In this document: piece by piece, positions 1 through 64,000 of the stretch
Position numbering within the stretch: the first letter of the stretch is position 1
Layout of the letters: each line of letters begins with the position of its first letter
Origin: an uncultured Cyclobacteriaceae bacterium
GTDB taxonomy: Bacteria; Bacteroidota; Bacteroidia; Cytophagales; Cyclobacteriaceae
Direction: 5' to 3'
Length of the DNA stretch: 64,000 bases
Assembly (NCBI GenBank): GCA_937146645.1
Contig: CAKZRQ010000017.1
Coordinates: 124,001-188,000 of the forward strand
Made by a program: the position numbers and the translations under genes
The notes under the pieces: model-generated
What the model was told of the DNA's origin: nothing
Seen by the model: only the letters and a program-made list of their open reading frames with translations
Database searches by the model: none

Positions 1-329
1 GAATCCATCAGAGGGCTATCGAAATAATAGCTGGATGGACCCACACCCGGAGTCACGATAATCAGATCGTGCTCATTCGCCATTCGCTGAACCAGGCCTT
101 TTTCGGTTACTTTTTTATGCCAATCGCTGAAAGAACCGCTTCCTCCGTGGAGGAGATAAAGTACTGGAAATCTGTCTTTACTTTTCTCATAACCATCTGG
201 AAAAGTAATGGCAGCCATAAGCTTTTTATCCATTACGCTACTAGCGATGGGTAAGCTATCCGTACCAAATTGCCCAAAACAGACGAGGCTGATAAATAGG
301 CAGACAAGAGTTAATTGTATTTTTTTCAT
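1..329 (-). CDS. Putative esterase (alpha/beta hydrolase, esterase D/YieL-like), truncated by the window edge
   Basis: Reverse-complement reading from ATG at 329: MKKIQLTLVCLFISLVCFGQFGTDSLPIASSVMDKKLMAAITFPDGYEKSKDRFPVLYLLHGGSGSFSDWHKK...; signal peptide plus YLLHGGSGS oxyanion motif. Not in the ORF track because it runs off the edge. Confidence 0.7.
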   Translation of the reverse strand, partial: MKKIQLTLVCLFISLVCFGQFGTDSLPIASSVMDKKLMAAITFPDGYEKSKDRFPVLYLLHGGSGSFSDWHKKVTEKGLVQRMANEHDLIIVTPGVGPSSYYFDSPLMD

Positions 330-1987
330 CGTAAAGTCACTATTCCGTTTGAACCTAGTGCCTCTTTATGTTCTTCGGAAAGAGACCAGTTATTATCAAA
401 AAAACCTGAGGCCACAGGGGTTTGCATAGATCCTTTGAAGAGCATAAAATCTTCAAAGTTTGGTAAAACCCGATGTGTCATTGCCACGAAAGGATAACCT
501 GTTTCCTCAAGGTTCGACCACCAGCTTAAACCAGAGTTTACCACGATATAATTATTTCCCTGAGGATATATGTAAATCAGTCCATGCTCGCCGTCATTCT
601 CATTCAAATGCATGGGCAAAACCTCTTTCATCCCTGAGATGATGGAATTAGAATTGGCATCCCCAAAGAGAATCAAATTTGCATCTTCCAGATCACTTGG
701 CCGAACTTCTTTATCTGAAATAACCCTTGGGAAAAACATGATCCTTCCCAAAAACTCACCGCGATAATTTGACCAATTGGCGGCTTCTAACGCCGTGGCT
801 CTTCTGGCTGCGAGTTCCTCCTCTGATGGATTGTCCATAGTACCAAAGACGTAAACATGCCTTTGAGCAAAGGCATCAAATACAGGGCCCTCTAATCCAG
901 ACTTTTTTGTCATGACTCTGGATTCCCTGATACCAGGTTTCCATTCTCCATTTTCCTTGTAGAAATGAAATTCTGGTGCTGCAGGTAGCTGGTGATCCTT
1001 GCCATCAAGGGCCAGATTCAGGGGCTGAGAATCGTTGTAATTTGGATGCTTTGCGAGGTCAAGTGAAAAGGCGTTTAGATTTTTTGTATCGATTTTCAGG
1101 TTTCCCTCAAAATCAAAGGTGGCTTCAATCTCGGCTAATTCACCTGATTCAATTTCGGTAATTTCTACCCAATACGCGCCATCGTATTTTAGTTGACGGG
1201 TAGCAAATTTCACCTTCTGGGGATATGGATTTTTAGTAAAGTTGTCGAACCAATCGAAGATAAATCCACCTTCATAAGCATTCACCCAGCTATCGTGAAG
1301 AACACCTGGATATTCTGCATAGCTAACTTTTGTACCATTGGCCTCCATCGCTTTGATCATTCTTTGAGTTCCAGCCACTGGAACTACCGGATCTGCATCC
1401 CCATGGAAAAAATGAACGGGATAATTAAAGCTATTTTGCATAAGCTCTAAAGCTTGAGTAGGAGGGGCCGGGCAAACCGGGGCTATGGCCGCCCAGATAT
1501 CTGGTTGTGTTAATCCGATCCAAAGTGTTCCTCCACCACCCATGGAGAGTCCGGTCAAATACATGCGATTTTCATCAATAGTGAACCGTTCCTTCACATC
1601 CTCAATCACTTGCATCACATCAGTTTCGGGTACTCCTTGATAACCGGCTGTTCCTCGGGCATAAGGTGCAACTACGATATAGTTCACATCATCCCATTCG
1701 GGGAAATAGCGACTTGCTTCTACATCATTTTCTCCTTCAAGATTTGATTTGCCAAAAACTCGTCTTAATGCCAGCCTATGATTAGAACCAGCGCCGTGAA
1801 GCATAACCACCAAAGGATAGGCGTTCATTTCATTGTAATCTTTTGGTAGGTACAATGCATAGGGTTGCTCGGTATCATCCAAATCAGAGTGAACAGTAAG
1901 TACCTGAGGACCGGATTCTAATTTTTGTCCTATAGAACTTCCCCACATTAAAAATAAGAGGATAAAGGGGATGAGAATTTTTTTCAT
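326..1987 (-). CDS. Secreted alpha/beta hydrolase (PHB depolymerase/prolyl-oligopeptidase-like esterase)
   Basis: ORF 326..2017; likely start at internal ATG (MKKILIPFILLFLMWGSSIGQ signal peptide). VVMLHGAGSNH and GLSMGGGG nucleophile elbow, HDSW near the end of the domain. Confidence 0.7.
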   Translation of the reverse strand: MKKILIPFILLFLMWGSSIGQKLESGPQVLTVHSDLDDTEQPYALYLPKDYNEMNAYPLVVMLHGAGSNHRLALRRVFGKSNLEGENDVEASRYFPEWDDVNYIVVAPYARGTAGYQGVPETDVMQVIEDVKERFTIDENRMYLTGLSMGGGGTLWIGLTQPDIWAAIAPVCPAPPTQALELMQNSFNYPVHFFHGDADPVVPVAGTQRMIKAMEANGTKVSYAEYPGVLHDSWVNAYEGGFIFDWFDNFTKNPYPQKVKFATRQLKYDGAYWVEITEIESGELAEIEATFDFEGNLKIDTKNLNAFSLDLAKHPNYNDSQPLNLALDGKDHQLPAAPEFHFYKENGEWKPGIRESRVMTKKSGLEGPVFDAFAQRHVYVFGTMDNPSEEELAARRATALEAANWSNYRGEFLGRIMFFPRVISDKEVRPSDLEDANLILFGDANSNSIISGMKEVLPMHLNENDGEHGLIYIYPQGNNYIVVNSGLSWWSNLEETGYPFVAMTHRVLPNFEDFMLFKGSMQTPVASGFFDNNWSLSEEHKEALGSNGIVTLR

Positions 1988-2093
1988 AGTGATGTAAAAT
2001 TGAATAGATTGAAGCAAGGGAATATAATTAAAAATTAGCGCCGCTCATGGTTCCTTTTGGCGAAGGACCATAGAATGTGCTGAATGGATAATC

Positions 2094-3194
2094 ATGAAGA
2101 CCAGCAGACTCCAACAATGGGCATACATAGTCACCCTGATTGTTTTTGGTGTGATTATTTTGAAAGAAGGATCATTTCTTTTTGTCCCTCTTCTTTGGGG
2201 TATATTCTTCGCATTCGCGCTTTACCCCATGGCACATTGGCTCGAGCTAAAGCGAACCCCACGAGCTTTGGCTATAGTGATAAGTATCCTGGTGGTGAGC
2301 GTGTTTGTCATCGGGGTCCTATATGTACTTTTCAATCAGGTGGTGAATTTGGCCAAAGACATTCCGGAAATCGGGGAGCAACTACGCTCTAAATCCAATA
2401 CCTATCTCAAGGATATCTTCGCATTTTTTGATTTAGAAGTAGGGGAATCGCTGGAAAACTTCGGACTGATGGAGATTGTGAAGGTTGAAAATCTGAGCAA
2501 AACATTGTTTGCTACGGGGAAGTCTATCACCCTTGGTGGAATTGTTCCGTTATACGTTTTTCTTTTACTGTATTACAAGGACTTCTTTACAAGCTTCCTC
2601 CTGATGGTTTCTGATGATCCGGGAGAAAAAGTAATGAACTGGGCCAGATCTACGGGTAGTCTGATTAAATCATATCTGGTAGGCTTAGTAAAGGTGACTT
2701 TTGTAGTCGCCTTGCTTTCGGGCATCTATTTCTACTTTATAGGAAGTAAGTATTTTATTCTATTTGCCGTATTGGTGGGAGTATTAAATCCCATTCCCTA
2801 CGTTGGAGTAATTCTTAGCTCATCTGTTGCTATTTTCTTCATGTTCCTTACTACTGACTCTTTGCTTTACCCTTTACTAACTATCCTTGTGCTTTGGGGG
2901 ATTCAGCTTTTGGAGAACAATATTATCACACCATTGGTGGTCGGTTCTCAAGTAAAGGTGAATGCCCTAGCAGTGGTTTTAGCCATACTTTTTGGAGGCT
3001 GGCTTTGGGGAGTTTCGGGTATGGTGCTGTGTATACCCCTGGTAGGGGTCTTGAAGCTTACCTTGGAACAAAGTACTGACTACCAAGCCTATGGTTTCCT
3101 CCTTAGCGATTCGGTCAAAATTGTAGAAGAGAATGAAAACTACTGGTCCTTGCTAAGAAAAAAAATCGGTGGCAAAAAAGGCTCCAATAGTTAA
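2094..3194 (+). CDS. AI-2E family transporter (PerM/TqsA-like permease)
   Basis: 366 aa polytopic protein with GVLNPIPYVGVILSS and LLENNIITPLVVGSQVKVNALAVVLAILFGG motifs typical of the family. Confidence 0.88.
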   Translation: MKTSRLQQWAYIVTLIVFGVIILKEGSFLFVPLLWGIFFAFALYPMAHWLELKRTPRALAIVISILVVSVFVIGVLYVLFNQVVNLAKDIPEIGEQLRSKSNTYLKDIFAFFDLEVGESLENFGLMEIVKVENLSKTLFATGKSITLGGIVPLYVFLLLYYKDFFTSFLLMVSDDPGEKVMNWARSTGSLIKSYLVGLVKVTFVVALLSGIYFYFIGSKYFILFAVLVGVLNPIPYVGVILSSSVAIFFMFLTTDSLLYPLLTILVLWGIQLLENNIITPLVVGSQVKVNALAVVLAILFGGWLWGVSGMVLCIPLVGVLKLTLEQSTDYQAYGFLLSDSVKIVEENENYWSLLRKKIGGKKGSNS

Positions 3195-3210
3195 GTTTCT
3201 GATTATCCTT

Positions 3211-4632
3211 TTAATCCCAGAATTCTGCGTTCTCGATACCATTCTCTGAGGCTTTGAAAACAGGATCTTTTCCTTCTTTCTTTTGTCTTTTGTAATCATC
3301 GAATGCTTTGATGGCTGGCTTTCTAAGAAGAATAATGGCTATCACGTTCAACCAGGCCATTAATCCAACCCCGATATCTCCAAGCATCCAAGCGGCTTCC
3401 GCAGTTTTAACACATCCATAGAATGTAGCTGCCAGAATTAAAACACGTAACCCGTTTAGTGCAAGCTTATTGCTTTTGTCCTTGAATAAGTAGCTGAGAT
3501 TTGTCTCAGCGATGTAGTAGTAGGCCAAGACTGTGGTAAATGCAAAGAAGAAAAGAGAGACAGCAATGAAACCCTGACCAATGGCTGGGAATTCACTGGC
3601 AATCGCATACTGCGTGTACTCAGGACCAATCTGAACCCCCGGGAGATTTTCGGTCAGGAATCCTCCTTCAGGGTTGATTACATTATACTGACCCGTGAAA
3701 AGGATCATCAGAGCTGTAGCCGTACAGACAAAAATAGTATCCACATAAACAGAGAATGCCTGAACCAGACCTTGCTTGACCGGGTGGCTTACCTCTGCTG
3801 CAGCAGCAGCATGAGGAGCTGTACCTTGACCTGCCTCATTGGAATAGATTCCTCGTTTCACGCCCCAGGCTATGGCCATACCAAAGACCCCACTGAATGC
3901 AGCTTCCATATTAAAAGCGGATTTGACAATCAAACCAAAAACTGCTGGAACCTCTGTGATATTAATTCCTATGATGAGGAGCGCCATGAAAATATAGGCG
4001 GCCGCCATTACCGGGACGATGATTTCTGCTACCACACTGATTCGCTTCACACCACCAATAATGATTACTGCAAGACAGGCCGTTACCACAATCGCTGTGT
4101 ATAATGGCTCTATACCAAAAGCATTTTCTATACTCAGTGCTATGCTATTGCTTTGGACCCCGGGCATAAATAGCGCCGTGGCGAGAATCGTAGCAAATGC
4201 AAATAGCATTGCATACCATTTCACTTTTAAACCCTTCTCGATGTAGAATGCAGGTCCGCCCCGGTATTGGCCGTCTTTTACTTCTTTATAAATCTGGCCA
4301 AGCGTAGATTCTATAAATGCGGATGATGCTCCAAGGAAGGCAATAACCCACATCCAGAAAATGGCTCCCGGTCCACCCATGGCTATGGCAGTGGCTACAC
4401 CGGCGATATTTCCCGTTCCTACTCGCCCAGAGATCGCTATAGCGAAAGCTTGAAAGGAGGAAACACCTTTTTCAGAAGCTTTACCTCTAAAGAGCAAGGA
4501 GACCATTTCTCGGAAGAAAGTTACCTGAAGAAAACGGGTTTTGATGGAAAAGAATATCCCTGCGCCCAGGCAGAGGTAGATTAAGGCATCACTCCATACG
4601 ATGTCATTGATGGCCTGAATAATATCGTTCAT
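3211..4632 (-). CDS. Alanine/glycine:cation (sodium) symporter, AgcS family
   Basis: SGRVGTGNIAGVATAIAMGGPGAIFWMW, GVKRGIYSNEAGQGTAPHAAAAA. Confidence 0.92.
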   Translation of the reverse strand: MNDIIQAINDIVWSDALIYLCLGAGIFFSIKTRFLQVTFFREMVSLLFRGKASEKGVSSFQAFAIAISGRVGTGNIAGVATAIAMGGPGAIFWMWVIAFLGASSAFIESTLGQIYKEVKDGQYRGGPAFYIEKGLKVKWYAMLFAFATILATALFMPGVQSNSIALSIENAFGIEPLYTAIVVTACLAVIIIGGVKRISVVAEIIVPVMAAAYIFMALLIIGINITEVPAVFGLIVKSAFNMEAAFSGVFGMAIAWGVKRGIYSNEAGQGTAPHAAAAAEVSHPVKQGLVQAFSVYVDTIFVCTATALMILFTGQYNVINPEGGFLTENLPGVQIGPEYTQYAIASEFPAIGQGFIAVSLFFFAFTTVLAYYYIAETNLSYLFKDKSNKLALNGLRVLILAATFYGCVKTAEAAWMLGDIGVGLMAWLNVIAIILLRKPAIKAFDDYKRQKKEGKDPVFKASENGIENAEFWD

Positions 4633-4847
4633 GTTGGTTTGTTTTCGCTAGTCGATAATCCTGAATGAATTATCCTTGACTCTGAATTCTCCTGCTAGCT
4701 GGCAAAAATAAGAATTAAAAATAGATGCACTAGTTAGGTTTGAAAAACGGTTTATTCACCTGAGAAAGAGAAACCTGAGAGGTTAGAATGCAGTCCTAAC
4801 TGTATGTATGAAAATGAAGCCAGTAATTAATTCCAAAAAAAAACTCA

Positions 4848-5612
4848 TTATTCGAATTTTACGATGGCTGCTTTATCCGGATTGTAGAGATCATGATCAA
4901 CTTGGCCAACGGCTCCTTCAACAGCTCCTCGTTCTGACCGTTGCCAGATGAGCCAGCCCTTTTCTGCCCAGACCTTTGGAACCTTAGGTTTTTCCACTCC
5001 GTATTCCGCTACCCAAAGGTGGTATTCCGCAAGCTTTGCATCTGATAGGTATTGGTCTCCGAAGGAGTGATTCGTATAGACGATTGGCTTTACACCCAAT
5101 TGGGATTCCACATGTTCCAGCCAGATTAGCACATTCTTTTCAAAGTCAGCTGCAGAAATATCTCCCTTGATTCCTCCTGATTCGAGATCAAGGACCGGAG
5201 GAAGATCTCCTTTTTCATATCCTGCATTGGAGACGAATAACTTTGCCTGACTTAATGGATCATCATTCGACATAAAGAAGTGATAGGAACCATGAACAAG
5301 TCCTGCATTCTTGGCCCCAACCTGATTTTCCTTAAAATCGGGATCCACATAGGTCTCACCCTGGGTAGCTTTGTCATAGGCGAAAAGAATCCCGGCTTCC
5401 TTAATCTCTTCCCAATTAATATCTCCCTGAAAATGGGATACATCGATTCCGAGTTTGGTTTTGTTTTGTACCTCTTTAGGTTCTTCAGTGGATGCAGAAG
5501 CTGTAGACTCTGTTTGTTCGGGTCTCGAATCCTCAGTTTTTTTTGTTTCACCTGAACCGCAAGATAGGAGTAGAGCAGATAAACATACTGTCCAGATTAG
5601 TTTACTTTTCAT
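4848..5612 (-). CDS. GH25-family lysozyme-like lipoprotein
   Basis: Lipobox LLLSCGSG; KLGIDVSHFQGDINWEEIK, PPVLDLES, WLIWQRS: GH25 fold and catalytic D/E pattern. Confidence 0.88.
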   Translation of the reverse strand: MKSKLIWTVCLSALLLSCGSGETKKTEDSRPEQTESTASASTEEPKEVQNKTKLGIDVSHFQGDINWEEIKEAGILFAYDKATQGETYVDPDFKENQVGAKNAGLVHGSYHFFMSNDDPLSQAKLFVSNAGYEKGDLPPVLDLESGGIKGDISAADFEKNVLIWLEHVESQLGVKPIVYTNHSFGDQYLSDAKLAEYHLWVAEYGVEKPKVPKVWAEKGWLIWQRSERGAVEGAVGQVDHDLYNPDKAAIVKFE

Positions 5613-6505
5613 GATTCCTTAGTTTTTTCTTTAGTCAAAGCCTTGAGGGCTTCCATGGTTTCCTCATACTTTTCCAGAATAGCCCCATAGCCAAAATTCC
5701 TTTTTATCGTGACTCCGATGATATACCAAAAGAGCAGAGGTAAAACAAGGAAGATGACCACGATATTTCCAATCAGCGCCACGGCAAGCTCTAATCCGTG
5801 CTGTCCAGCAAAGCTTAGCACCTGGATCACTTCTTTACCAATTTTCTCCAATTCATCCGTAACCTCATCCTTCCCTTTTATGAGATCATCCTCCACTTTA
5901 TTAAATACATTGAGTTTGCCTTTATTCTTCTCCTTTTGCTTCGCAATCAGGTTATCAAGCTTTTCTTGTTGAGCAGATTTCTTGGTATTGATAGAATCCT
6001 TTGTGGCCGTGAGATGATTCTTTAATTCAGAACCAAGGTCAATATTTAGCTCGTGTGAGACATGAGCAAGAGAGAGACTATACATGGCTATACCCGGAGA
6101 TATCAGAAGGCCAATTATCAATAGCTTCTTTGCCAATTTGTTGTAATCAGGTAGAAACAATCCAGCGAAGCAAATCACAAGAATGACCTTAAATACCCAC
6201 CAATGACTGATTTTGAGCAAGATCATTTGAATGAGAATGATCACATCTGCGGTATTCAAATAGCTTAAAACTGAATTGAAATCGCGCTCTATTCCGCTGC
6301 CCCAGGATTTAATTATTGGAATGGATTCTGCAAGTGGAAGAACCACAGTTTCTAACTCATAGAGAGCGGTAATGGCAAGGGTAATTTCTTCAGCCGCCTT
6401 GTTTTGGAAACCTAGAGCGTAACCGAAAAAAAAGTTAGTGATCGAGCCAATTATTAAAATTCCTGCAAGAATTTTAAAGCCATACTTTTTCAAAAAATCC
6501 TTCAT
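5609..6505 (-). CDS. Integral membrane protein of unknown function
   Basis: 298 aa with several hydrophobic segments and a charged central region; stop overlaps the start of the GH25 gene (ATGA). Confidence 0.6.
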   Translation of the reverse strand: MKDFLKKYGFKILAGILIIGSITNFFFGYALGFQNKAAEEITLAITALYELETVVLPLAESIPIIKSWGSGIERDFNSVLSYLNTADVIILIQMILLKISHWWVFKVILVICFAGLFLPDYNKLAKKLLIIGLLISPGIAMYSLSLAHVSHELNIDLGSELKNHLTATKDSINTKKSAQQEKLDNLIAKQKEKNKGKLNVFNKVEDDLIKGKDEVTDELEKIGKEVIQVLSFAGQHGLELAVALIGNIVVIFLVLPLLFWYIIGVTIKRNFGYGAILEKYEETMEALKALTKEKTKES

Positions 6506-6685
6506 TTCGCAGATTTAAAAATTCCGAAAATTATTCGAAGCCAAATCCAATATGAAAAATTGGGTTACAAAGTCAGAAAATTGCCCATTGTTTTCAGCTC
6601 TGAATTAACTTAAAATAGATATTTAATCTGAGGAATGAAAACCTTGATTTTCAGTTAGTAATACTCTTGAATTAACTTCGAGTAT

Positions 6686-8116
6686 TTATAATTTTCCTCT
6701 TCGCGCTACCAATTCCTCCCGGATTTCATTGGCCTTTTCCTCGGATATTCCATAATTCCACATGACAATGACGGCAAGAACCGCTGTTATCATAGGAACC
6801 AGAACATCCGCTATCCGTAGGTTTGTGAGAGTTTCCACGGTTTGCGTCGCAGCATTTTGATCCCATCCCACGATTTTTAAAATCAGGCCAGAAAGACCTA
6901 AGGCCAGTGCATACCCTATTTTCACCATTAGCCAGTATACAGCTCCGAAGGTTCCTTCCTTTCTGGGCATGCCATTGTTTAATTCGTCCAAATCACAAAG
7001 GTCTGCCGTCATACTCATCATGAGCGTAAAAAGACCTCCAATTCCAAATGACATAAATGGAATCTGGATGAACATGAGCCAAACGATATCAGGGTTGAAT
7101 CCCCACCATTTCATGGCATAGCCAAAAACGGAAATAGATGTAGAGATGAGAAAGGCATTTTTCTTACCCCATTTCTCTGCCATTTTGGTGATGATTGGAA
7201 TTACAATGAATATGGTGGATGCTGCTGCAAGCGTATTGTACCAAGCTGGCCACTGACCGGCCGCTCCGTAATCCCCATTGAACATGTAATAGACAATAAT
7301 GAATAAGGAGAACTGGGCGATGATTTGAAATCCATTATAAACAAGGAATGTCGCGCCACATACCCGAAGAAACTCCTTGTTAAAAAGGATTTGCTTCATT
7401 CCCTTGAAGAGGTTTTTCAAGTTGTCTTGTAGCGCAGAAAATGAGAGATCCGACTGACCCTCGAGATTGGTTTGATCTACTTCCTTACAAATCAAAGCTG
7501 GTAAAACCGCTAGCACCAGGCAAATGACACCAGTATAAATTGCAACGACTCTAACGCCTTCCGTTTGAGTGGAGAAGATGTCTGGCTGTGCAATTACCCA
7601 CCATAACCAAGGTGCGATCATCCAGGCGATTTGTCCGATGATCTGTGAAGATGCCATGAGCCGTGTTCGCTCGTTGTAATCCGAGGTCATCTCATACCCG
7701 AGTCCAATTAACGGGGTGGCGAAAATTGTGTACCCAATGTAGAATACAAAGGACATCACAAGAATATACCAGAAATGGAATGTGGAAGAATCTTCTGGAT
7801 TTAACTGCCACATGATCATGAAACTGATTCCCGTGATGAATGCGCCTAGCATGATGTAAGGCTTTCTGCGACCCCATTTTGACCGGGTATTATCCGTGAT
7901 ATATCCCATGATAGGATCTGTAATGGCATCTAAAACCCGAGGGATGGAAGTGAGAAGTGCAGCATCCAGTGGATCCATTTTAAAGGCTACCACCAGATAA
8001 TACATGAATGCGCCAAGAGCAGCTGGGAAAAGTTGATTCGCAAGATTGCCCGCTCCAAAGGCGAATTTTTGCACAAAGGGGACGATGTCTTCCGGTGCAG
8101 TTTTGTATTTAGACAT
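6686..8116 (-). CDS. MFS transporter, glycoside-pentoside-hexuronide (GPH/MelB-like) type
   Basis: FGAGNLANQLFPAALGAFMYY, AITDPIMGYITDNTRSKWGRRKPYIMLGA, ADLCDLDELNNGMPRKEGTFGAVYWLMVKIGYAL. Confidence 0.88.
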   Translation of the reverse strand: MSKYKTAPEDIVPFVQKFAFGAGNLANQLFPAALGAFMYYLVVAFKMDPLDAALLTSIPRVLDAITDPIMGYITDNTRSKWGRRKPYIMLGAFITGISFMIMWQLNPEDSSTFHFWYILVMSFVFYIGYTIFATPLIGLGYEMTSDYNERTRLMASSQIIGQIAWMIAPWLWWVIAQPDIFSTQTEGVRVVAIYTGVICLVLAVLPALICKEVDQTNLEGQSDLSFSALQDNLKNLFKGMKQILFNKEFLRVCGATFLVYNGFQIIAQFSLFIIVYYMFNGDYGAAGQWPAWYNTLAAASTIFIVIPIITKMAEKWGKKNAFLISTSISVFGYAMKWWGFNPDIVWLMFIQIPFMSFGIGGLFTLMMSMTADLCDLDELNNGMPRKEGTFGAVYWLMVKIGYALALGLSGLILKIVGWDQNAATQTVETLTNLRIADVLVPMITAVLAVIVMWNYGISEEKANEIREELVARRGKL

Positions 8117-8170
8117 TTTGGGTTCGGTTAATTGCTGATTCGCTTATCGAATCAAGGGTTGGTGTTGAGA

Positions 8171-9217
8171 TCAATTCTCAGTATAATATTTTTTGACCAC
8201 ATCAAAGGTCATCTTCTTATTTCTATCTACATCTACTATTCCCCAATATTCTTCATTTGGGGAGCCATCGTAAGGCACTCCACTACTGTTTGGAGCCCAG
8301 CCTCCTTGGTCATATTGTTCTGGGTTTCCTGCTTTCCAAAGTTCATCACTGTACGCAAAAAGAGTCACTCCGGAGCTAGTTTCAAGATTGTCAAAAACTG
8401 ATTTAAGAATCTTCTCATTTGCATCAGCTTGCGCTTTTTGATTTTCACCTTCTTCATAGCCCAATTTTGTGATGGTCATGTAACTATCTCCGCCAGCCTC
8501 GGATAGATACATCGGCTTCTCACTAATGGCAGACCACTGTTCGAAGATCTCTGTAGGATCATCCCATCGATATACATTCATACCCCAGATGTCTATGTTT
8601 TGGCCCATGGCCAAAGCTAAAGAATCAGGAAGTTCACCATGGGCTGTAGTAACTGGAATCGCAGGATCAATTTCGTGGATCTTATTAGCAGCATCATCCA
8701 TCGCCTCGTACCAATTCTTCATATCTCCATCAAACCACTCGGGGTGATAATTGTACTCATTTCCGAGCTCCCACATCAAAATAGCCGGATGGCCTTTGTA
8801 CTTCTCTACATAATCTGCAAAGGTGCCCGAAAGTATATCGAATTTTCCGTCTTGATTATAACCAAAGCCAACCACAACCATGATATTTTCTTCAGCAAAG
8901 CGATCAAGAACACCTTCCTCAAGAATAGGAGAGTAGACCCTAATGGTATTTACACCAGCCTCCTTTAGTAGCGCAATGTCAGCATCCAGCTGATCAAATG
9001 ATCTATCTGTGGATCCTTGAGGAACGGGATTAAAGCAGACCCCTTTTATAATATAGGGTTCTCCATCCACTAAAATTGATCTCCCATCAATGCTTATTCT
9101 TTCCTTCGGTTCTTCAATTTCAACCTCTTGATTATCAGGGTTTGAAGTGCATGAGAAAAGCAGAGTGAATAATAAAAACAGAATAGAAATTTTCTCGAAC
9201 AGGAATGCTTTACTCAT
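8171..9217 (-). CDS. Glycoside hydrolase lipoprotein, GH2 TIM-barrel/GH5-like
   Basis: Lipobox LFSCTS; RSILVDGEPYIIKGVCFNP..., WELGNEYNYHPEW (acid/base), PMYLSEAGGDS (nucleophile). Confidence 0.7.
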   Translation of the reverse strand: MSKAFLFEKISILFLLFTLLFSCTSNPDNQEVEIEEPKERISIDGRSILVDGEPYIIKGVCFNPVPQGSTDRSFDQLDADIALLKEAGVNTIRVYSPILEEGVLDRFAEENIMVVVGFGYNQDGKFDILSGTFADYVEKYKGHPAILMWELGNEYNYHPEWFDGDMKNWYEAMDDAANKIHEIDPAIPVTTAHGELPDSLALAMGQNIDIWGMNVYRWDDPTEIFEQWSAISEKPMYLSEAGGDSYMTITKLGYEEGENQKAQADANEKILKSVFDNLETSSGVTLFAYSDELWKAGNPEQYDQGGWAPNSSGVPYDGSPNEEYWGIVDVDRNKKMTFDVVKKYYTEN

Positions 9218-10533
9218 CAGAATTCATTTTTGGTTGGAGGTGTTTTGACTGTTTCAAGAAGCTGTTCTAAGTTGCCATTAAAGCTTTTGGTAATTTGATT
9301 TCCATCACGAGTCAAACCATCGAAAGTGCCAGCATCCACTTTATCCCAAATAGGATATTTGGCTTTGCCTTGAAGGTCGATTAGACCAAAGTGGTTTTCA
9401 GATCCAAGTGGGTTTTGTGAATCTTTCCATTGCTCGTCAAAAGCTTCGAAATAAAAACAGCTGATTCCTTCGGAGTTAGTCCAATCGCGCATTAGCTTGT
9501 AATAGGTCCCTTGTTTGTACTCGTCAGTCGCTCGTGAACCTTCTTCCCCGTAGAAGCCATCCGAAACAGTCGCCCAGCCGGTCTCACCGATATGGATGGG
9601 TTTGTTAATTCCAATACTTTTCATGTATCCAGCAACACTGTCATACTGGGCTTTGGCGAAGTCTCTTGACCGAATCATGGCGGCATCCACGACTTCCTTT
9701 GTTTCAAGATCTTTTGGATCGTTACTTTCTAGCCAGAATTGAGGATTATAATGTGTGTTATGATAGGGGTAGGTGTGCATGGAGATATAGTCGACTGCAT
9801 TATACAATGCTTCCAAATCTTCAGTATGATATGATGCATCCCCACCGCCCCAAGAGGAAAAATCGTCTGAGCTGGTAATCCATAGATCTGCCGGTAATTC
9901 TCCCTGAGTTTTCAAATCCTGAAGATGGTTGACCCACTTTAGAATCACTTCAGGCTGAACATAGTAGCTTGCGGCCCACCTCACCATTGCTTCATTCCCT
10001 ACAGCAATAACCTTCACGATTTCAGGATATTTTTTAGCTAAAGCTACTGCCCGAGCTATTTCACCTTCATTTTGAGGGCTTTCTACATTGTGATCTGGCT
10101 CCAGATCCGTCCATGCATTGAGGCAATCAATCCAAGCTCCAAGCATTACATACATCTCAAATTCTGGATCTTCCGCTTTCAACTCATAAATCGCTTCTAA
10201 CAAGTTTGGAGCCTGCTGGAGTTGCACATTATAGGTTCGTAGAATTCTGATTCCCATAGCATGAAGGATTTTCATGTCATCCTTCAGCTCATTTATAGTA
10301 GGTTGGACTTCACGGGACTTTTGGCGGTAACCTCCGTATGAAATAGCCTGATAATCTGGATTGCCCAGAATTTCCGCCGCAGTAATGGATTTAACCTCTT
10401 TCTTTTCTTCTTGCTTTGTTTCACAGGAACCCAGGATTAGTCCGGTGCAAAACAATACTGATGTCAAATAATTGGAAGCCCTATTACTCCAAAATTGACA
10501 CCTCGATTTTTTCAACTTCTCCATTTCTCTCAA
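9217..10533 (-). CDS. GH17-like beta-glucanase lipoprotein
   Basis: Lipobox LILGSCET; AISYGGYR, IRILRTYNVQ, VIAVGNEAMVRW, YISMHTYPYHNTHYNP, IHIGETGWATVSDGF. Exact start uncertain because the ORF overlaps the upstream gene by ~50 nt. Confidence 0.68.
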   Translation of the reverse strand: MREMEKLKKSRCQFWSNRASNYLTSVLFCTGLILGSCETKQEEKKEVKSITAAEILGNPDYQAISYGGYRQKSREVQPTINELKDDMKILHAMGIRILRTYNVQLQQAPNLLEAIYELKAEDPEFEMYVMLGAWIDCLNAWTDLEPDHNVESPQNEGEIARAVALAKKYPEIVKVIAVGNEAMVRWAASYYVQPEVILKWVNHLQDLKTQGELPADLWITSSDDFSSWGGGDASYHTEDLEALYNAVDYISMHTYPYHNTHYNPQFWLESNDPKDLETKEVVDAAMIRSRDFAKAQYDSVAGYMKSIGINKPIHIGETGWATVSDGFYGEEGSRATDEYKQGTYYKLMRDWTNSEGISCFYFEAFDEQWKDSQNPLGSENHFGLIDLQGKAKYPIWDKVDAGTFDGLTRDGNQITKSFNGNLEQLLETVKTPPTKNEF

Positions 10534-13500
10534 ATATAGACTTACTTATTTCCTTGCCTAGCGAAAGTCCCTTCAGCATTTTTTGATCACCACTTGCCAT
10601 GTTAACCAATATGCTGTTTTCAGCTCCCAATTTATAGATTATTGGGACTTGACAATATGTAAAGGCTAAAGCCCCTTGTGGTACAGGTAACTTTTTAAAA
10701 TTCCCGTCCAGGGTGTAATGTTCAAAGTGGGCTGGATGATCCATAAATTCATCCTTTGAAAGAAGCGATGGCTGGAAGTGAATTTGATCGTTGGCGACGA
10801 TTACCCCAAGCTCACCAAACCGCGTAAGGACGTCCTCTTTAACCTGACCGGTCATACCAGGCTGCTGAGCTCCTTTTCCAGCAGGGGTATGAGAATAAGG
10901 ATCGGTTGGAAAAGCGCCGTAAAGCTTTGGGTCTTTATGCAAACCAATTCCGTCCATGATTTGATAATAATGATCCTTTAAAGAATCAATCGTTTGACCA
11001 TCAGCCTTTTCTTCAATAGCTCTGAAGTAGGTTTCCTGTACTGCTAGAGCCAATTTTGACACCATGTGCCAATAGATAGAGCCTAATCCCTCATAGCCAT
11101 AAAATGTCCCAGATCTACCTGTGAATTCCTTATGGTTAAAGACGCTTTCAAAGATTTTACCTAATAAACCTTTTTCATCAGTTGCCAGCTTTTGATATGG
11201 CTCATCTAAGCCCTTTAGGCTGACATACAGGCTGTCAACATTATTGAAGTTTCCATTGAAATGGTATTCTCCTTTTTCATCCTTTTCGACGATTTGAGTG
11301 TCTCCATTGTCTATCATTTTGCGTAGCAAAGAAGACTGCTCAACCGCTGATTTGGGGATAATATTTCGATTTAGGAAAAGAGGTAATTCCTTATTTGGAT
11401 ACAGGATGTAGGTGTTTTGATCTTCTCTGTACAAAGCACTAGCCCGAAGCGAATCGAGAAGTCGTAAGGATTGTTCAGCACTCAGAGAGCCAGAGCTCAA
11501 AACTGCTACTTGCCCTTCGAGCATCTCACTTAAATGAGAAATAGCGACTCCAGCTGAAGTCTTCTCAATCAAATTGTAAGCATGGTACATTCCATCTGAT
11601 CTTTCATTCGACCTAATAGATTTATCCAGGTATTCAGATAATTCTTTCGAGAAAGAAATTAAGTCTGGTCTTGAGATTGCCTTTTTTGAACCATCAAAAC
11701 CTTTATTATAAATGGAGTTTCGATATGTCTCTCCAGCCACACCCAACACGTCCATAAAAGCTTTTCTTTCTCCTTCAGAGAAACCTTTTTCAAGGTTGGA
11801 ACTGAAAGCTGACAAGCCATCTCGAATACCCATAAAGAAATCAGCCAATTCGGTAGAAACGGTAACGCTTTCGTAATCTGCTTCATTCAGGAGATCTATT
11901 AAAAAGGAATTGAATCTCTTCATGTAATAAAGAGTTACCATAGAAATTCCATTTCCAACAAGAGCATTATTCGCATCATTCCACTCCGGTCTCTGAGTAT
12001 TCATCCAAATTCCACCATCCGGGATAAGATTAGAGGTCTTGGCCAAAACGGTTGCAAGAATCTTTTCTATGAAATTGACTCGATGAATTTCCCCTTTGCC
12101 ATCAGTCAGAAGCGCTCCATCTGCTCCTATTTTATTTCGGTGTGATCTGATTTGATGATCTGCTTCTTCGTCAAAAATGATGGTGTCTTTAGGGTTCTCA
12201 TAGATCTCAGAGTATGACTTGATTTTGTATGGGACATTAGCATACACGAAGACCTCTTCGTTCATCAGCCTAATAAGGTCACCCTGGAAATGTTTTTCTG
12301 AGAATTCAAGGAATTTTAGAAGATAGATCAATTGGTGATCACCCCAATATCCAATGTAAGACCAAGGATCATCAGGTTCAATAATCTCCCAATCAAAACC
12401 ATCCTTTGTCACTCGGTAAGGATTGTAACCATCGAAAGTAGTCGCATTAAGGAATTTATAAATCATTCCTTTCATGAACTCAGGATAGGAGTGAGCCAAA
12501 GCTTCCCAGTTTTGGAAAATATCCCTCCAGTTACCCTGATAATCTAGCACCTTCTTACCATCATCTGTTTTAGTATTGATCGAGAATTTATTCCAGGGAC
12601 GACTGGGATCACCATGTCGGCGACTAAATTTCAAGGGTAAGTATTCAATAATTAAGCGCCGGAAATTCCGGTCTTCAGTTTTGGATGCGATCTCCTGTAG
12701 TTCGCTCAGACTTAGCTTTGCTGGCAAGCCTTTCAGAATTGATTCCTGCTCCTGGTAAACCTGTATGTTTGCCTTTTTAAGGTAGGGTAGAAGGTCACCC
12801 TTTTCGATTGCATAGTTGTCATCAAATATGCCGCCGCGCATGATATTAAACATGGTGTTGGCGAAGTGACGAGTATCTTTTCTTTTATCCGATGTTAATT
12901 GGAGTCCATCTGAAGAATAGGTTAAACTCTTGAGGTTTGCAGTTCCTCCAATAATGCTCTTCTCTAAATCTGATAAATGACTAGAGGTATTCTTAAGGTA
13001 TTCATTCAGGTTCGCAACTTGCGATGGGCCTTGGCTAACATTTGCTACCGTATACCAATTCTTTTGCTCCTCTTTTTCGAGTAAAAATTTGGAATGAGTT
13101 AGATAAGCACCTCTTTCGGCTCTGATATCAGTTTCAGCTTGGATTTCTTTTCCCATGCGAAAATCTCTGAGTTGTAAAGACGAGAGAAGAGTGCTGTGGG
13201 GATCCAGTCCGGTTTGCCAGACCACATTCGCTTTCAAAGCTTCACTCGGCTCTGCCCGATCTACAATGATAGCACTGAGACTGAATATGCCTAATAAGTT
13301 TTCTGATAGCTCAGATTTCTTGTAGGCGTCGATAAGGTTACTACTTGTCCGCTGTAAGTCGGGATCTACGCCATGAGGAAGGATGTTTTGTAGACCATCC
13401 AAGATTTCAATTTCGACTGACTGAGAACCTAGATTCTTGAGCTTGGAAGTCTTAATAAAACCAAACTCATCACTGGTTCGCCATGAGTATTCGAAGCTTA

Positions 13501-13873
13501 GAGCAAGGTCATGGTTTATCTCTTCGAAAATGATCTTATCACCATATTCATTTTTGTAAAGGTTCCTCTCAAATTGATAAACGCCTGTATAAAGTTCGGA
13601 AAACGGTTCCCAGGTTTTTTGCTTTCCCTCTTTTTCAACTCTGATAATCGTTTTACTACCCGTATTTTCGAAAGACTCCGAAATTCTATCATCCGAATAA
13701 TAAGGGAATAAGGAATGCTCATTATTCTTCCTTCCTGCACTCAAACCACCTGTACTTGAGATAAATAGCCAGTGATCAGAATCACTAACTACACTCATGA
13801 AAAAGGGCCTTAGATTATCATAATCTTTTATTTTGAAATAACCTTCTCCGTCAATTTCTAAATATTCCATCAA
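10484..13873 (-). CDS. Large GH94/GH149-like glycoside phosphorylase (1129 aa, no signal peptide; possible beta-1,3-glucan phosphorylase)
   Basis: SRRHGDPSRPWNKFSI, YQGNWRDIFQNWEALAHSYP, QRPEWNDANNALVGNGISM, QPGMTGQVKEDVLTRFGELGV; length of GH149/GH161 rather than ~800 aa GH94. Confidence 0.6.
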   Translation of the reverse strand: MMEYLEIDGEGYFKIKDYDNLRPFFMSVVSDSDHWLFISSTGGLSAGRKNNEHSLFPYYSDDRISESFENTGSKTIIRVEKEGKQKTWEPFSELYTGVYQFERNLYKNEYGDKIIFEEINHDLALSFEYSWRTSDEFGFIKTSKLKNLGSQSVEIEILDGLQNILPHGVDPDLQRTSSNLIDAYKKSELSENLLGIFSLSAIIVDRAEPSEALKANVVWQTGLDPHSTLLSSLQLRDFRMGKEIQAETDIRAERGAYLTHSKFLLEKEEQKNWYTVANVSQGPSQVANLNEYLKNTSSHLSDLEKSIIGGTANLKSLTYSSDGLQLTSDKRKDTRHFANTMFNIMRGGIFDDNYAIEKGDLLPYLKKANIQVYQEQESILKGLPAKLSLSELQEIASKTEDRNFRRLIIEYLPLKFSRRHGDPSRPWNKFSINTKTDDGKKVLDYQGNWRDIFQNWEALAHSYPEFMKGMIYKFLNATTFDGYNPYRVTKDGFDWEIIEPDDPWSYIGYWGDHQLIYLLKFLEFSEKHFQGDLIRLMNEEVFVYANVPYKIKSYSEIYENPKDTIIFDEEADHQIRSHRNKIGADGALLTDGKGEIHRVNFIEKILATVLAKTSNLIPDGGIWMNTQRPEWNDANNALVGNGISMVTLYYMKRFNSFLIDLLNEADYESVTVSTELADFFMGIRDGLSAFSSNLEKGFSEGERKAFMDVLGVAGETYRNSIYNKGFDGSKKAISRPDLISFSKELSEYLDKSIRSNERSDGMYHAYNLIEKTSAGVAISHLSEMLEGQVAVLSSGSLSAEQSLRLLDSLRASALYREDQNTYILYPNKELPLFLNRNIIPKSAVEQSSLLRKMIDNGDTQIVEKDEKGEYHFNGNFNNVDSLYVSLKGLDEPYQKLATDEKGLLGKIFESVFNHKEFTGRSGTFYGYEGLGSIYWHMVSKLALAVQETYFRAIEEKADGQTIDSLKDHYYQIMDGIGLHKDPKLYGAFPTDPYSHTPAGKGAQQPGMTGQVKEDVLTRFGELGVIVANDQIHFQPSLLSKDEFMDHPAHFEHYTLDGNFKKLPVPQGALAFTYCQVPIIYKLGAENSILVNMASGDQKMLKGLSLGKEISKSIFERNGEVEKIEVSILE

Positions 13874-14159
13874 ATCCTAATTATCATTCGCCGCCAAAAA
13901 AGTCTTTAGAAGATTCCTGTCAAATAAAGCACTATTGCCAAAGTAACGGCGTATAGCTTGTCAATTTTAAGGGCACTAAGTAAATGAAAATTAGAAGTAA
14001 TAAAAAAGGTAGGATTTAGTTTTGAAAAAGAGGCTAATAATGTAGGTAATAAGGGAAGTTATTATCACCACAATCGACTCGAATTTAGGATTCTAGTAAC
14101 CATTTAATTGGAAATCCTACGGCTTAAATATCTCTGATTCTCCAGACACGATATCTATT

Positions 14160-14588
14160 AGGGTATTGAAATGGGGCATAAAAAAAGCCCTCGAAAATCG
14201 AAGGCTTAAGTCGGGGTGGCATCCCGATAGTTATCGGGAGAACCTAAGACCTTCCCGACTCTAAAGGTCGGGACGCGATATCAATCAAAGGGTATTGAAA
14301 TGAGGCATAAAAAAAGCCCCCTGGAATTGAAGTCTTAATGTCGGGGTGGCATCCCGATGGTTATAGGGAGAACCTGCGACCTTCACGACACCAAAGGTCG
14401 GGACGCGATGTCAATTAAAGGGTATAGAAATCGGCATAAAAAAAGCCCTCGTAGAATCGAAGGCTTTAATGTCGGGGTGGCAGGATTCGAACCTACGACC
14501 TTCCCGACTCTAAAGGTCGGGACGCGATGTCAATTAAAGGGTATTGAAATGGGGCATAAAAAAAGCCCTCGAAAATCGAAGGCTTAAG
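14160..14588 (-). repeat. Tandem array of ~119-130 bp units (three degenerate copies) derived from the 3' part of the adjacent tRNA-Pro plus its terminator
   Basis: Unit starts 'agggtat(t/a)gaaat' at 14160, 14289, 14419 and 14538; each contains gcataaaaaaagcc(c) terminator-like hairpin, gtcggggtggc tRNA 3' end and cgcgat-flanked palindrome. Confidence 0.85.
14558..14586 (-). terminator. Intrinsic terminator downstream of tRNA-Pro
   Basis: Minus strand AGCCTTCGATTTTCGAGGGCTTTTTTT. Confidence 0.75.
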
Positions 14589-14662
14589 TCGGGGTGGCAG
14601 GATTCGAACCTACGACCTCCTGCTCCCAAAGCAGGCGCGATACCGGGCTACGCTACACCCCG
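14589..14662 (-). tRNA. tRNA-Pro (anticodon TGG)
   Basis: Minus strand CGGGGTGTAGCGTAGCCCGGTATCGCGCCTGCTTTGGGAGCAGGAGGTCGTAGGTTCGAATCCTGCCACCCCGA; acceptor stem CGGGGTG/CACCCCG, GGTTCGAATCC T-arm, TTTGGGA loop. Confidence 0.95.
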
Positions 14663-14672
14663 TCCAAGAATG

Positions 14673-14761
14673 CAGAGAGTGGGGGATTCGAACCCCCGGT
14701 ACGGTTTGACCCGTACGACAGTTTAGCAAACTGCTGGTTTAAGCCACTCACCCAACTCTCT
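14673..14761 (-). tRNA. tRNA-Ser (anticodon GCT)
   Basis: Minus strand AGAGAGTTGGGTGAGTGGCTTAAACCAGCAGTTTGCTAAACTGTCGTACGGGTCAAACCGTACCGGGGGTTCGAATCCCCCACTCTCTG; long variable arm, acceptor AGAGAGT/ACTCTCT. Confidence 0.95.
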
Positions 14762-14779
14762 GTTTCCATTTTGGAAGTG

Positions 14780-14787
14780 CAAATATA
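14780..14787 (-). promoter_or_regulatory. Candidate Bacteroidetes -7 box (TATATTTG) for the tRNA-Ser/tRNA-Pro transcript
   Basis: Matches TAnnTTTG; ~18 nt upstream of the tRNA-Ser 5' end. Confidence 0.5.
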
Positions 14788-14873
14788 TAGCAATTGGATT
14801 GAGATAAAAAACAGTAAACTTAACCTTCACATCATTTTTCAGAAATAATTTTTCACCTATTCCATTGCAAACA

Positions 14874-14899
14874 AAAAATACCCAGTACTGGGTATTTTT
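14874..14899. promoter_or_regulatory. Perfect 26-bp palindrome AAAAATACCCAGTACTGGGTATTTTT
   Basis: Directly read; perfect self-complement, upstream of the small ORF at 14906/14942. Confidence 0.85.
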
Positions 14900-14941
14900 C
14901 TCCCATTGTTACTCTTTAAGTTTGAACATAAATCCAGCCTA

Positions 14942-15187
14942 ATGCACATCCAAACCAAGTCTTCATCCATTCTTATTGAACAAGCAGTAGCTCCGTCAAG
15001 CTGTGTGCTGGTGAAATGTGATTCTGAGATGGAATTGGTAAGGTTATTTGGATCCCTTAGAGTAGAAGCTACGGGAGACTTTGAATTTCCGTATATGGTA
15101 AAGTCCTGCAAGCAGGAATTCACGGATGCACTCATATTATTGGTTAAAGAGATTGATTATGGTCAATTTTTATTGAGTAAGGTTTAA
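14942..15187 (+). CDS. Small hypothetical protein (~81 aa)
   Basis: ORF 14906..15187; start at internal ATG (MHIQTKSSSILIEQ...) plausible; followed by an intrinsic terminator. Confidence 0.55.
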   Translation: MHIQTKSSSILIEQAVAPSSCVLVKCDSEMELVRLFGSLRVEATGDFEFPYMVKSCKQEFTDALILLVKEIDYGQFLLSKV

Positions 15188-15204
15188 ATTTTTAGGTTAA
15201 GGAT

Positions 15205-15237
15205 AAAAATGCTTTTCAGTGATGAAAAGCATTTTTT
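15205..15237 (+). terminator. Intrinsic terminator
   Basis: AAATGCTTTTC-AGTGAT-GAAAAGCATTTTTT. Confidence 0.75.
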
Positions 15238-15398
15238 ATTTATTGACGTACTTTTTACTTATTTTAAACAGAAATAAATTCTGAAAATCGATTTTTAAGC
15301 TAATTTTCAATTGTAAAAAGGACTTTTTATTTCAGAATATTTTTCCAACCTTTCGCTGGGAAAAAGCCTTAGAGATAAGGCATTATTGATTTTCTAGC

Positions 15399-16643
15399 GT
15401 GATAAGTCTATCAAATATCGACGAGATTATTCCGGGATTCCTTAAAGGTTCAGAGCTATTCAAACTTGTAGTTTTGGACGTAAATGGAAATGTGATTCAG
15501 GGCAACGATTCATTCTTTGCTTTTTATTCCATTTCTGTAGGAGGCTACTTCGGGACATTGCTGTCTGGGAAGTCTGAAACTAAGTTTGAAGAGGTTCTTG
15601 AAAATTCTATTCATTCCCCTAAAGAAAATTTTAACGCACTACTAGAGCTTAATCTAGGAAATGGTAAGGCAGAAAGTTTAGCCTGGGAATTCTCAGTTGT
15701 GACCGACGAGGATATGGATGTCATGGGAATTGTTGGTTTAGGGGTGGATATGGATTTAATGACGGAGTACCATGAGTATTCCGGTTTTCTAGACCTCCTA
15801 GTTTTGGCAAGCATGACTCTTGACAGTGAATGGAAGATTATTGGTGGGGACAATGACAAACTCGAAAACCTGGGTATATCACTTGGCAAGGTGATCAATC
15901 AGGATTTTAGAAACTTGCTTAAAAAATCTGATTCAGTTTCGGAGATTTTCTCAGGGCATAAATACAATCGTTTCACTTTAGAATTAAATCTTGGCACTTT
16001 TGAAGTTGTGGCTGTGAGGGAGCAGGAGCAAACTAACATTTGTTTCATCAAACGAATCGATCAAGTTTTGGCTAATGATTTTCTTTCGAAGGTGCAATTG
16101 GAATCTATTCCTCTTCCCGTTTGGATTTTGAATCATGATGGCATGGTGGTACAGCAGAATCAGAAGGCCAAGAGGTTCGCCAAGGAACTTGTCGATGGAG
16201 AAACTCAAGAAGGAAATAGGTTTGAATTGGGAGGCGAAGAATTTGAACAAAGTTTCATTTCATGTCTCTCCAACCGATTCTCAAAATTTAATTATGCCTT
16301 TTCTGACAAGGATGAGAAACAACGGCTAATCCAATTTTCACTTGCATCAGTCGATCCAAAAGGTTCTGGATTTACTCTGGTGCTTATTCAAGCACATGAA
16401 TCAGATCAGCCCGCAGAGTATGAAAGGCTTAAAACTGAGAATAAAAAGCTAAGAGAAGTAGCGATGAAACCTTCTTACATCCTTCGTTCTCCACTTTCTT
16501 CAATGCTTGGATTGTTAGATCTGATAGATGATAATCAATTAGACTCTGAGAATAAAAAGTACTTTTCACACCTTAAGCCGCTAGCAACTGAGTTGGACAA
16601 AGTGATTCGCAAAAACGCGAAGGGTTTAAGCTCATTTGATTAA
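15399..16643 (+). CDS. PAS-domain protein ending in a degenerate DHp (HisKA-like) segment, no ATPase domain
   Basis: PAS-like repeats (ESIPLPVWILNHDGMVVQQNQKAKRF); C-terminus YILRSPLSSMLGLLDLIDDNQ resembles SH-x-LR-x-P H-box with Tyr in place of His; ends ~55 aa later. Confidence 0.6.
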   Translation: MISLSNIDEIIPGFLKGSELFKLVVLDVNGNVIQGNDSFFAFYSISVGGYFGTLLSGKSETKFEEVLENSIHSPKENFNALLELNLGNGKAESLAWEFSVVTDEDMDVMGIVGLGVDMDLMTEYHEYSGFLDLLVLASMTLDSEWKIIGGDNDKLENLGISLGKVINQDFRNLLKKSDSVSEIFSGHKYNRFTLELNLGTFEVVAVREQEQTNICFIKRIDQVLANDFLSKVQLESIPLPVWILNHDGMVVQQNQKAKRFAKELVDGETQEGNRFELGGEEFEQSFISCLSNRFSKFNYAFSDKDEKQRLIQFSLASVDPKGSGFTLVLIQAHESDQPAEYERLKTENKKLREVAMKPSYILRSPLSSMLGLLDLIDDNQLDSENKKYFSHLKPLATELDKVIRKNAKGLSSFD

Positions 16644-18187
16644 TTTTTGGTAGGGAACCTGATCTGAATAAGGTTTGGTGAAGTCTGGAAAGGTCCACTG
16701 AACACGGCCTCAGCCGATATTAATATTGCATTATCATTTTTATGAATGATTCCTTCGTTTTGGCCCAAACTAAGAGGACTACCTATGTTATACCTCCTGC
16801 TCTCTAATGAATTTATATTTTCATTAAAATTTTCGATTTCCCAGATAAAGGTTTCTGAGTTGAATCCTTCAAGTTTATAGCCAATTAACGCTAATTGATC
16901 TGATTCATTTAAACTGGCTCCAGTGACTTGTCCGGCGGTCTCGAATGTTGAAATCCTCGTGGCGACATTACTCTCATTAGATTCAGAAAATGAATAGTGG
17001 TTTGTGCTTGAATTACTTCGATTCTTGGTGAACAAGTGGAACTGATTATCCCTTAAGACAAAAGCTTCGCAATCAAAATCATGGTTGGGGTTTGAACCAG
17101 AAAAGTCCGATTGATCTTCATATGAAAAGGAAATAACTTCTGGCACTACTTCATCTGCTCCCAGTACTTCAATCCATGCAATCTTCAATATTTTAAGATC
17201 TTGACGATTCCCTGCATTATTGCCAAAATCACCAATATATAAATGAGTATCGCTTTGCGCTAAATCTTCCCAATCTACATTTGCAACGTTGGTCACAGAT
17301 ATGCTTCTGACCACCTGACCAGTCTCTTGATCCAATTCAAAAATTTCTGGTGTATTCCCGCTATCATTAATTGAGAATAGCCTCCCTTCGAAAAAAGCTA
17401 GTCCGGAGTTTTCATTTTGTGATTCTGCTAGTGTTGCTATTTCTCTAGGGCTTAAATTTGACGGGTAACCCTCCGAACTAATTTCAATTACAGTTTCGGA
17501 GAATGTGAAATCAGGATTTAGAAACTGGACTGGATTATTTTCCTCTCCTTCGAATTCAAGATTGATGTGATGATGGTCTAAAGGAGATGTCTGAAAATTA
17601 TATTCAAATGAGATAGGGCTTTCTCTTGGACTTATTATCAAACTTAAATCCATGTCCATTTCAGCATAGAAATAATAAAACCCCTGATTTATTGGAATTT
17701 GACTGAAATTGGTATCTATAAGATTCGGGTCATTTTTTACTTCGGATTCGTCTAGAGTAATTAAACCAAAATTCGTTTCAGCTAAAAGTGATAGAATTGT
17801 TGTCTCGTCAGAGATCAGGACATTTTCATCCACAAAAAAGGGCAAGAATTCTGAGATGGATTCTTGCGAGCTCTGGCCAGAAACTTCATATAGACCCAAA
17901 GGAACATTTACTGATTCAGATGGGAAAATCCCATCTTTTAAATTGATCACAAAATTTTCACCTGTTTCAGTATTTCGAAGATTGATGGAGATATTTTCTT
18001 CCAGCACATGATCCCAATTTTCGAGATTATTGATCCTTGAGCCAGGACTGGAAACAGCGAACTGATATTTCAATTCACCCACACTAACACTGCTGGTGTT
18101 TTTAGGTATAGGGTCAGCTTCATCACAACTCACCATTAAAAACAACGTGATCACGATGAAGGAGTAAAAAAAAGCAGAAGCGCGCAT
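16640..18187 (-). CDS. Lipoprotein with C-terminal beta-propeller-like region
   Basis: Start at MRASAFFYSFIVITLFLMVSCDEADP (lipobox); NENSGLAFFEGRLFSINDSGNTPEIFELDQETGQVVRSISV...YIGDFGNNAGNRQDL. Confidence 0.6.
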   Translation of the reverse strand: MRASAFFYSFIVITLFLMVSCDEADPIPKNTSSVSVGELKYQFAVSSPGSRINNLENWDHVLEENISINLRNTETGENFVINLKDGIFPSESVNVPLGLYEVSGQSSQESISEFLPFFVDENVLISDETTILSLLAETNFGLITLDESEVKNDPNLIDTNFSQIPINQGFYYFYAEMDMDLSLIISPRESPISFEYNFQTSPLDHHHINLEFEGEENNPVQFLNPDFTFSETVIEISSEGYPSNLSPREIATLAESQNENSGLAFFEGRLFSINDSGNTPEIFELDQETGQVVRSISVTNVANVDWEDLAQSDTHLYIGDFGNNAGNRQDLKILKIAWIEVLGADEVVPEVISFSYEDQSDFSGSNPNHDFDCEAFVLRDNQFHLFTKNRSNSSTNHYSFSESNESNVATRISTFETAGQVTGASLNESDQLALIGYKLEGFNSETFIWEIENFNENINSLESRRYNIGSPLSLGQNEGIIHKNDNAILISAEAVFSGPFQTSPNLIQIRFPTKN

Positions 18188-18271
18188 GCTAGATTTATAT
18201 GGGCTATTTAACGAAATCAAAGTAGTCAGAATATAAAAAGAATAGTAAGAAATTTTGTGGATTGACAAACA

Positions 18272-18718
18272 ATGAGATTACACAAAAAGTTGAGCAACCA
18301 AATCAGGAGAGGTATGAGAGATTTGTTAGAGAGAATAAATGGAAATGGAGTAGAGGAGTTGCTCAATGGAAAGTCAGATAATATTCTGATTCCCGATGCG
18401 ATTTTTATTCGCCATGGGGGGTCCTTGGTTAAAATCAAGTATGCGGATATTCTTTGGCTTAAGGGAGATGGGAATTACACAACTCTAGTCACCCGCGGTG
18501 GTGTGTATTCTGTTCGAAACATCCTGAAGGATTTTGAGATCGCCTTACCTACGAAAGAATTCATTCGAATCCACAAAAGCTACATTGTACGAATCGACGA
18601 AATTGCCGCCATCAATGTGAAAGAGGTAAAAATCGATGAAGACTCAGTGCCAGTGGGTCGTACTTACTATCAGAACCTAATCAGCGGAATTAATAAACTT
18701 GGTACAGGCACTGATTAA
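18272..18718 (+). CDS. LytTR-family DNA-binding protein lacking a receiver domain
   Basis: IKYADILWLKGDGNYTTLVTRGGVYSVRNILKDFEIALPTKEFIRIHKSYIVRIDEIAAI: LytTR domain; only ~40 aa N-terminal extension. Confidence 0.88.
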   Translation: MRLHKKLSNQIRRGMRDLLERINGNGVEELLNGKSDNILIPDAIFIRHGGSLVKIKYADILWLKGDGNYTTLVTRGGVYSVRNILKDFEIALPTKEFIRIHKSYIVRIDEIAAINVKEVKIDEDSVPVGRTYYQNLISGINKLGTGTD

Positions 18719-18720
18719 GC

Positions 18721-19929
18721 CTAGAGCCAAAGTAAACTGCTGTCCCCATAGCTGAGGAAACGATAATCGTTCTCAATTGCTTCGCTGTAAACTTTTTTCC
18801 AGTCATCACCCAATATGGTCGCGATCAGCAGAATCAAGGTCGATCCTGGCTGATGGAAGTTGGTAATAAGTGCGTTGACCATGCGATATTGGTACCCTGG
18901 GAAAATGAATACTTCAGTACTTCCCAAAATTTCTTCTTTTCCTTTAGCTTCCAATAGCTGAATAACGGCTTCAACTGATTCTTGAGGCGTAAATCTTTTG
19001 TCTCTTTCTCCGTAAGGAAAGAGTTTGGGTATCTGCAGTTCTTCTCCCTTTCCTTCAAGAATCTTCACACCATACCAATAGATACTTTCCAGGGTCCTCA
19101 CTGAGGTAGTTCCGACTGCGATGATATTGCCCAATGAGTTCTTGATTTTTTTTAGCGTGTCAAGACTAATCAGAATCTGCTCGCTGTGCATAGGATGATC
19201 CTCCACTTTATCCACTTTAATCGGTTGGAAAGTTCCAGCACTTACGTGTAAAGTCAATTGAGTTTTCTGGATTCCTTTTTCTTCCAACTTTTCAAAGACT
19301 CGCTCTGTGAAATGCAATCCTGCCGTCGGGGCAGCTACTGCACCTTCTTTTTTGGAATAGATGGTCTGATATCGTTCTTTATCTTCTTCCTCGACCTCCC
19401 GATTTAAATAGGGAGGAAGGGGTACTTCACCACTTGCCTCCACCACATCGACAAATGAAAGATTTCGGTCATTCCATTCAAACTCAACGGTCTTTGACTC
19501 TCGATCCAGTAGCTTAGCAAAGAGGGAAACGGTTTTTTCCCCTACTAATAAATCCCCGCGAAGAATTTCATCATTTTTCCACTTCCGAAGATTACCTATC
19601 ATAGTTTCAAAGGCTACCTTTTCTTTTGCCAACATCACCTCAGGTATCACAGTACTGGGCGAAACTGGCTTAAGCAAAAATATTTCGATTCTTGCACCAG
19701 TTTCTTTTTGGAAGATCAAGCGAGCAGGAATGACCTTGGTGTCATTATAAACCAAAAGGGAATTGGAAGGAAGTCTTTCTGGAAGGTCAAAAAAGTGAAA
19801 ATGCTGAATCTTTCCATTCTTATATTCCAGAAGCTGAGAATGATCCCTTTCGGGCAAAGGATGATTCGCTATCCTGGACTCAGGTAGAGAATAATGATAA
19901 TCAATCAGATCAATTTTGGGTATCTGCAT
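18721..19929 (-). CDS. queA: S-adenosylmethionine:tRNA ribosyltransferase-isomerase
   Basis: YHYSLPESRIANHPLPERDHSQLL, PARLIFQKETGARIEIFLLKP, GAVAAPTAGLHFTERVFEKL, ITNFHQPGSTLILL. Confidence 0.93.
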   Translation of the reverse strand: MQIPKIDLIDYHYSLPESRIANHPLPERDHSQLLEYKNGKIQHFHFFDLPERLPSNSLLVYNDTKVIPARLIFQKETGARIEIFLLKPVSPSTVIPEVMLAKEKVAFETMIGNLRKWKNDEILRGDLLVGEKTVSLFAKLLDRESKTVEFEWNDRNLSFVDVVEASGEVPLPPYLNREVEEEDKERYQTIYSKKEGAVAAPTAGLHFTERVFEKLEEKGIQKTQLTLHVSAGTFQPIKVDKVEDHPMHSEQILISLDTLKKIKNSLGNIIAVGTTSVRTLESIYWYGVKILEGKGEELQIPKLFPYGERDKRFTPQESVEAVIQLLEAKGKEEILGSTEVFIFPGYQYRMVNALITNFHQPGSTLILLIATILGDDWKKVYSEAIENDYRFLSYGDSSLLWL

Positions 19930-19998
19930 TTTTAGACCTTCATTTGGCTTGCAAATATATTTCTCAAGACCGGGTTAGCCTAAAATCCTTTACAAATC

Positions 19999-21081
19999 AT
20001 GAATCAAAAATCCTTGCTAGACTTTTCCTATCAAAAAAGGACTTTGCGTTTCACATTTGATGCTGGAACCTCAAGAGGTGTCCTAAAGGAGCGTGATGTC
20101 TATTGGATACGCGTTTATGATTCAGAAACGGCTAAAGAGGGCTGGGGAGAAGCGGCCCCATTAATTGGTTTAAGCATCGATCACCAGCCAGAATTTGAAG
20201 CTACTCTTAAAGAATCCCTAGAGAAAGCTTCCGAAAAGAGATGGCCAACCAATGAAGGTGAGATTTTGGAATTCATTGAAACTCTAATTTCTGGAGAGTT
20301 ACCAAGTATTCGATTTGGGTTAGAAGGAGCGCTTCTGGATTTGCATTCTGGAGGAAACAGAAAATATCTGAAGAATGATTTCAAAGAATCGGGTAAGGAA
20401 ATTCCTATCAATGGTTTGATTTGGATGGGATCTAAAGAGTTTATGTTAGATCAGATTGAGAAAAAGCTTGAGGAAGGGTTTACTTGCATAAAGATGAAAA
20501 TTGGGGCTATTGATTTTCAGCAAGAACTTGATCTTTTGAGTTTTATTCGAGAAAGATTTGACTCCTCACAGATTACTTTAAGAGTAGACGCTAATGGAGC
20601 TTTTACTCCTGAAAATGCTTTGGAGAAGTTGAATAATTTGGCCCAATTTGATCTGCATAGTATAGAGCAGCCAATAATGGCAAACCAAATTGATGAGATG
20701 GCCAAGCTATGTTCCGAAACACCCGTACCGATAGCACTAGACGAAGAGCTAATAGGAGTTCAAAATAAGGAAGAACTTCTTGATGCTATTTCTCCGCAAT
20801 TCATCATTTTAAAACCCACTTTAGTTGGAGGAATACTTCAAACCAAAAGATGGATTCAAGCGGCTGAAAGCCGTGGAATAGGGTGGTGGATGACCTCGGC
20901 TTTGGAAAGCAATATTGGGCTAAATGTAATAGCCCAGCTTACTTCTTCATATAATCCTCAAATCCCACAGGGGCTGGGTACAGGTAAATTATATCACAAT
21001 AACCTGGAATCACCTCTCGAGATTTCTGGAGGTAAATTGAAATATAGAAACGACTTAAGCTGGGAAGATCCTTTTCAGTAA
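19999..21081 (+). CDS. o-succinylbenzoate synthase / enolase-superfamily protein
   Basis: GWGEAAPLIGLS, IPINGLIWMG, CIKMKIGAIDF, LRVDANGAF, IALDEELIG, IILKPTLVGG; menC-like, specificity not provable. Confidence 0.8.
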   Translation: MNQKSLLDFSYQKRTLRFTFDAGTSRGVLKERDVYWIRVYDSETAKEGWGEAAPLIGLSIDHQPEFEATLKESLEKASEKRWPTNEGEILEFIETLISGELPSIRFGLEGALLDLHSGGNRKYLKNDFKESGKEIPINGLIWMGSKEFMLDQIEKKLEEGFTCIKMKIGAIDFQQELDLLSFIRERFDSSQITLRVDANGAFTPENALEKLNNLAQFDLHSIEQPIMANQIDEMAKLCSETPVPIALDEELIGVQNKEELLDAISPQFIILKPTLVGGILQTKRWIQAAESRGIGWWMTSALESNIGLNVIAQLTSSYNPQIPQGLGTGKLYHNNLESPLEISGGKLKYRNDLSWEDPFQ

Positions 21082-22211
21082 CTGGTTGTCTCAAACAGAT
21101 AAACCGGACTATTTATCTGGGTTCTTAAATCCGATTGGGATAGTAAACCTGTTTTTGTATCCCTTTTGAAAACAATTATATCATTGCTTGTTTCATGTGC
21201 TGACAGAAGATATTCTCCATCTCTGGTAATTATGAAGTTTCTTGGTTTAATGCCACCTGACTTGATAATCTGAATTCTCTCGTAATCGCCATTACCATTT
21301 TTGGAGAATACAGCGATGGAATTATCATCGCCTCGATTTGAAGTGTATAAATATTGACCCTCTGGAGAAAACCGGATTTCTGCAGCTCCATGCTCTCCTG
21401 TAAAGTCTTCTTCGACAATGCTCTCTCGTTGCTTAAATGCAAATTCATCACCATCAAAAGAGTAGATATTGATCGCTCCAGTTAATTCCAGCAGAACTAC
21501 GTAATCTTCACCTGAAGGTGAAAACACACTATGTCTTGGCCCATCTCCAGGTTCCATATTTAATTCTCTTTTTAACTCTAGCGGCTTTTCTTCCGATGGG
21601 TTGAATTCGTATTGATATATCTTATCCGTCCCTAAATCTGCGACCATCAAGTATTTTCCATTTGGGGAAAAAACGGTGCTGTGCACATGGGGTGCTTCTT
21701 GTCTGGCGGTGTTGACGCTTTTACCAGAATGTGAAAGAGTTTGGACCAGTCGAAGAGAATCTCTTTCCGCTGAGAATACACTGAAATTACCTCCGGTATA
21801 GTTTCCGACCACAAGCCATTTTTCATCCTTTGACAAGGCTAAATAACAAGGCGCACTACCAACGGTAGGTGCGGTAAATAGTGTCTCCAAAGGATAGCCG
21901 CTTCCACCTAGCATAACCACATTTCCACCTTGCTCGGAAGCTATTTCTTCAACTGAAAAAAACCTTGAATTATCACTTTTTGCCAGAACAAAAGAAGGGT
22001 TTTGGATAGAATCCAAAAGAAGCGTCCCTTTTAATGTATTCTCTGTTGGGGAGAACTCGAGTTTGTAAATGCCCTGAGACGGATTTTCAGGGTAAGTTCC
22101 GACCAGAAAGGAATAGGACTGAGATTCTTCTATTTCCATTTTTTCAGTGGTTGATTGATTACATCCAAAAAGGCAGATAATCGCTAGGAGATATACGGAG
22201 ATTGATTTCAT
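21075..22211 (-). CDS. Lactonase family protein (Pgl-type seven-bladed propeller), lipoprotein
   Basis: Lipobox LFGCNQ; SFLVGTYPENPSQGIYKLEF, APHVHSTVFSPNGKYLMVADLGTDKIYQYEF, GPRHSVFSPSGEDYVVLLEL. Confidence 0.88.
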   Translation of the reverse strand: MKSISVYLLAIICLFGCNQSTTEKMEIEESQSYSFLVGTYPENPSQGIYKLEFSPTENTLKGTLLLDSIQNPSFVLAKSDNSRFFSVEEIASEQGGNVVMLGGSGYPLETLFTAPTVGSAPCYLALSKDEKWLVVGNYTGGNFSVFSAERDSLRLVQTLSHSGKSVNTARQEAPHVHSTVFSPNGKYLMVADLGTDKIYQYEFNPSEEKPLELKRELNMEPGDGPRHSVFSPSGEDYVVLLELTGAINIYSFDGDEFAFKQRESIVEEDFTGEHGAAEIRFSPEGQYLYTSNRGDDNSIAVFSKNGNGDYERIQIIKSGGIKPRNFIITRDGEYLLSAHETSNDIIVFKRDTKTGLLSQSDLRTQINSPVYLFETTSY

Positions 22212-22340
22212 TATAGTGAATTAACTTACGAAGCTAAAGGAAAAAAATTAAGCAGTGATTGTCAAAATAGGATGAAAGCCACTTCTTTTTTGCTGAATTG
22301 CTAATAAAACCAATAATAAAGCGAAAAATGGCTAATTTAC

Positions 22341-24896
22341 ATGCTTGTAATTTTCAAACGCATGAGAACAACCTATAACACCGAAGTAGCTAAAAGATTT
22401 ACCATCTACAATAGTCTATTTCTTGACCTTCCATTTGATGATATTTACAGAACAGGGACTTTACTTCCGATTTTAGGTACTTCATGCGAGGAAGGCTTTA
22501 AAAAGGGGCTTAGTCCCAAAGAAATTTTATCCGGGTTTTTTGAAGAGTTAATGCCAAACCGTACTCAAGCGGAGCGTTATCAACTCTTGTTTCAAATGAT
22601 TCAATATGTGGAGCGACAGGTAGTTCTTTTTGATTCTATCGAAGATGCTGCATATGAAAAAATTAATGACTTAACCGGAAAGGGTTCAATCAAAGCCCTA
22701 ATTAGTCGTGCTGATAATGATAAGAAAAGAGAAGCGCTTATCGAAAAACTTAAAAACTTCTCGGTAAGACTCACATTGACAGCGCATCCAACTCAATTTT
22801 ATCCAGGGAACGTACTTAGTATCATTACTGATTTAGAACAAGCGATTAGAGAGGATGATTTAGGCAGCGTCAATCTGTATTTGCAGCAGTTGGGCAAAAC
22901 CCCTTTTATTAATAGAAAAAAACCTACTCCATTTACAGAGGCTGTGAGTCTAATCTGGTATTTGGAAAATGTGTTTTATCAAAGTATTTCGGACATTATG
23001 ATCCGTCTCTTAACTGAATTGGAACAACCGCTCCATCTTTGGGAAAACCCAGGATTATTAAAAATTGGATTTTGGCCTGGAGGAGATAGAGATGGGAATC
23101 CTTTTGTAACTCATGAAACCACTGTTCAAGTAGCAGAACGGCTAAAGAAATGGGTGTTGAGATGTTACTATCGTGACATGCGAAAGATTCGGAGGAGACT
23201 AACCTTTCAACATGTAGCGGAAATAATTATACGAATCGAGAAGGGTATCTATACCACTTTGTTTGAAGGCCAAGATGTTTACACTTCAAAGGATCAACTA
23301 CTTGAAGATCTTCTTTCTGCCCGGAAGGTTTTGATTGAACATCATAATGGGCTATTCCTTGAAATTCTGGATGAGTTTATTCTAAAGGTTCGAATCTTCG
23401 GATTGCACTTTGCTTATATGGATATGCGTCAGGATAGTAGGAAACACGATTCTCTTTGGGATGAGGCGTTTTCACTCTTAGGAATGACCTGGAAAGATTC
23501 AGAGGTAGATCAGGTTGCGCAAATTTTTAGCATAGATAAGCTGCCTGAAATCGAGCAATTCGAAGATGAATTTCATATCGAGATGCTTAAGTCTATTCAA
23601 AGCATCGGTATCGTACAGGCTGCAAATGGAGAAGATGTCCTGCATAGATACATCATTTCTAATAGCCAATCTGCCAAGCACATTTTGGAAGTTTTTCAAT
23701 TAAACCGATTGCTGTTAGCAGCTGAAGATGATGTGCTTTCCTTGGATATCGTACCGCTTTTCGAAACTATTGATGATTTACAGGCAGCACCTGAAATCAT
23801 TAGATATTTATATGAATTTGACACGTACAGAAAACATTTATCAAATAGGAAAAATAAGCAGACCATTATGCTCGGTTTCTCTGATGGAACTAAGGATGGT
23901 GGCTATTTAACAGCGAATTGGTCTATTCTCCGAGCAAAGGAGGAATTAACTCGGGTATCAAGGCAGTATGGAATTGAAGTGGTGTTTTTTGATGGCAGAG
24001 GGGGACCACCAGCCAGGGGAGGTGGAAACATGCATAACTTCTATGCATCCATGGGCGATCAGGTAGAGAATGCTGAAATACAGGTTACCATTCAGGGCCA
24101 GACAATTTCTTCTAACTATGGAAAGCGAGTTTCTTGTATCTACAATTTTGAGCAACTCCTTAGTGCTGGAATGGAGAATCATTTGTATTCGGATGAAGAG
24201 AGAAACTTGAATGTAAAGCAAAGAAAACTTATTCAAGAGCTTGCGGATAAAGCTTATGAGCATTACAAAGACTTTAAGAGTTATCCCAAGTTTGTTCCTT
24301 ATTTGGAGCATGTCACTCCTTTAAAATTCTTTGGGATGACGAACATTGGTTCCAGGCCTTTAAAGCGGGGTAAAGGTGAAGGCTTAAAGTTTGAAGATCT
24401 TCGTGCTATCCCCTTCGTAGGGTCATGGGCGCAAATGAAGCAGAATATTCCAGGTTTTTATGGTGTAGGTACCGCTATCCAAGACCTAGAGAAGGAGGGT
24501 AGATTAAAGGAGGTTCAAGATCTCTATGCAAATAGCCTTTTCTTTAGGGCATTATTGGGTAACTCTATGCAATCCTTAAAGAAGTGCTTTTACCCAGCTA
24601 CTTCCTATCTGGGTGAAAATAATGAGTATGGCGAATTCTGGAAGATGATGTACGATGAATATGAATTATCCATAGATAAGCTTTTAGATGTCACCGGAGA
24701 AGATCAGTTAATGGCTGATAATCAGGTTAGTGCCAGATCTATAGAAATTCGCGAAAAAATAGTTCTACCATTGATCACTATACAGCAGTTTGCCATTCAG
24801 AAGATGCTTGATAGTGGTAAACAAGATAAGCTCATGCAAAAATTGATTCTCAGAAGTATGTTTGGAATCATTAACGCAGCAAGAAACGCGGCATAA
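22341..24896 (+). CDS. ppc: Phosphoenolpyruvate carboxylase
   Basis: LTLTAHPTQFYPGN, GFWPGGDRDGNPFVT, VFFDGRGGPPARGGGNMHNFYASMG; start may be at ATG 22362 (MRTTYN). Confidence 0.88.
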   Translation: MLVIFKRMRTTYNTEVAKRFTIYNSLFLDLPFDDIYRTGTLLPILGTSCEEGFKKGLSPKEILSGFFEELMPNRTQAERYQLLFQMIQYVERQVVLFDSIEDAAYEKINDLTGKGSIKALISRADNDKKREALIEKLKNFSVRLTLTAHPTQFYPGNVLSIITDLEQAIREDDLGSVNLYLQQLGKTPFINRKKPTPFTEAVSLIWYLENVFYQSISDIMIRLLTELEQPLHLWENPGLLKIGFWPGGDRDGNPFVTHETTVQVAERLKKWVLRCYYRDMRKIRRRLTFQHVAEIIIRIEKGIYTTLFEGQDVYTSKDQLLEDLLSARKVLIEHHNGLFLEILDEFILKVRIFGLHFAYMDMRQDSRKHDSLWDEAFSLLGMTWKDSEVDQVAQIFSIDKLPEIEQFEDEFHIEMLKSIQSIGIVQAANGEDVLHRYIISNSQSAKHILEVFQLNRLLLAAEDDVLSLDIVPLFETIDDLQAAPEIIRYLYEFDTYRKHLSNRKNKQTIMLGFSDGTKDGGYLTANWSILRAKEELTRVSRQYGIEVVFFDGRGGPPARGGGNMHNFYASMGDQVENAEIQVTIQGQTISSNYGKRVSCIYNFEQLLSAGMENHLYSDEERNLNVKQRKLIQELADKAYEHYKDFKSYPKFVPYLEHVTPLKFFGMTNIGSRPLKRGKGEGLKFEDLRAIPFVGSWAQMKQNIPGFYGVGTAIQDLEKEGRLKEVQDLYANSLFFRALLGNSMQSLKKCFYPATSYLGENNEYGEFWKMMYDEYELSIDKLLDVTGEDQLMADNQVSARSIEIREKIVLPLITIQQFAIQKMLDSGKQDKLMQKLILRSMFGIINAARNAA

Positions 24897-24897
24897 A

Positions 24898-24923
24898 AAA
24901 AGCCATCCCACTAGGGATGGCTT
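24898..24923 (-). terminator. Intrinsic terminator (minus-strand T-run; hairpin shared by the convergent ppc)
   Basis: GCCATCCC-ACTA-GGGATGGC flanked by A7 on the plus strand. Confidence 0.7.
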
Positions 24924-24941
24924 TCATCTTCTTGCTAATGT

Positions 24942-25580
24942 TTATTTAGTAATTACTCCATCTTTCAACATCTGTCCGACAACTAGCTCGGAAAATGCTG
25001 CGGAGAAAGATTCAATCGAAGAAGGATTGGTTGTCTCAGACTGAGCAGACCAAACTAACTCCTCGGTATTAATGTCATACAAGTTGATCTCCAGGTAATA
25101 GTTTTTATCAGTGGTATAATATCCTGGATCGTACATTACTGGGTTATAGTATGAGTAATACCCATAAAATCTACCGTAATAGCCACCATAGCCCATTGGA
25201 GAATACATGGTTGTACCCGGCACATATCTGGTCTCAGAAGTTTGATCCAGTAAGGCCACGGTTAGAACAGCTTCTGCACCAGCAGCTTTAATTTCCGCTA
25301 GTAGTCGCTCTTTGTCATCTTCACTTGCCTTATAACCAGGAGGAATCACCTCGAAGCTACTCTGTGCCTCTACATTTTGTGAATTTAGAATTTTATCCAA
25401 ATCTGTTTCAATTGTACTCCTGTTTACTATGTTTTCGGTAATCGCCGTTACAAAGATACTTTCATACCCATCAGAAGGTGTACTGGGTGAGGTCCAGGAT
25501 CCCAAAATTTTGGTACTTGGGGAACAAGATGCAACTGCAAAAAGTACAATTGCAAAAAGAAATAAGTTAGATTTTTTCAT
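24942..25580 (-). CDS. Lipoprotein of unknown function with Tyr/Gly-rich segment
   Basis: Lipobox VASCSPS; PMGYGGYYGRFYGYYSYYNPVMYDPGYYTTDKNYYLEINLYD. Confidence 0.7.
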   Translation of the reverse strand: MKKSNLFLFAIVLFAVASCSPSTKILGSWTSPSTPSDGYESIFVTAITENIVNRSTIETDLDKILNSQNVEAQSSFEVIPPGYKASEDDKERLLAEIKAAGAEAVLTVALLDQTSETRYVPGTTMYSPMGYGGYYGRFYGYYSYYNPVMYDPGYYTTDKNYYLEINLYDINTEELVWSAQSETTNPSSIESFSAAFSELVVGQMLKDGVITK

Positions 25581-25598
25581 ATGATTCAAAGGTAATTT

Positions 25599-26132
25599 TT
25601 AGTTATCGATTTGTTGGAAAAGCTCAGCAACTGCTTCTTGAGCGGCTTTCTGCTTGTTTTTATTCTTTTTTGGTAAAACTCTCGAAGCGGTTCCAGCCCA
25701 TACTACTGCATTAGTAGCTGGATCCACTAGGTGCATTGTTAATGTACCCTCCTTATACGTGTTGACTGGAACTTCCTGGCTTTCCCAAGTATAAGACCTT
25801 TGACCACTGTACATAAAAGGGTCGGTAGCCAGGCTTGTTGTCCTTGTTTGAACTTTGTCTTCTACTGCTATTCCAAGATTAAGTCTGAGTTCAGGAGAAT
25901 CAGATTGAGTTAAGCCTCGGGAGGCCATTTCTTTAGATATTTCTCCCTCTAGAAACTTAATGTTCTCTTCAAAATCTGGAGAGGGATCTTCAGGCCCGTC
26001 AATTTCATAAAAATCAAAACTCTTGTAATTCCCCAGATCAAATCCGGAATACTGATCACTGAGTTTTTCTGTTGTACCACAAGCCGTTGCGAATACAATA
26101 ACAGCTACGGCAATTAGATATTTTTTCAACAT
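25599..26132 (-). CDS. DUF4136-like lipoprotein
   Basis: Lipobox ATACGTT; FDLGNYKSFDFYEI, EGTLTMHLVDPATNAVVWAGTASRVLP. Confidence 0.75.
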   Translation of the reverse strand: MLKKYLIAVAVIVFATACGTTEKLSDQYSGFDLGNYKSFDFYEIDGPEDPSPDFEENIKFLEGEISKEMASRGLTQSDSPELRLNLGIAVEDKVQTRTTSLATDPFMYSGQRSYTWESQEVPVNTYKEGTLTMHLVDPATNAVVWAGTASRVLPKKNKNKQKAAQEAVAELFQQIDN

Positions 26133-26193
26133 AATTTTGTGTTTAACTAATTAATCAACTTAGCGAATTTAAAAATAAAGCAAGATTGTCAAA

Positions 26194-27324
26194 CTATCGA
26201 AGCCAGTTGCTTCCAAAAATGATATAGTACCCCCATGAATCTGGGCCAAAGGCTACATCCATTCCCATTCTAAGTCCGAACTTCCTTGCAATAAGATATC
26301 GATATCCTGTCCCAATGTTATAGACTAAATCTCGATCAGAGAAATTATCAAATTCATCAAAAGCTTTTCCAATTCCACCAAAAGCCATTATACTCCACCT
26401 TTTATTTATATCTATTCGGTTCTCTATCTCAGTCAATACGGTCTGTTCGCCTTGATATCTGGCAGCTGGAATACCTCTCAGATTTAGGGCAGGTAACAAA
26501 AAAAATGGAGCTCCGTCAGATACGTTTTGGTATTCGGTTCTAAGTCCAAAGACCCAAGACGGTTTAAATGACCAATAGCTATAGTTAGCCAAATTAAACC
26601 GAGTATATTCATAATCACTCCCGAGCCATGAAAGGCTAAAATCAAGAGAGACTTCAAACTTTGTTCCCTTGTTGGGAGTGAAAATATTATCTCTTGAATC
26701 GAATTGAATAACGGGGCCCAGGTTAGAAATGTAGGAATCTAGTTGAGAATCTGGTACAAAATCTGGAAGCTCCCCAGCGAGGCCGACCCTGTTCCAAAGG
26801 AAGAGATAATTCGCGCCAACGTACCAGTTACTCTTTTTAATCTGTTTAAGTCCACTTAAGAAAACAGGAAGTGCCTTGAAGTTAAATTTATATTCACGTT
26901 CTCCTATAACGGGTAATTCTCTGAATAGGCTAATATTTAGATTGCTGTACAGAGTTCCAACTCGATACCTTATTCCTTTCTCTGGCACATTATGAGAATG
27001 CAGACCTCCTACAAACCATGTCCCATTTGCGGTGATTCCACCTAGTCCTGTTGTGATATTCGGTGGGCTATTTGGCACTTTATTCAAAAAAGCGAGTCCC
27101 AGGGCACCACCAAAGCCACCAAGTGCTGGTTCTGTAATTAATAGGGGAATAGGAACAAAGCCATTGGCCTCAATGATCCAATCACTAAGGTCCAGTTTTC
27201 CGTCCTCAGGATCTTTAAGGTTTGGCTTTTCCTTTTTTTGGGCAAAGCCCTGAAAAAATATAAAGCCGAATAAGGTCAATAGACTCATTGACCTTATTCG
27301 GCTTTTTATGGAGTTATAATACAT
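26194..27324 (-). CDS. BamA/TamA-like (surface antigen D15 type) outer-membrane beta-barrel
   Basis: NIFTPNKGTKFEVSLDFSLSWLGSDYEYTRF, ...LPALNLRGIPAARYQGEQTVLTEIENRIDI. Start either 27324 or ATG 27288 (MSLLTLFGFIFFQGFAQ). Confidence 0.8.
   Translation of the reverse strand: MYYNSIKSRIRSMSLLTLFGFIFFQGFAQKKEKPNLKDPEDGKLDLSDWIIEANGFVPIPLLITEPALGGFGGALGLAFLNKVPNSPPNITTGLGGITANGTWFVGGLHSHNVPEKGIRYRVGTLYSNLNISLFRELPVIGEREYKFNFKALPVFLSGLKQIKKSNWYVGANYLFLWNRVGLAGELPDFVPDSQLDSYISNLGPVIQFDSRDNIFTPNKGTKFEVSLDFSLSWLGSDYEYTRFNLANYSYWSFKPSWVFGLRTEYQNVSDGAPFFLLPALNLRGIPAARYQGEQTVLTEIENRIDINKRWSIMAFGGIGKAFDEFDNFSDRDLVYNIGTGYRYLIARKFGLRMGMDVAFGPDSWGYYIIFGSNWLR
27262..27305. promoter_or_regulatory. Perfect 19-bp inverted repeat with 6-nt loop overlapping the start region of the BamA-like gene
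   Basis: AAAGCCGAATAAGGTCAAT-agactc-ATTGACCTTATTCGGCTTT; ATG at 27288..27286 (minus) lies at the loop. Confidence 0.85.
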
Positions 27325-27328
27325 GGGA

Positions 27329-27922
27329 TTAGTTCATGAAAACAATCCCCAAATTAATTCCAATATTGGATTGGCCTGCTAGCTCAGATGATTCAAAGGA
27401 GCTATAGTATTTTACTCCAAGTTTGAAGCCTGTATTATAGGAAGGCTTGTACAATAAGCCAGCTTCTGGGCGTATGGCAAATTGCCAATGAGTATCCTGA
27501 TCGGTGAATATACCCATGTCAATTCGTCTGTCATGGGCGATTGTTCCAACACCTAATCCAAAATATGGTCTCATTTTATCACCAGTTACCACATAATAGT
27601 TTGTGGTAACAAAGATTGGCCATTCATATTGATATCTGTATTGGATTCCCGATAGGGAAGCAGAACCTTCGGTATACACCTTGTTTTCTTCTCTTTTATA
27701 CAAAGTAGCGTGCCCTAGTTCTCCTCCAATTGCGATATTATCATTTATGAATCTTTGATATTCCATGATAAAACCTCTTCCACTGGTCTGATCTATAAAA
27801 TCAGAAGTATTACCTGTGGGAACGCTTACCGCATAGTTTAGCGAGAAAATGGATTGCTGAGCCGTGGCTGTTCCAGCCATGGTCATACATATAATTGCAA
27901 GTACGATTAATTGCTTTTTCAT
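27329..27922 (-). CDS. Outer-membrane beta-barrel protein
   Basis: Signal peptide MKKQLIVLAIICMTMAGTATAQQ; alternating barrel pattern ending in NIGINLGIVFMN. Confidence 0.75.
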   Translation of the reverse strand: MKKQLIVLAIICMTMAGTATAQQSIFSLNYAVSVPTGNTSDFIDQTSGRGFIMEYQRFINDNIAIGGELGHATLYKREENKVYTEGSASLSGIQYRYQYEWPIFVTTNYYVVTGDKMRPYFGLGVGTIAHDRRIDMGIFTDQDTHWQFAIRPEAGLLYKPSYNTGFKLGVKYYSSFESSELAGQSNIGINLGIVFMN

Positions 27923-27925
27923 GAC

Positions 27926-28570
27926 TTATTTGGCTAGATATGGTGATTGATCAAATGCTTGATTAATAGTAGTCGTGATTCTTTGATTTATGGAATTGGT
28001 ACTTCCTTCAAAGAGACCATTGACTACGCCAGTCCATACCACTGGAATCTTATCCGTTGGAGACTGATTGTTTGGGTCTGTCATCTGAAGTAACACAGAA
28101 CCGGTTCTTATTCTAGCCACTTGTGGTGGATAGTATCCTGGATACCACCATCCCCAACCTGGTCCCCATCCTGGATACCACCAGTTCCAATACCACCAAT
28201 CGTAATAGAAGAATATCTGATCAGTTTGAAGGGCAGCAGCCAGAATGATTAAATCAGGATTCGCACTTTTGTCTACCTCTGTATATCCTAAATTCCTCAT
28301 ATTGCTACGAGTAGTTTCCAGGATTCCATTAGCGTAAATCGGATCTACAAATTCCGGAACCCAATCCGGATCATCAGGTGCATTTTCAAAATCAATCTTG
28401 ATTACTTCATCAGGAATTGCGAAGGTGCCTTTAGATTGGAAGTCGTAATTGGCATCGTGGTTTGTGTATACGATATCTAATTCATCCACATACTCTGCGC
28501 CATCTGGCGTACAAGAGATGGCTGCCCATGAGACAAGGCTCAGGGCAAATAGTCGGTAAATAATTCTCAT
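27926..28570 (-). CDS. DUF4136-like lipoprotein with Trp/Tyr/Pro/Gly-rich insert
   Basis: Lipobox WAAISCTP; FFYYDWWYWNWWYPGWGPGWGWWYPGYYPPQ. Confidence 0.75.
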   Translation of the reverse strand: MRIIYRLFALSLVSWAAISCTPDGAEYVDELDIVYTNHDANYDFQSKGTFAIPDEVIKIDFENAPDDPDWVPEFVDPIYANGILETTRSNMRNLGYTEVDKSANPDLIILAAALQTDQIFFYYDWWYWNWWYPGWGPGWGWWYPGYYPPQVARIRTGSVLLQMTDPNNQSPTDKIPVVWTGVVNGLFEGSTNSINQRITTTINQAFDQSPYLAK

Positions 28571-28584
28571 TCTTATTGGGTTAT

Positions 28585-29058
28585 TTATTTGAACTCATCT
28601 ATAAAAGGAAGCTCCTGTTGAATCGCATTCCTTATGGTGTTGTGAATATAGGTGTCTATCTGTAAGAACTTAGCAGCATCCTTAGCAGAAGTCACTTTCT
28701 TGAATTTCTTAAAATATTTAGCATGAAGTTTACTGAGGCTCACGTCATTTTTGAGGGATCTTGTAGCCAATGAATTAGCTTCTTCTTCCCCTATTTGATC
28801 ATAGGTCTCAATGTATTCATTGATTAATTTGATGCGTTCTCTTGAAAGCGCTCTTCTTGCTTCTTCGTATTCCTCATATACTTGCCAGAATCCTGGAGAT
28901 ACACTTTCAGGAAGATCCATATATGCATCTACAATCATTTTTTTATCCATCCCGAAGGCACTTTGGATCAAAGTGACATCATCATCAATGCTTTGCTGTG
29001 CAAAGCCAACACCTACACTTAAAAATAGGCACGCAGTAAAAATTAAAAGCTTTTTCAT
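28585..29058 (-). CDS. Secreted helical protein of unknown function
   Basis: Signal peptide MKKLLIFTACLFLSVGVGFAQQ; rest charged and helical. Confidence 0.65.
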   Translation of the reverse strand: MKKLLIFTACLFLSVGVGFAQQSIDDDVTLIQSAFGMDKKMIVDAYMDLPESVSPGFWQVYEEYEEARRALSRERIKLINEYIETYDQIGEEEANSLATRSLKNDVSLSKLHAKYFKKFKKVTSAKDAAKFLQIDTYIHNTIRNAIQQELPFIDEFK

Positions 29059-29171
29059 TTTAAACTAGTTGTCATTTATCTGGCATAAAGTTAGGGGTTT
29101 CCCTGATTACACAAACGGTTTTTAACTTAAATAGTAGCCATTTAAGCTAGTTTAATCGGTGATTTTTGAGA

Positions 29172-30371
29172 TTAAAAAGTCTCGTTGATATTTAAATAAA
29201 ATCCGGAGTTACCTTTTTGACCAAATCCATAATCGGCCGTTATTGTGGTTCTATTCTCCTTATTTATCATCACTCGTAAACCGATCCCATATCCGGGATT
29301 CACCATTTCCAGAAGTGCTTCGCCCGTTAATTTACTGGAGAAACTTGCAGCGTTTAAAAAGACAGTTCCACCGAAGGTGTCTTTTTCTCTCTGTAAAGGA
29401 AATCTATATTCCACTTCCGAATATAGCATTGACTCTCCCCTAAAGCGGCCTTGAACATATCCTCGTCCAGATCTGCTAAACATATCATAACCAATTGAAG
29501 GGAGGGCCATATAAGGCAAATTGCCGGAGACTAAAAAATTCCCAAATCCCCAGACTCCAATAAGATGCCTTTTGCGCTTTTCATTGAGAGGGAAGTAGTG
29601 TCGATAATCGAGGAAAAGAATCGCTGAGGACTGATCGGAGCCTAACCATTCTGGGTTTATCCGGATGGATGCCAACGCGAAATTTTCCTCGTAAGGTGAC
29701 ACTGCAATGTCTCTATTTTCAAGAACAGCATTGATTGAAAACCCTGATACAGTGTACTGGTCTGTATCAAATCCTAAAGTGGAATTATAGAAATCATGAC
29801 TGAATTCTAAATCACCCTCAAACTCTTCAGAAATGAAATTTTCAAACTTGGAATATTTATCGAGATGATAGCCCATACCCACAAAGAACTTCGAGGTCCC
29901 TATTTTCTTTAGAACAGTTTCATGAACCCTTGTAAAATTGTAATTCATTTGCTGCTCTCCCCAATACACGCCAGGCTGATTTGGATTCTCCTCAAAATCA
30001 TTAGGTGTGCTGCTCCCTAAGCCATAGGTTGGTTGGGAGGTAATTTGAAATCTCCAATCTCCTACCAGAATCCATTTGTCCTCAGATAAGAAAACATTAC
30101 TTCGTACACCGAAGATCCATTGTTGTTTAGTGGTGTAAAGAATAGTACCCACCAGGTTTGAAAGGTGAGTATTTTCAGGATTACCCATTAACCATGTTGC
30201 GGAAGGAGCCGCCCCAAAAAGCCATCCATTTGCTGGATTAAAAGCGATAGCAGGAAGTGGAACAAGCCTAAAGTTCTGGACTTTGTTTGGCTTATAGGTT
30301 GTTGAATCTTGCGCCCAAACTGAGTGGGTCAAGCTGGAAATGATCAAAAAGAAAAATAGCCTTTTCATCAA
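29172..30371 (-). CDS. BamA/TamA-like outer-membrane protein
   Basis: Signal peptide; FSRSGRGYVQGRFRGESMLYSEVEYRFPL, GLRVMINKENRTTITADYGFGQKGNSGFYLNINETF. Confidence 0.8.
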   Translation of the reverse strand: MMKRLFFFLIISSLTHSVWAQDSTTYKPNKVQNFRLVPLPAIAFNPANGWLFGAAPSATWLMGNPENTHLSNLVGTILYTTKQQWIFGVRSNVFLSEDKWILVGDWRFQITSQPTYGLGSSTPNDFEENPNQPGVYWGEQQMNYNFTRVHETVLKKIGTSKFFVGMGYHLDKYSKFENFISEEFEGDLEFSHDFYNSTLGFDTDQYTVSGFSINAVLENRDIAVSPYEENFALASIRINPEWLGSDQSSAILFLDYRHYFPLNEKRKRHLIGVWGFGNFLVSGNLPYMALPSIGYDMFSRSGRGYVQGRFRGESMLYSEVEYRFPLQREKDTFGGTVFLNAASFSSKLTGEALLEMVNPGYGIGLRVMINKENRTTITADYGFGQKGNSGFYLNINETF

Positions 30372-31567
30372 AATGAAACGTCATATTGGATCCTAAACCT
30401 GGTCTCATCACTCTGAGGTAATTCCAGATCCTGAAAAGTAAACCTAGTGATTTCTGCTGTCAATTTGTTCTTATGTCCGTTAAAGAACCAGTTTATCGCA
30501 AAGGCGACCTCAGTTTGGTTGTTTTCTTCAATGTTAAGATCCGGTCTGTACCTCGCAAATCGTGAAGCCACTTCTAGTTTCTTTGGGAAAAAATCTGCGA
30601 TTGAGTAAGGGAAGAACCCTGCCTGTAAATAATATCCGCCTAGCTGAGTGGTTCCGCTGTTTATGTTATCAATAATGTCTTTACGATGGTATTCACTTGA
30701 CCAGGAGAAACCTCTGAAATTGAAGGTAGTTTCGATCTGATATTGATTCACGGTGTATTGTCCAGGGAGCCCATCCTCAAAACCTTCCAATGCCCCGCCA
30801 CCGGCTTGAGAAAACCTTGTGTATGGACTGGTATTGGTGACTGCTGCAAAGGCTATCAATCCACTCGGAGGGGAGAAATTTAGATCACCCCCAGAAAAGG
30901 GAACTTCTTGCCCAAGGAAATTCCACTGTACCCGTCCGAAATACATTAGATTACTATCATCATTTGAAGTGGCTCCACGACCCGATCCGGTAAGCATAGC
31001 AACCCAATAATTAAAGTTTGCTATTCCTCCAGCATCAATATTTCCGTATAAAGTAATTCCTTGCTGGCGGTCAACGGTGAATGCCCTGTTAATTAAAGAT
31101 CGATCCACGAGCTGCTGATCCCCTGAACTGATGAATCTTTCTCTGGTGAACTCTACTTTCCACTGTCCTGCTTTAAATTTCAACCAAGGAAATCTTTCAA
31201 TCATGACTCTGAAGTCCAAGAGATTGCCTTGACCCAATTCATACTCAAAATAGTATTTCAACCATGGTTTATAAGCATGGCCACCAATTTTCAGTCTTGA
31301 CCGATTTATCTTGAATAATCGGGTATTTTGATTGGTGAAGTCATCAAAGGTTAATGGATTTTGATCATCAGGAGTTGCAAACCTGAACTGTAACCTAGCG
31401 GCAATTTGAAGTTCATAATTTCCGTCTTCAGTAGTAAATACAAAGCCCTTAGAAGTATGCTTTATTTGAACCAAATTTGTACTATCGCTGCCATTATCTT
31501 CTTCCTGAGAATAAGCCGCTAGAGCTAGCCCCAAGGAGAATAAAGAAACTAAAAATGATCTAAGCAT
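30368..31567 (-). CDS. Phosphate-selective porin O/P-like outer-membrane porin
   Basis: Signal peptide; NRSRLKIGGHAYKPWLKYYFEYELGQGNLLDFRVMIERFPWLKFKAGQWKVEFTRER. Confidence 0.8.
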   Translation of the reverse strand: MLRSFLVSLFSLGLALAAYSQEEDNGSDSTNLVQIKHTSKGFVFTTEDGNYELQIAARLQFRFATPDDQNPLTFDDFTNQNTRLFKINRSRLKIGGHAYKPWLKYYFEYELGQGNLLDFRVMIERFPWLKFKAGQWKVEFTRERFISSGDQQLVDRSLINRAFTVDRQQGITLYGNIDAGGIANFNYWVAMLTGSGRGATSNDDSNLMYFGRVQWNFLGQEVPFSGGDLNFSPPSGLIAFAAVTNTSPYTRFSQAGGGALEGFEDGLPGQYTVNQYQIETTFNFRGFSWSSEYHRKDIIDNINSGTTQLGGYYLQAGFFPYSIADFFPKKLEVASRFARYRPDLNIEENNQTEVAFAINWFFNGHKNKLTAEITRFTFQDLELPQSDETRFRIQYDVSF

Positions 31568-31609
31568 AAATCCTCAATACAGCTATTAAAGCTAAAAGTA
31601 TCTGGTCTA

Positions 31610-31642
31610 AAAAAGAAAAACCCCAGCCTTATAAGGCCGGGG
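31610..31642 (-). terminator. Intrinsic terminator
   Basis: CCCCaGCCTTATAAGGCcGGGG followed on the minus strand by T-rich tract. Confidence 0.75.
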
Positions 31643-31661
31643 TTGTCATAGATTATGTTCT

Positions 31662-32321
31662 TTATTGACCTTGAGGTATTCTAAATACGATACCACCGTC
31701 AAAACCAAATTGGAATAAACTTGAGTAGCTATTTAGACCTGCGCCTACACCACCGGTGCCAAAGTAAAGTCCTCCACCTAATGACTGTACAGCAGAAAAT
31801 AAGGAAGCCTGAAGTCTGATAGCCACGTTTTCGGCAACCCAGAAATTGCTACCACCTCTAAAATTCCAGGCAAATTTTGTTTCAGTACTACTTCTTCCAT
31901 TATCAGGGTTCATCACCCCGAAAATACCCATTCCAATTCCCGCTCCGACGAACGGTTCTACCGTCTCATTTACCGGGATATATTTAGTCCCATTAATCAT
32001 GATCCAGTTTATGGCAAGATCAAAGTCCGTTTGCTGTAGTTCGCCATCGAAAATTCCTCCATCCTGATAGATAGTTGGAGCATTTGTGTCTTGTCTCAAG
32101 TATTGCAATTCAATTGCCCCTCTTTGCGGAATATGATATTCCAATCCAACTCCCCATCTGAAACCATCCTGAATGGTACCATCAAAGAAAGAAGAATTCG
32201 AAAAATAAGAATCGAATTGATCTTTGAAGACATAACCACCATAGGTATTCAATCTTAACTCCTGACCAATAGCGAAATTGGTCAAGGCAATCATTACAAT
32301 GCTAAATAACAGTTTTTTCAT
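31662..32321 (-). CDS. Outer-membrane beta-barrel protein
   Basis: Signal peptide MKKLLFSIVMIALTNFAIGQ; VGAGIGMGIFG and barrel-like strands. Confidence 0.72.
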   Translation of the reverse strand: MKKLLFSIVMIALTNFAIGQELRLNTYGGYVFKDQFDSYFSNSSFFDGTIQDGFRWGVGLEYHIPQRGAIELQYLRQDTNAPTIYQDGGIFDGELQQTDFDLAINWIMINGTKYIPVNETVEPFVGAGIGMGIFGVMNPDNGRSSTETKFAWNFRGGSNFWVAENVAIRLQASLFSAVQSLGGGLYFGTGGVGAGLNSYSSLFQFGFDGGIVFRIPQGQ

Positions 32322-32367
32322 TTTTCTAATATTTGGTCCCCAAATATAATTGATACTGATTTGAATC

Positions 32368-33387
32368 CTAGTCCAACTGACTGGGGTAAATTACTTTCCA
32401 ATCCTTTGCCATGTCCACGACTGTCCATCCTTTCTCAGCGGCTTCATCTAATCCTTTATCGAGTTTTCCTATGTGAGAATCCCGATCGTAGGCCCATTCT
32501 CTTTCTGCATCCGTATGATGAACATACATTTGAAAAGATCTTCCCTTTGTACCTGAAGAGTATTGCAACATTTGAAGATCACCATCTGAATTTCCAAAAG
32601 CGGCTATTGGTCTTTTTCCGATATTCTGGTGAATGCCCACTGGTTTCCCAGCTTTGTCATCAATAAAATTTAGTTCCGCAATTTTCATGATTACATACTC
32701 ACCGTCGATTTCTTTAAACTCTGCCTTGAGCGAACTTCCGACTACTTGCTCCGGAGGAATTCCATATACTTCCTGCGTCCATGGTCTCATAAAATCAATA
32801 CCTCCCCCTGAGACAATGAATGTTTTAAAATCATGATCCCGAAGGTACTCCAATACCTCAAGCATGGGCTGGTAAATCATTTCCTTGTACAAAAGCCCCG
32901 TGGTGGGATGCTTGGCAGAATTGATCCAAGAATTAACTGAAGCTGTGAATTCATCTGATGTCATTCCGGAGTGAGATGCGGCAATGATCTTTAGTAAACC
33001 TTCTTCTCCTGAAGAGAGTACTTTTTCAACATCTCCATCAGCAGCTGCTTTTAGAATTTCATCATTCCTCCACTCAGGGTTATCTGCGGCCATACTTTTC
33101 ACTTGGTCCAGACCAAATTGAACCTGAAAATAAAATGGCTGCTCTGCCCAAAGGTTACCGTCATTATCGAATGTGGCTATTCTATCCTCCGGCTTTACAT
33201 AATCTGGACTTCCTTCAGTAGTGACTGCTTCGACAAAATCAATAATCGATTGTTTTGCAGGTCCCTCGTTCCAAGATGCCAGATATTCTACTTCAGAATT
33301 CACATCTGTTTTTTCCACCGCAGGCGGTGTACAGGACCATGACAGAAATGCCAGCCCAACTAATAGGATTGAAAGTTTGATTTTCAT
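32368..33387 (-). CDS. HAD-family hydrolase lipoprotein (phosphoserine phosphatase-like)
   Basis: Lipobox LSWSCTP; motif I ATFDNDGNLWAEQP, IVSGGGIDFMRP, AAFGNSDGDLQML. Confidence 0.8.
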   Translation of the reverse strand: MKIKLSILLVGLAFLSWSCTPPAVEKTDVNSEVEYLASWNEGPAKQSIIDFVEAVTTEGSPDYVKPEDRIATFDNDGNLWAEQPFYFQVQFGLDQVKSMAADNPEWRNDEILKAAADGDVEKVLSSGEEGLLKIIAASHSGMTSDEFTASVNSWINSAKHPTTGLLYKEMIYQPMLEVLEYLRDHDFKTFIVSGGGIDFMRPWTQEVYGIPPEQVVGSSLKAEFKEIDGEYVIMKIAELNFIDDKAGKPVGIHQNIGKRPIAAFGNSDGDLQMLQYSSGTKGRSFQMYVHHTDAEREWAYDRDSHIGKLDKGLDEAAEKGWTVVDMAKDWKVIYPSQLD

Positions 33388-33393
33388 CTGAAT

Positions 33394-35757
33394 TTATTCT
33401 TGATATAATCTAATTTCTACTTTTCGATCTTGTCCCTTGGATTGTTGAGAACCTCTTAAGATTAAACCTCCCACTTCTTTAATCATGCGATTTGATTCTA
33501 TTCCGAGATCTTCATTAAATACCCGAAATACTTCATCGACCCGTTGATTGCTGATCATTAGGTTATACTCCATTGGACCTGTGTTATCTGCAAAGCCAAT
33601 TAATTCCAGTTTGGCCTCTGGATTTTCCTTCAGATAGGATGCTATTGGCTGAAGTTTTTCCATTTCCTCCTCTGAAAGTTTTGTCTCATTTATGCCAAAA
33701 TAGACTTCTACCTTGCTGCTTTTTAACAGTAGCGGATTAGTTTTTTCAATCCTCACGGTGTCTATAATTTTTTGAGCATTTCTGAGACTGTCAATGAGTA
33801 AGGAGTCACTTGCAATCCGGGCAAGTAAAACCGAATCTGGCTGATAGAGGGTGCTGTCCGTAGGTGCATCTTTTTTGCCCCCACTCGTGATGGCAGCAGT
33901 GGCAGCTGCTGTTCCTCCTACGAGTAAAGCATCTTCCAAAAGATCATTATTTTTTTCTTCGAGTCTCTCTTGCCTTCGAGCAGCCTTCTCTTCTGCCTTT
34001 CTCGCCTTCTCATTATTCTTTTCTATTTTTTTCCTGGTGTCTTCATCAATTCCTTCCTGAGTTACCACTATTTCCTGTGGCTCTTCTTCGGCACTCGTGG
34101 TTTGAGCTGCAGGTTGGGTCTCAAGTTTCGCAGCAAATGCCATCATCATCGCTGAATCTCTTGTTGCTTGCGCTTGCAGCATATCCTCTCTAAACTTCTC
34201 TAATTCCTCATCGAATTGTTCTCTACTCATCATATCCTCGCTTGAGCTTCTTTGAACCGAAGTAGAATCCAGGATTACTTCAGTGGGCTGTTCTTCACCA
34301 TAAACTACTCGGGTAACTTGACCGGGATAAATAAGGATTTCATTTAATTCTGAAGGGATGGAGGTGGAATCAGTGCTACTCGCCAATTTCGCTTGTGTTA
34401 ATAATGATTGATTGATCGAATCGAGTGAGTACAAATTCCTGTTTTGTACAGCTTCTAGGGAGTCGATCTGATTACCCAGTCCAGCTTGTTCATTTGCTAT
34501 ATTGTTAATTCGAATTTGTCTTACTTCTTCTGAGGCTATGGTGTCTGACATGGCAAGACTTCGAACTTCCTCATAGTCATTGAATTCTCTTCTTAATCCT
34601 ATTAATTGCTCTTCGGTCGATGCAGAATCCAGTTTTGTTGACTCTTTCAAATTTTGTAACGCAACTATTTGGGTGGAATCCATTGAATTAATTGCTGTAC
34701 CAATGGAATCGGCCTTGTTTGATCGTTGGGGTAATTGAATTACAGTGAAGTAATTTGTTTGACCAGTTTCTTCAGCTCTTTTTCTTTGTGCCTCTTCATT
34801 CAAGAGTTCTAGGTCTTTGTCAGATGGCTGATAAGTATAGCGCTGGGTGACTACAGGTGGATTAAATGCTTCTTTGTTTGCTCCAAAGCTAAATTTGATA
34901 CCCATTCCGTGATAGATGTACCAGTCAACATTACCATTTTCAAACCCACGCCAGGGGTTGTCAGCGGTGACTATATTGGTTCCGGGTTGACCTGCATATG
35001 CCTGAAAGTCATTGTCATAATTTGGTCTGTATACTCCAGAAATATCATCTAGATAATCCGTTGCAGCTCGTTTGAAATCAGTTTGAGCAAAGAACTCAAT
35101 ACTTCTGGTGATCCTTATTCTGAAGCCCAGACCCAAGTTTGCATAAAGTGTGGTATTCCTATAACCATCAGGACTTTCTGCACCGAGGTTATTCAGGTTA
35201 GTCTCAAATGTTCCATCAGGGATTACATTTGGGTTGGTGTAATCGTATCGATTACCATTTTCATCAAGTAAATCTCCATTCACATTGAAAGACTGCACTC
35301 CGAATCCTAGGGTGAAATATGGGGCGAATATGGATTTACCATTTAATAGCCAATTATTATCTGGCTTGAAGACAAAGGACAATCCTGTGTCGAAAATGTC
35401 CGTCTGGAAATTTAATGCTCGATCAAAATTTAAACCTTCAACAAAGAGGTTACCGTCGTTTTGCACGAATCTATCTCCAGCTCCAAATTGATAGGTTCCA
35501 GCCGTGAGCATTAAGCCAACTGAATTTCCAAGTGCATATTCTAAAGAAGCCTGATAGGATAATCTTTGCGAGTAGGTGTCATACCTTTTGTAAAGCCGTG
35601 TAAAGTTCCCAAAGTTATTAACCTTTAGGGGTCTGATATCACCGAGATAATTGGTAACTCCAGCGCTTATTCCAAATCTCCACTTATTGCCATAGAGCTG
35701 TGCTGAAGCAGAGTAGGAGAGACAGAGTAAAAAGAAAATAATAGCTATCCTTTTCAT
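33394..35757 (-). CDS. Outer-membrane protein with DUF6089-like N-terminal barrel and C-terminal OmpA domain
   Basis: N-term LYGNKWRFGISAGVTNYLGDI; C-term VYFGINETKLSEEEMEKLQPIASYLKENPEAKLELIGFADNTGPMEYNLMISNQRVDEV. Confidence 0.85.
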   Translation of the reverse strand: MKRIAIIFFLLCLSYSASAQLYGNKWRFGISAGVTNYLGDIRPLKVNNFGNFTRLYKRYDTYSQRLSYQASLEYALGNSVGLMLTAGTYQFGAGDRFVQNDGNLFVEGLNFDRALNFQTDIFDTGLSFVFKPDNNWLLNGKSIFAPYFTLGFGVQSFNVNGDLLDENGNRYDYTNPNVIPDGTFETNLNNLGAESPDGYRNTTLYANLGLGFRIRITRSIEFFAQTDFKRAATDYLDDISGVYRPNYDNDFQAYAGQPGTNIVTADNPWRGFENGNVDWYIYHGMGIKFSFGANKEAFNPPVVTQRYTYQPSDKDLELLNEEAQRKRAEETGQTNYFTVIQLPQRSNKADSIGTAINSMDSTQIVALQNLKESTKLDSASTEEQLIGLRREFNDYEEVRSLAMSDTIASEEVRQIRINNIANEQAGLGNQIDSLEAVQNRNLYSLDSINQSLLTQAKLASSTDSTSIPSELNEILIYPGQVTRVVYGEEQPTEVILDSTSVQRSSSEDMMSREQFDEELEKFREDMLQAQATRDSAMMMAFAAKLETQPAAQTTSAEEEPQEIVVTQEGIDEDTRKKIEKNNEKARKAEEKAARRQERLEEKNNDLLEDALLVGGTAAATAAITSGGKKDAPTDSTLYQPDSVLLARIASDSLLIDSLRNAQKIIDTVRIEKTNPLLLKSSKVEVYFGINETKLSEEEMEKLQPIASYLKENPEAKLELIGFADNTGPMEYNLMISNQRVDEVFRVFNEDLGIESNRMIKEVGGLILRGSQQSKGQDRKVEIRLYQE

Positions 35758-35758
35758 A

Positions 35759-36925
35759 TTATTTCTTTTTACCAAAGCCTAACCATACATTAAACTCTGC
35801 ACTTAATCCTATAAAAGGGGAGAAGTTGTTTTGATTTGTTCCACTCAATTTCTCCGTGGATACGAACGTTCCCCCAGCATTTAGTCTGATAATTCTGAAG
35901 AAATTGTAGCCTAACCCAACATAGACAGGGCGATCAAGGGCGGGACCTGATATTGTCTCTCCCAAGCTATTTTTCATATTACCTCTTACAAAAAATCCAG
36001 TGGAAACGGAGAGGTTGTTTAAAAACTTATTGAAAGCTCGGTTTCCCAGAGGAAAAGAAAATCCAATATATGGACTAGCAACGAACTCCTGATTAGGAAG
36101 ACCTTCGCTTAGGGATATGGCCCCATAACCCAGATTTAAAGGAATTACGTTTGGTAAATTTTCAGTCTCATAATTGGCAAATATCATTTCATCTACCATT
36201 ACGAGCATGTTAGGGCTGAAGTATTGCCTGAGCTCAGCTTCAATGATCTTATTCACTTCCTCCAGATAAGTGGCAGCGTAAACGGCTCTTGCATTATCAT
36301 TTTCGCTCATGCCAGTGGCGTTAAACTTCGCCTTACCCATCTTCAAATTTTTGTGCTGCTCAAGTTTGGTTCGGGTCAAATCACTAAAGCCAGGGAATGG
36401 CTGCCCATTTGGAAGTTCGAAATAGAAGGCCCCTGACTCTACTATGCTCTTCATTCGCTCCATCACACTAGGAATATTCTCCGAGAATTCTATTCCTCCT
36501 TTTTTTACACTTGTGATGGTGCTGAGGTAAGTTTCCAGATTTTGATAAACCAAAGCAGCCACTTCCCTGATTTGTTCAGGTCCAGCCTTTTGGTAAAATC
36601 GAAATTCAAGATGATACTCAGAATTTGACCTTAAGGGCTCTTCTACATATACTTGAAACTCCTGATCTTTGTAACCGAAAGGCGCTTTCCAAAAGTAATT
36701 TGAAGCTCGATCTGCTGATTTTTTGGATTGGTAAAGGGTGAGTTTTACCATCTCGATTTGATCTGGAACAGCTCCGGTAATTCCGAATTGGTCCTCTGCT
36801 GGTATTGGAAGCCCACCATTGATCTCCTTGTTGATTATATTAAGATTGATCTTCTTGATTTGAGCATTAGCAACGCTAGCGCCAAAGACAAGTAGCAGGA
36901 CAACAAAGGGTAAAAATTTATTCAT
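35759..36925 (-). CDS. Secreted/outer-membrane protein of unknown function
   Basis: Likely start MNKFLPFVVLLLVFGASVANAQ; C-terminal barrel-like region. Confidence 0.65.
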   Translation of the reverse strand: MNKFLPFVVLLLVFGASVANAQIKKINLNIINKEINGGLPIPAEDQFGITGAVPDQIEMVKLTLYQSKKSADRASNYFWKAPFGYKDQEFQVYVEEPLRSNSEYHLEFRFYQKAGPEQIREVAALVYQNLETYLSTITSVKKGGIEFSENIPSVMERMKSIVESGAFYFELPNGQPFPGFSDLTRTKLEQHKNLKMGKAKFNATGMSENDNARAVYAATYLEEVNKIIEAELRQYFSPNMLVMVDEMIFANYETENLPNVIPLNLGYGAISLSEGLPNQEFVASPYIGFSFPLGNRAFNKFLNNLSVSTGFFVRGNMKNSLGETISGPALDRPVYVGLGYNFFRIIRLNAGGTFVSTEKLSGTNQNNFSPFIGLSAEFNVWLGFGKKK

Positions 36926-37001
36926 AATTAAAAATTTGATCCTCGCATCTGTCAATTTATTGAAAATCTATTGACTCTCAATATTTGTCAGGATCGAATC
37001 T

Positions 37002-38456
37002 TTAATTGAATTTTTTGAATCTGAATGAATATCCAATTAGCAAACCAATATTAGAATAGCTTGCTCTCGTGATGGTGAGGGCGCCCTCTAAGGGTGGATT
37101 TGGGTCCGATGACGAAAAGCTATTTTCCTGGATATAGTCATTTGTACCTCCAAAACTGTAGACTAAACCCAGGGTAAGGCTGCTCCTTTCTTTTTCCCAA
37201 ACTGTCCCAGCACTTACATGGAATATATCCCACTGAGTAATTTCAGTAACTATTTGGGTTCCCCGAACTGGTTCTTCGTCAAAGTAGGAGAAATCAGTCC
37301 TGAAGCTTCCCATTAATTTAAAATTCTGACCCAGATAACCTTCATAGCCAATGGCCACATTAGTCACCGCTTTCATGCCAGTTTCTACATTAAGGAAGTC
37401 CTCCGATCCCAAGTCTTCCAATGCTGGGAAACTTGGTCTAAAGAAATCATTCGGCTCCACATTCATGATTCGATATGGACTGATTGCTCCAAATTGTGTG
37501 ATGTTAATGCTAAGGATACTTCTACTGAATTGTTTATGGGCTCCTAGACTAAACTGAAAGGGGGACTTATAGGTCGACTTCAGTTTTTCTTGTCTGTCGG
37601 AAGCAAATGCTGTTATTCGATCCCCACCTTCTCTTACTATGAGGTTTGTAATAGTGATGTCCTCTGCCACGGTTCCATTACCGAGCCAATCTATCCCTGG
37701 AGATTGTACAGCGAAGGCTAAGCCCCAACCCGCCTTTTGATAATTTAAACCTACCTTAAGTGCTGTTCTGACTGCAAAATAATTCACGAATTCATTTTGA
37801 GCTCTTGATACTAAAAAAGGATCATCTGAATTACTAAAGGTCTTAGCATTGAATCGGTAATTGAAATCAACAGATCTTAGAGTATTGAGTAGGCTGATTC
37901 CGAAACCCAGATTCGGCTTAATTTTCCTGCCTATGCCTAGAATCACAGTGGTTTCCTGTACGGTGGCGGCTAATGCAGTTTCAGAAACAAGTTCTTCAGG
38001 TCCTGGACTCTCTTCCTCATCTATTAAGTCGAAATCTCTTTCTAATCTTGCGACTCCATTGAATCGAAAGCTTACAGGTGTAATCAGGGCATAGCTCAAG
38101 TTCCACGGAGTTTTATTTTTAATAGTACCGCTAATGAGAAGGGGAACGGTATTGAATTGTAAACCTCTGAAATCCTCTCTTTCGCCGAGGGCATTCTCAA
38201 TTTTTATATTTTCTAACCCATAAAGATTTGCATTTATAGAAATAGAGCTGGTATCTAAGAAGGCGAGGTTTCCAGGGTTATAATAAACGCCCGCATTATC
38301 TAAAGTGTCCGTGAGGACGGCACCACCGAGCAAAGCTGCCCTGGTCCCAAACTGTTGATTCCAGTGGTGAGTATCCTGAGCATGAAGTATTTCAGGACAC
38401 ATGAGTAATCCTAAAATCAAAAAGTAAACAGGCAAAAATGCCTTTTTCAACCTCAT
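37002..38456 (-). CDS. OmpP1/FadL-like outer-membrane protein
   Basis: Start at MRLKKAFLPVYFLILGLLMCPEILHAQD; QQFGTRAALLGGAVLTDTLDNAGVYYNPGNLAFLD. Confidence 0.7.
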   Translation of the reverse strand: MRLKKAFLPVYFLILGLLMCPEILHAQDTHHWNQQFGTRAALLGGAVLTDTLDNAGVYYNPGNLAFLDTSSISINANLYGLENIKIENALGEREDFRGLQFNTVPLLISGTIKNKTPWNLSYALITPVSFRFNGVARLERDFDLIDEEESPGPEELVSETALAATVQETTVILGIGRKIKPNLGFGISLLNTLRSVDFNYRFNAKTFSNSDDPFLVSRAQNEFVNYFAVRTALKVGLNYQKAGWGLAFAVQSPGIDWLGNGTVAEDITITNLIVREGGDRITAFASDRQEKLKSTYKSPFQFSLGAHKQFSRSILSINITQFGAISPYRIMNVEPNDFFRPSFPALEDLGSEDFLNVETGMKAVTNVAIGYEGYLGQNFKLMGSFRTDFSYFDEEPVRGTQIVTEITQWDIFHVSAGTVWEKERSSLTLGLVYSFGGTNDYIQENSFSSSDPNPPLEGALTITRASYSNIGLLIGYSFRFKKFN

Positions 38457-39028
38457 TTTAAAACTTGCTTTAAAATCTCTCTTCTGATAAAAACAATTAA
38501 AAACCATACTAAAAATCCTATCGCCAGGCCTATGCTTGCACCTAAAATCACATCAAAGGGATAGTGCACCCCTAAGTAAATTCTAGTGTATGAAATTACG
38601 GCAGCCCATAAAAAGAGCCATGGCAGATATTTCAATTTACCTTTCATTTTGAGATTTAGGAACATGGCTATCGCAAAGGTATTGGCCGCATGGCTAGAAA
38701 CGAATCCGTACAGACCTCCACATCTTCCATAGTTGAAAATCTGCCCATCCCATCTATCATCGTGACAAGGTCTGAGTCGTTCAAAATAAGGCTTCATAAA
38801 ACCTGATGTGAGTTGGTCGGCCAATAAAATCGAAAAAGCAACCCCGGCAAAAACCCACCAGCTGTTTTTTGGATCTTGGCGGTAAATAAAAAAGATCAAA
38901 ACCAGATAAAATGGAATCCATGTAATGGTCTGGGTCATCTGGAACATGATGGGATCCAACCAATCCGCCCTTATTCCATTAAGGAATAGGAATAATGCTT
39001 CATCTACTTCTTTTAATTGTTCAAGCAT
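38453..39028 (-). CDS. PAP2-superfamily phosphatase
   Basis: KPYFERLRPCH, GFVSSHAANTFA, RIYLGVHYPFDVILGA: the three PAP2 motifs. Confidence 0.92.
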   Translation of the reverse strand: MLEQLKEVDEALFLFLNGIRADWLDPIMFQMTQTITWIPFYLVLIFFIYRQDPKNSWWVFAGVAFSILLADQLTSGFMKPYFERLRPCHDDRWDGQIFNYGRCGGLYGFVSSHAANTFAIAMFLNLKMKGKLKYLPWLFLWAAVISYTRIYLGVHYPFDVILGASIGLAIGFLVWFLIVFIRREILKQVLK

Positions 39029-39932
39029 CAGGAATATTTATCCAGTCTATATCTTTTTTTAGAAGATTTAAGGTCATTTGTTCTAGAGAGTCAGGCAGCG
39101 GCTCATGCATATACTCCCAGTTAGCAATGGGAGGCATGCTCATCAAAATACTTTCAGTCCTACCATTAGTGTCAAGGCCGAATTTGGTTCCAGCATCCCA
39201 AACCAAATTGAACTCTACATACCTACCTCTCCGAAGGTTTTGCCAAGATTTTTCTTGGTCACTAAACGCTTTATCATGATTCTTCTTCATGAAATATCCA
39301 TAGATATCAGGAAAAAGCCTTCCAATATCCAGGCTAAATTCCAGAATTCTCTCAAAATCTGAATCTGACTCAGCACTAAGGCGGTCATAAAAAATTCCTC
39401 CAACTCCTCGGGTTTCTTTTCGATGCCTTACGTAGAAGTAATCATCCGCCCATTTTTTATACTTCGAATAGCTCTCTGGATCGAAAGAATCACATACTTT
39501 TTTAACTTCTCTATGAAAGTGTCTGGCCTCCTCTGGAATTACGTAATGAGGAGTTAAATCTATTCCGCCACCAAACCAATGAACCCCATTATCCATTTCG
39601 AAGTATCGGATGTTCATATGAATTATGGGGACGAATGGGTTATGAGGGTGAAGGACTATGGATACACCAGTGGCGAAAAAATCAGCTTCATCCAGACCTA
39701 ATTTTGAAAGGATTTTCTCTGGTGTTTTACCTCCAACCGCAGAAAATGCCACACCGCCTTTCTCAATAATTTTTCCGCCTTCAAATATTCGAGTTCTTCC
39801 ACCACCTCCTTCAGGCCTTTCCCAGGCATCCTCTCGGAACTTACCTTCACCATCATGTTTGGTTAGTTCATCACAGATGTGGTCCTGAATCTGCTTATAG
39901 ATTTCTGCTATTTCTTCTTTAGTCTTTCTCAT
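39021..39932 (-). CDS. hemF: Oxygen-dependent coproporphyrinogen III oxidase
   Basis: FREDAWERPEGGGGRTRIFEGGKIIEKGGVAFSAV, WFGGGIDLTPHYV, RRGRYVEFNLVWDAGTKFGL. Confidence 0.95.
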   Translation of the reverse strand: MRKTKEEIAEIYKQIQDHICDELTKHDGEGKFREDAWERPEGGGGRTRIFEGGKIIEKGGVAFSAVGGKTPEKILSKLGLDEADFFATGVSIVLHPHNPFVPIIHMNIRYFEMDNGVHWFGGGIDLTPHYVIPEEARHFHREVKKVCDSFDPESYSKYKKWADDYFYVRHRKETRGVGGIFYDRLSAESDSDFERILEFSLDIGRLFPDIYGYFMKKNHDKAFSDQEKSWQNLRRGRYVEFNLVWDAGTKFGLDTNGRTESILMSMPPIANWEYMHEPLPDSLEQMTLNLLKKDIDWINIPDA

Positions 39933-39937
39933 TATTT

Positions 39938-42358
39938 TTAGAAAGGATAACCTATACCAAAATTTAAAACGGTCTGACCCCGCACTCCGAAGGGCTGCTT
40001 GAACGAAATATTATCAAGGACCCATCGCTGACCTTCTGGCTGAGCTGGATCCACAGCCTTTGTTGCTAAGTCAAGTCTCACCACCAGAAAATCAAAATCC
40101 ATTCGCAAGCCTATTCCAGAGCCAATTGCCAGTTCTTTGTAAAATCGGTCCCACCTGAAATCTGCCCCTGGTCTGGCACTATCTACACCTATAACCCACG
40201 AATTACCAACGTCAATAAACAATGCTAAGTCAAAGTAGCCGACTAATTTTCTTCTGTATTCAAACATGGATTCGAAAATCATTTCTGCCGGTTGCTCAAT
40301 ACGGTAGTCATATGGGCCGTTTTCTCCGACAGCTGGGCTGTAGCTTCCTGGGCCTAATCGTCTCGCTTGCCATGCACGGATACTTGTACCTCCACCAGCG
40401 AAGAAATATTTTTCATAGGGGAGAATACCACCGCTAATACCATAGGGTTGAGCGATACCGAAATTTGCTCGATAAGCCAGTGTCTGTTTTTTATCTATCG
40501 GGAAGTATCTTCTAAAGTCCGCTTGAAATTTTAGCCATTGGAAATTGGCGAATTCAATATCCTCCTCGTTGCTTTGAACATCAAAGAAATTCAGTGAGGT
40601 ACCACCACTTTCTCCAAACAGCCTTAATAGGGAGGCATTGTTTGCCCTAAAGTTCCCATAGTCGTTAAAATTGATAATGGATTGGGCGGAAATGGCACTA
40701 ACGAAAGAGGGTAGGAAAGACCAAATGAGGTTGTTCCCTTCGGCTTGAAGTTCTTCAAGAACCTCAAGGAATTCGGGATCAATTCTTGGTGTTCGTATAT
40801 AATTAATATCAGCAACATTCACAGTGAACTGCTGCCTGTTATTTCGGGTGGCCCAAGTATATGCCAGTAAACCATTAAGACCAGTTCTTACATATTCGGG
40901 CCTATTGGTGTAGTTATATCCAAATTGAGTTCTGGTATTGGGATTATACCTACCATATTTCTGTAAGGCTCCTGGAGCAAACGGAATTAAGAATCTTGGA
41001 AAAATTACAGAAGCCGAAAGGCCAACTTCCCTACTTTGATAAACCCCCTGGTCGGTAGCAGAAGCCACACCTTCTAGTCCAGCACGGAAGTTGAATTCCA
41101 ATATCTCTCCTGCCCGGAAGAAGTTTCTATTCCTTAATGATGTGGAAAAAAACGGTCCCGGAAGCTGTTGAGTAATACTTAATCCGAGCTGATTCGTAAG
41201 CTGATATTTTTTGTTAGGCTGAGCATAAACCTTTGCAGTAAGCTTATTACCTAGTGTATCAAAACCAATGTTTAAGAATCTGAACAAGTCAAGGTTGTTC
41301 AGTTGTTTCTGGGTCTCGATGAATTCTTCCCGGCTGTAGAGATCACCGTTTCTAAAGAAAACTCTGGATGCCAACACTCGTTCTGAGTAGCGATCATTAT
41401 AAAAACTGAAATCTATTCCTTCAAACTCCCTTTTGTCATCACGGTCTACAAATTCATCGCTAGGGGGGATTACCTTGAATTTGACAGAGTCAATGGTATA
41501 TGCTTCATGCTTTTCTGCAAAGCTAGGTTTCAGGATTACTTGTTCAATATCAAGCTCCTTTGTAACCGTATCCATATAGAGATTATACTCAATAAAGGAT
41601 TTGGAAAATGTGTAGTAGCCATTGTTTTTTAGGAGATTTTCGACTCTGTTCCGCTCTGCTATCGCGTTTCCTTGCACATATATTTCTCCAGGTACAAGGA
41701 GATTTTCTTCATTGTATTGTCTAAGAAGAAGCTTGAGCTCTTCGTTGTCACTTTTTGTATAAAATGAATCAATTAGATAAGGCTCTTTCTCGTTTAAGAT
41801 ATAATTAACATATGCCTTTTTCTTTTTTGTTTCGACCTGATAGCTTACCTCAGCGTCAAGGAACCCATTATTAATCAGGTAATTATTTAACTGTGAAACA
41901 GTCTCTTCTGTAGCTGAGCTATCCAGCATTACCACAGGATTTCCCGTCCTCATCAAAAGGTTTCCGAATTCTTGCTTCTCTTCTAAGTGCTCAATTTTTG
42001 CCTCTTTCTTTTCTACCTTCTTCTTGACTTTTTTGAGGTTTGAAAGACTATCTACGCCATCTATCAACTCCTGCCTTTCCACCTGAGTTCTTTCTAGTTT
42101 TTGACTCACTTTGGCACTGTCATAGAAAGGAACACCAAGCCTGTATATAGTTACCCCAAGAGATGAATTAAGAATTGGAACCCGAGTATTTGGTTCTTGA
42201 CGATAAAGATTGATCAGATCATTCTTATCTGATAGCTCAATTCCTTCAAGCTGATTTTCATATAAAACGTATTCCCCTTCTTGTACATTCTTGGTTAGCG
42301 AGCAAGCTGTAATAGAGGCCGCCAGACCGATAAAAAGTATATATTTGAGGAATTTCAA
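39938..42358 (-). CDS. BamA/TamA-family outer-membrane lipoprotein (TamL-like)
   Basis: Lipobox AASITACSLTKNVQEGEYVLYENQ; C-term AGGGTSIRAWQARRLGPGSY..., VLNFGIGYPF. Start likely TTG at 42358, since the ORF-track start overlaps the divergent gene. Confidence 0.82.
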   Translation of the reverse strand: MKFLKYILFIGLAASITACSLTKNVQEGEYVLYENQLEGIELSDKNDLINLYRQEPNTRVPILNSSLGVTIYRLGVPFYDSAKVSQKLERTQVERQELIDGVDSLSNLKKVKKKVEKKEAKIEHLEEKQEFGNLLMRTGNPVVMLDSSATEETVSQLNNYLINNGFLDAEVSYQVETKKKKAYVNYILNEKEPYLIDSFYTKSDNEELKLLLRQYNEENLLVPGEIYVQGNAIAERNRVENLLKNNGYYTFSKSFIEYNLYMDTVTKELDIEQVILKPSFAEKHEAYTIDSVKFKVIPPSDEFVDRDDKREFEGIDFSFYNDRYSERVLASRVFFRNGDLYSREEFIETQKQLNNLDLFRFLNIGFDTLGNKLTAKVYAQPNKKYQLTNQLGLSITQQLPGPFFSTSLRNRNFFRAGEILEFNFRAGLEGVASATDQGVYQSREVGLSASVIFPRFLIPFAPGALQKYGRYNPNTRTQFGYNYTNRPEYVRTGLNGLLAYTWATRNNRQQFTVNVADINYIRTPRIDPEFLEVLEELQAEGNNLIWSFLPSFVSAISAQSIINFNDYGNFRANNASLLRLFGESGGTSLNFFDVQSNEEDIEFANFQWLKFQADFRRYFPIDKKQTLAYRANFGIAQPYGISGGILPYEKYFFAGGGTSIRAWQARRLGPGSYSPAVGENGPYDYRIEQPAEMIFESMFEYRRKLVGYFDLALFIDVGNSWVIGVDSARPGADFRWDRFYKELAIGSGIGLRMDFDFLVVRLDLATKAVDPAQPEGQRWVLDNISFKQPFGVRGQTVLNFGIGYPF

Positions 42359-42377
42359 TATTGGGAAATAAGACAGA

Positions 42378-43124
42378 ATGCTTAGCAAAAATACGGTTAA
42401 GTTTATAAAAACCTTACACCAGAAAAAATACCGAAATCTCGAAAGGAAATTTCTTGTAGAAGGTGAAAAAAGTGTTCTGGAAGTCCTTAATTCCTCTTTT
42501 TCCACATCCATGTTGTTCGGTACTTCTTCCTTTTTTGAAAAGAATTCTACACGATTATCAGTTTATAAGGGTAGTGCCTTTGAGGTGAATCAAAAGCAGC
42601 TAGAGTCCTTAGGCACTTTTAAGAGCAATAAGGATGCCTTGATAGTAGTGGAAATGAAGGATTTAGCTCCAGTTAGGATACTGAAGGATGAAATTATTCT
42701 TGCCTTGGACGAAGTCAAGGATCCTGGAAATCTCGGGACTATAATTCGTATAGCCGATTGGTATGGAATTAAAAAGCTCTTACTATCTGAGGAATCTGCC
42801 GAAATATATAATCCAAAGGTCATCAACTCGACCATGGGTTCTTTCACCCGAATAGAATGGGAGTATTGCGCATTGGAAAAGAAGTTGTCAGAGGTTGAAG
42901 TTCCTATTTATGGAGCTTTGTTGGATGGTGAGAATTTGCATTCAATTGAAACGCTCAAGCCCGGTGTCATTGTGATGGGAAATGAATCCAAAGGAATCAG
43001 CCCTGGAGTACAAAGGTTGGTATCAAACTCAATCACAATTCCGGGATTTGGAATGGCGGAAAGTTTAAACGTGTCGGTGGCTACAGCGGTGATTGTGGAT
43101 TCTTTCAAGCGACTGCTGGGCTGA
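42378..43124 (+). CDS. TrmH/SpoU-family RNA methyltransferase
   Basis: FLVEGEKSVLEVL, ILALDEVKDPGNLGTIIRIADWYGI, VIVMGNESKGIS, SLNVSVATAVIV. Confidence 0.93.
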   Translation: MLSKNTVKFIKTLHQKKYRNLERKFLVEGEKSVLEVLNSSFSTSMLFGTSSFFEKNSTRLSVYKGSAFEVNQKQLESLGTFKSNKDALIVVEMKDLAPVRILKDEIILALDEVKDPGNLGTIIRIADWYGIKKLLLSEESAEIYNPKVINSTMGSFTRIEWEYCALEKKLSEVEVPIYGALLDGENLHSIETLKPGVIVMGNESKGISPGVQRLVSNSITIPGFGMAESLNVSVATAVIVDSFKRLLG

Positions 43125-44128
43125 TGTCAGGATCATTAATCCAAAGAATTCAGAAACTTGGAATCAATGGATTCCTTTTAGGAATTATACTTTCTGGGCT
43201 CTTGGCTTATCTATTTCCTGATTTTGGATCAAGGAATTCTGTCATGCCTTGGCAGCAAATCACGAGTATTGGTATTTCATTTATCTTCTTTTTCTATGGG
43301 GTCAAACTAGATCCCAATTCCTTGAGAAGAGGTTTATCCAATTGGAAATTACACCTATTGGTCCAGTCTTGTACTTATTTGATTTACCCTGCTGCGGTTT
43401 ATGCAATTTTATTTTTTGTGCCTGAGGTATTTGGTGAGCTTAAAACAGGGATTTTATTTCTCGCAGCACTACCTTCTACAGTAAGCGCCTCGGTAGTTTT
43501 AGTTTCCCTTGCGAAGGGAAATATCCCTGCTGCGATTTTCAATGCGAGTATATCCAGCCTGATTGGTGTTTTCTTAACTCCAGCCCTTCTTTTTCTTTTA
43601 GCTGATTATGAGGCTGTAGGGATGGATTTTACTCAGACGCTAGGTCAGCTATCCATTAAAATTTTGATTCCAGTTTTTCTGGGAATCTTTCTGCATCGAT
43701 GGCTTTATCCTCTTGTGGAGCCGCTTTTCGGAAAGCTGAAGTATCTTGATCAAATAGTGATCATGATTATTGTCTACACTTCTTTTTCTGAAGCTTTTTC
43801 GAACCATGTTTTTGATCCGTTTACTTCAGACACCATCTTGTTCTTGATTGGTTTGACTGCGGGACTTTATTTCGTAATGGTTGCCCTGATTTTACTTGTT
43901 TCCAGAATCCTTGGCTTCGGCCATGAGGATAGAATCACAGCGGTTTATTGTGGTTCAAAAAAATCCCTGATCCAAGGAGTGGTGATGGGAAAGGTGATTT
44001 TTCCCGATCCCATCATTTTGAGTCTCTCTATCCTTCCTATCATGCTCCTGCATATCCAGCAATTGATCTATGGAAGTGTGCTTATCAACTTTTTTAATAA
44101 GAAGAGACCTCCAGAAGAAATTGGCTAG
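43124..44128 (+). CDS. Bile acid:sodium symporter (SBF/YfeH-like) family protein
   Basis: FFFYGVKLDPNSLRRGLSNWKLHLLVQ, LPSTVSASVVLVSLAKGN, GSKKSLIQGVVMGKVIF. Confidence 0.87.
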   Translation: MSGSLIQRIQKLGINGFLLGIILSGLLAYLFPDFGSRNSVMPWQQITSIGISFIFFFYGVKLDPNSLRRGLSNWKLHLLVQSCTYLIYPAAVYAILFFVPEVFGELKTGILFLAALPSTVSASVVLVSLAKGNIPAAIFNASISSLIGVFLTPALLFLLADYEAVGMDFTQTLGQLSIKILIPVFLGIFLHRWLYPLVEPLFGKLKYLDQIVIMIIVYTSFSEAFSNHVFDPFTSDTILFLIGLTAGLYFVMVALILLVSRILGFGHEDRITAVYCGSKKSLIQGVVMGKVIFPDPIILSLSILPIMLLHIQQLIYGSVLINFFNKKRPPEEIG

Positions 44129-44379
44129 CTGATGTATTTTGTGCTAAGCTCCTGTACCAATGCAATATATTCTTCAGTGGCAGATTCCTTTGTCTTTCCT
44201 TTTTCAGAATCCCATGCATTGTATTTGGCTGCTGCCACAAAATCAAACCCTCCAGGTCGCTCAGTATTATTGTCACCTTCAGTAGCTTGCTTATAAAGCG
44301 CGTATAGTTTTAGCAATTCAGGATTTGACGGTTTTACTGTGAATGTTTTTGTAAGAGCAACTGCTTCTTCTAGAGTCAT
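44125..44379 (-). CDS. Acyl-CoA-binding protein (ACBP)
   Basis: LLKLYALYKQATEGDNNTERPGGFDFVAAAKYNAWDSEKGKTKESATEEYIALVQEL. Confidence 0.9.
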   Translation of the reverse strand: MTLEEAVALTKTFTVKPSNPELLKLYALYKQATEGDNNTERPGGFDFVAAAKYNAWDSEKGKTKESATEEYIALVQELSTKYIS

Positions 44380-44434
44380 TTTTAGGGTGTTTTGAGTTTC
44401 GGCCTGTAAGGAAACATGAATAGGGATAAAAAGA

Positions 44435-44465
44435 AAAAGACTCCCTGTTTAGGGAGTCTTTTTTG
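44435..44465 (-). terminator. Intrinsic terminator of gltA
   Basis: GACTCCCTgtttAGGGAGTC flanked by T-runs. Confidence 0.75.
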
Positions 44466-44483
44466 CTTTAAGTCAAACGCTAT

Positions 44484-45770
44484 TTAGCGCTTATTCATAG
44501 AGACATATTCTCTTTCATTAGAGCCTACATACACTTGTCTTGGTCGGCCAATTGGCTCTCCATTTTCTCTCATTTCTTTCCACTGAGCAATCCAACCTGG
44601 AAGTCTTCCAAGAGCGAACATCACAGTGAACATATCAGTAGGGATACCTAAGGCTCTATAAATGATACCTGAATAGAAATCTACGTTTGGATATAGCTTT
44701 CTGTCAATAAAGTATTGGTCATTCAGAGCCGCATGCTCAAGTTCTTTGGCAATGTCAAGAACCGGATCATCAACCCCTAGCTTACCAAGAACCTCGTCGG
44801 CAGCTTTTTTGATGATTCTAGCTCTTGGATCAAAGTTTTTGTATACTCTGTGTCCGAAGCCCATCAATCTAAATGGGTCACTCTTATCCTTAGCTTTGTC
44901 TAGATATTTCTTAGCATCACCACCATCTGCTTTGATTGCCTCAAGCATCTCGATCACAGATTGGTTGGCTCCTCCATGAAGAGGTCCCCAAAGTGCGTTG
45001 ATTCCAGCAGAGATAGAAGCGTAGATACTTGCTTGAGATGAACCCACCACTCTTACGGTAGAAGTAGAGCAGTTTTGCTCATGGTCTGCATGAAGAATTA
45101 ATAGTTTGTCTAAGGCAGAAGCAACCACTGGATCCACGTCGTACTTTTCAGCCGGAAGCGCAAACATCATTTTCAAGAAGTTTGAGCAATAATCCAGTTG
45201 GTTATCAGGATAATTCACCGGATGACCCATCTCATTCTTATAAGCCCAAGCTGCAAAAGTTGGCATTTTCGCAATGAGTCGAACTATACTCAAATTAACC
45301 TCATCCTCACTTCTGTTTGGAACAAGAGAGTCAGGATAGAAAGCGGTAAGTGCACAGATCAAGGAGGACAAAACTCCCATTGGGTGAGAATTACTTGGGA
45401 AGCCCTCTAGGATTTTCTTGATGTCCTCATGGACTAATGTGTGATGCGTGATCTCCTTGGTGAAACCATTGTACTGGTCTTGGGTAGGAAGCTCTCCATA
45501 GATCAAAAGATAAGCCACTTCCAAAAATGAAGACTTTTCAGCAAGATCTTCAATCTTGTAACCTCTGTATCTAAGAATTCCTTCTTCACCATCCAAAAAA
45601 GTAATGGCACTGGAAGTAGAACCTGTATTCTTAAATCCAGGATCAAGAGTGATGAGTCCAGTAGAGCCACGAAGTTTTCCGATATTAATCGCAGATTCAT
45701 CTTCAGAACCTGTAACTACTGGAAATTCGTACTCTTGACCGTTGTAGGTCAGCTTAGCATTGTCAGCCAT
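44484..45770 (-). CDS. gltA: Citrate synthase
   Basis: LRYRGYKIEDLAEKSSFLEVAYLLIYGELP, LHADHEQNCSTSTVRVVGSSQA, GPLHGGANQSVIEML, MGFGHRVYKNFDPRA. Confidence 0.96.
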   Translation of the reverse strand: MADNAKLTYNGQEYEFPVVTGSEDESAINIGKLRGSTGLITLDPGFKNTGSTSSAITFLDGEEGILRYRGYKIEDLAEKSSFLEVAYLLIYGELPTQDQYNGFTKEITHHTLVHEDIKKILEGFPSNSHPMGVLSSLICALTAFYPDSLVPNRSEDEVNLSIVRLIAKMPTFAAWAYKNEMGHPVNYPDNQLDYCSNFLKMMFALPAEKYDVDPVVASALDKLLILHADHEQNCSTSTVRVVGSSQASIYASISAGINALWGPLHGGANQSVIEMLEAIKADGGDAKKYLDKAKDKSDPFRLMGFGHRVYKNFDPRARIIKKAADEVLGKLGVDDPVLDIAKELEHAALNDQYFIDRKLYPNVDFYSGIIYRALGIPTDMFTVMFALGRLPGWIAQWKEMRENGEPIGRPRQVYVGSNEREYVSMNKR

Positions 45771-45934
45771 AGTCAGTTTATCTATCGTATTAGGTTATTA
45801 TTCAATTTTGCACGAAGGTAATAAAATCATAAATCAATTTTATTCCTGTTTTGTTGGACGGTGGATTTAATTTATTCAGAGGTTTTCTCAGATGCCTTTT
45901 GAATTCCAATGCATCCGCTCTGATAGTCACCGAA

Positions 45935-45960
45935 TAAAAAAAGCCCACTTGGGGCTTTTA
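45935..45960 (-). terminator. Intrinsic terminator of the suf operon
   Basis: AAGCCC-ACTTG-GGGCTT followed by TTTTTTT on the minus strand. Confidence 0.7.
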
Positions 45961-45961
45961 C

Positions 45962-46384
45962 TTACTCGCAGAAGTGCTCAAACACTTCAACTAAATGATC
46001 ACCGATCATTTGGGCATTTCTGCCTTCAATGTGATGTCTTTCAATGAAGTGAACCAATTCTCCATCCTTAAAAAGAGCCATAGCAGGCGAGGAGGGAGGA
46101 TAAGGAAGTACTATCTCTCTGAACTTGTCTACCGCTTCTCGATCATTTCCTGCAAATACAGTCGCAAGATTAGTTGGCTTTGCTTTAGCATTTTCTAAAG
46201 CATGTCTCACGCCTGGTCTGGCTGCTCCTGCAGCACATCCACACACTGAGTTCACCACCACGAATGTGGTTCCTTTGTGCTCTTCGTTTATGTGTGAAGT
46301 TACCTGATCTGCTGTTTTGAATTCTTCAAAACCTACATCTGAAAGTTCCGCACGCATAGGTGCTATTAATTCTTCTGGGTACAT
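45962..46384 (-). CDS. BrxA/BrxB-family bacilliredoxin
   Basis: VVVNSVCGCAAGAARPGVRHAL with CGC motif, PPSSPAMALFKDGELVHFIERHHIEGR. Confidence 0.9.
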   Translation of the reverse strand: MYPEELIAPMRAELSDVGFEEFKTADQVTSHINEEHKGTTFVVVNSVCGCAAGAARPGVRHALENAKAKPTNLATVFAGNDREAVDKFREIVLPYPPSSPAMALFKDGELVHFIERHHIEGRNAQMIGDHLVEVFEHFCE

Positions 46385-46405
46385 ACTCTTTAAATTTAAT
46401 ATCTG

Positions 46406-46750
46406 TTATAAGAATCCTAATTCTAATTTTGCAGCCTCTGACATCATATCCTGAGAGTAGGGTGGGTCAAAGGTCATTTCTACTTCCACATTACTGACCC
46501 CTTGAATCTGCTGAATTTTGTTCTTTACCTCTGAAGGAATGAACTCTGCAGACGGACAGTTTGGTGAAGTAAGTGTCATTAATATGTAAACATTGTTTAC
46601 TGGATAAATGGTCACCTCATAAATCAATCCTAATTCATAAACGTCTACAGGGATCTCTGGGTCGTAAACCTGCTTGATCGCCTGTACAACCTTGTCCTTC
46701 AAGTTGTCTACCTGTCCAGGATTAGATTCTGTCTCTTTAGGTGCTTCCAT
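46406..46750 (-). CDS. DUF59/MIP18-type SUF-associated Fe-S assembly protein
   Basis: VYDPEIPVDVYELGLIYEVTI, LTSPNCPSAEFIP. Confidence 0.9.
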   Translation of the reverse strand: MEAPKETESNPGQVDNLKDKVVQAIKQVYDPEIPVDVYELGLIYEVTIYPVNNVYILMTLTSPNCPSAEFIPSEVKNKIQQIQGVSNVEVEMTFDPPYSQDMMSEAAKLELGFL

Positions 46751-46753
46751 TCT

Positions 46754-47185
46754 TTATGCATTTTGCTTGGCCTGATAGGCCAAAGCATATCTTTTCATCT
46801 GTTGAATCATAGAAACCAGACCATTCGACCTTTGGCTTCCGATGATGTTACCCATCCCAATTTTCTGGAGAAAATTCAAATCGGCATTTAAGATCGCTTC
46901 AGGAGTTTGGTTTCCCAATACCCGTATCAAAAGTGAAATCAACCCCTTTGTGATATCGGTATTCGAATCAGCCTGAAATTGAACTTTTCCATTTTCCTCG
47001 CTGGCTGTGAGCCATACTTTGGACTGACAACCTTTGATAATGTTCTGCTCGACCTTTGACTCTTCAGGAAACTCTGAAAGCCCCCCTCCAAGTTCCATGA
47101 TGTAGTAAATGGTTGACTCTTTGTCGTCCCCAAGTATTTCGAACTCAGAAACTATCTCGTCTTGTATTTCCTGGATACTACTCAT
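46754..47185 (-). CDS. sufE: SufE-family protein
   Basis: IIKGCQSKVWL, GNIIGSQRSNGL; position directly after sufS. Confidence 0.93.
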   Translation of the reverse strand: MSSIQEIQDEIVSEFEILGDDKESTIYYIMELGGGLSEFPEESKVEQNIIKGCQSKVWLTASEENGKVQFQADSNTDITKGLISLLIRVLGNQTPEAILNADLNFLQKIGMGNIIGSQRSNGLVSMIQQMKRYALAYQAKQNA

Positions 47186-48405
47186 TTATTCTTTATTCGG
47201 GCTATTTTTTCTACGCCTTCGGCTAAAGTATCTATTTCTTCTTTGGTGTTGTAAACAGAAAAAGAAGCTCTCACAGTTCCCTCCAGTCCAAGTCGTTTCA
47301 TAAGTGGCTGGGTGCAGTGATGACCTGTGCGGACAGCAATTCCTTTGGAGTCCAGCATCATTCCCACATCGAAAGGATGCATTCCGTTTATTCCGAATGA
47401 AATAACAGACACTCTGTCTTTTGCTGTGCCTACTGGCACAAAGCCCTTGATTGCAGAAAGCTTTTCCTGGGCATATGCAATCAACTCATCCTCATGAGCT
47501 TTAATATTCTCTTTTCCAATCTCATTGATGAAGTCCAAAGCAGCTTTAAAAGCAATCACGTCACCTATATTCGGTGTCCCGGCTTCAAACTTGAATGGAA
47601 TTTCATTGTATGTAGTCTTTTCAAAAGTGACCTCTTTGATCATTTCTCCACCACCCTGGAAAGGAGGCATCGCTTCCAAAATTTCTCTTTTGCCATACAA
47701 CACACCAAGTCCGGTTGGGCCATATAATTTGTGTGCAGAAAAGGCTAGAAAATCACAATCGAGCTTTTGAACATCAATGTCGAGGTGACTTGTGCTTTGA
47801 GCCCCATCCAGCAATACTTTAGCACCAACTTTATGCGCCGCTTCAATGATTCTCTCGACCGGATTAATTGTACCCAGTGCATTTGAAGCGTGAACCACAC
47901 TTACCAATTTGGTCTTTGCACTCAAAAGCTTTTCGAACTCCTCGAAGATAATCTCACCTGACTCAGATATGGGGATCACCTTTAAGGTAGCCTCCTTTTC
48001 TTCGCAAAGCATCTGCCATGGAACTATATTCGAATGGTGTTCGAGAGTAGAAATGATGATCTCATCACCTTTTCCAATGAACTTTCTCCCAAACGTAGCT
48101 GCAACTAGATTAATGCTTTCTGTTGTGCCCTTTGTGAATATAATTTCAGCAGACTCTCGTGCACCTATAAAATCTTTAACCGCTTCACGAGTTTCCTCGA
48201 AATAAGCAGTCGCTCGATCCGCTAAGGCATGCGCTCCGCGATGAATATTTGAATTATCCTTTTCGTAATAATTTGAAATCGCATCTAGGACAGCTTGTGG
48301 CTTCTGGGTAGTGGCAGCATTGTCCAGATAAATCAATGGCTTACCATATACCTCCTGATGAAGTACCGGAAAGAGACTTCTGATATGATCTAAATCCAAT
48401 GCCAT
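47182..48405 (-). CDS. sufS: Cysteine desulfurase SufS
   Basis: IYLDNAATTQKP, HHSNIVPWQMLCEEKEA, FSAHKLYGPTGLGVLYGK, RTGHHCTQPLM. Confidence 0.96.
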   Translation of the reverse strand: MALDLDHIRSLFPVLHQEVYGKPLIYLDNAATTQKPQAVLDAISNYYEKDNSNIHRGAHALADRATAYFEETREAVKDFIGARESAEIIFTKGTTESINLVAATFGRKFIGKGDEIIISTLEHHSNIVPWQMLCEEKEATLKVIPISESGEIIFEEFEKLLSAKTKLVSVVHASNALGTINPVERIIEAAHKVGAKVLLDGAQSTSHLDIDVQKLDCDFLAFSAHKLYGPTGLGVLYGKREILEAMPPFQGGGEMIKEVTFEKTTYNEIPFKFEAGTPNIGDVIAFKAALDFINEIGKENIKAHEDELIAYAQEKLSAIKGFVPVGTAKDRVSVISFGINGMHPFDVGMMLDSKGIAVRTGHHCTQPLMKRLGLEGTVRASFSVYNTKEEIDTLAEGVEKIARIKNK

Positions 48406-48412
48406 TTAGTTT

Positions 48413-49678
48413 CTAGAAATTGGTCCCTAATCTTTCTTGAATAAGTGTGATGCAGTAGCTTCTGAATGCATCATCTTTAATATTTTCAAGAACCTCCCCT
48501 GCGAAAGCGTAAAGGAGCAGCCCTCTAGCTTTTTCTTTTCCAATTCCTCTAGCCTGAAGATAAAATAAGGCTTCCTCATCAAGCTGACCAGTGGTACAAC
48601 CATGAGAACATTTTACATCGTCCGCCCAAATTTCAAGCTGTGGCTTTGTATTAACAATAGCATTCTCAGAAAGCAAAATATTGTTGTTTTGCTGGAAGGC
48701 ATTGGTTTTCTGGGCATCCTGTCTTACAAAGATTTTCCCATTAAAAACACCTCTTGAATTGTCAGTAAGAATTCCTTTGTACAATTCGTTTGACTCTGCA
48801 TGAGGGATGGTATGATCAACATTTGTATGATTATCTACATGGGTCTTACCATTTGTGAGATATAAACCATACATATTTCCTTCCGAATTACTTCCTAAAA
48901 GATTCAGGTTAAGGTTATTTCTTACCATTAAACCTGAAAGTGAAAGATTCACGGAAGTGAATGTGCCATCTTGTTGGATATCTGTCTCGATGTTGCTCAT
49001 CGAAATAGAGGTCTTCCCTTCATTTTGAACTCTATACCAATGGATATGAGAGTTTCTTCCTCCCTTGATTTCTTTGACCTCGTTTAGAAAATACTCTTTA
49101 TCGGAAAGATTAATCTGTTGTTCGATAAAGGTTGCTTCTGCAAAATCGCCAGCTTCAACCCAAACTCTTGGCTGGATCAGATTGCCCTTAGTAGAATCAA
49201 TAAAGTTCAGCACCAAAATAGGCTGCTCAACTTGGGTGTTTTTAGCGATGCTAATCTGAATTCCATTCTTAAAGGTTGCCTGATTGAAAGCTGCGAATGG
49301 ATCTTTCTCTGGTTTGGCTATGCTTCCCAAAGCAGCAGATGCACCCGATAAAGAAGTGACCTCGACCCCAGTTATTTCAGAGGAAAGGGCTTGATTAAGG
49401 CTTCCATTGGTAAAAACCAAAATATGGCCATCGAAGCCTTTAAAGATAGCATTTTTCACTTGTTCCTCAGAAACATCAAAAGCAGCTGCCAATTCGAAAC
49501 TGTCAAATGTTTGAGCCAGTCTTTTGGTCAGATTGGTGAATTTATATTCTTCGGCTTTTGCAGAAGGAAGGCCTTGCTTGGCAAAGGCTTCACGACCTAC
49601 GGCTCTGACTTCCTGGAAATCATCATGTGATTGATCAAGAATCAGGTCTAATGGATGTGTGTCCAATAAAGTGCTCAT
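48413..49678 (-). CDS. sufD: Fe-S cluster assembly protein SufD
   Basis: AVNTKPQLEIWADDVKCSHGCTTGQLDEEALFYLQARGI (read as NAIVNTKPQLEIWADDVKCSHG). Confidence 0.95.
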   Translation of the reverse strand: MSTLLDTHPLDLILDQSHDDFQEVRAVGREAFAKQGLPSAKAEEYKFTNLTKRLAQTFDSFELAAAFDVSEEQVKNAIFKGFDGHILVFTNGSLNQALSSEITGVEVTSLSGASAALGSIAKPEKDPFAAFNQATFKNGIQISIAKNTQVEQPILVLNFIDSTKGNLIQPRVWVEAGDFAEATFIEQQINLSDKEYFLNEVKEIKGGRNSHIHWYRVQNEGKTSISMSNIETDIQQDGTFTSVNLSLSGLMVRNNLNLNLLGSNSEGNMYGLYLTNGKTHVDNHTNVDHTIPHAESNELYKGILTDNSRGVFNGKIFVRQDAQKTNAFQQNNNILLSENAIVNTKPQLEIWADDVKCSHGCTTGQLDEEALFYLQARGIGKEKARGLLLYAFAGEVLENIKDDAFRSYCITLIQERLGTNF

Positions 49679-49694
49679 TTTGGATGAATTATTA

Positions 49695-50456
49695 TTAAAC
49701 AGCAGCCTGTTCTACATCTGCCTTGATCCAGTCGTATCCTTTCTCTTCAAGTTCAAGCGCCAATTCCTTGGTGCCTGACTTTACGATCTTTCCTTTATAC
49801 AATACATGCACAAAATCAGGAACGATGTAATCGAGAAGTCTCTGATAGTGAGTAACCACGATGGTAGCATTATCCTTAGACTTTAACTGGTTAACACCAT
49901 TTGAGACAATTCTTAAAGCGTCGATGTCCAATCCCGAATCGGTCTCATCTAGAATCGATAGGGTAGGCTCAAGCATTGCCATTTGGAAGATCTCGTTTCT
50001 CTTTTTCTCTCCACCAGAGAAACCTTCATTTAAAGCTCTGCTCAAAAGCTTCTGATCAATTTCAACAAGCTTCATTTTCTCCTTCATCATTGTAAGGAAT
50101 TTCACGGCGTCTAATGGATCTAAACCTCTGTGCTCACGAACTTGGTTTACTGCAGTTCGAAGGAAATTGGTTGAACTTACTCCTGGAATCTCAACAGGAT
50201 ATTGGAATGCAAGGAAAACACCTTCTCTAGCTCTTTCTTCTGGAGCTAGCTCTAGAAGATCTTCTCCTTTAAAAGTAACCTCACCATCGGTGATTTCATA
50301 TTCCTCTCTGCCCGCCAATACAGAGGCAAGCGTAGATTTTCCAGAACCATTCGGTCCCATGATCGCGTGAACTTCACCTGCTTTTACTTCCAGGTCAATT
50401 CCTCGTAATATTTCATTGCCTTCGATGGAGGCATGAAGGTTCTTTATTGATAGCAT
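49695..50456 (-). CDS. sufC: Fe-S cluster assembly ATPase SufC
   Basis: IMGPNGSGKSTLASVLAG, LNEGFSGGEKKRNEIFQMAMLEPTLSILDETDSGLDIDAL. Confidence 0.97.
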   Translation of the reverse strand: MLSIKNLHASIEGNEILRGIDLEVKAGEVHAIMGPNGSGKSTLASVLAGREEYEITDGEVTFKGEDLLELAPEERAREGVFLAFQYPVEIPGVSSTNFLRTAVNQVREHRGLDPLDAVKFLTMMKEKMKLVEIDQKLLSRALNEGFSGGEKKRNEIFQMAMLEPTLSILDETDSGLDIDALRIVSNGVNQLKSKDNATIVVTHYQRLLDYIVPDFVHVLYKGKIVKSGTKELALELEEKGYDWIKADVEQAAV

Positions 50457-50480
50457 AGTTGTATTGTTTCTAGTTTTGAA

Positions 50481-51926
50481 TTATCCCACACTTCCTTCAA
50501 GTGTAAGAGCAAGTAGCTTTTGAGCCTCAACTGCGAATTCCATCGGCAATTGATTCAATACTTCTTTTGCGTAGCCATTAACAATTAGTGCTACAGCATC
50601 TTCTGTATCGATTCCTCTTTGGTTACAGTAAAAGATTTGATCTTCACCTATTTTAGAGGTAGTAGCCTCATGTTCTACTTTAGCAGTAGGATTATTGATA
50701 TCGATGTACGGGAAAGTATGTGCTCCACATCTATCACCCATCAATAAGGAGTCACATTGTGAGAAGTTTCGAGAGTTGTGCGCCCTCTTCATCACTTGAA
50801 CCTGACCTCTGTATGAGTTTTGAGATTTTCCTGCAGAGATACCTTTGGAAACGATTCTGGATTTGGTGTTTTTACCTATGTGAATCATTTTGGTTCCTGT
50901 ATCTGCTTGCTGATAATTATTGGTAACAGCGACGGAGTAAAACTCACCGATTGAATTATCTCCTTTAAGAATACATGATGGATACTTCCAGGTGACAGCA
51001 GAACCAGTTTCAACTTGCGTCCAAGAGATTTTTGAGTGATCTCCTGCGCAAAGACCTCGCTTGGTCACGAAGTTGTAAATTCCACCTTTACCATCTTTAT
51101 CCCCTGGGAACCAGTTTTGAACTGTTGAATACTTTACTTCTGCATTAGCGGCAGCATAAATCTCCACCACAGCTGCATGAAGCTGATTTTCATCTCGCTG
51201 CGGTGCTGTACAACCTTCAAGATAACTCACATAGGATTCATCCTCAGCAACGATTAGTGTTCTCTCGAATTGACCTGTATTTGCAGCATTGATTCTAAAA
51301 TATGTCGAGAGTTCCATTGGACATCTCACACCTTTGGGGATGTAGCAGAAAGAACCATCGGAGAATACCGCTGAATTTAAAGCTGCATAATAATTATCCG
51401 TCATTGCGACTACAGAACCCAAGTATTTCTTGACAAGCTCAGGATGATCCTTCACTGCTTCGCTAAAGGAGCAGAAGATAATTCCCAGTTTAGAAAGAGT
51501 GTCCTTAAAGGTCGTGGCAACAGAAACTGAATCAAGAACCGCATCCACGGCTATTCCCTGAAGTCTTTTCTGCTCGTTTAAGTTGATACCAAGTCTTTCA
51601 TAAATCTGAAGCAATTCCGGATCGACTTCATCCAAGCTTTTAGGTTTTTTGCCTTGCTTAGGTGCAGAGTAGTATCTGAGCTGCTGAAGGTCGATTTTCG
51701 GATAATGAACATTTGCCCACTCAGGCTCGGTCATATTTTGAAAAGTATCAAAAGCTTTAAGCCTCCAATCCAGTAACCATTGTGGTTCTTCTTTCTTTGC
51801 CGAGATCCATTTAATGATCTCCTCATTTAATCCTATTGGAGCCTCGTCGGCTTCGTACTTCACGGACCAGCCGTGCTCATATTCTTTGGTGGTAAATTCC
51901 TCTAAAATCTCGTTGTCTTTACTCAT
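50481..51926 (-). CDS. sufB: Fe-S cluster assembly protein SufB
   Basis: [80 protein letters not shown]. Confidence 0.97.
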
Positions 51927-52029
51927 TCCGCGACCTATTTAGATTAATTTTATTTATGGCGTCAAAGGTACAACATAAAAGGAAATTTTATTGTTCGCGA
52001 GACAATGAAATATTTTTAAGGTAAAAATA

Positions 52030-52063
52030 AACCCCTCTAAATTTACAGTAGGAGGGGTTTTTT
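52030..52063 (-). terminator. Intrinsic terminator downstream of the Lrp-type gene
   Basis: AAACCCCTC...GGAGGGGTTT with T-runs. Confidence 0.65.
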
Positions 52064-52155
52064 AATGATTTTTTACAACATCGGTGATTTGAGCTAGATT
52101 ATTTTGTCAGAGCTCAAAAGGTCAAAAATCTATTATTTGGATTTAATCCAAATAA

Positions 52156-52635
52156 CTATTCATCTTTGTCAAAAAATTGAATAGGGCGGTTTATGCTTTC
52201 TTCTAGAACAATAAGGGTTTCCGTTCTATCAATTCCCTCGACCTGCTGAATACTATCTAAAACATTCCTTAAATGATCCGTATCCTGGCAGATAATCTTT
52301 GCAAAAATTGAGTAGTTACCGGTTGTATAATAAGCTCTAACTACTTCAGGAATTGCTTTCAATCTCTCAATGACATTGTCATATAAGGAGCTCTTCTGAA
52401 GGTAAATTCCTAAGAATGCAGCGATGTCATATCCTAATTTTGAAAAATCAATATTTAAGGTGGCGCTTTTAACCACTCCCATGTCTTCCAATTTCTTCAT
52501 CCTGACATGGACCGTACCGGATGAGACAAAAACCTTCTTTGCAATTTCGGTATATGGAGTTTTGGCATCTTCATTCAGCAGCGAAATGATTTTTAGGTCG
52601 ATATTGTCGATATCCAAATTTTTATCCATTTTCAT
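52156..52635 (-). CDS. Lrp/AsnC-family transcriptional regulator
   Basis: DNIDLKIISLLNEDAKTPYTEIAKKVFVSSGTVHVRMKKLEDMGVV (wHTH) and RAYYTTGNYSIFAKIICQDTDHLRNVL (RAM-like). Confidence 0.93.
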   Translation of the reverse strand: MKMDKNLDIDNIDLKIISLLNEDAKTPYTEIAKKVFVSSGTVHVRMKKLEDMGVVKSATLNIDFSKLGYDIAAFLGIYLQKSSLYDNVIERLKAIPEVVRAYYTTGNYSIFAKIICQDTDHLRNVLDSIQQVEGIDRTETLIVLEESINRPIQFFDKDE

Positions 52636-52847
52636 TTCAGGATTTTAAGCATTCTCTAATAAATCTGTCGGGAAATTACAGATTGTTCAAAGTATTGCAA
52701 AATTATTTCTATAATTTGTAATTAGTTTTAAAATCTGTTTTATTTGCTTTCGTTGCTGAAGTGTGGAATGAATCATCTTTCTCCATTGGCAACACATAAA
52801 ACATGAACTTTTATCTCTAAAGTTATATTTGGGTTTATATTCTGAAA

Positions 52848-52876
52848 AGAGTCTTGCTTTTGGCAAGACTTTTTTG
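52848..52876 (+). terminator. Orphan intrinsic terminator in an intergenic region
   Basis: AGTCTTGC-ttttg-GCAAGACT-TTTTTG. Confidence 0.7.
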
Positions 52877-52905
52877 TTTTCGTGCTGAAATTTTAAATGC
52901 ATTTA

Positions 52906-52938
52906 TTTGTATATGAAATAATTAAATGTGTATTTTTG
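52906..52938 (+). promoter_or_regulatory. Candidate Bacteroidetes promoter (TTTG ... TATTTTTG)
   Basis: TTTG at 52906, TAnnTTTG-type box TATTTTTG at 52931-52938 with ~21 bp spacing, ATG at 52957. Confidence 0.5.
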
Positions 52939-52956
52939 CTGTATATAATTACTCTT

Positions 52957-53496
52957 ATGAAAAGTACTTTTTTGATTTTCGTTTTTAGTAGTTTCGTTTA
53001 TTTGGGATTTCCTGGATCCACGGACTTAGCTTATTCCCAGTCTGGAGAGACCTTGAATTATGAGATTACCTCCTCTGAAGTTCAATTCGAGAGTTTGACT
53101 TTGAGAAAGGTGGATGTGCCTATGACCGAGAAACAAATCGCAAATTCTGAATCTATTGATTTGCAGGAACTCTCAGTAATAGAGGCGAAAATGGCAGAAG
53201 ATCTTGGATCTCATTGGGCCTGGGCGGAAAATACACTTGAAGCAATAGACAGTTACAGTCCCTTCTTATTCAGGACTAAGAAAAGTAGAGAATATAAAGA
53301 TGTGAAATTGCTTCTTCATGTAAATGAAAGAGGACGAATATCTGGATTCGACATGATAACTGAAGTGGACAAAGGTCTCGTATCAAGATTAGACCATATG
53401 ATCAGGAAATTGCCAGATTGCAAGGCTGTTCCAGGTTTCAATCAGTATTCTCCTGAATCTTTCGAATTGACCATTGCCAAGGAAGATTTGCCGTAG
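52957..53496 (+). CDS. Secreted protein of unknown function
   Basis: Start at internal ATG MKSTFLIFVFSSFVYLGFPGSTDLAYSQ (signal peptide); KLLLHVNERGRISGFDM. Confidence 0.65.
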   Translation: MKSTFLIFVFSSFVYLGFPGSTDLAYSQSGETLNYEITSSEVQFESLTLRKVDVPMTEKQIANSESIDLQELSVIEAKMAEDLGSHWAWAENTLEAIDSYSPFLFRTKKSREYKDVKLLLHVNERGRISGFDMITEVDKGLVSRLDHMIRKLPDCKAVPGFNQYSPESFELTIAKEDLP

Positions 53497-53523
53497 TTTT
53501 TTTTAAGCGGTCGAGCACATTGA

Positions 53524-53576
53524 AAGCGCTTCAGTAATTTTGATTTCAGATCAAATTATTGAAGCGTTTCTTTTTT
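53524..53576 (+). terminator. Intrinsic terminator (imperfect long hairpin)
   Basis: AGCGCTTCAGTAATTTTGAT...ATCAAATTATTGAAGCGTTTCTTTTTT. Confidence 0.6.
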
Positions 53577-53639
53577 GACCTTTCTTTATTCCAAAGCTGA
53601 TCCTATGGGTCAGGATATATTGTACTAAATCAATTCTAT

Positions 53640-56501
53640 ATGACTACAAAAAAGGCAGTTTTTACCTTTCTATTGGTATTTATTTGTGCTTTGAGCTTTG
53701 CGCAGCAAAAGCGCTCTCTGACACATGCAGATTATGATGGATGGGAGAGTATGTCTTCCATACAAATTACCAAAGATGGTAAATGGGTTGGCTTCTCGAT
53801 TAGGCCTCAAGAAGGGGATGCCCGACTCGAGCTATTTCCCTATGCTCAACCAAATAACAGAACGATAATTGATAGGGGGTCCGGTTATAATTTCTCTCCA
53901 GCAGGAACTTTTGCCATAGGCAAAATAGTACCTGAGGCTGACACGGTTCGAATGAAAAAGCTTCAAAAGGCTAAGAAAGATGAAATGCCTAAAGACAGCG
54001 TTTTCATTTTTGATTTCAAAACAGAGAAGGTTGAGAAAATTGCTAATGTGAAGTCTTTCGCAATTCCAGAAAAGGAAGGGGATTGGTATGCGATTCTTTT
54101 TGAAAAACCAAAGAAGGAAAAAAAGAAACCTGAGAAAGAGGATGAAGAAGGTGAGGAAATGAGTGAGGAAAAATTGGAACCTGATTCCACGGAAACTAAG
54201 CCAAAGGAGTTAAAAACAGATGGAACAAAATTGTTGGTAAGGTCGCATGGATCTGGAACAGAATACTCATTTGATCGAGTAAAAAACTATGGTTTTTCAA
54301 AGGATGGGAATTATTTGCACTATGTGCTTTCTGAACAAGATACTTTGGATAATGCAGGTATTTACCTTTTGGACTTAAACAGTGGGGAATCGTTAGCTCT
54401 AAGTGAGGGTATGACGAGTTATTCCAAAATGCAGTTCTCCCCACAATCCGGTTACTTTTCCTATCTGTCCACAGACGATTCAGCTAAAGCTGAAAAGACC
54501 TATCATCAAGCCTTTATCACAGATATTGAGTCAGGAGAGACAAAAGAGTTTGCGAATAGAAATTCTGAGGGAATCTTGGAGGGTGGAAGAATTAGTCCAG
54601 ACGCGAGTTTCTCTTTTTCAGAGGATGAAAGCCGATTATTTTTTGGAGTGGCAGAGGATTACAAGGATTATCCTTATGAGGATGATACGACAATTCTCGA
54701 TGAAGAAAGACCAAGTCTGGATATTTGGGGTTGGCAGGATAGTCAGATTCAACCTATGCAGTTGAATAGGAAGTCTCAAGAGGAAAAGCGGTCCTATCTA
54801 GCAGTGTATGATATTTCATCCAAGACAATTACTCAACTAGCGGATAGAGAACTGAAGCAAGTTTCTTTGCCTTCTAAAATTAAGCATGATTTTGCCCTAG
54901 CAACTTCAAATGATGCTTACTTCAGAAATTATAGTTGGGATATTCAAATAGGTAGAGACGTATATCTGGTCGACTTCTCAACTGGGGATAAGACTCTTGT
55001 TAAAGAAAATGCTTCGGGATTCCCATCTTTATCACCGAGCGGGAAATATGTGACTTGGTACGAAAGTCGGGACAGTTCATGGGTTTCATATGATGTGGAA
55101 AGTAAAACTATGATTGAATTATCTCAGGCGATCCCGACTCCTATGTATAATGAACTTCATGATTCTCCTTCTTTGCCAGGCAGCTATGGAAGTAGTGGTT
55201 GGTTAGCTGATGATGAGGCTATCCTAATTAATGATCGCTATGACATTTGGAAAGTTGATCCAAAGGACCCATCAAATCCGGTGAATATCACAAAAGGAAT
55301 TGGCCGCCAAAGTATGCTCGAGTTCCGAAGAGTGATTTTGGATCGGGAAGAAGAAAGCATTGATCCAGAGGCTGATTTGTATTTATCTGTGTTCAATGAG
55401 GATTCAAAAGACTCAGGTTTTTTCATGGGGGATATCTCAGGTCAAAATGAGCCAGCAGAAATAATCCTGACAAGTCATGCGTACTATCCAATAGTGAAGG
55501 CGAAGGAATCAGATGAGGTATTGGTAAGAAGAAGCACTTTCCAGGATAATCCAAATTTGTATTTGACAGATTTAGAAATGGAAGACTTTGAAAAGGTTTC
55601 AGACTTGAACCCGCAACAAAAGGATATTAATTGGGGAACAGTTGAACTAGTTGACTATCTGGCTAGCGATGGGACACCTCTTAAAGCACTTCTATATAAG
55701 CCTGAGAATTTTGACCCTGATAAGAAGTATCCAATGATGGTGTATTTCTATGAAAGAAGTTCTGACGGTATCCACAGATATCGCTCACCCGCTCCAAGTG
55801 CATCCGTAATTAATATTCCATATTTCGTAAGCAATGAATATCTGGTTTTAGTGCCAGACATCAAGTATGAAATTGGCCTTCCAGGTCCTAGTGCATTTAA
55901 TTGCGTTATTCCAGCTGTTCAAAAGGTAGCAGGCATGGGGTTTGTCGATGAAGCCAATATGGCCATTCAGGGACAAAGCTGGGGAGGCTATCAAGTAGCC
56001 TATCTAATTACTCAGACAAACATGTTCAAGGCGGCTGGTGCTGGTGCGCCAGTTGTGAATATGACTTCTGCCTATGGTGGAATCCGATGGGGTACAGGAA
56101 TGAGCAGAATGTTCCAATATGAGCAGACCCAATCCAGAATAGGGGGTACACTTTGGGAAAAGCCAATTTATTACATGGAAAATTCCCCCTTGTTTTTCAT
56201 GGATAGGGTGAAGACTCCAGTTCTTATTATGCATAATGATGACGATGGGGCAGTGCCATGGTATCAGGGTATTGAAATGTTTATGGCGCTTAAGAGATTG
56301 AATCAACCAGCCTGGTTGCTCCAGTACAATGGAGAAGCCCATAACCTAAGACAAAGAAAGAATAGAAAGGATCTATCGGTTCGACTGAGTCAGTTTTTCG
56401 ATCACTATCTTAAAGGCGCCCCTGCACCACTTTGGATGACTGAGGGTCTTCCGGCGATTGAAAAAGGAAAAACTCTGAAATATGAGTTAAGCGATAATTA
56501 A
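53640..56501 (+). CDS. S9-family (prolyl oligopeptidase-type) peptidase
   Basis: Signal peptide; catalytic IQGQSWGGYQ, MHNDDDGAVPWYQ, YNGEAHNLR. Confidence 0.92.
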   Translation: MTTKKAVFTFLLVFICALSFAQQKRSLTHADYDGWESMSSIQITKDGKWVGFSIRPQEGDARLELFPYAQPNNRTIIDRGSGYNFSPAGTFAIGKIVPEADTVRMKKLQKAKKDEMPKDSVFIFDFKTEKVEKIANVKSFAIPEKEGDWYAILFEKPKKEKKKPEKEDEEGEEMSEEKLEPDSTETKPKELKTDGTKLLVRSHGSGTEYSFDRVKNYGFSKDGNYLHYVLSEQDTLDNAGIYLLDLNSGESLALSEGMTSYSKMQFSPQSGYFSYLSTDDSAKAEKTYHQAFITDIESGETKEFANRNSEGILEGGRISPDASFSFSEDESRLFFGVAEDYKDYPYEDDTTILDEERPSLDIWGWQDSQIQPMQLNRKSQEEKRSYLAVYDISSKTITQLADRELKQVSLPSKIKHDFALATSNDAYFRNYSWDIQIGRDVYLVDFSTGDKTLVKENASGFPSLSPSGKYVTWYESRDSSWVSYDVESKTMIELSQAIPTPMYNELHDSPSLPGSYGSSGWLADDEAILINDRYDIWKVDPKDPSNPVNITKGIGRQSMLEFRRVILDREEESIDPEADLYLSVFNEDSKDSGFFMGDISGQNEPAEIILTSHAYYPIVKAKESDEVLVRRSTFQDNPNLYLTDLEMEDFEKVSDLNPQQKDINWGTVELVDYLASDGTPLKALLYKPENFDPDKKYPMMVYFYERSSDGIHRYRSPAPSASVINIPYFVSNEYLVLVPDIKYEIGLPGPSAFNCVIPAVQKVAGMGFVDEANMAIQGQSWGGYQVAYLITQTNMFKAAGAGAPVVNMTSAYGGIRWGTGMSRMFQYEQTQSRIGGTLWEKPIYYMENSPLFFMDRVKTPVLIMHNDDDGAVPWYQGIEMFMALKRLNQPAWLLQYNGEAHNLRQRKNRKDLSVRLSQFFDHYLKGAPAPLWMTEGLPAIEKGKTLKYELSDN

Positions 56502-56507
56502 CAAATG

Positions 56508-56538
56508 AAAAGGCCATCAATTATTGATGGCCTTTTTT
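56508..56538. terminator. Bidirectional intrinsic terminator
   Basis: AAAAGGCCATCAATTATTGATGGCCTTTTTTTT between convergent genes. Confidence 0.8.
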
Positions 56539-57333
56539 TTAAACCGCAACTGCCGCTTTTATGTGAGGATGAGGATCATAATTCACTAATTCAAAATCCT
56601 CGAATTTAAAGTCAAAAATATCCTTTACATCGGGGTTGATTTTCATTTGTGGCAAAGACCTAATGTCTCGGCTCAGCTGAAGTTCAGCCTGCTCAATGTG
56701 ATTAGAGTACAAATGGGCATCCCCAAACGTATGAACGAAATCCCCCAACTCAAGATCACATACTTGAGCAATCATCATCGTAAACAAGGCGTAAGAAGCG
56801 ATATTAAAAGGTACTCCGAGGAAAACATCAGCACTACGCTGATAGAGCTGGCAAGATAGTCTTCCATCTGCTACGTAGAATTGAAATATGGTATGGCAGG
56901 GTGGCAAAGCCATATTATCTACGTCTGCCACATTCCATGCACTTACGATATGCCTTCTGCTATCCGGTTTGTTCTTAATGTTTTGAATCAGGTTCTTAAT
57001 CTGATCGATTTCTCCGCCCTTGCCGTCAGGCCAATGTCTCCATTGATAGCCATAAACTGGGCCAAGATCACCATTCTCATCAGCCCACTCATCCCAAATG
57101 GATACTTTATTATCCTTGAGATATCCAATATTCGAGTCCCCTTTCAGGAACCATAGCAACTCGATAATAATTGAACGAAGATGAAGTTTTTTGGTAGTCA
57201 CCAACGGAAAACCTTCAGACAAATCGAATCTCATCTGATGGCCAAAAATACTTCTGGTACCTGTTCCTGTCCTATCTCCTTTTACAATCCCTTCATCAAG
57301 GATTTTCCGCATCAGATCGTGATATTGCTGCAT
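56539..57333 (-). CDS. thyA: Thymidylate synthase
   Basis: [62 protein letters not shown]. Confidence 0.97.
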
Positions 57334-57463
57334 TTAATTTAGAATGGTTTCGGTTCAACAGGCAAGATAGAAAGTCTCTCTAAGAAATGGAACCATAGGA
57401 AAACAAAGCTCCAATTTTCCTAGTATACTTGACGATTATTGTCCCTCTTCAACTTGGGGTTTA

Positions 57464-59734
57464 ATGTTTAAGAAAAAGATTTCCTACGCCTTTCTTGCTT
57501 TAGCCATTGTCATCAGTGCAGGAATTATAATAATTCGGCCAGTTCCCGAATTCAATTATGATTTCGAGCAATTTTTTCCGCAGGATGACGAAGATCTTGA
57601 TTTCTACGAGGGATTTAAGCGAGAATTTGAAAATGACAATGATTACCTGCTTTTAGCAATTGGTAATCCAGAGGGGAACTGGCTCGATTCTGCATTTTTA
57701 GAGGATGCCCTGGTTGCTCAGAACCGGATAAATGATATTCTTCTGATTGATACCGTGGTTAGTGTCCTGAATGCAAAAAGGCCCATCATAGGAGTGTTTG
57801 GAGTTACTTACAGGCCGGTTTTGAGTTGGAATTCACCAGGTGCATTATCCACTTTTTCTGAAGACTTAGATTTCTATCGTGGAGGATTGGTTTCTCAGGA
57901 TGGTGAGAGTTTTCTCATGTTGATAAAAAATGAGCAAAACATAAATAAAGAAGAAGGAGATCTGGTTTATGGCCAAATCCAAAAAATCTTAAAAGAAGAA
58001 GGGATCGAGCCCATTGCCATCGCTGGGAAAATTCAGGCCCAAGGTGATTTTATTAAGCTTATGGAATCTGAGTTTAGTCTGTTTTTAGGCATCTCATTTT
58101 CTCTCATTCTTATAGTTCTGGCTTTAATCTATAGAAGCTGGTCTGGTGTATTTATACCGATCATTGTTCTAGCTTTTGGAGTGGTTTGGGCATTTGCGAT
58201 GATCATTATAGGAGGTCGGTCTTTGGATGTGATGTCGGTAATGCAGCCCACTATTTTCTTGATTGTTGGTATGAGTGGACTTATTCATTTCTTTACACAT
58301 CTTGCTAAACAGCTACGAAAAGAGGAAAAAGATCCTTCTATCGAGAAGGTGTTTAAGGAGTTAGTCACACCGGTGGGACTGACTATTTTGACTACTGGTC
58401 TTGGTTTTATATCCCTTTATTTCACCACTATACCCGCGTTGAAGTCTTTTGGACTGAGTACCGGATTAGGGATTTTTGTGATTTTCGGGTCGATTATCCT
58501 TATTACTCCGGGACTGTTGTATCTATTCCCTGTAACCCTTGGAGTTACCAGGAGAAAGCCAAAGAATTCAATCCTAATTACTTGGTTTCAGTGGATTTTG
58601 GAAAAAAGAAGATTTGTCATCTACTCTTTCCTATCCATATCCATTCTTTTCTTTTTTCTTGGAAGTCAGGTGAAGATCAATGGTTTCCTTTTAGATAGTC
58701 TTCCTAAGGATCATCCAATTCAACTAGACATTAGCTTTTTTGATAATCAATATGGAGGGTCTAACCCACTTGAAATTCAAATAGATTGTGTGGAGGAAAA
58801 TGGAAGTTTGCTTGACTTAAATAGCTTAAAAGAAATCGACAAGATTGAAACCGAGTTAGTCAGACTCTTTGGTGATCGTAAATTGATTTCTCCGGTTTCT
58901 GCTCTCAAAGCTTTGAATCAAGCACAAAATCAGGGTAGTATAAATGCATTCAGATTTCCTTCTGAAGGACAATTCTTAAGGTTGGAAAGATATTTACCGA
59001 GGGTAGTTTCAAGAATTGGAGAGGGCTACTTATCCGAAGATCAAAAAACAGGAAGGATTTCGGGTAGGTTACCTGATCTTGGAAGTTTTGAAATGAACCG
59101 CAAACGTGATGAATTCAATCAGTTTATTAAGGAGAAGATAGATTCTAATATTATCCATGTCCGGTGGACAGGTACATCTTTCTTAATTGATAAAGGTCAT
59201 GAATCAGTCACTTGGCAAATGGTGAGGGGGCTTGGAGTAGCATTTTTGCTAGTTGGACTGATTGCCGGTGTTTTGTTTCGTTCTTGGAGAATAGCTTTCA
59301 TTCTCTTGATACCAAATTTTTTCCCCTTGATCATGATGGCTGGAATTATGTTTTTGTTTGGAATTGAGTTTAAGCTTTCTACCGCCATATTATTTTCTGT
59401 GGCCTTCGGAATTGCGGTTGATGATAGTATTCATTTCATGACAAGACTGCGATTTGAACTTAATCATGGAAGAAGTCTGCTATATGCGATAAAACGAACG
59501 TTTCTTGAGACTGGATATGCCATAGCCTTAACCACGTTGGTTTTGGTCTCAGGCTTTGGAGTTTTGGCTTTTAGTCAATTTGAAGTCACCTATTTCACAG
59601 GAGTTTTAATTTCCTTATCCTTAATTTTTGCTTTGTTGGCGGATTTGATTCTATTACCCGTTATGCTTTTGCCAATGAAAAGAGTGTGGGAAGCAAAAAC
59701 TCAATCAAGACGAAAAGAGGCAGATACAGGGTAA
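57464..59734 (+). CDS. MMPL/RND-superfamily transporter
   Basis: Two TM bundles; QPTIFLIVGMSGLIHFFTHL and SVAFGIAVDDSIHFMTRLRFEL. Confidence 0.88.
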   Translation: MFKKKISYAFLALAIVISAGIIIIRPVPEFNYDFEQFFPQDDEDLDFYEGFKREFENDNDYLLLAIGNPEGNWLDSAFLEDALVAQNRINDILLIDTVVSVLNAKRPIIGVFGVTYRPVLSWNSPGALSTFSEDLDFYRGGLVSQDGESFLMLIKNEQNINKEEGDLVYGQIQKILKEEGIEPIAIAGKIQAQGDFIKLMESEFSLFLGISFSLILIVLALIYRSWSGVFIPIIVLAFGVVWAFAMIIIGGRSLDVMSVMQPTIFLIVGMSGLIHFFTHLAKQLRKEEKDPSIEKVFKELVTPVGLTILTTGLGFISLYFTTIPALKSFGLSTGLGIFVIFGSIILITPGLLYLFPVTLGVTRRKPKNSILITWFQWILEKRRFVIYSFLSISILFFFLGSQVKINGFLLDSLPKDHPIQLDISFFDNQYGGSNPLEIQIDCVEENGSLLDLNSLKEIDKIETELVRLFGDRKLISPVSALKALNQAQNQGSINAFRFPSEGQFLRLERYLPRVVSRIGEGYLSEDQKTGRISGRLPDLGSFEMNRKRDEFNQFIKEKIDSNIIHVRWTGTSFLIDKGHESVTWQMVRGLGVAFLLVGLIAGVLFRSWRIAFILLIPNFFPLIMMAGIMFLFGIEFKLSTAILFSVAFGIAVDDSIHFMTRLRFELNHGRSLLYAIKRTFLETGYAIALTTLVLVSGFGVLAFSQFEVTYFTGVLISLSLIFALLADLILLPVMLLPMKRVWEAKTQSRRKEADTG

Positions 59735-60738
59735 TGATCTGAGTAATCGACTTCTCGATGTGTTTTGAAATTGGTAGCCTTCAACTCAGGCGAACTGAAA
59801 ATATGATCGATTCTGAGGAAAAATAAGATTCGGTTGTAAGTAAAACCAAAGCCCCTTCCAGCCACTTCGAACGCATTAAGTAAACTTTCGGATAGCTTAA
59901 AGTAAGTGTAGGAATATGGTATTTCATTTAAATCCCCTAAAAGTATAATAGGGTGAGGACTAAATCTAATGTGCTCTACCAAAACTTTCAATTGCCTACT
60001 ACGGGTAAGGCTACCTCGATGCAGCTTTCCCAGAGTCTGCCTATAGTTATCTCTTACACCTTCTATATCTTCCAATAACTCTGATTGGATTTTCATGGAT
60101 TCAAGATGGGTATTGTATACTCTTATTGTATCCTGATTCACCAGTACATCGGCGAAAATTGCACCGTTAGATCGTTCATTATCAAAAACTTTTCCTTCGT
60201 TGATTATTGGGTATTTTGAAAATATTGCTAGTCCATAGGATCTTTTATCAGGATCACCATCGATCACGTGATAGCTCTGCTCTAATGCCATATCCTCACC
60301 TAAAATTTTCAAGGCGTTGCGACTAGAAGAGGTTTTATCATTATAGAACTCCTGGAATACCTTAATCTCGGCAGGATGGTCTTGAATCCATTTGAATACA
60401 TTCGGGTCGAATGACCCACCTGATATCCTTCTCTTGTAATCAAATAGATGAGCGTTATATGTTAAAACACGGATTGAGGTGTCTGAGTCTTCTTTTCGTG
60501 GATTCAGTTGAAAAGTGATAGCCGCGAATTTATACCCAATTATTAGGACTGCGAGTGGAATGAAAGCTGATTTTCTCCAAGATAAAATGCCTATGCATAA
60601 AAGAAGAAGGTTCAGCAACCAAACTACGGGAATAAAAAATGGGAGTAATCCTACATAAGGAAAATGCTCAGGAGAAATATAAACACTGGAAAACATCCCA
60701 AGACTAACAATACCAATAGCAATGTAGAAATACTTCAT
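59701..60738 (-). CDS. Membrane-anchored endonuclease/exonuclease/phosphatase-family protein
   Basis: N-terminal TM helices; VLTYNAHLFDY, VFQEFYND, YNTHLES, ILLGDLNEIPYSYTY, HREVDYSDHYPVSASF. Confidence 0.9.
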   Translation of the reverse strand: MKYFYIAIGIVSLGMFSSVYISPEHFPYVGLLPFFIPVVWLLNLLLLCIGILSWRKSAFIPLAVLIIGYKFAAITFQLNPRKEDSDTSIRVLTYNAHLFDYKRRISGGSFDPNVFKWIQDHPAEIKVFQEFYNDKTSSSRNALKILGEDMALEQSYHVIDGDPDKRSYGLAIFSKYPIINEGKVFDNERSNGAIFADVLVNQDTIRVYNTHLESMKIQSELLEDIEGVRDNYRQTLGKLHRGSLTRSRQLKVLVEHIRFSPHPIILLGDLNEIPYSYTYFKLSESLLNAFEVAGRGFGFTYNRILFFLRIDHIFSSPELKATNFKTHREVDYSDHYPVSASFRLD

Positions 60739-60948
60739 TTAAGCAGAAAACGCCGAATAAGGGTGTAAGTTGTAAAAACTAATGTTAAGGTAAATAACGA
60801 GATTTAAGATTGTTCCTGGCAACCTTCAAATTTCAGCAGCGTTTGCTTTCAAGGATTATACCAATAGCCTAATTCATAACATTTTATTCTTTTTTTGATT
60901 CAGGCAGAGATTTTGCTTGACCAATACTTTAAAAATTGACCACAAGCC

Positions 60949-61518
60949 ATGAAAAAAACTAAACTAATTTTGCCTTCCCTTGCTCTGGCTGCTAGTATTT
61001 CAAGTTGTGATCCTAAAGCTGCTGAAAATTCAGAAGCTAATTCTTCTAGTGAGGAAGTAGCGATGTCTGAAGAAGAGCAAAGGCAAAGTCCACTAAAGAA
61101 AATATCTGGTGAGATTAATGGAAAGAAAATTAATCTTCAATACGGAGCCCCCTCTGTCAAGAACAGAGAAATTTGGGGTGATCTAGTACCTTTTGATGTT
61201 GTTTGGCGTACGGGAGCTAATGAGGCTACTTTCATCGAAATCGTTGATCCGATTCAGGTGGAAGGTAAGACTTTGGAACCTGGTAAGTATTCCCTTTTCA
61301 CCATTCCCAAAGAAACCGGTCCCTGGACAGTTATTTTTAATTCTGATTGGGACTTAGAACATGGTCATTTTCAATATAATGAGAATAATGACGTTCTACG
61401 AGTTACTGCAAGTCCTTCCAAAGGAGATGATGCTCAAGAGATGCTTTCTTTCGAAATAGCTGATCCAGGAATTATTTTGAAATGGGAGAAGGTAACTCTC
61501 CCAATAAGCATTGAATAA
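60949..61518 (+). CDS. DUF2911-domain lipoprotein
   Basis: SSCDP lipobox-like; INLQYGAPSVKNREIWGDLVPFDVVWRTGANEATFIEI. Confidence 0.88.
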   Translation: MKKTKLILPSLALAASISSCDPKAAENSEANSSSEEVAMSEEEQRQSPLKKISGEINGKKINLQYGAPSVKNREIWGDLVPFDVVWRTGANEATFIEIVDPIQVEGKTLEPGKYSLFTIPKETGPWTVIFNSDWDLEHGHFQYNENNDVLRVTASPSKGDDAQEMLSFEIADPGIILKWEKVTLPISIE

Positions 61519-61552
61519 ATAATGGCCTCCTGTCTGGAGGCTTATTTATTTA
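61515..61552 (+). terminator. Intrinsic terminator
   Basis: taaataaTGGCCTCCTGTCTGGAGGCttatttattt. Confidence 0.6.
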
Positions 61553-61632
61553 TTGATCAAAAAACACTCATACAAGGATTAAGGAATCGATCAATTCAGT
61601 ATTTTTGTTGGATTCACTCCAACTTGAATTAG

Positions 61633-64000
61633 ATGAAATACATTTCATTGATTGTTTCGCTCATCCTTTCCATAGGGTTTGCGGTTTTAATTTCCCGACC
61701 CATTGATTCTGTTCCTCCTCTCGCTGGCCTACTTGACCCCAACCATGGGTTTTGGCAAAATACATTGAGCGAAGACCAAATTGCAGAAGATGAAATAGAC
61801 CTCGAAAACCTATCTGCTCCGGTTAAAGTCATTTATGACGAGGATTTAATCCCTCATGTGTTCGCTGAAAATGAGTTAGATCTTTATCGAGCGCAGGGTT
61901 ATATCACAGCTCAGCATAGACTTTGGCAAATGGAGTTTCAGACGCATGCAGCAGCGGGTCGTCTTTCTGAGATTGTTGGGCCAGTAGCTATTGAGCTGGA
62001 TAGAATGAACAGGAGAAAAGGCTTGGCCTTTGGAGCTGAAAAAGGTCTCGCTGGAATGAGCTCTCAGCCTGAAGTCGAAGCTATCCTTGAGGCTTTTTCT
62101 GATGGAGTGAATCAATACATTAATAGCTTGTCAAGTGCTACACTTCCGGTGGAGTACAAAATCCTTAATTATCGTCCAGAGCCATGGACTCCATACAAAT
62201 CTGCATTGCTGCTGAAGTACATGGCTGATATGCTCATGGGAGATGCCGACCTCCAGTTTTCTAACCTCAGAAAAATTCTTGGTCAGGAGATGGTAGATAA
62301 GTTATTTCCTTACTTCCCAGAAGATAATGATCCTGTGATCGAGGCTGAGAGAGTTTGGGCGTTTGAACCCATAGAAATTCAAGCTCCTGATAGTACGACT
62401 TATCCAGATGACTTATTAGTTTTAGATCCCTTACCAGCACCTGAGCCAGGGATAGGATCGAATAATTGGGCTGTTGCAGGAAGTAAGACCAAAAGTGGTC
62501 GTCCCATCCTGGCAAATGATCCTCACTTAGGTTTGAATTTGCCTTCGATTTGGTATTCCATGCAGTTGACCACTCCTGAACATAGTGTAAAAGGAGCGAC
62601 CTTGCCAGGTGCGATCGGAGTAATCTCAGGGTTCAACGAAAATATTGCTTGGGGAGTGACCAATGCCACAAAAGACGCAAGGGATTGGTATAAAATTACT
62701 TTCAAAGACGAATCTAGAAGACAGTACAAATTCGGCGAAGAATGGAGAGACACCGAGTTTAGAATAGAGGAAATAAAGGTTAAAGGTCAAGAGTCATTTA
62801 TTGATACGGTAGTTTATACTCATTATGGGCCAGTCGTGTACGACAAAACATTCAGATCAGATAGACAGGATGTTAATTTTTCTCTGAAGTGGACAGCGCA
62901 TGACGAATCTCAAGAGGTCAAAACCTTCATCTTGATGAATAAGGCAAAAAATCATGATGACTACAATGCCGCCTTAGATAACTACATAGCTCCTCCACAG
63001 AACTTTGTTTTTGCTGCTAAGGACGGAGATATAGCCATGAGAATTCAGGGTAAATTCCCAGTGAAATGGGAAGGACAGGGACGATTCTTCATGGATGGCG
63101 CTGACCCTTTAATGGACTGGCAAGCATATATTCCTTTTGATCAGAATGCTAGTACTTTAAATCCGGAAAGAGGGTTTGTTTCTTCTGCAAATCAACATCC
63201 TGTGGATCCTTCGTATCCATATTTTGTTTGGGACAGAAGCTACGAGCATTATAGAAATAGGAGACTCAATAATCAGCTTCGGCAAATGAATGATATTACA
63301 GTCGATGACATGAAGGCTCTGCAGTTTGATGATTATTATTTGCACGCAGCGGAAGCTTTGCCAGTAATGATGGAACTTTTGGATGAATCCAAATTCGATT
63401 CAGATGATGCCAAAAAATATATTCAAGAGTTGAAATCATGGGATTTTTATGCGGACCCTAATCAGAAAGCGCCGACATTATTCTATATCTGGTGGGATAA
63501 GGTGGATGATGAGGTCTGGAAAGAATGGTATGCATGGGATGCTCCTATTACAACTCCGAACAATTATCAAATGGTGTCCCTTATGAAGAATGAGCCAGAT
63601 TCAGAAATATTTGATCATGGTAATACAGAAAATGTGGAGAATGCCTCGACTCATGTGAATGCTGGATTTGAAAGCATGTTAGCTAGAATGGCAGAGTGGG
63701 AAGCAGAAGAAGGCGATTATTCTTGGGCAAACTACAAAAGGACAAGCGTAAGACATCTTGTTCCTCAGTTTGAGTCCTTCTCAGTTTCAAACGTCTACAC
63801 GGGTGGGGGCCGCGGTATTTTAAATGCAACTAGCGAAAGACACGGTGCATCCTGGAGGATGGTAGTTGAGCTGGGTGAACAGCCGAATGCCTATGGGATT
63901 TACCCAGGAGGGCAGTCTGGTAATCCCGGAAGTCGCTTTTATTCAAACATGATCAATCGATGGTCTAAGGGAGAGTATATTGATTTTTCACTCCGAAGCG
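61633..64000 (+). CDS. Penicillin acylase (Ntn-hydrolase) family protein, truncated by the window edge
   Basis: ATG at 61633; MKYISLIVSLILSIGFAVLISRPIDSVPPLAGLLDPNHGFWQ..., DEDLIPHVFAENELDLYRAQGYITAQHRLWQMEF, EPGIGSNNWAVAGSKTKSGRPILANDPHLGL. Absent from the ORF track because no stop lies inside the window. Confidence 0.92.
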   Translation, partial: MKYISLIVSLILSIGFAVLISRPIDSVPPLAGLLDPNHGFWQNTLSEDQIAEDEIDLENLSAPVKVIYDEDLIPHVFAENELDLYRAQGYITAQHRLWQMEFQTHAAAGRLSEIVGPVAIELDRMNRRKGLAFGAEKGLAGMSSQPEVEAILEAFSDGVNQYINSLSSATLPVEYKILNYRPEPWTPYKSALLLKYMADMLMGDADLQFSNLRKILGQEMVDKLFPYFPEDNDPVIEAERVWAFEPIEIQAPDSTTYPDDLLVLDPLPAPEPGIGSNNWAVAGSKTKSGRPILANDPHLGLNLPSIWYSMQLTTPEHSVKGATLPGAIGVISGFNENIAWGVTNATKDARDWYKITFKDESRRQYKFGEEWRDTEFRIEEIKVKGQESFIDTVVYTHYGPVVYDKTFRSDRQDVNFSLKWTAHDESQEVKTFILMNKAKNHDDYNAALDNYIAPPQNFVFAAKDGDIAMRIQGKFPVKWEGQGRFFMDGADPLMDWQAYIPFDQNASTLNPERGFVSSANQHPVDPSYPYFVWDRSYEHYRNRRLNNQLRQMNDITVDDMKALQFDDYYLHAAEALPVMMELLDESKFDSDDAKKYIQELKSWDFYADPNQKAPTLFYIWWDKVDDEVWKEWYAWDAPITTPNNYQMVSLMKNEPDSEIFDHGNTENVENASTHVNAGFESMLARMAEWEAEEGDYSWANYKRTSVRHLVPQFESFSVSNVYTGGGRGILNATSERHGASWRMVVELGEQPNAYGIYPGGQSGNPGSRFYSNMINRWSKGEYIDFSLRS

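What the first reader, a model, noticed from the sequence alone, without database searches (positions are those of the whole stretch)
14160..14662. Tandem tRNA-Pro remnants in which tRNA arms have been swapped for GC-rich palindromes
Downstream of an intact tRNA-Pro(TGG) (14589-14662, minus) lie three tandem units (starts 14160, 14289, 14419; spacing 129/130/119 bp). Each keeps the tRNA 3' end (gtcggggtggc), the atcgcg/aggtc blocks flanking the anticodon arm, and a copy of the poly-T terminator hairpin. The 5' half of the tRNA (acceptor 5' strand and D arm) is missing. In the copy nearest the tRNA the T-arm is intact but the anticodon arm is replaced by TCCCGACCTTTAGAGTCGGGA. In the two farther copies the T-arm is also replaced, by TCCCGATAACTATCGGGA (degenerate in the middle one). 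So hairpin-for-hairpin substitution appears to proceed with flanks preserved. Possible explanations: insertion of REP-like palindromes into tRNA stem-loops, remnants of an integration site, or a tRNA-derived small-RNA family transcribed by read-through from the tRNA.
Basis: partly seen in the sequence, partly recalled or inferred. Interest (0 to 1): 0.72.

Follow-up and report, generated by a model that had tools for sequence, protein, structure and literature searches.

The report
Hairpin-swapped tRNA copies beside tRNA-Pro
Next to an intact proline tRNA gene this bacterium (genus Algoriphagus) carries a row of broken tRNA copies whose arms were neatly replaced by unrelated hairpins; relatives have the same copies fused to a small DNA-cutting enzyme gene whose sub-type matches the tRNA, so the row appears to be the enzyme-less leftover of an apparently undescribed family of tRNA-linked selfish elements.

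Summary
Three tandem tRNA-Pro(TGG) partial copies (plus a decayed fourth) follow an intact tRNA-Pro on the minus strand; the anticodon arm is swapped exactly (17 nt) for TCCCGACCTTTAGAGTCGGGA, and in two copies six T-arm bases are swapped for TCCCGATAACTATCGGGA. It is absent at the syntenic site of the closest relative.

It is not a local oddity. Arm-swapped copies of Pro, Ala, Asp, Val, Lys, Met, Leu, Arg and Thr tRNA genes recur across Algoriphagus, mostly at the anticodon arm, and the 18-nt hairpins covary. In about half of 84 stand-alone GIY-YIG nuclease loci in the genus, the gene lies just downstream of an intact tRNA gene, always on the same strand, and is usually followed by an arm-swapped copy of that tRNA. 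Nuclease clades match tRNA identity. A Pro(TGG) clade in other genera has the same layout and the same tRNA breakpoint (ATCGCG|hairpin|AGGTCG), twice in the same tRNA-Ser(GCT)-tRNA-Pro(TGG) setting, with an unrelated hairpin sequence.

Best reading: the array is the nuclease-less form of a tRNA-linked, SegB-like GIY-YIG unit. Cleavage, mobility and the function of the hairpin swap are inferred, not shown. No prior description was found in the library searched.

The parts
14588..14662 (-). intact tRNA-Pro(TGG), the gene from which the array derives
   Evidence: ARAGORN; Rfam tRNA 67.1 bits
14672..14761 (-). intact tRNA-Ser(GCT); same neighbour as in relatives that carry the Pro-type nuclease (L302, L307)
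14563..14585 (-). terminator hairpin of the intact tRNA-Pro, copied in the units
   Evidence: copies
14419..14537 (-). unit 1: ATCGCG (14523-14528), anticodon-arm palindrome TCCCGACCTTTAGAGTCGGGA (14502-14522), intact tRNA 3' half (14471-14501), terminator (14442-14467), spacer
14502..14522 (-). 21-nt palindrome in place of the 17-nt anticodon arm, unit 1
14289..14418 (-). unit 2: degenerate copies of both palindromes (anticodon arm 14383-14403, T-arm 14352-14369), tRNA 3' end, degenerate terminator
14160..14288 (-). unit 3: perfect anticodon-arm palindrome (14253-14273) and perfect T-arm palindrome (14222-14239), tRNA 3' end, terminator (14185-14207)
14222..14239 (-). 18-nt palindrome TCCCGATAACTATCGGGA replacing GAATCC of the T-arm, unit 3
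14117..14152 (-). decayed fourth unit head (ATCGTG ... GCCGTAGG)
   Evidence: alignment

Best explanation
The array is the nuclease-less, decaying form of a tRNA-linked selfish unit. In its complete form, seen in relatives, the unit is [intact tRNA - terminator - small GIY-YIG endonuclease ORF - copy of the tRNA with anticodon (often also D or T) arm swapped for a perfect GC-rich hairpin - terminator], often tandemly repeated. SHOWN by sequence: the layout; clade-to-tRNA matching; the identical tRNA breakpoint of the Pro(TGG) units in other genera and in the window; the exact arm replacement; conservation of the hairpin by paired changes and even by unrelated sequences; tandem copies; syntenic sites with no array, with nuclease-less arrays and with nuclease-bearing arrays. 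INFERRED: the GIY-YIG enzyme cuts DNA at or near its tRNA gene (as sequence or as an extruded hairpin); repair by recombination between the tRNA copies spreads the unit to empty sites and expands or contracts it in tandem, as shown for phage SegB; the hairpin swap removes the anticodon arm from the unit's own tRNA copy, so that this copy is neither cut nor charged as a tRNA, while a hairpin is kept at that place because the enzyme, the recombination or the RNA fold needs one. In the window the ORF has been lost and only tRNA' plus terminator repeats remain.
For: Exact arm swaps in Pro, Ala, Lys, Asp, Val, Met, Leu, Arg: 140 segments with a stem of at least 6 bp, 93 at the anticodon arm, boundary most often 28-44. 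33 distinct 18-nt hairpins: 98.3% of cells paired, two pairs covary (29 cells changed on both sides; 0/500 shuffles; slid controls 24-60% paired). GIY-YIG genes: 44 of 84 stand-alone loci have a same-strand tRNA within 260 bp upstream (39 within 120), none on the opposite strand, and most of the 44 have a tRNA fragment downstream of the ORF. Clades match tRNA identity (Ala 11/11, Asp 6/6, Val 6/6 each one clade; all groups 11 changes against 42.9 shuffled). Named genomes: all but two of 28 Ala-clade loci in Algoriphagus, Belliella, Indibacter, Echinicola, Arthrospiribacter and others lie 41-386 bp after tRNA-Ala(GGC) or a copy of it still called tRNA; the other two follow an arm-swapped copy. 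Pro(TGG) clade in other genera with the window's breakpoint ATCGCG|hairpin|AGGTCG, four in tandem in G126, and after tRNA-Ser(GCT)-tRNA-Pro(TGG) in G099 and G209. The ORF's stop codon lies in the tRNA copy or in the hairpin loop. The tRNA-Ala locus shows empty, nuclease-less and nuclease-bearing states, including a two-unit nuclease-less array much like the window's (L270); the tRNA-Lys locus of L043 has both kinds side by side. Empty site L019 for the window array. Profile relatives with solved structures are UPF0213 proteins and SLX1, a structure-specific endonuclease. SegB precedent for tRNA linkage and tandem amplification.
Against: No GIY-YIG gene lies in or near the window array and the own genome has no Pro-clade nuclease, so loss of the ORF here is inferred. 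Many Pro' arrays in the genus have no nuclease. The intact tRNA-Ala is identical with and without the nuclease gene, so if the tRNA gene itself is the target something else must protect it. Clade-to-tRNA matching could also come from vertical inheritance at fixed loci; mobility was not tested against a species tree. About half of the GIY-YIG loci in the genus are not next to tRNAs. No cleavage, expression or transfer data exist.
Confidence: 0.6

Rival explanations
1. Dispersed REP-like palindromes insert at random into redundant, non-functional tRNA duplicates; insertions persist because the copies are free to decay. The nuclease genes are unrelated bystanders.
For: TCCCGA-N-TCGGGA occurs 28 times in the own genome against 7 for the reversed control, partly away from tRNAs; compound palindromes pile up in old copies.
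Against: Insertions are replacements with arm-exact ends at one arm above all; another palindrome, not dispersed, sits at the same position in other genera; nuclease clades follow tRNA identity; Y1-transposase loci of the genome bear no such palindromes.
Confidence: 0.2
2. The arm-swapped copies are functional RNAs: tRNA-like transcripts with a stable hairpin instead of an anticodon arm, made by read-through from the tRNA, acting as processing signals for the downstream ORF, as decoys, or as regulatory RNA.
For: Hairpin pairing is kept by compensatory changes; some copies keep all other arms and are still called tRNA-like by ARAGORN (L032); terminators are copied with each unit.
Against: Copies often lack the 5' half, the acceptor or the T-arm; folds of the window units are not cloverleaf-like; no unit scores as tRNA; units decay within one array.
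Confidence: 0.1
3. Remnants of ordinary integrase-mediated island insertion at a tRNA attachment site.
For: Repeated tRNA 3' ends are the classic mark of such events; anticodon and T loops are known integrase sublocations (own knowledge); repeats as.
Against: Spacing of about 120-130 bp with nothing between the copies; none of the four flanking ORFs tested shows an integrase or other mobility domain; palindromes and nuclease linkage are not explained.
Confidence: 0.05
4. The GIY-YIG/tRNA units are vertically inherited, domesticated devices that regulate tRNA gene dosage by nuclease-driven tandem amplification, rather than selfish elements.
For: Clades are locked to one tRNA locus within families; SegB amplifies tRNA genes to advantage in phage T6 (PMC13096335).
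Against: What is amplified is the swapped, non-decoding copy, not the working tRNA; presence is patchy between species.
Confidence: 0.05

Closest known systems
SegB, free-standing GIY-YIG homing endonuclease of T-even phages (PMC13096335; PMC2988022)
   Same: GIY-YIG domain; gene sits among tRNA genes; drives tandem amplification of tRNA plus nuclease gene, probably through microhomology between the tRNA 5' end and the nuclease 3' end, the junction type seen here.
   Different: Phage, not chromosome; no clade-to-isoacceptor matching reported (no isotype preference); no arm-swapped tRNA copies or hairpins described; the proteins here are about 80-120 aa, mostly the catalytic domain alone.
REP palindromes with RAYT transposases, REPINs (PMC2817692, PMC3116915)
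   Same: Small palindromes with stems kept by compensatory changes, tied to a nuclease-type gene whose 3' end can become part of the repeat.
   Different: No GT(A/G)G head, low copy number, GIY-YIG instead of Y1/HUH enzyme, palindromes sit inside tRNA copies.
SLX1 and UPF0213 GIY-YIG proteins
   Same: Best profile matches with solved structures; SLX1 is structure-specific, which would suit a hairpin or cruciform target.
   Different: Not tRNA-linked, not tandem as far as known; host housekeeping or unknown roles.
Small dispersed repeats of cyanobacteria and mitochondrial hairpin elements (own knowledge, not tested)
   Same: Short hairpin elements found inside structured RNA genes.
   Different: No cognate nuclease per tRNA, no exact arm replacement known to me.

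Membership tests
free-standing GIY-YIG homing endonuclease (SegB type) | GIY-YIG catalytic domain with conserved catalytic residues | tested here: met
   PF01541 in 11/11 Ala-clade members, E down to 7e-19; Y, R, H, E and N columns invariant. Holds for the relatives; the window array has no such gene.
free-standing GIY-YIG homing endonuclease (SegB type) | gene adjacent to tRNA gene(s) | tested here: met
   44/84 loci in the genus; all but two of 28 Ala-clade loci in named genomes, the other two after an arm-swapped copy
free-standing GIY-YIG homing endonuclease (SegB type) | tandem amplification of nuclease plus tRNA segment | tested here: met
   3-5 tandem units in L126, L088, L120, L323, L213; sequence pattern only, not seen happening
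free-standing GIY-YIG homing endonuclease (SegB type) | site-specific double-strand break and biased inheritance of the gene | not testable with these tools
   needs enzyme assay and crosses
REP/RAYT (REPIN) system | GT(A/G)G head before the palindrome | tested here: not met
   palindromes begin TCCCG, TGGCGC or CCACGC with no such head; definition from PMC2817692
REP/RAYT (REPIN) system | high copy number (often >100 per genome) | tested here: not met
   28 loosely defined sites against 7 control; the exact anticodon palindrome occurs only in this array
REP/RAYT (REPIN) system | flanks a Y1/HUH transposase gene | tested here: not met
   two Y1_Tnp loci in the genome bear none of the palindromes
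tRNA gene / tRNA-derived RNA | cloverleaf recognisable by covariance model; transcription | tested here: inconclusive
   window units do not score as tRNA; fuller copies elsewhere are seen by ARAGORN; transcription not testable
integrase attachment-site remnant | recombinase gene or island next to repeated tRNA 3' end | tested here: not met
   four flanking ORFs show no mobility domain; units contain no room for one

The most novel reading that the evidence does not exclude
A new class of mobile element: a minimal, structure-specific GIY-YIG nuclease (SLX1-like) that targets the hairpins of one tRNA gene and spreads by hairpin-for-hairpin exchange, replacing exactly the anticodon, D or T arm of a tRNA copy with a hairpin of free sequence, with one nuclease lineage per tRNA gene and relatives of similar design in other phyla (Elusimicrobia, Omnitrophota, candidate phyla). 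The window array is its non-autonomous derivative.
Probability: 0.3. Interest if true: 0.92.

Novelty: new variant of a known kind. Interest (0 to 1): 0.8.

Why it matters
Free-standing homing-type nucleases tied to tRNA genes are known from phages; here a whole set, one lineage per tRNA gene, sits on bacterial chromosomes and carries edited copies of its own neighbour gene. The exact exchange of one tRNA hairpin for another has, as far as the searches reached, no described mechanism and can be tested directly. It also explains a class of puzzling pseudo-tRNA calls (undetermined anticodon, 'tRNA-Stop') in Bacteroidota genomes, and gives a possible role to the many tiny GIY-YIG genes that annotation leaves without function.

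Tried and rejected
Chance and simple misreading: shuffles give 0 matches. REP/RAYT: head, copy number and transposase tests not met. Integrase island: no such gene in the flanking ORFs tested. Own-genome Pro-type nuclease: none. Resistant tRNA allele on nuclease-bearing chromosomes: intact tRNA-Ala identical either way, so a simple 'poison and resistant copy' scheme is not supported. A first regular-expression survey of Pro' units was too noisy and was replaced by chained BLAST pieces. Literature: no paper holds both 'GIY-YIG' and 'repetitive extragenic palindromic'; searches for chromosomal tRNA-linked GIY-YIG genes gave only phage SegB, group I introns and fungal mitochondria; the 2006 GIY-YIG phylogenomic survey mentions tRNA only in passing. 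The 2008 SegB paper (PMC2330249) is not held. The short ATG-started stretch between terminator and tRNA' in the window (MPHFNTL*) might be a relic of the ORF, but it shifts frame between copies and was not used as evidence. Laying the whole genome in the Python box was not available, so own-genome counts rest on pattern searches.

Full report
1. What is there. On the minus strand an intact tRNA-Ser(GCT) and an intact tRNA-Pro(TGG) are followed by three units of 119-130 bp and a decayed fourth. Each unit starts at tRNA position about 22 (ATCGCG), has the 17-nt anticodon arm replaced by TCCCGACCTTTAGAGTCGGGA, keeps the tRNA 3' half and a copy of the terminator. In units 2 and 3 a second palindrome, TCCCGATAACTATCGGGA, replaces GAATCC in the T-arm. 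Shuffles give no such matches.

2. Locus history. The nearest relative found, G023, has the same tRNA-Ser, tRNA-Pro, terminator (93% identity) and the same downstream gene but no array (L019). Other genomes of the genus (named Algoriphagus through) carry tRNA-Pro copies with the anticodon arm replaced by 18-19 nt palindromes such as TCCCGCAGCAGTGCGGGA or TCCCGATTTTAGATCGGGA, before or after the intact gene, some with every other arm intact.

3. It is general. In the own genome, broken copies with palindromes sit beside intact tRNA-Met (D-arm swapped exactly in L010), Leu, Asp (two arms), Ala, Asn, Arg and beside a tRNA-Thr 3' half. A systematic search gave 140 swapped segments with a hairpin stem of at least 6 bp: 93 at the anticodon arm, 24 at the T-arm or acceptor, 14 in the D-arm. 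Among 33 distinct 18-nt anticodon-arm hairpins the outer TCCCG/CGGGA is almost constant (partly by selection of the set) while pairs 6 and 7 change together between A-U, C-G and U-A. So a hairpin, not merely a repeat, is kept.

4. The nuclease link. All 41 genomes of the genus searched have GIY-YIG genes; most stand-alone ones are 80-120 aa. Of 84 stand-alone loci, 44 lie within 260 bp downstream of an intact tRNA on the same strand, 39 within 120 bp, none near a tRNA on the other strand (by arithmetic, roughly 45 tRNA genes x 260 bp in 4.5 Mb would give well under 1%). Most are followed by a copy of that same tRNA with gaps at positions 28/31-44/45 and about 63. Units are often tandem: three [GIY - tRNA-Ala'] units in L126, three for Asp in L088, three for Leu in L120. 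In 18 of 44 cases by a strict criterion the ORF runs into the tRNA copy and often takes its stop codon from tRNA sequence. The protein tree sorts by tRNA: Ala, Asp and Val are single clades, Met and the two Leu types nearly so. Remaining clades lie among other dispersed palindromic repeats or inside an S23-like gene.

5. Breadth. With the Ala-clade profile in named genomes, 28 close relatives in Algoriphagus, Belliella, Indibacter, Echinicola, Arthrospiribacter and MAGs labelled Spirosoma lie 41-386 bp after tRNA-Ala(GGC), except two (L185, L192) that follow an arm-swapped copy; in L197 the upstream tRNA is called with an undetermined anticodon. Of 52 distant relatives in other phyla a dozen also follow a tRNA on the same strand, for example tRNA-Gly(CCC) in Elusimicrobia.

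6. The Pro(TGG) case. A Pro-clade nuclease exists in the order (28 of 292 genomes have relatives of the L213 protein at E 1e-10, Pro- and Ala-linked ones among them). In G126 the locus reads tRNA-Pro(TGG) - terminator - four tandem [GIY - ATCGCG - TGGCGCTTAGGCGCCA - AGGTCG...CCACCCCGAC - terminator]; G099 and G209 have tRNA-Ser(GCT) - tRNA-Pro(TGG) - GIY - tRNA-Pro', the window's own neighbourhood. The tRNA copy in G126, G099 and G147 has the same ATCGCG border as in the window (ATCACG in G209), the arm is replaced at the same place, but the palindrome is unrelated in sequence; exact copies of it in G126, G209 and probably G147 lie in the element's locus only. In G126 and G209 the stop codon of the nuclease lies in the hairpin loop. 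Thus the window array matches the complete unit with the ORF missing. Nuclease-less arrays of the same kind occur at the tRNA-Ala locus next to nuclease-bearing orthologues in other species (L270 against L266, L268), and both forms lie side by side at the tRNA-Lys locus (L043).

7. Mechanism. Shown: architecture, cognate pairing, arm-exact swaps, hairpin conservation, tandem and empty states. Inferred: that the enzyme cuts at or near its tRNA gene, that repair between tRNA copies spreads and amplifies the unit, and that the swap protects or silences the unit's tRNA copy. Phage SegB is the experimental precedent for tRNA-linked GIY-YIG nucleases that amplify tRNA plus nuclease in tandem (PMC13096335). 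Against a simple target-site model, the intact tRNA is identical with or without the nuclease. The best structural relatives by sequence are UPF0213 proteins and SLX1, which makes recognition of DNA structure, such as an extruded tRNA arm, a serious possibility.

8. Classification. It works like a SegB-type unit; membership among homing endonucleases is open because cleavage and biased inheritance were not testable. It is not a REP/RAYT system (three defining features not met). Novelty is judged a new variant of a known kind, with a categorically new mechanism (hairpin exchange) as the most novel reading not excluded.

9. Limits. Genomes are drafts; the GIY loci analysed were the best-scoring ones, not a random sample; no expression or enzyme data; vertical inheritance was not separated from mobility; the library of papers is partial.

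Noticed in passing
L085-L087, L089, L091-L093, L097, L098, L102-L107: GIY-YIG clades without tRNA neighbours lie among dispersed palindromic repeats (GGCTTCGACTCCGCTCAGCCTGACA; GTCATTTCGACC...GAGAAATCTC; GGTTCGACAAGCTCACCAACCG), apparently one repeat family per clade, reminiscent of REP/RAYT pairs.
   Followed up: partly
L109 and L111, around 1477-1725: A GIY-YIG ORF interrupts what reads like a four-helix-bundle S23/IVP gene at the same place in two genomes.
   Followed up: no
L215, L220, L221 (Elusimicrobia), 1400-1700: tRNA-Gly(CCC) followed 31 bp later by a GIY-YIG ORF and, in L220 and L221, what looks like miaA; no swapped tRNA copy seen there.
   Followed up: partly
L213 1408-3161 (Cytophagales MAG): Five tandem [tRNA-Pro(GGG)' - GIY] units end in the intact tRNA-Pro(GGG), i.e. 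the intact gene is at the 3' end, opposite to the Algoriphagus order.
   Followed up: partly
L023 1238-1465; L032 1627-1829; L031, L035, L037, L126: Arm-swapped copies are called by ARAGORN as tRNA-Stop, tRNA-Cys or tRNA-??? with four-base anticodons; such calls in Bacteroidota annotations may be these elements.
   Followed up: partly
L175 (G000 contig C65, 29654-29728): A second tRNA-Pro(TGG) of the own genome lies at the very end of a contig, possibly broken by a repeat array.
   Followed up: no
window 14673-14726 plus strand: Rfam 'Plastid-psbl-rps4' matches the antisense of tRNA-Ser at 54 bits, below its cut-off; a model that overlaps a tRNA gene, not a real hit.
   Followed up: yes
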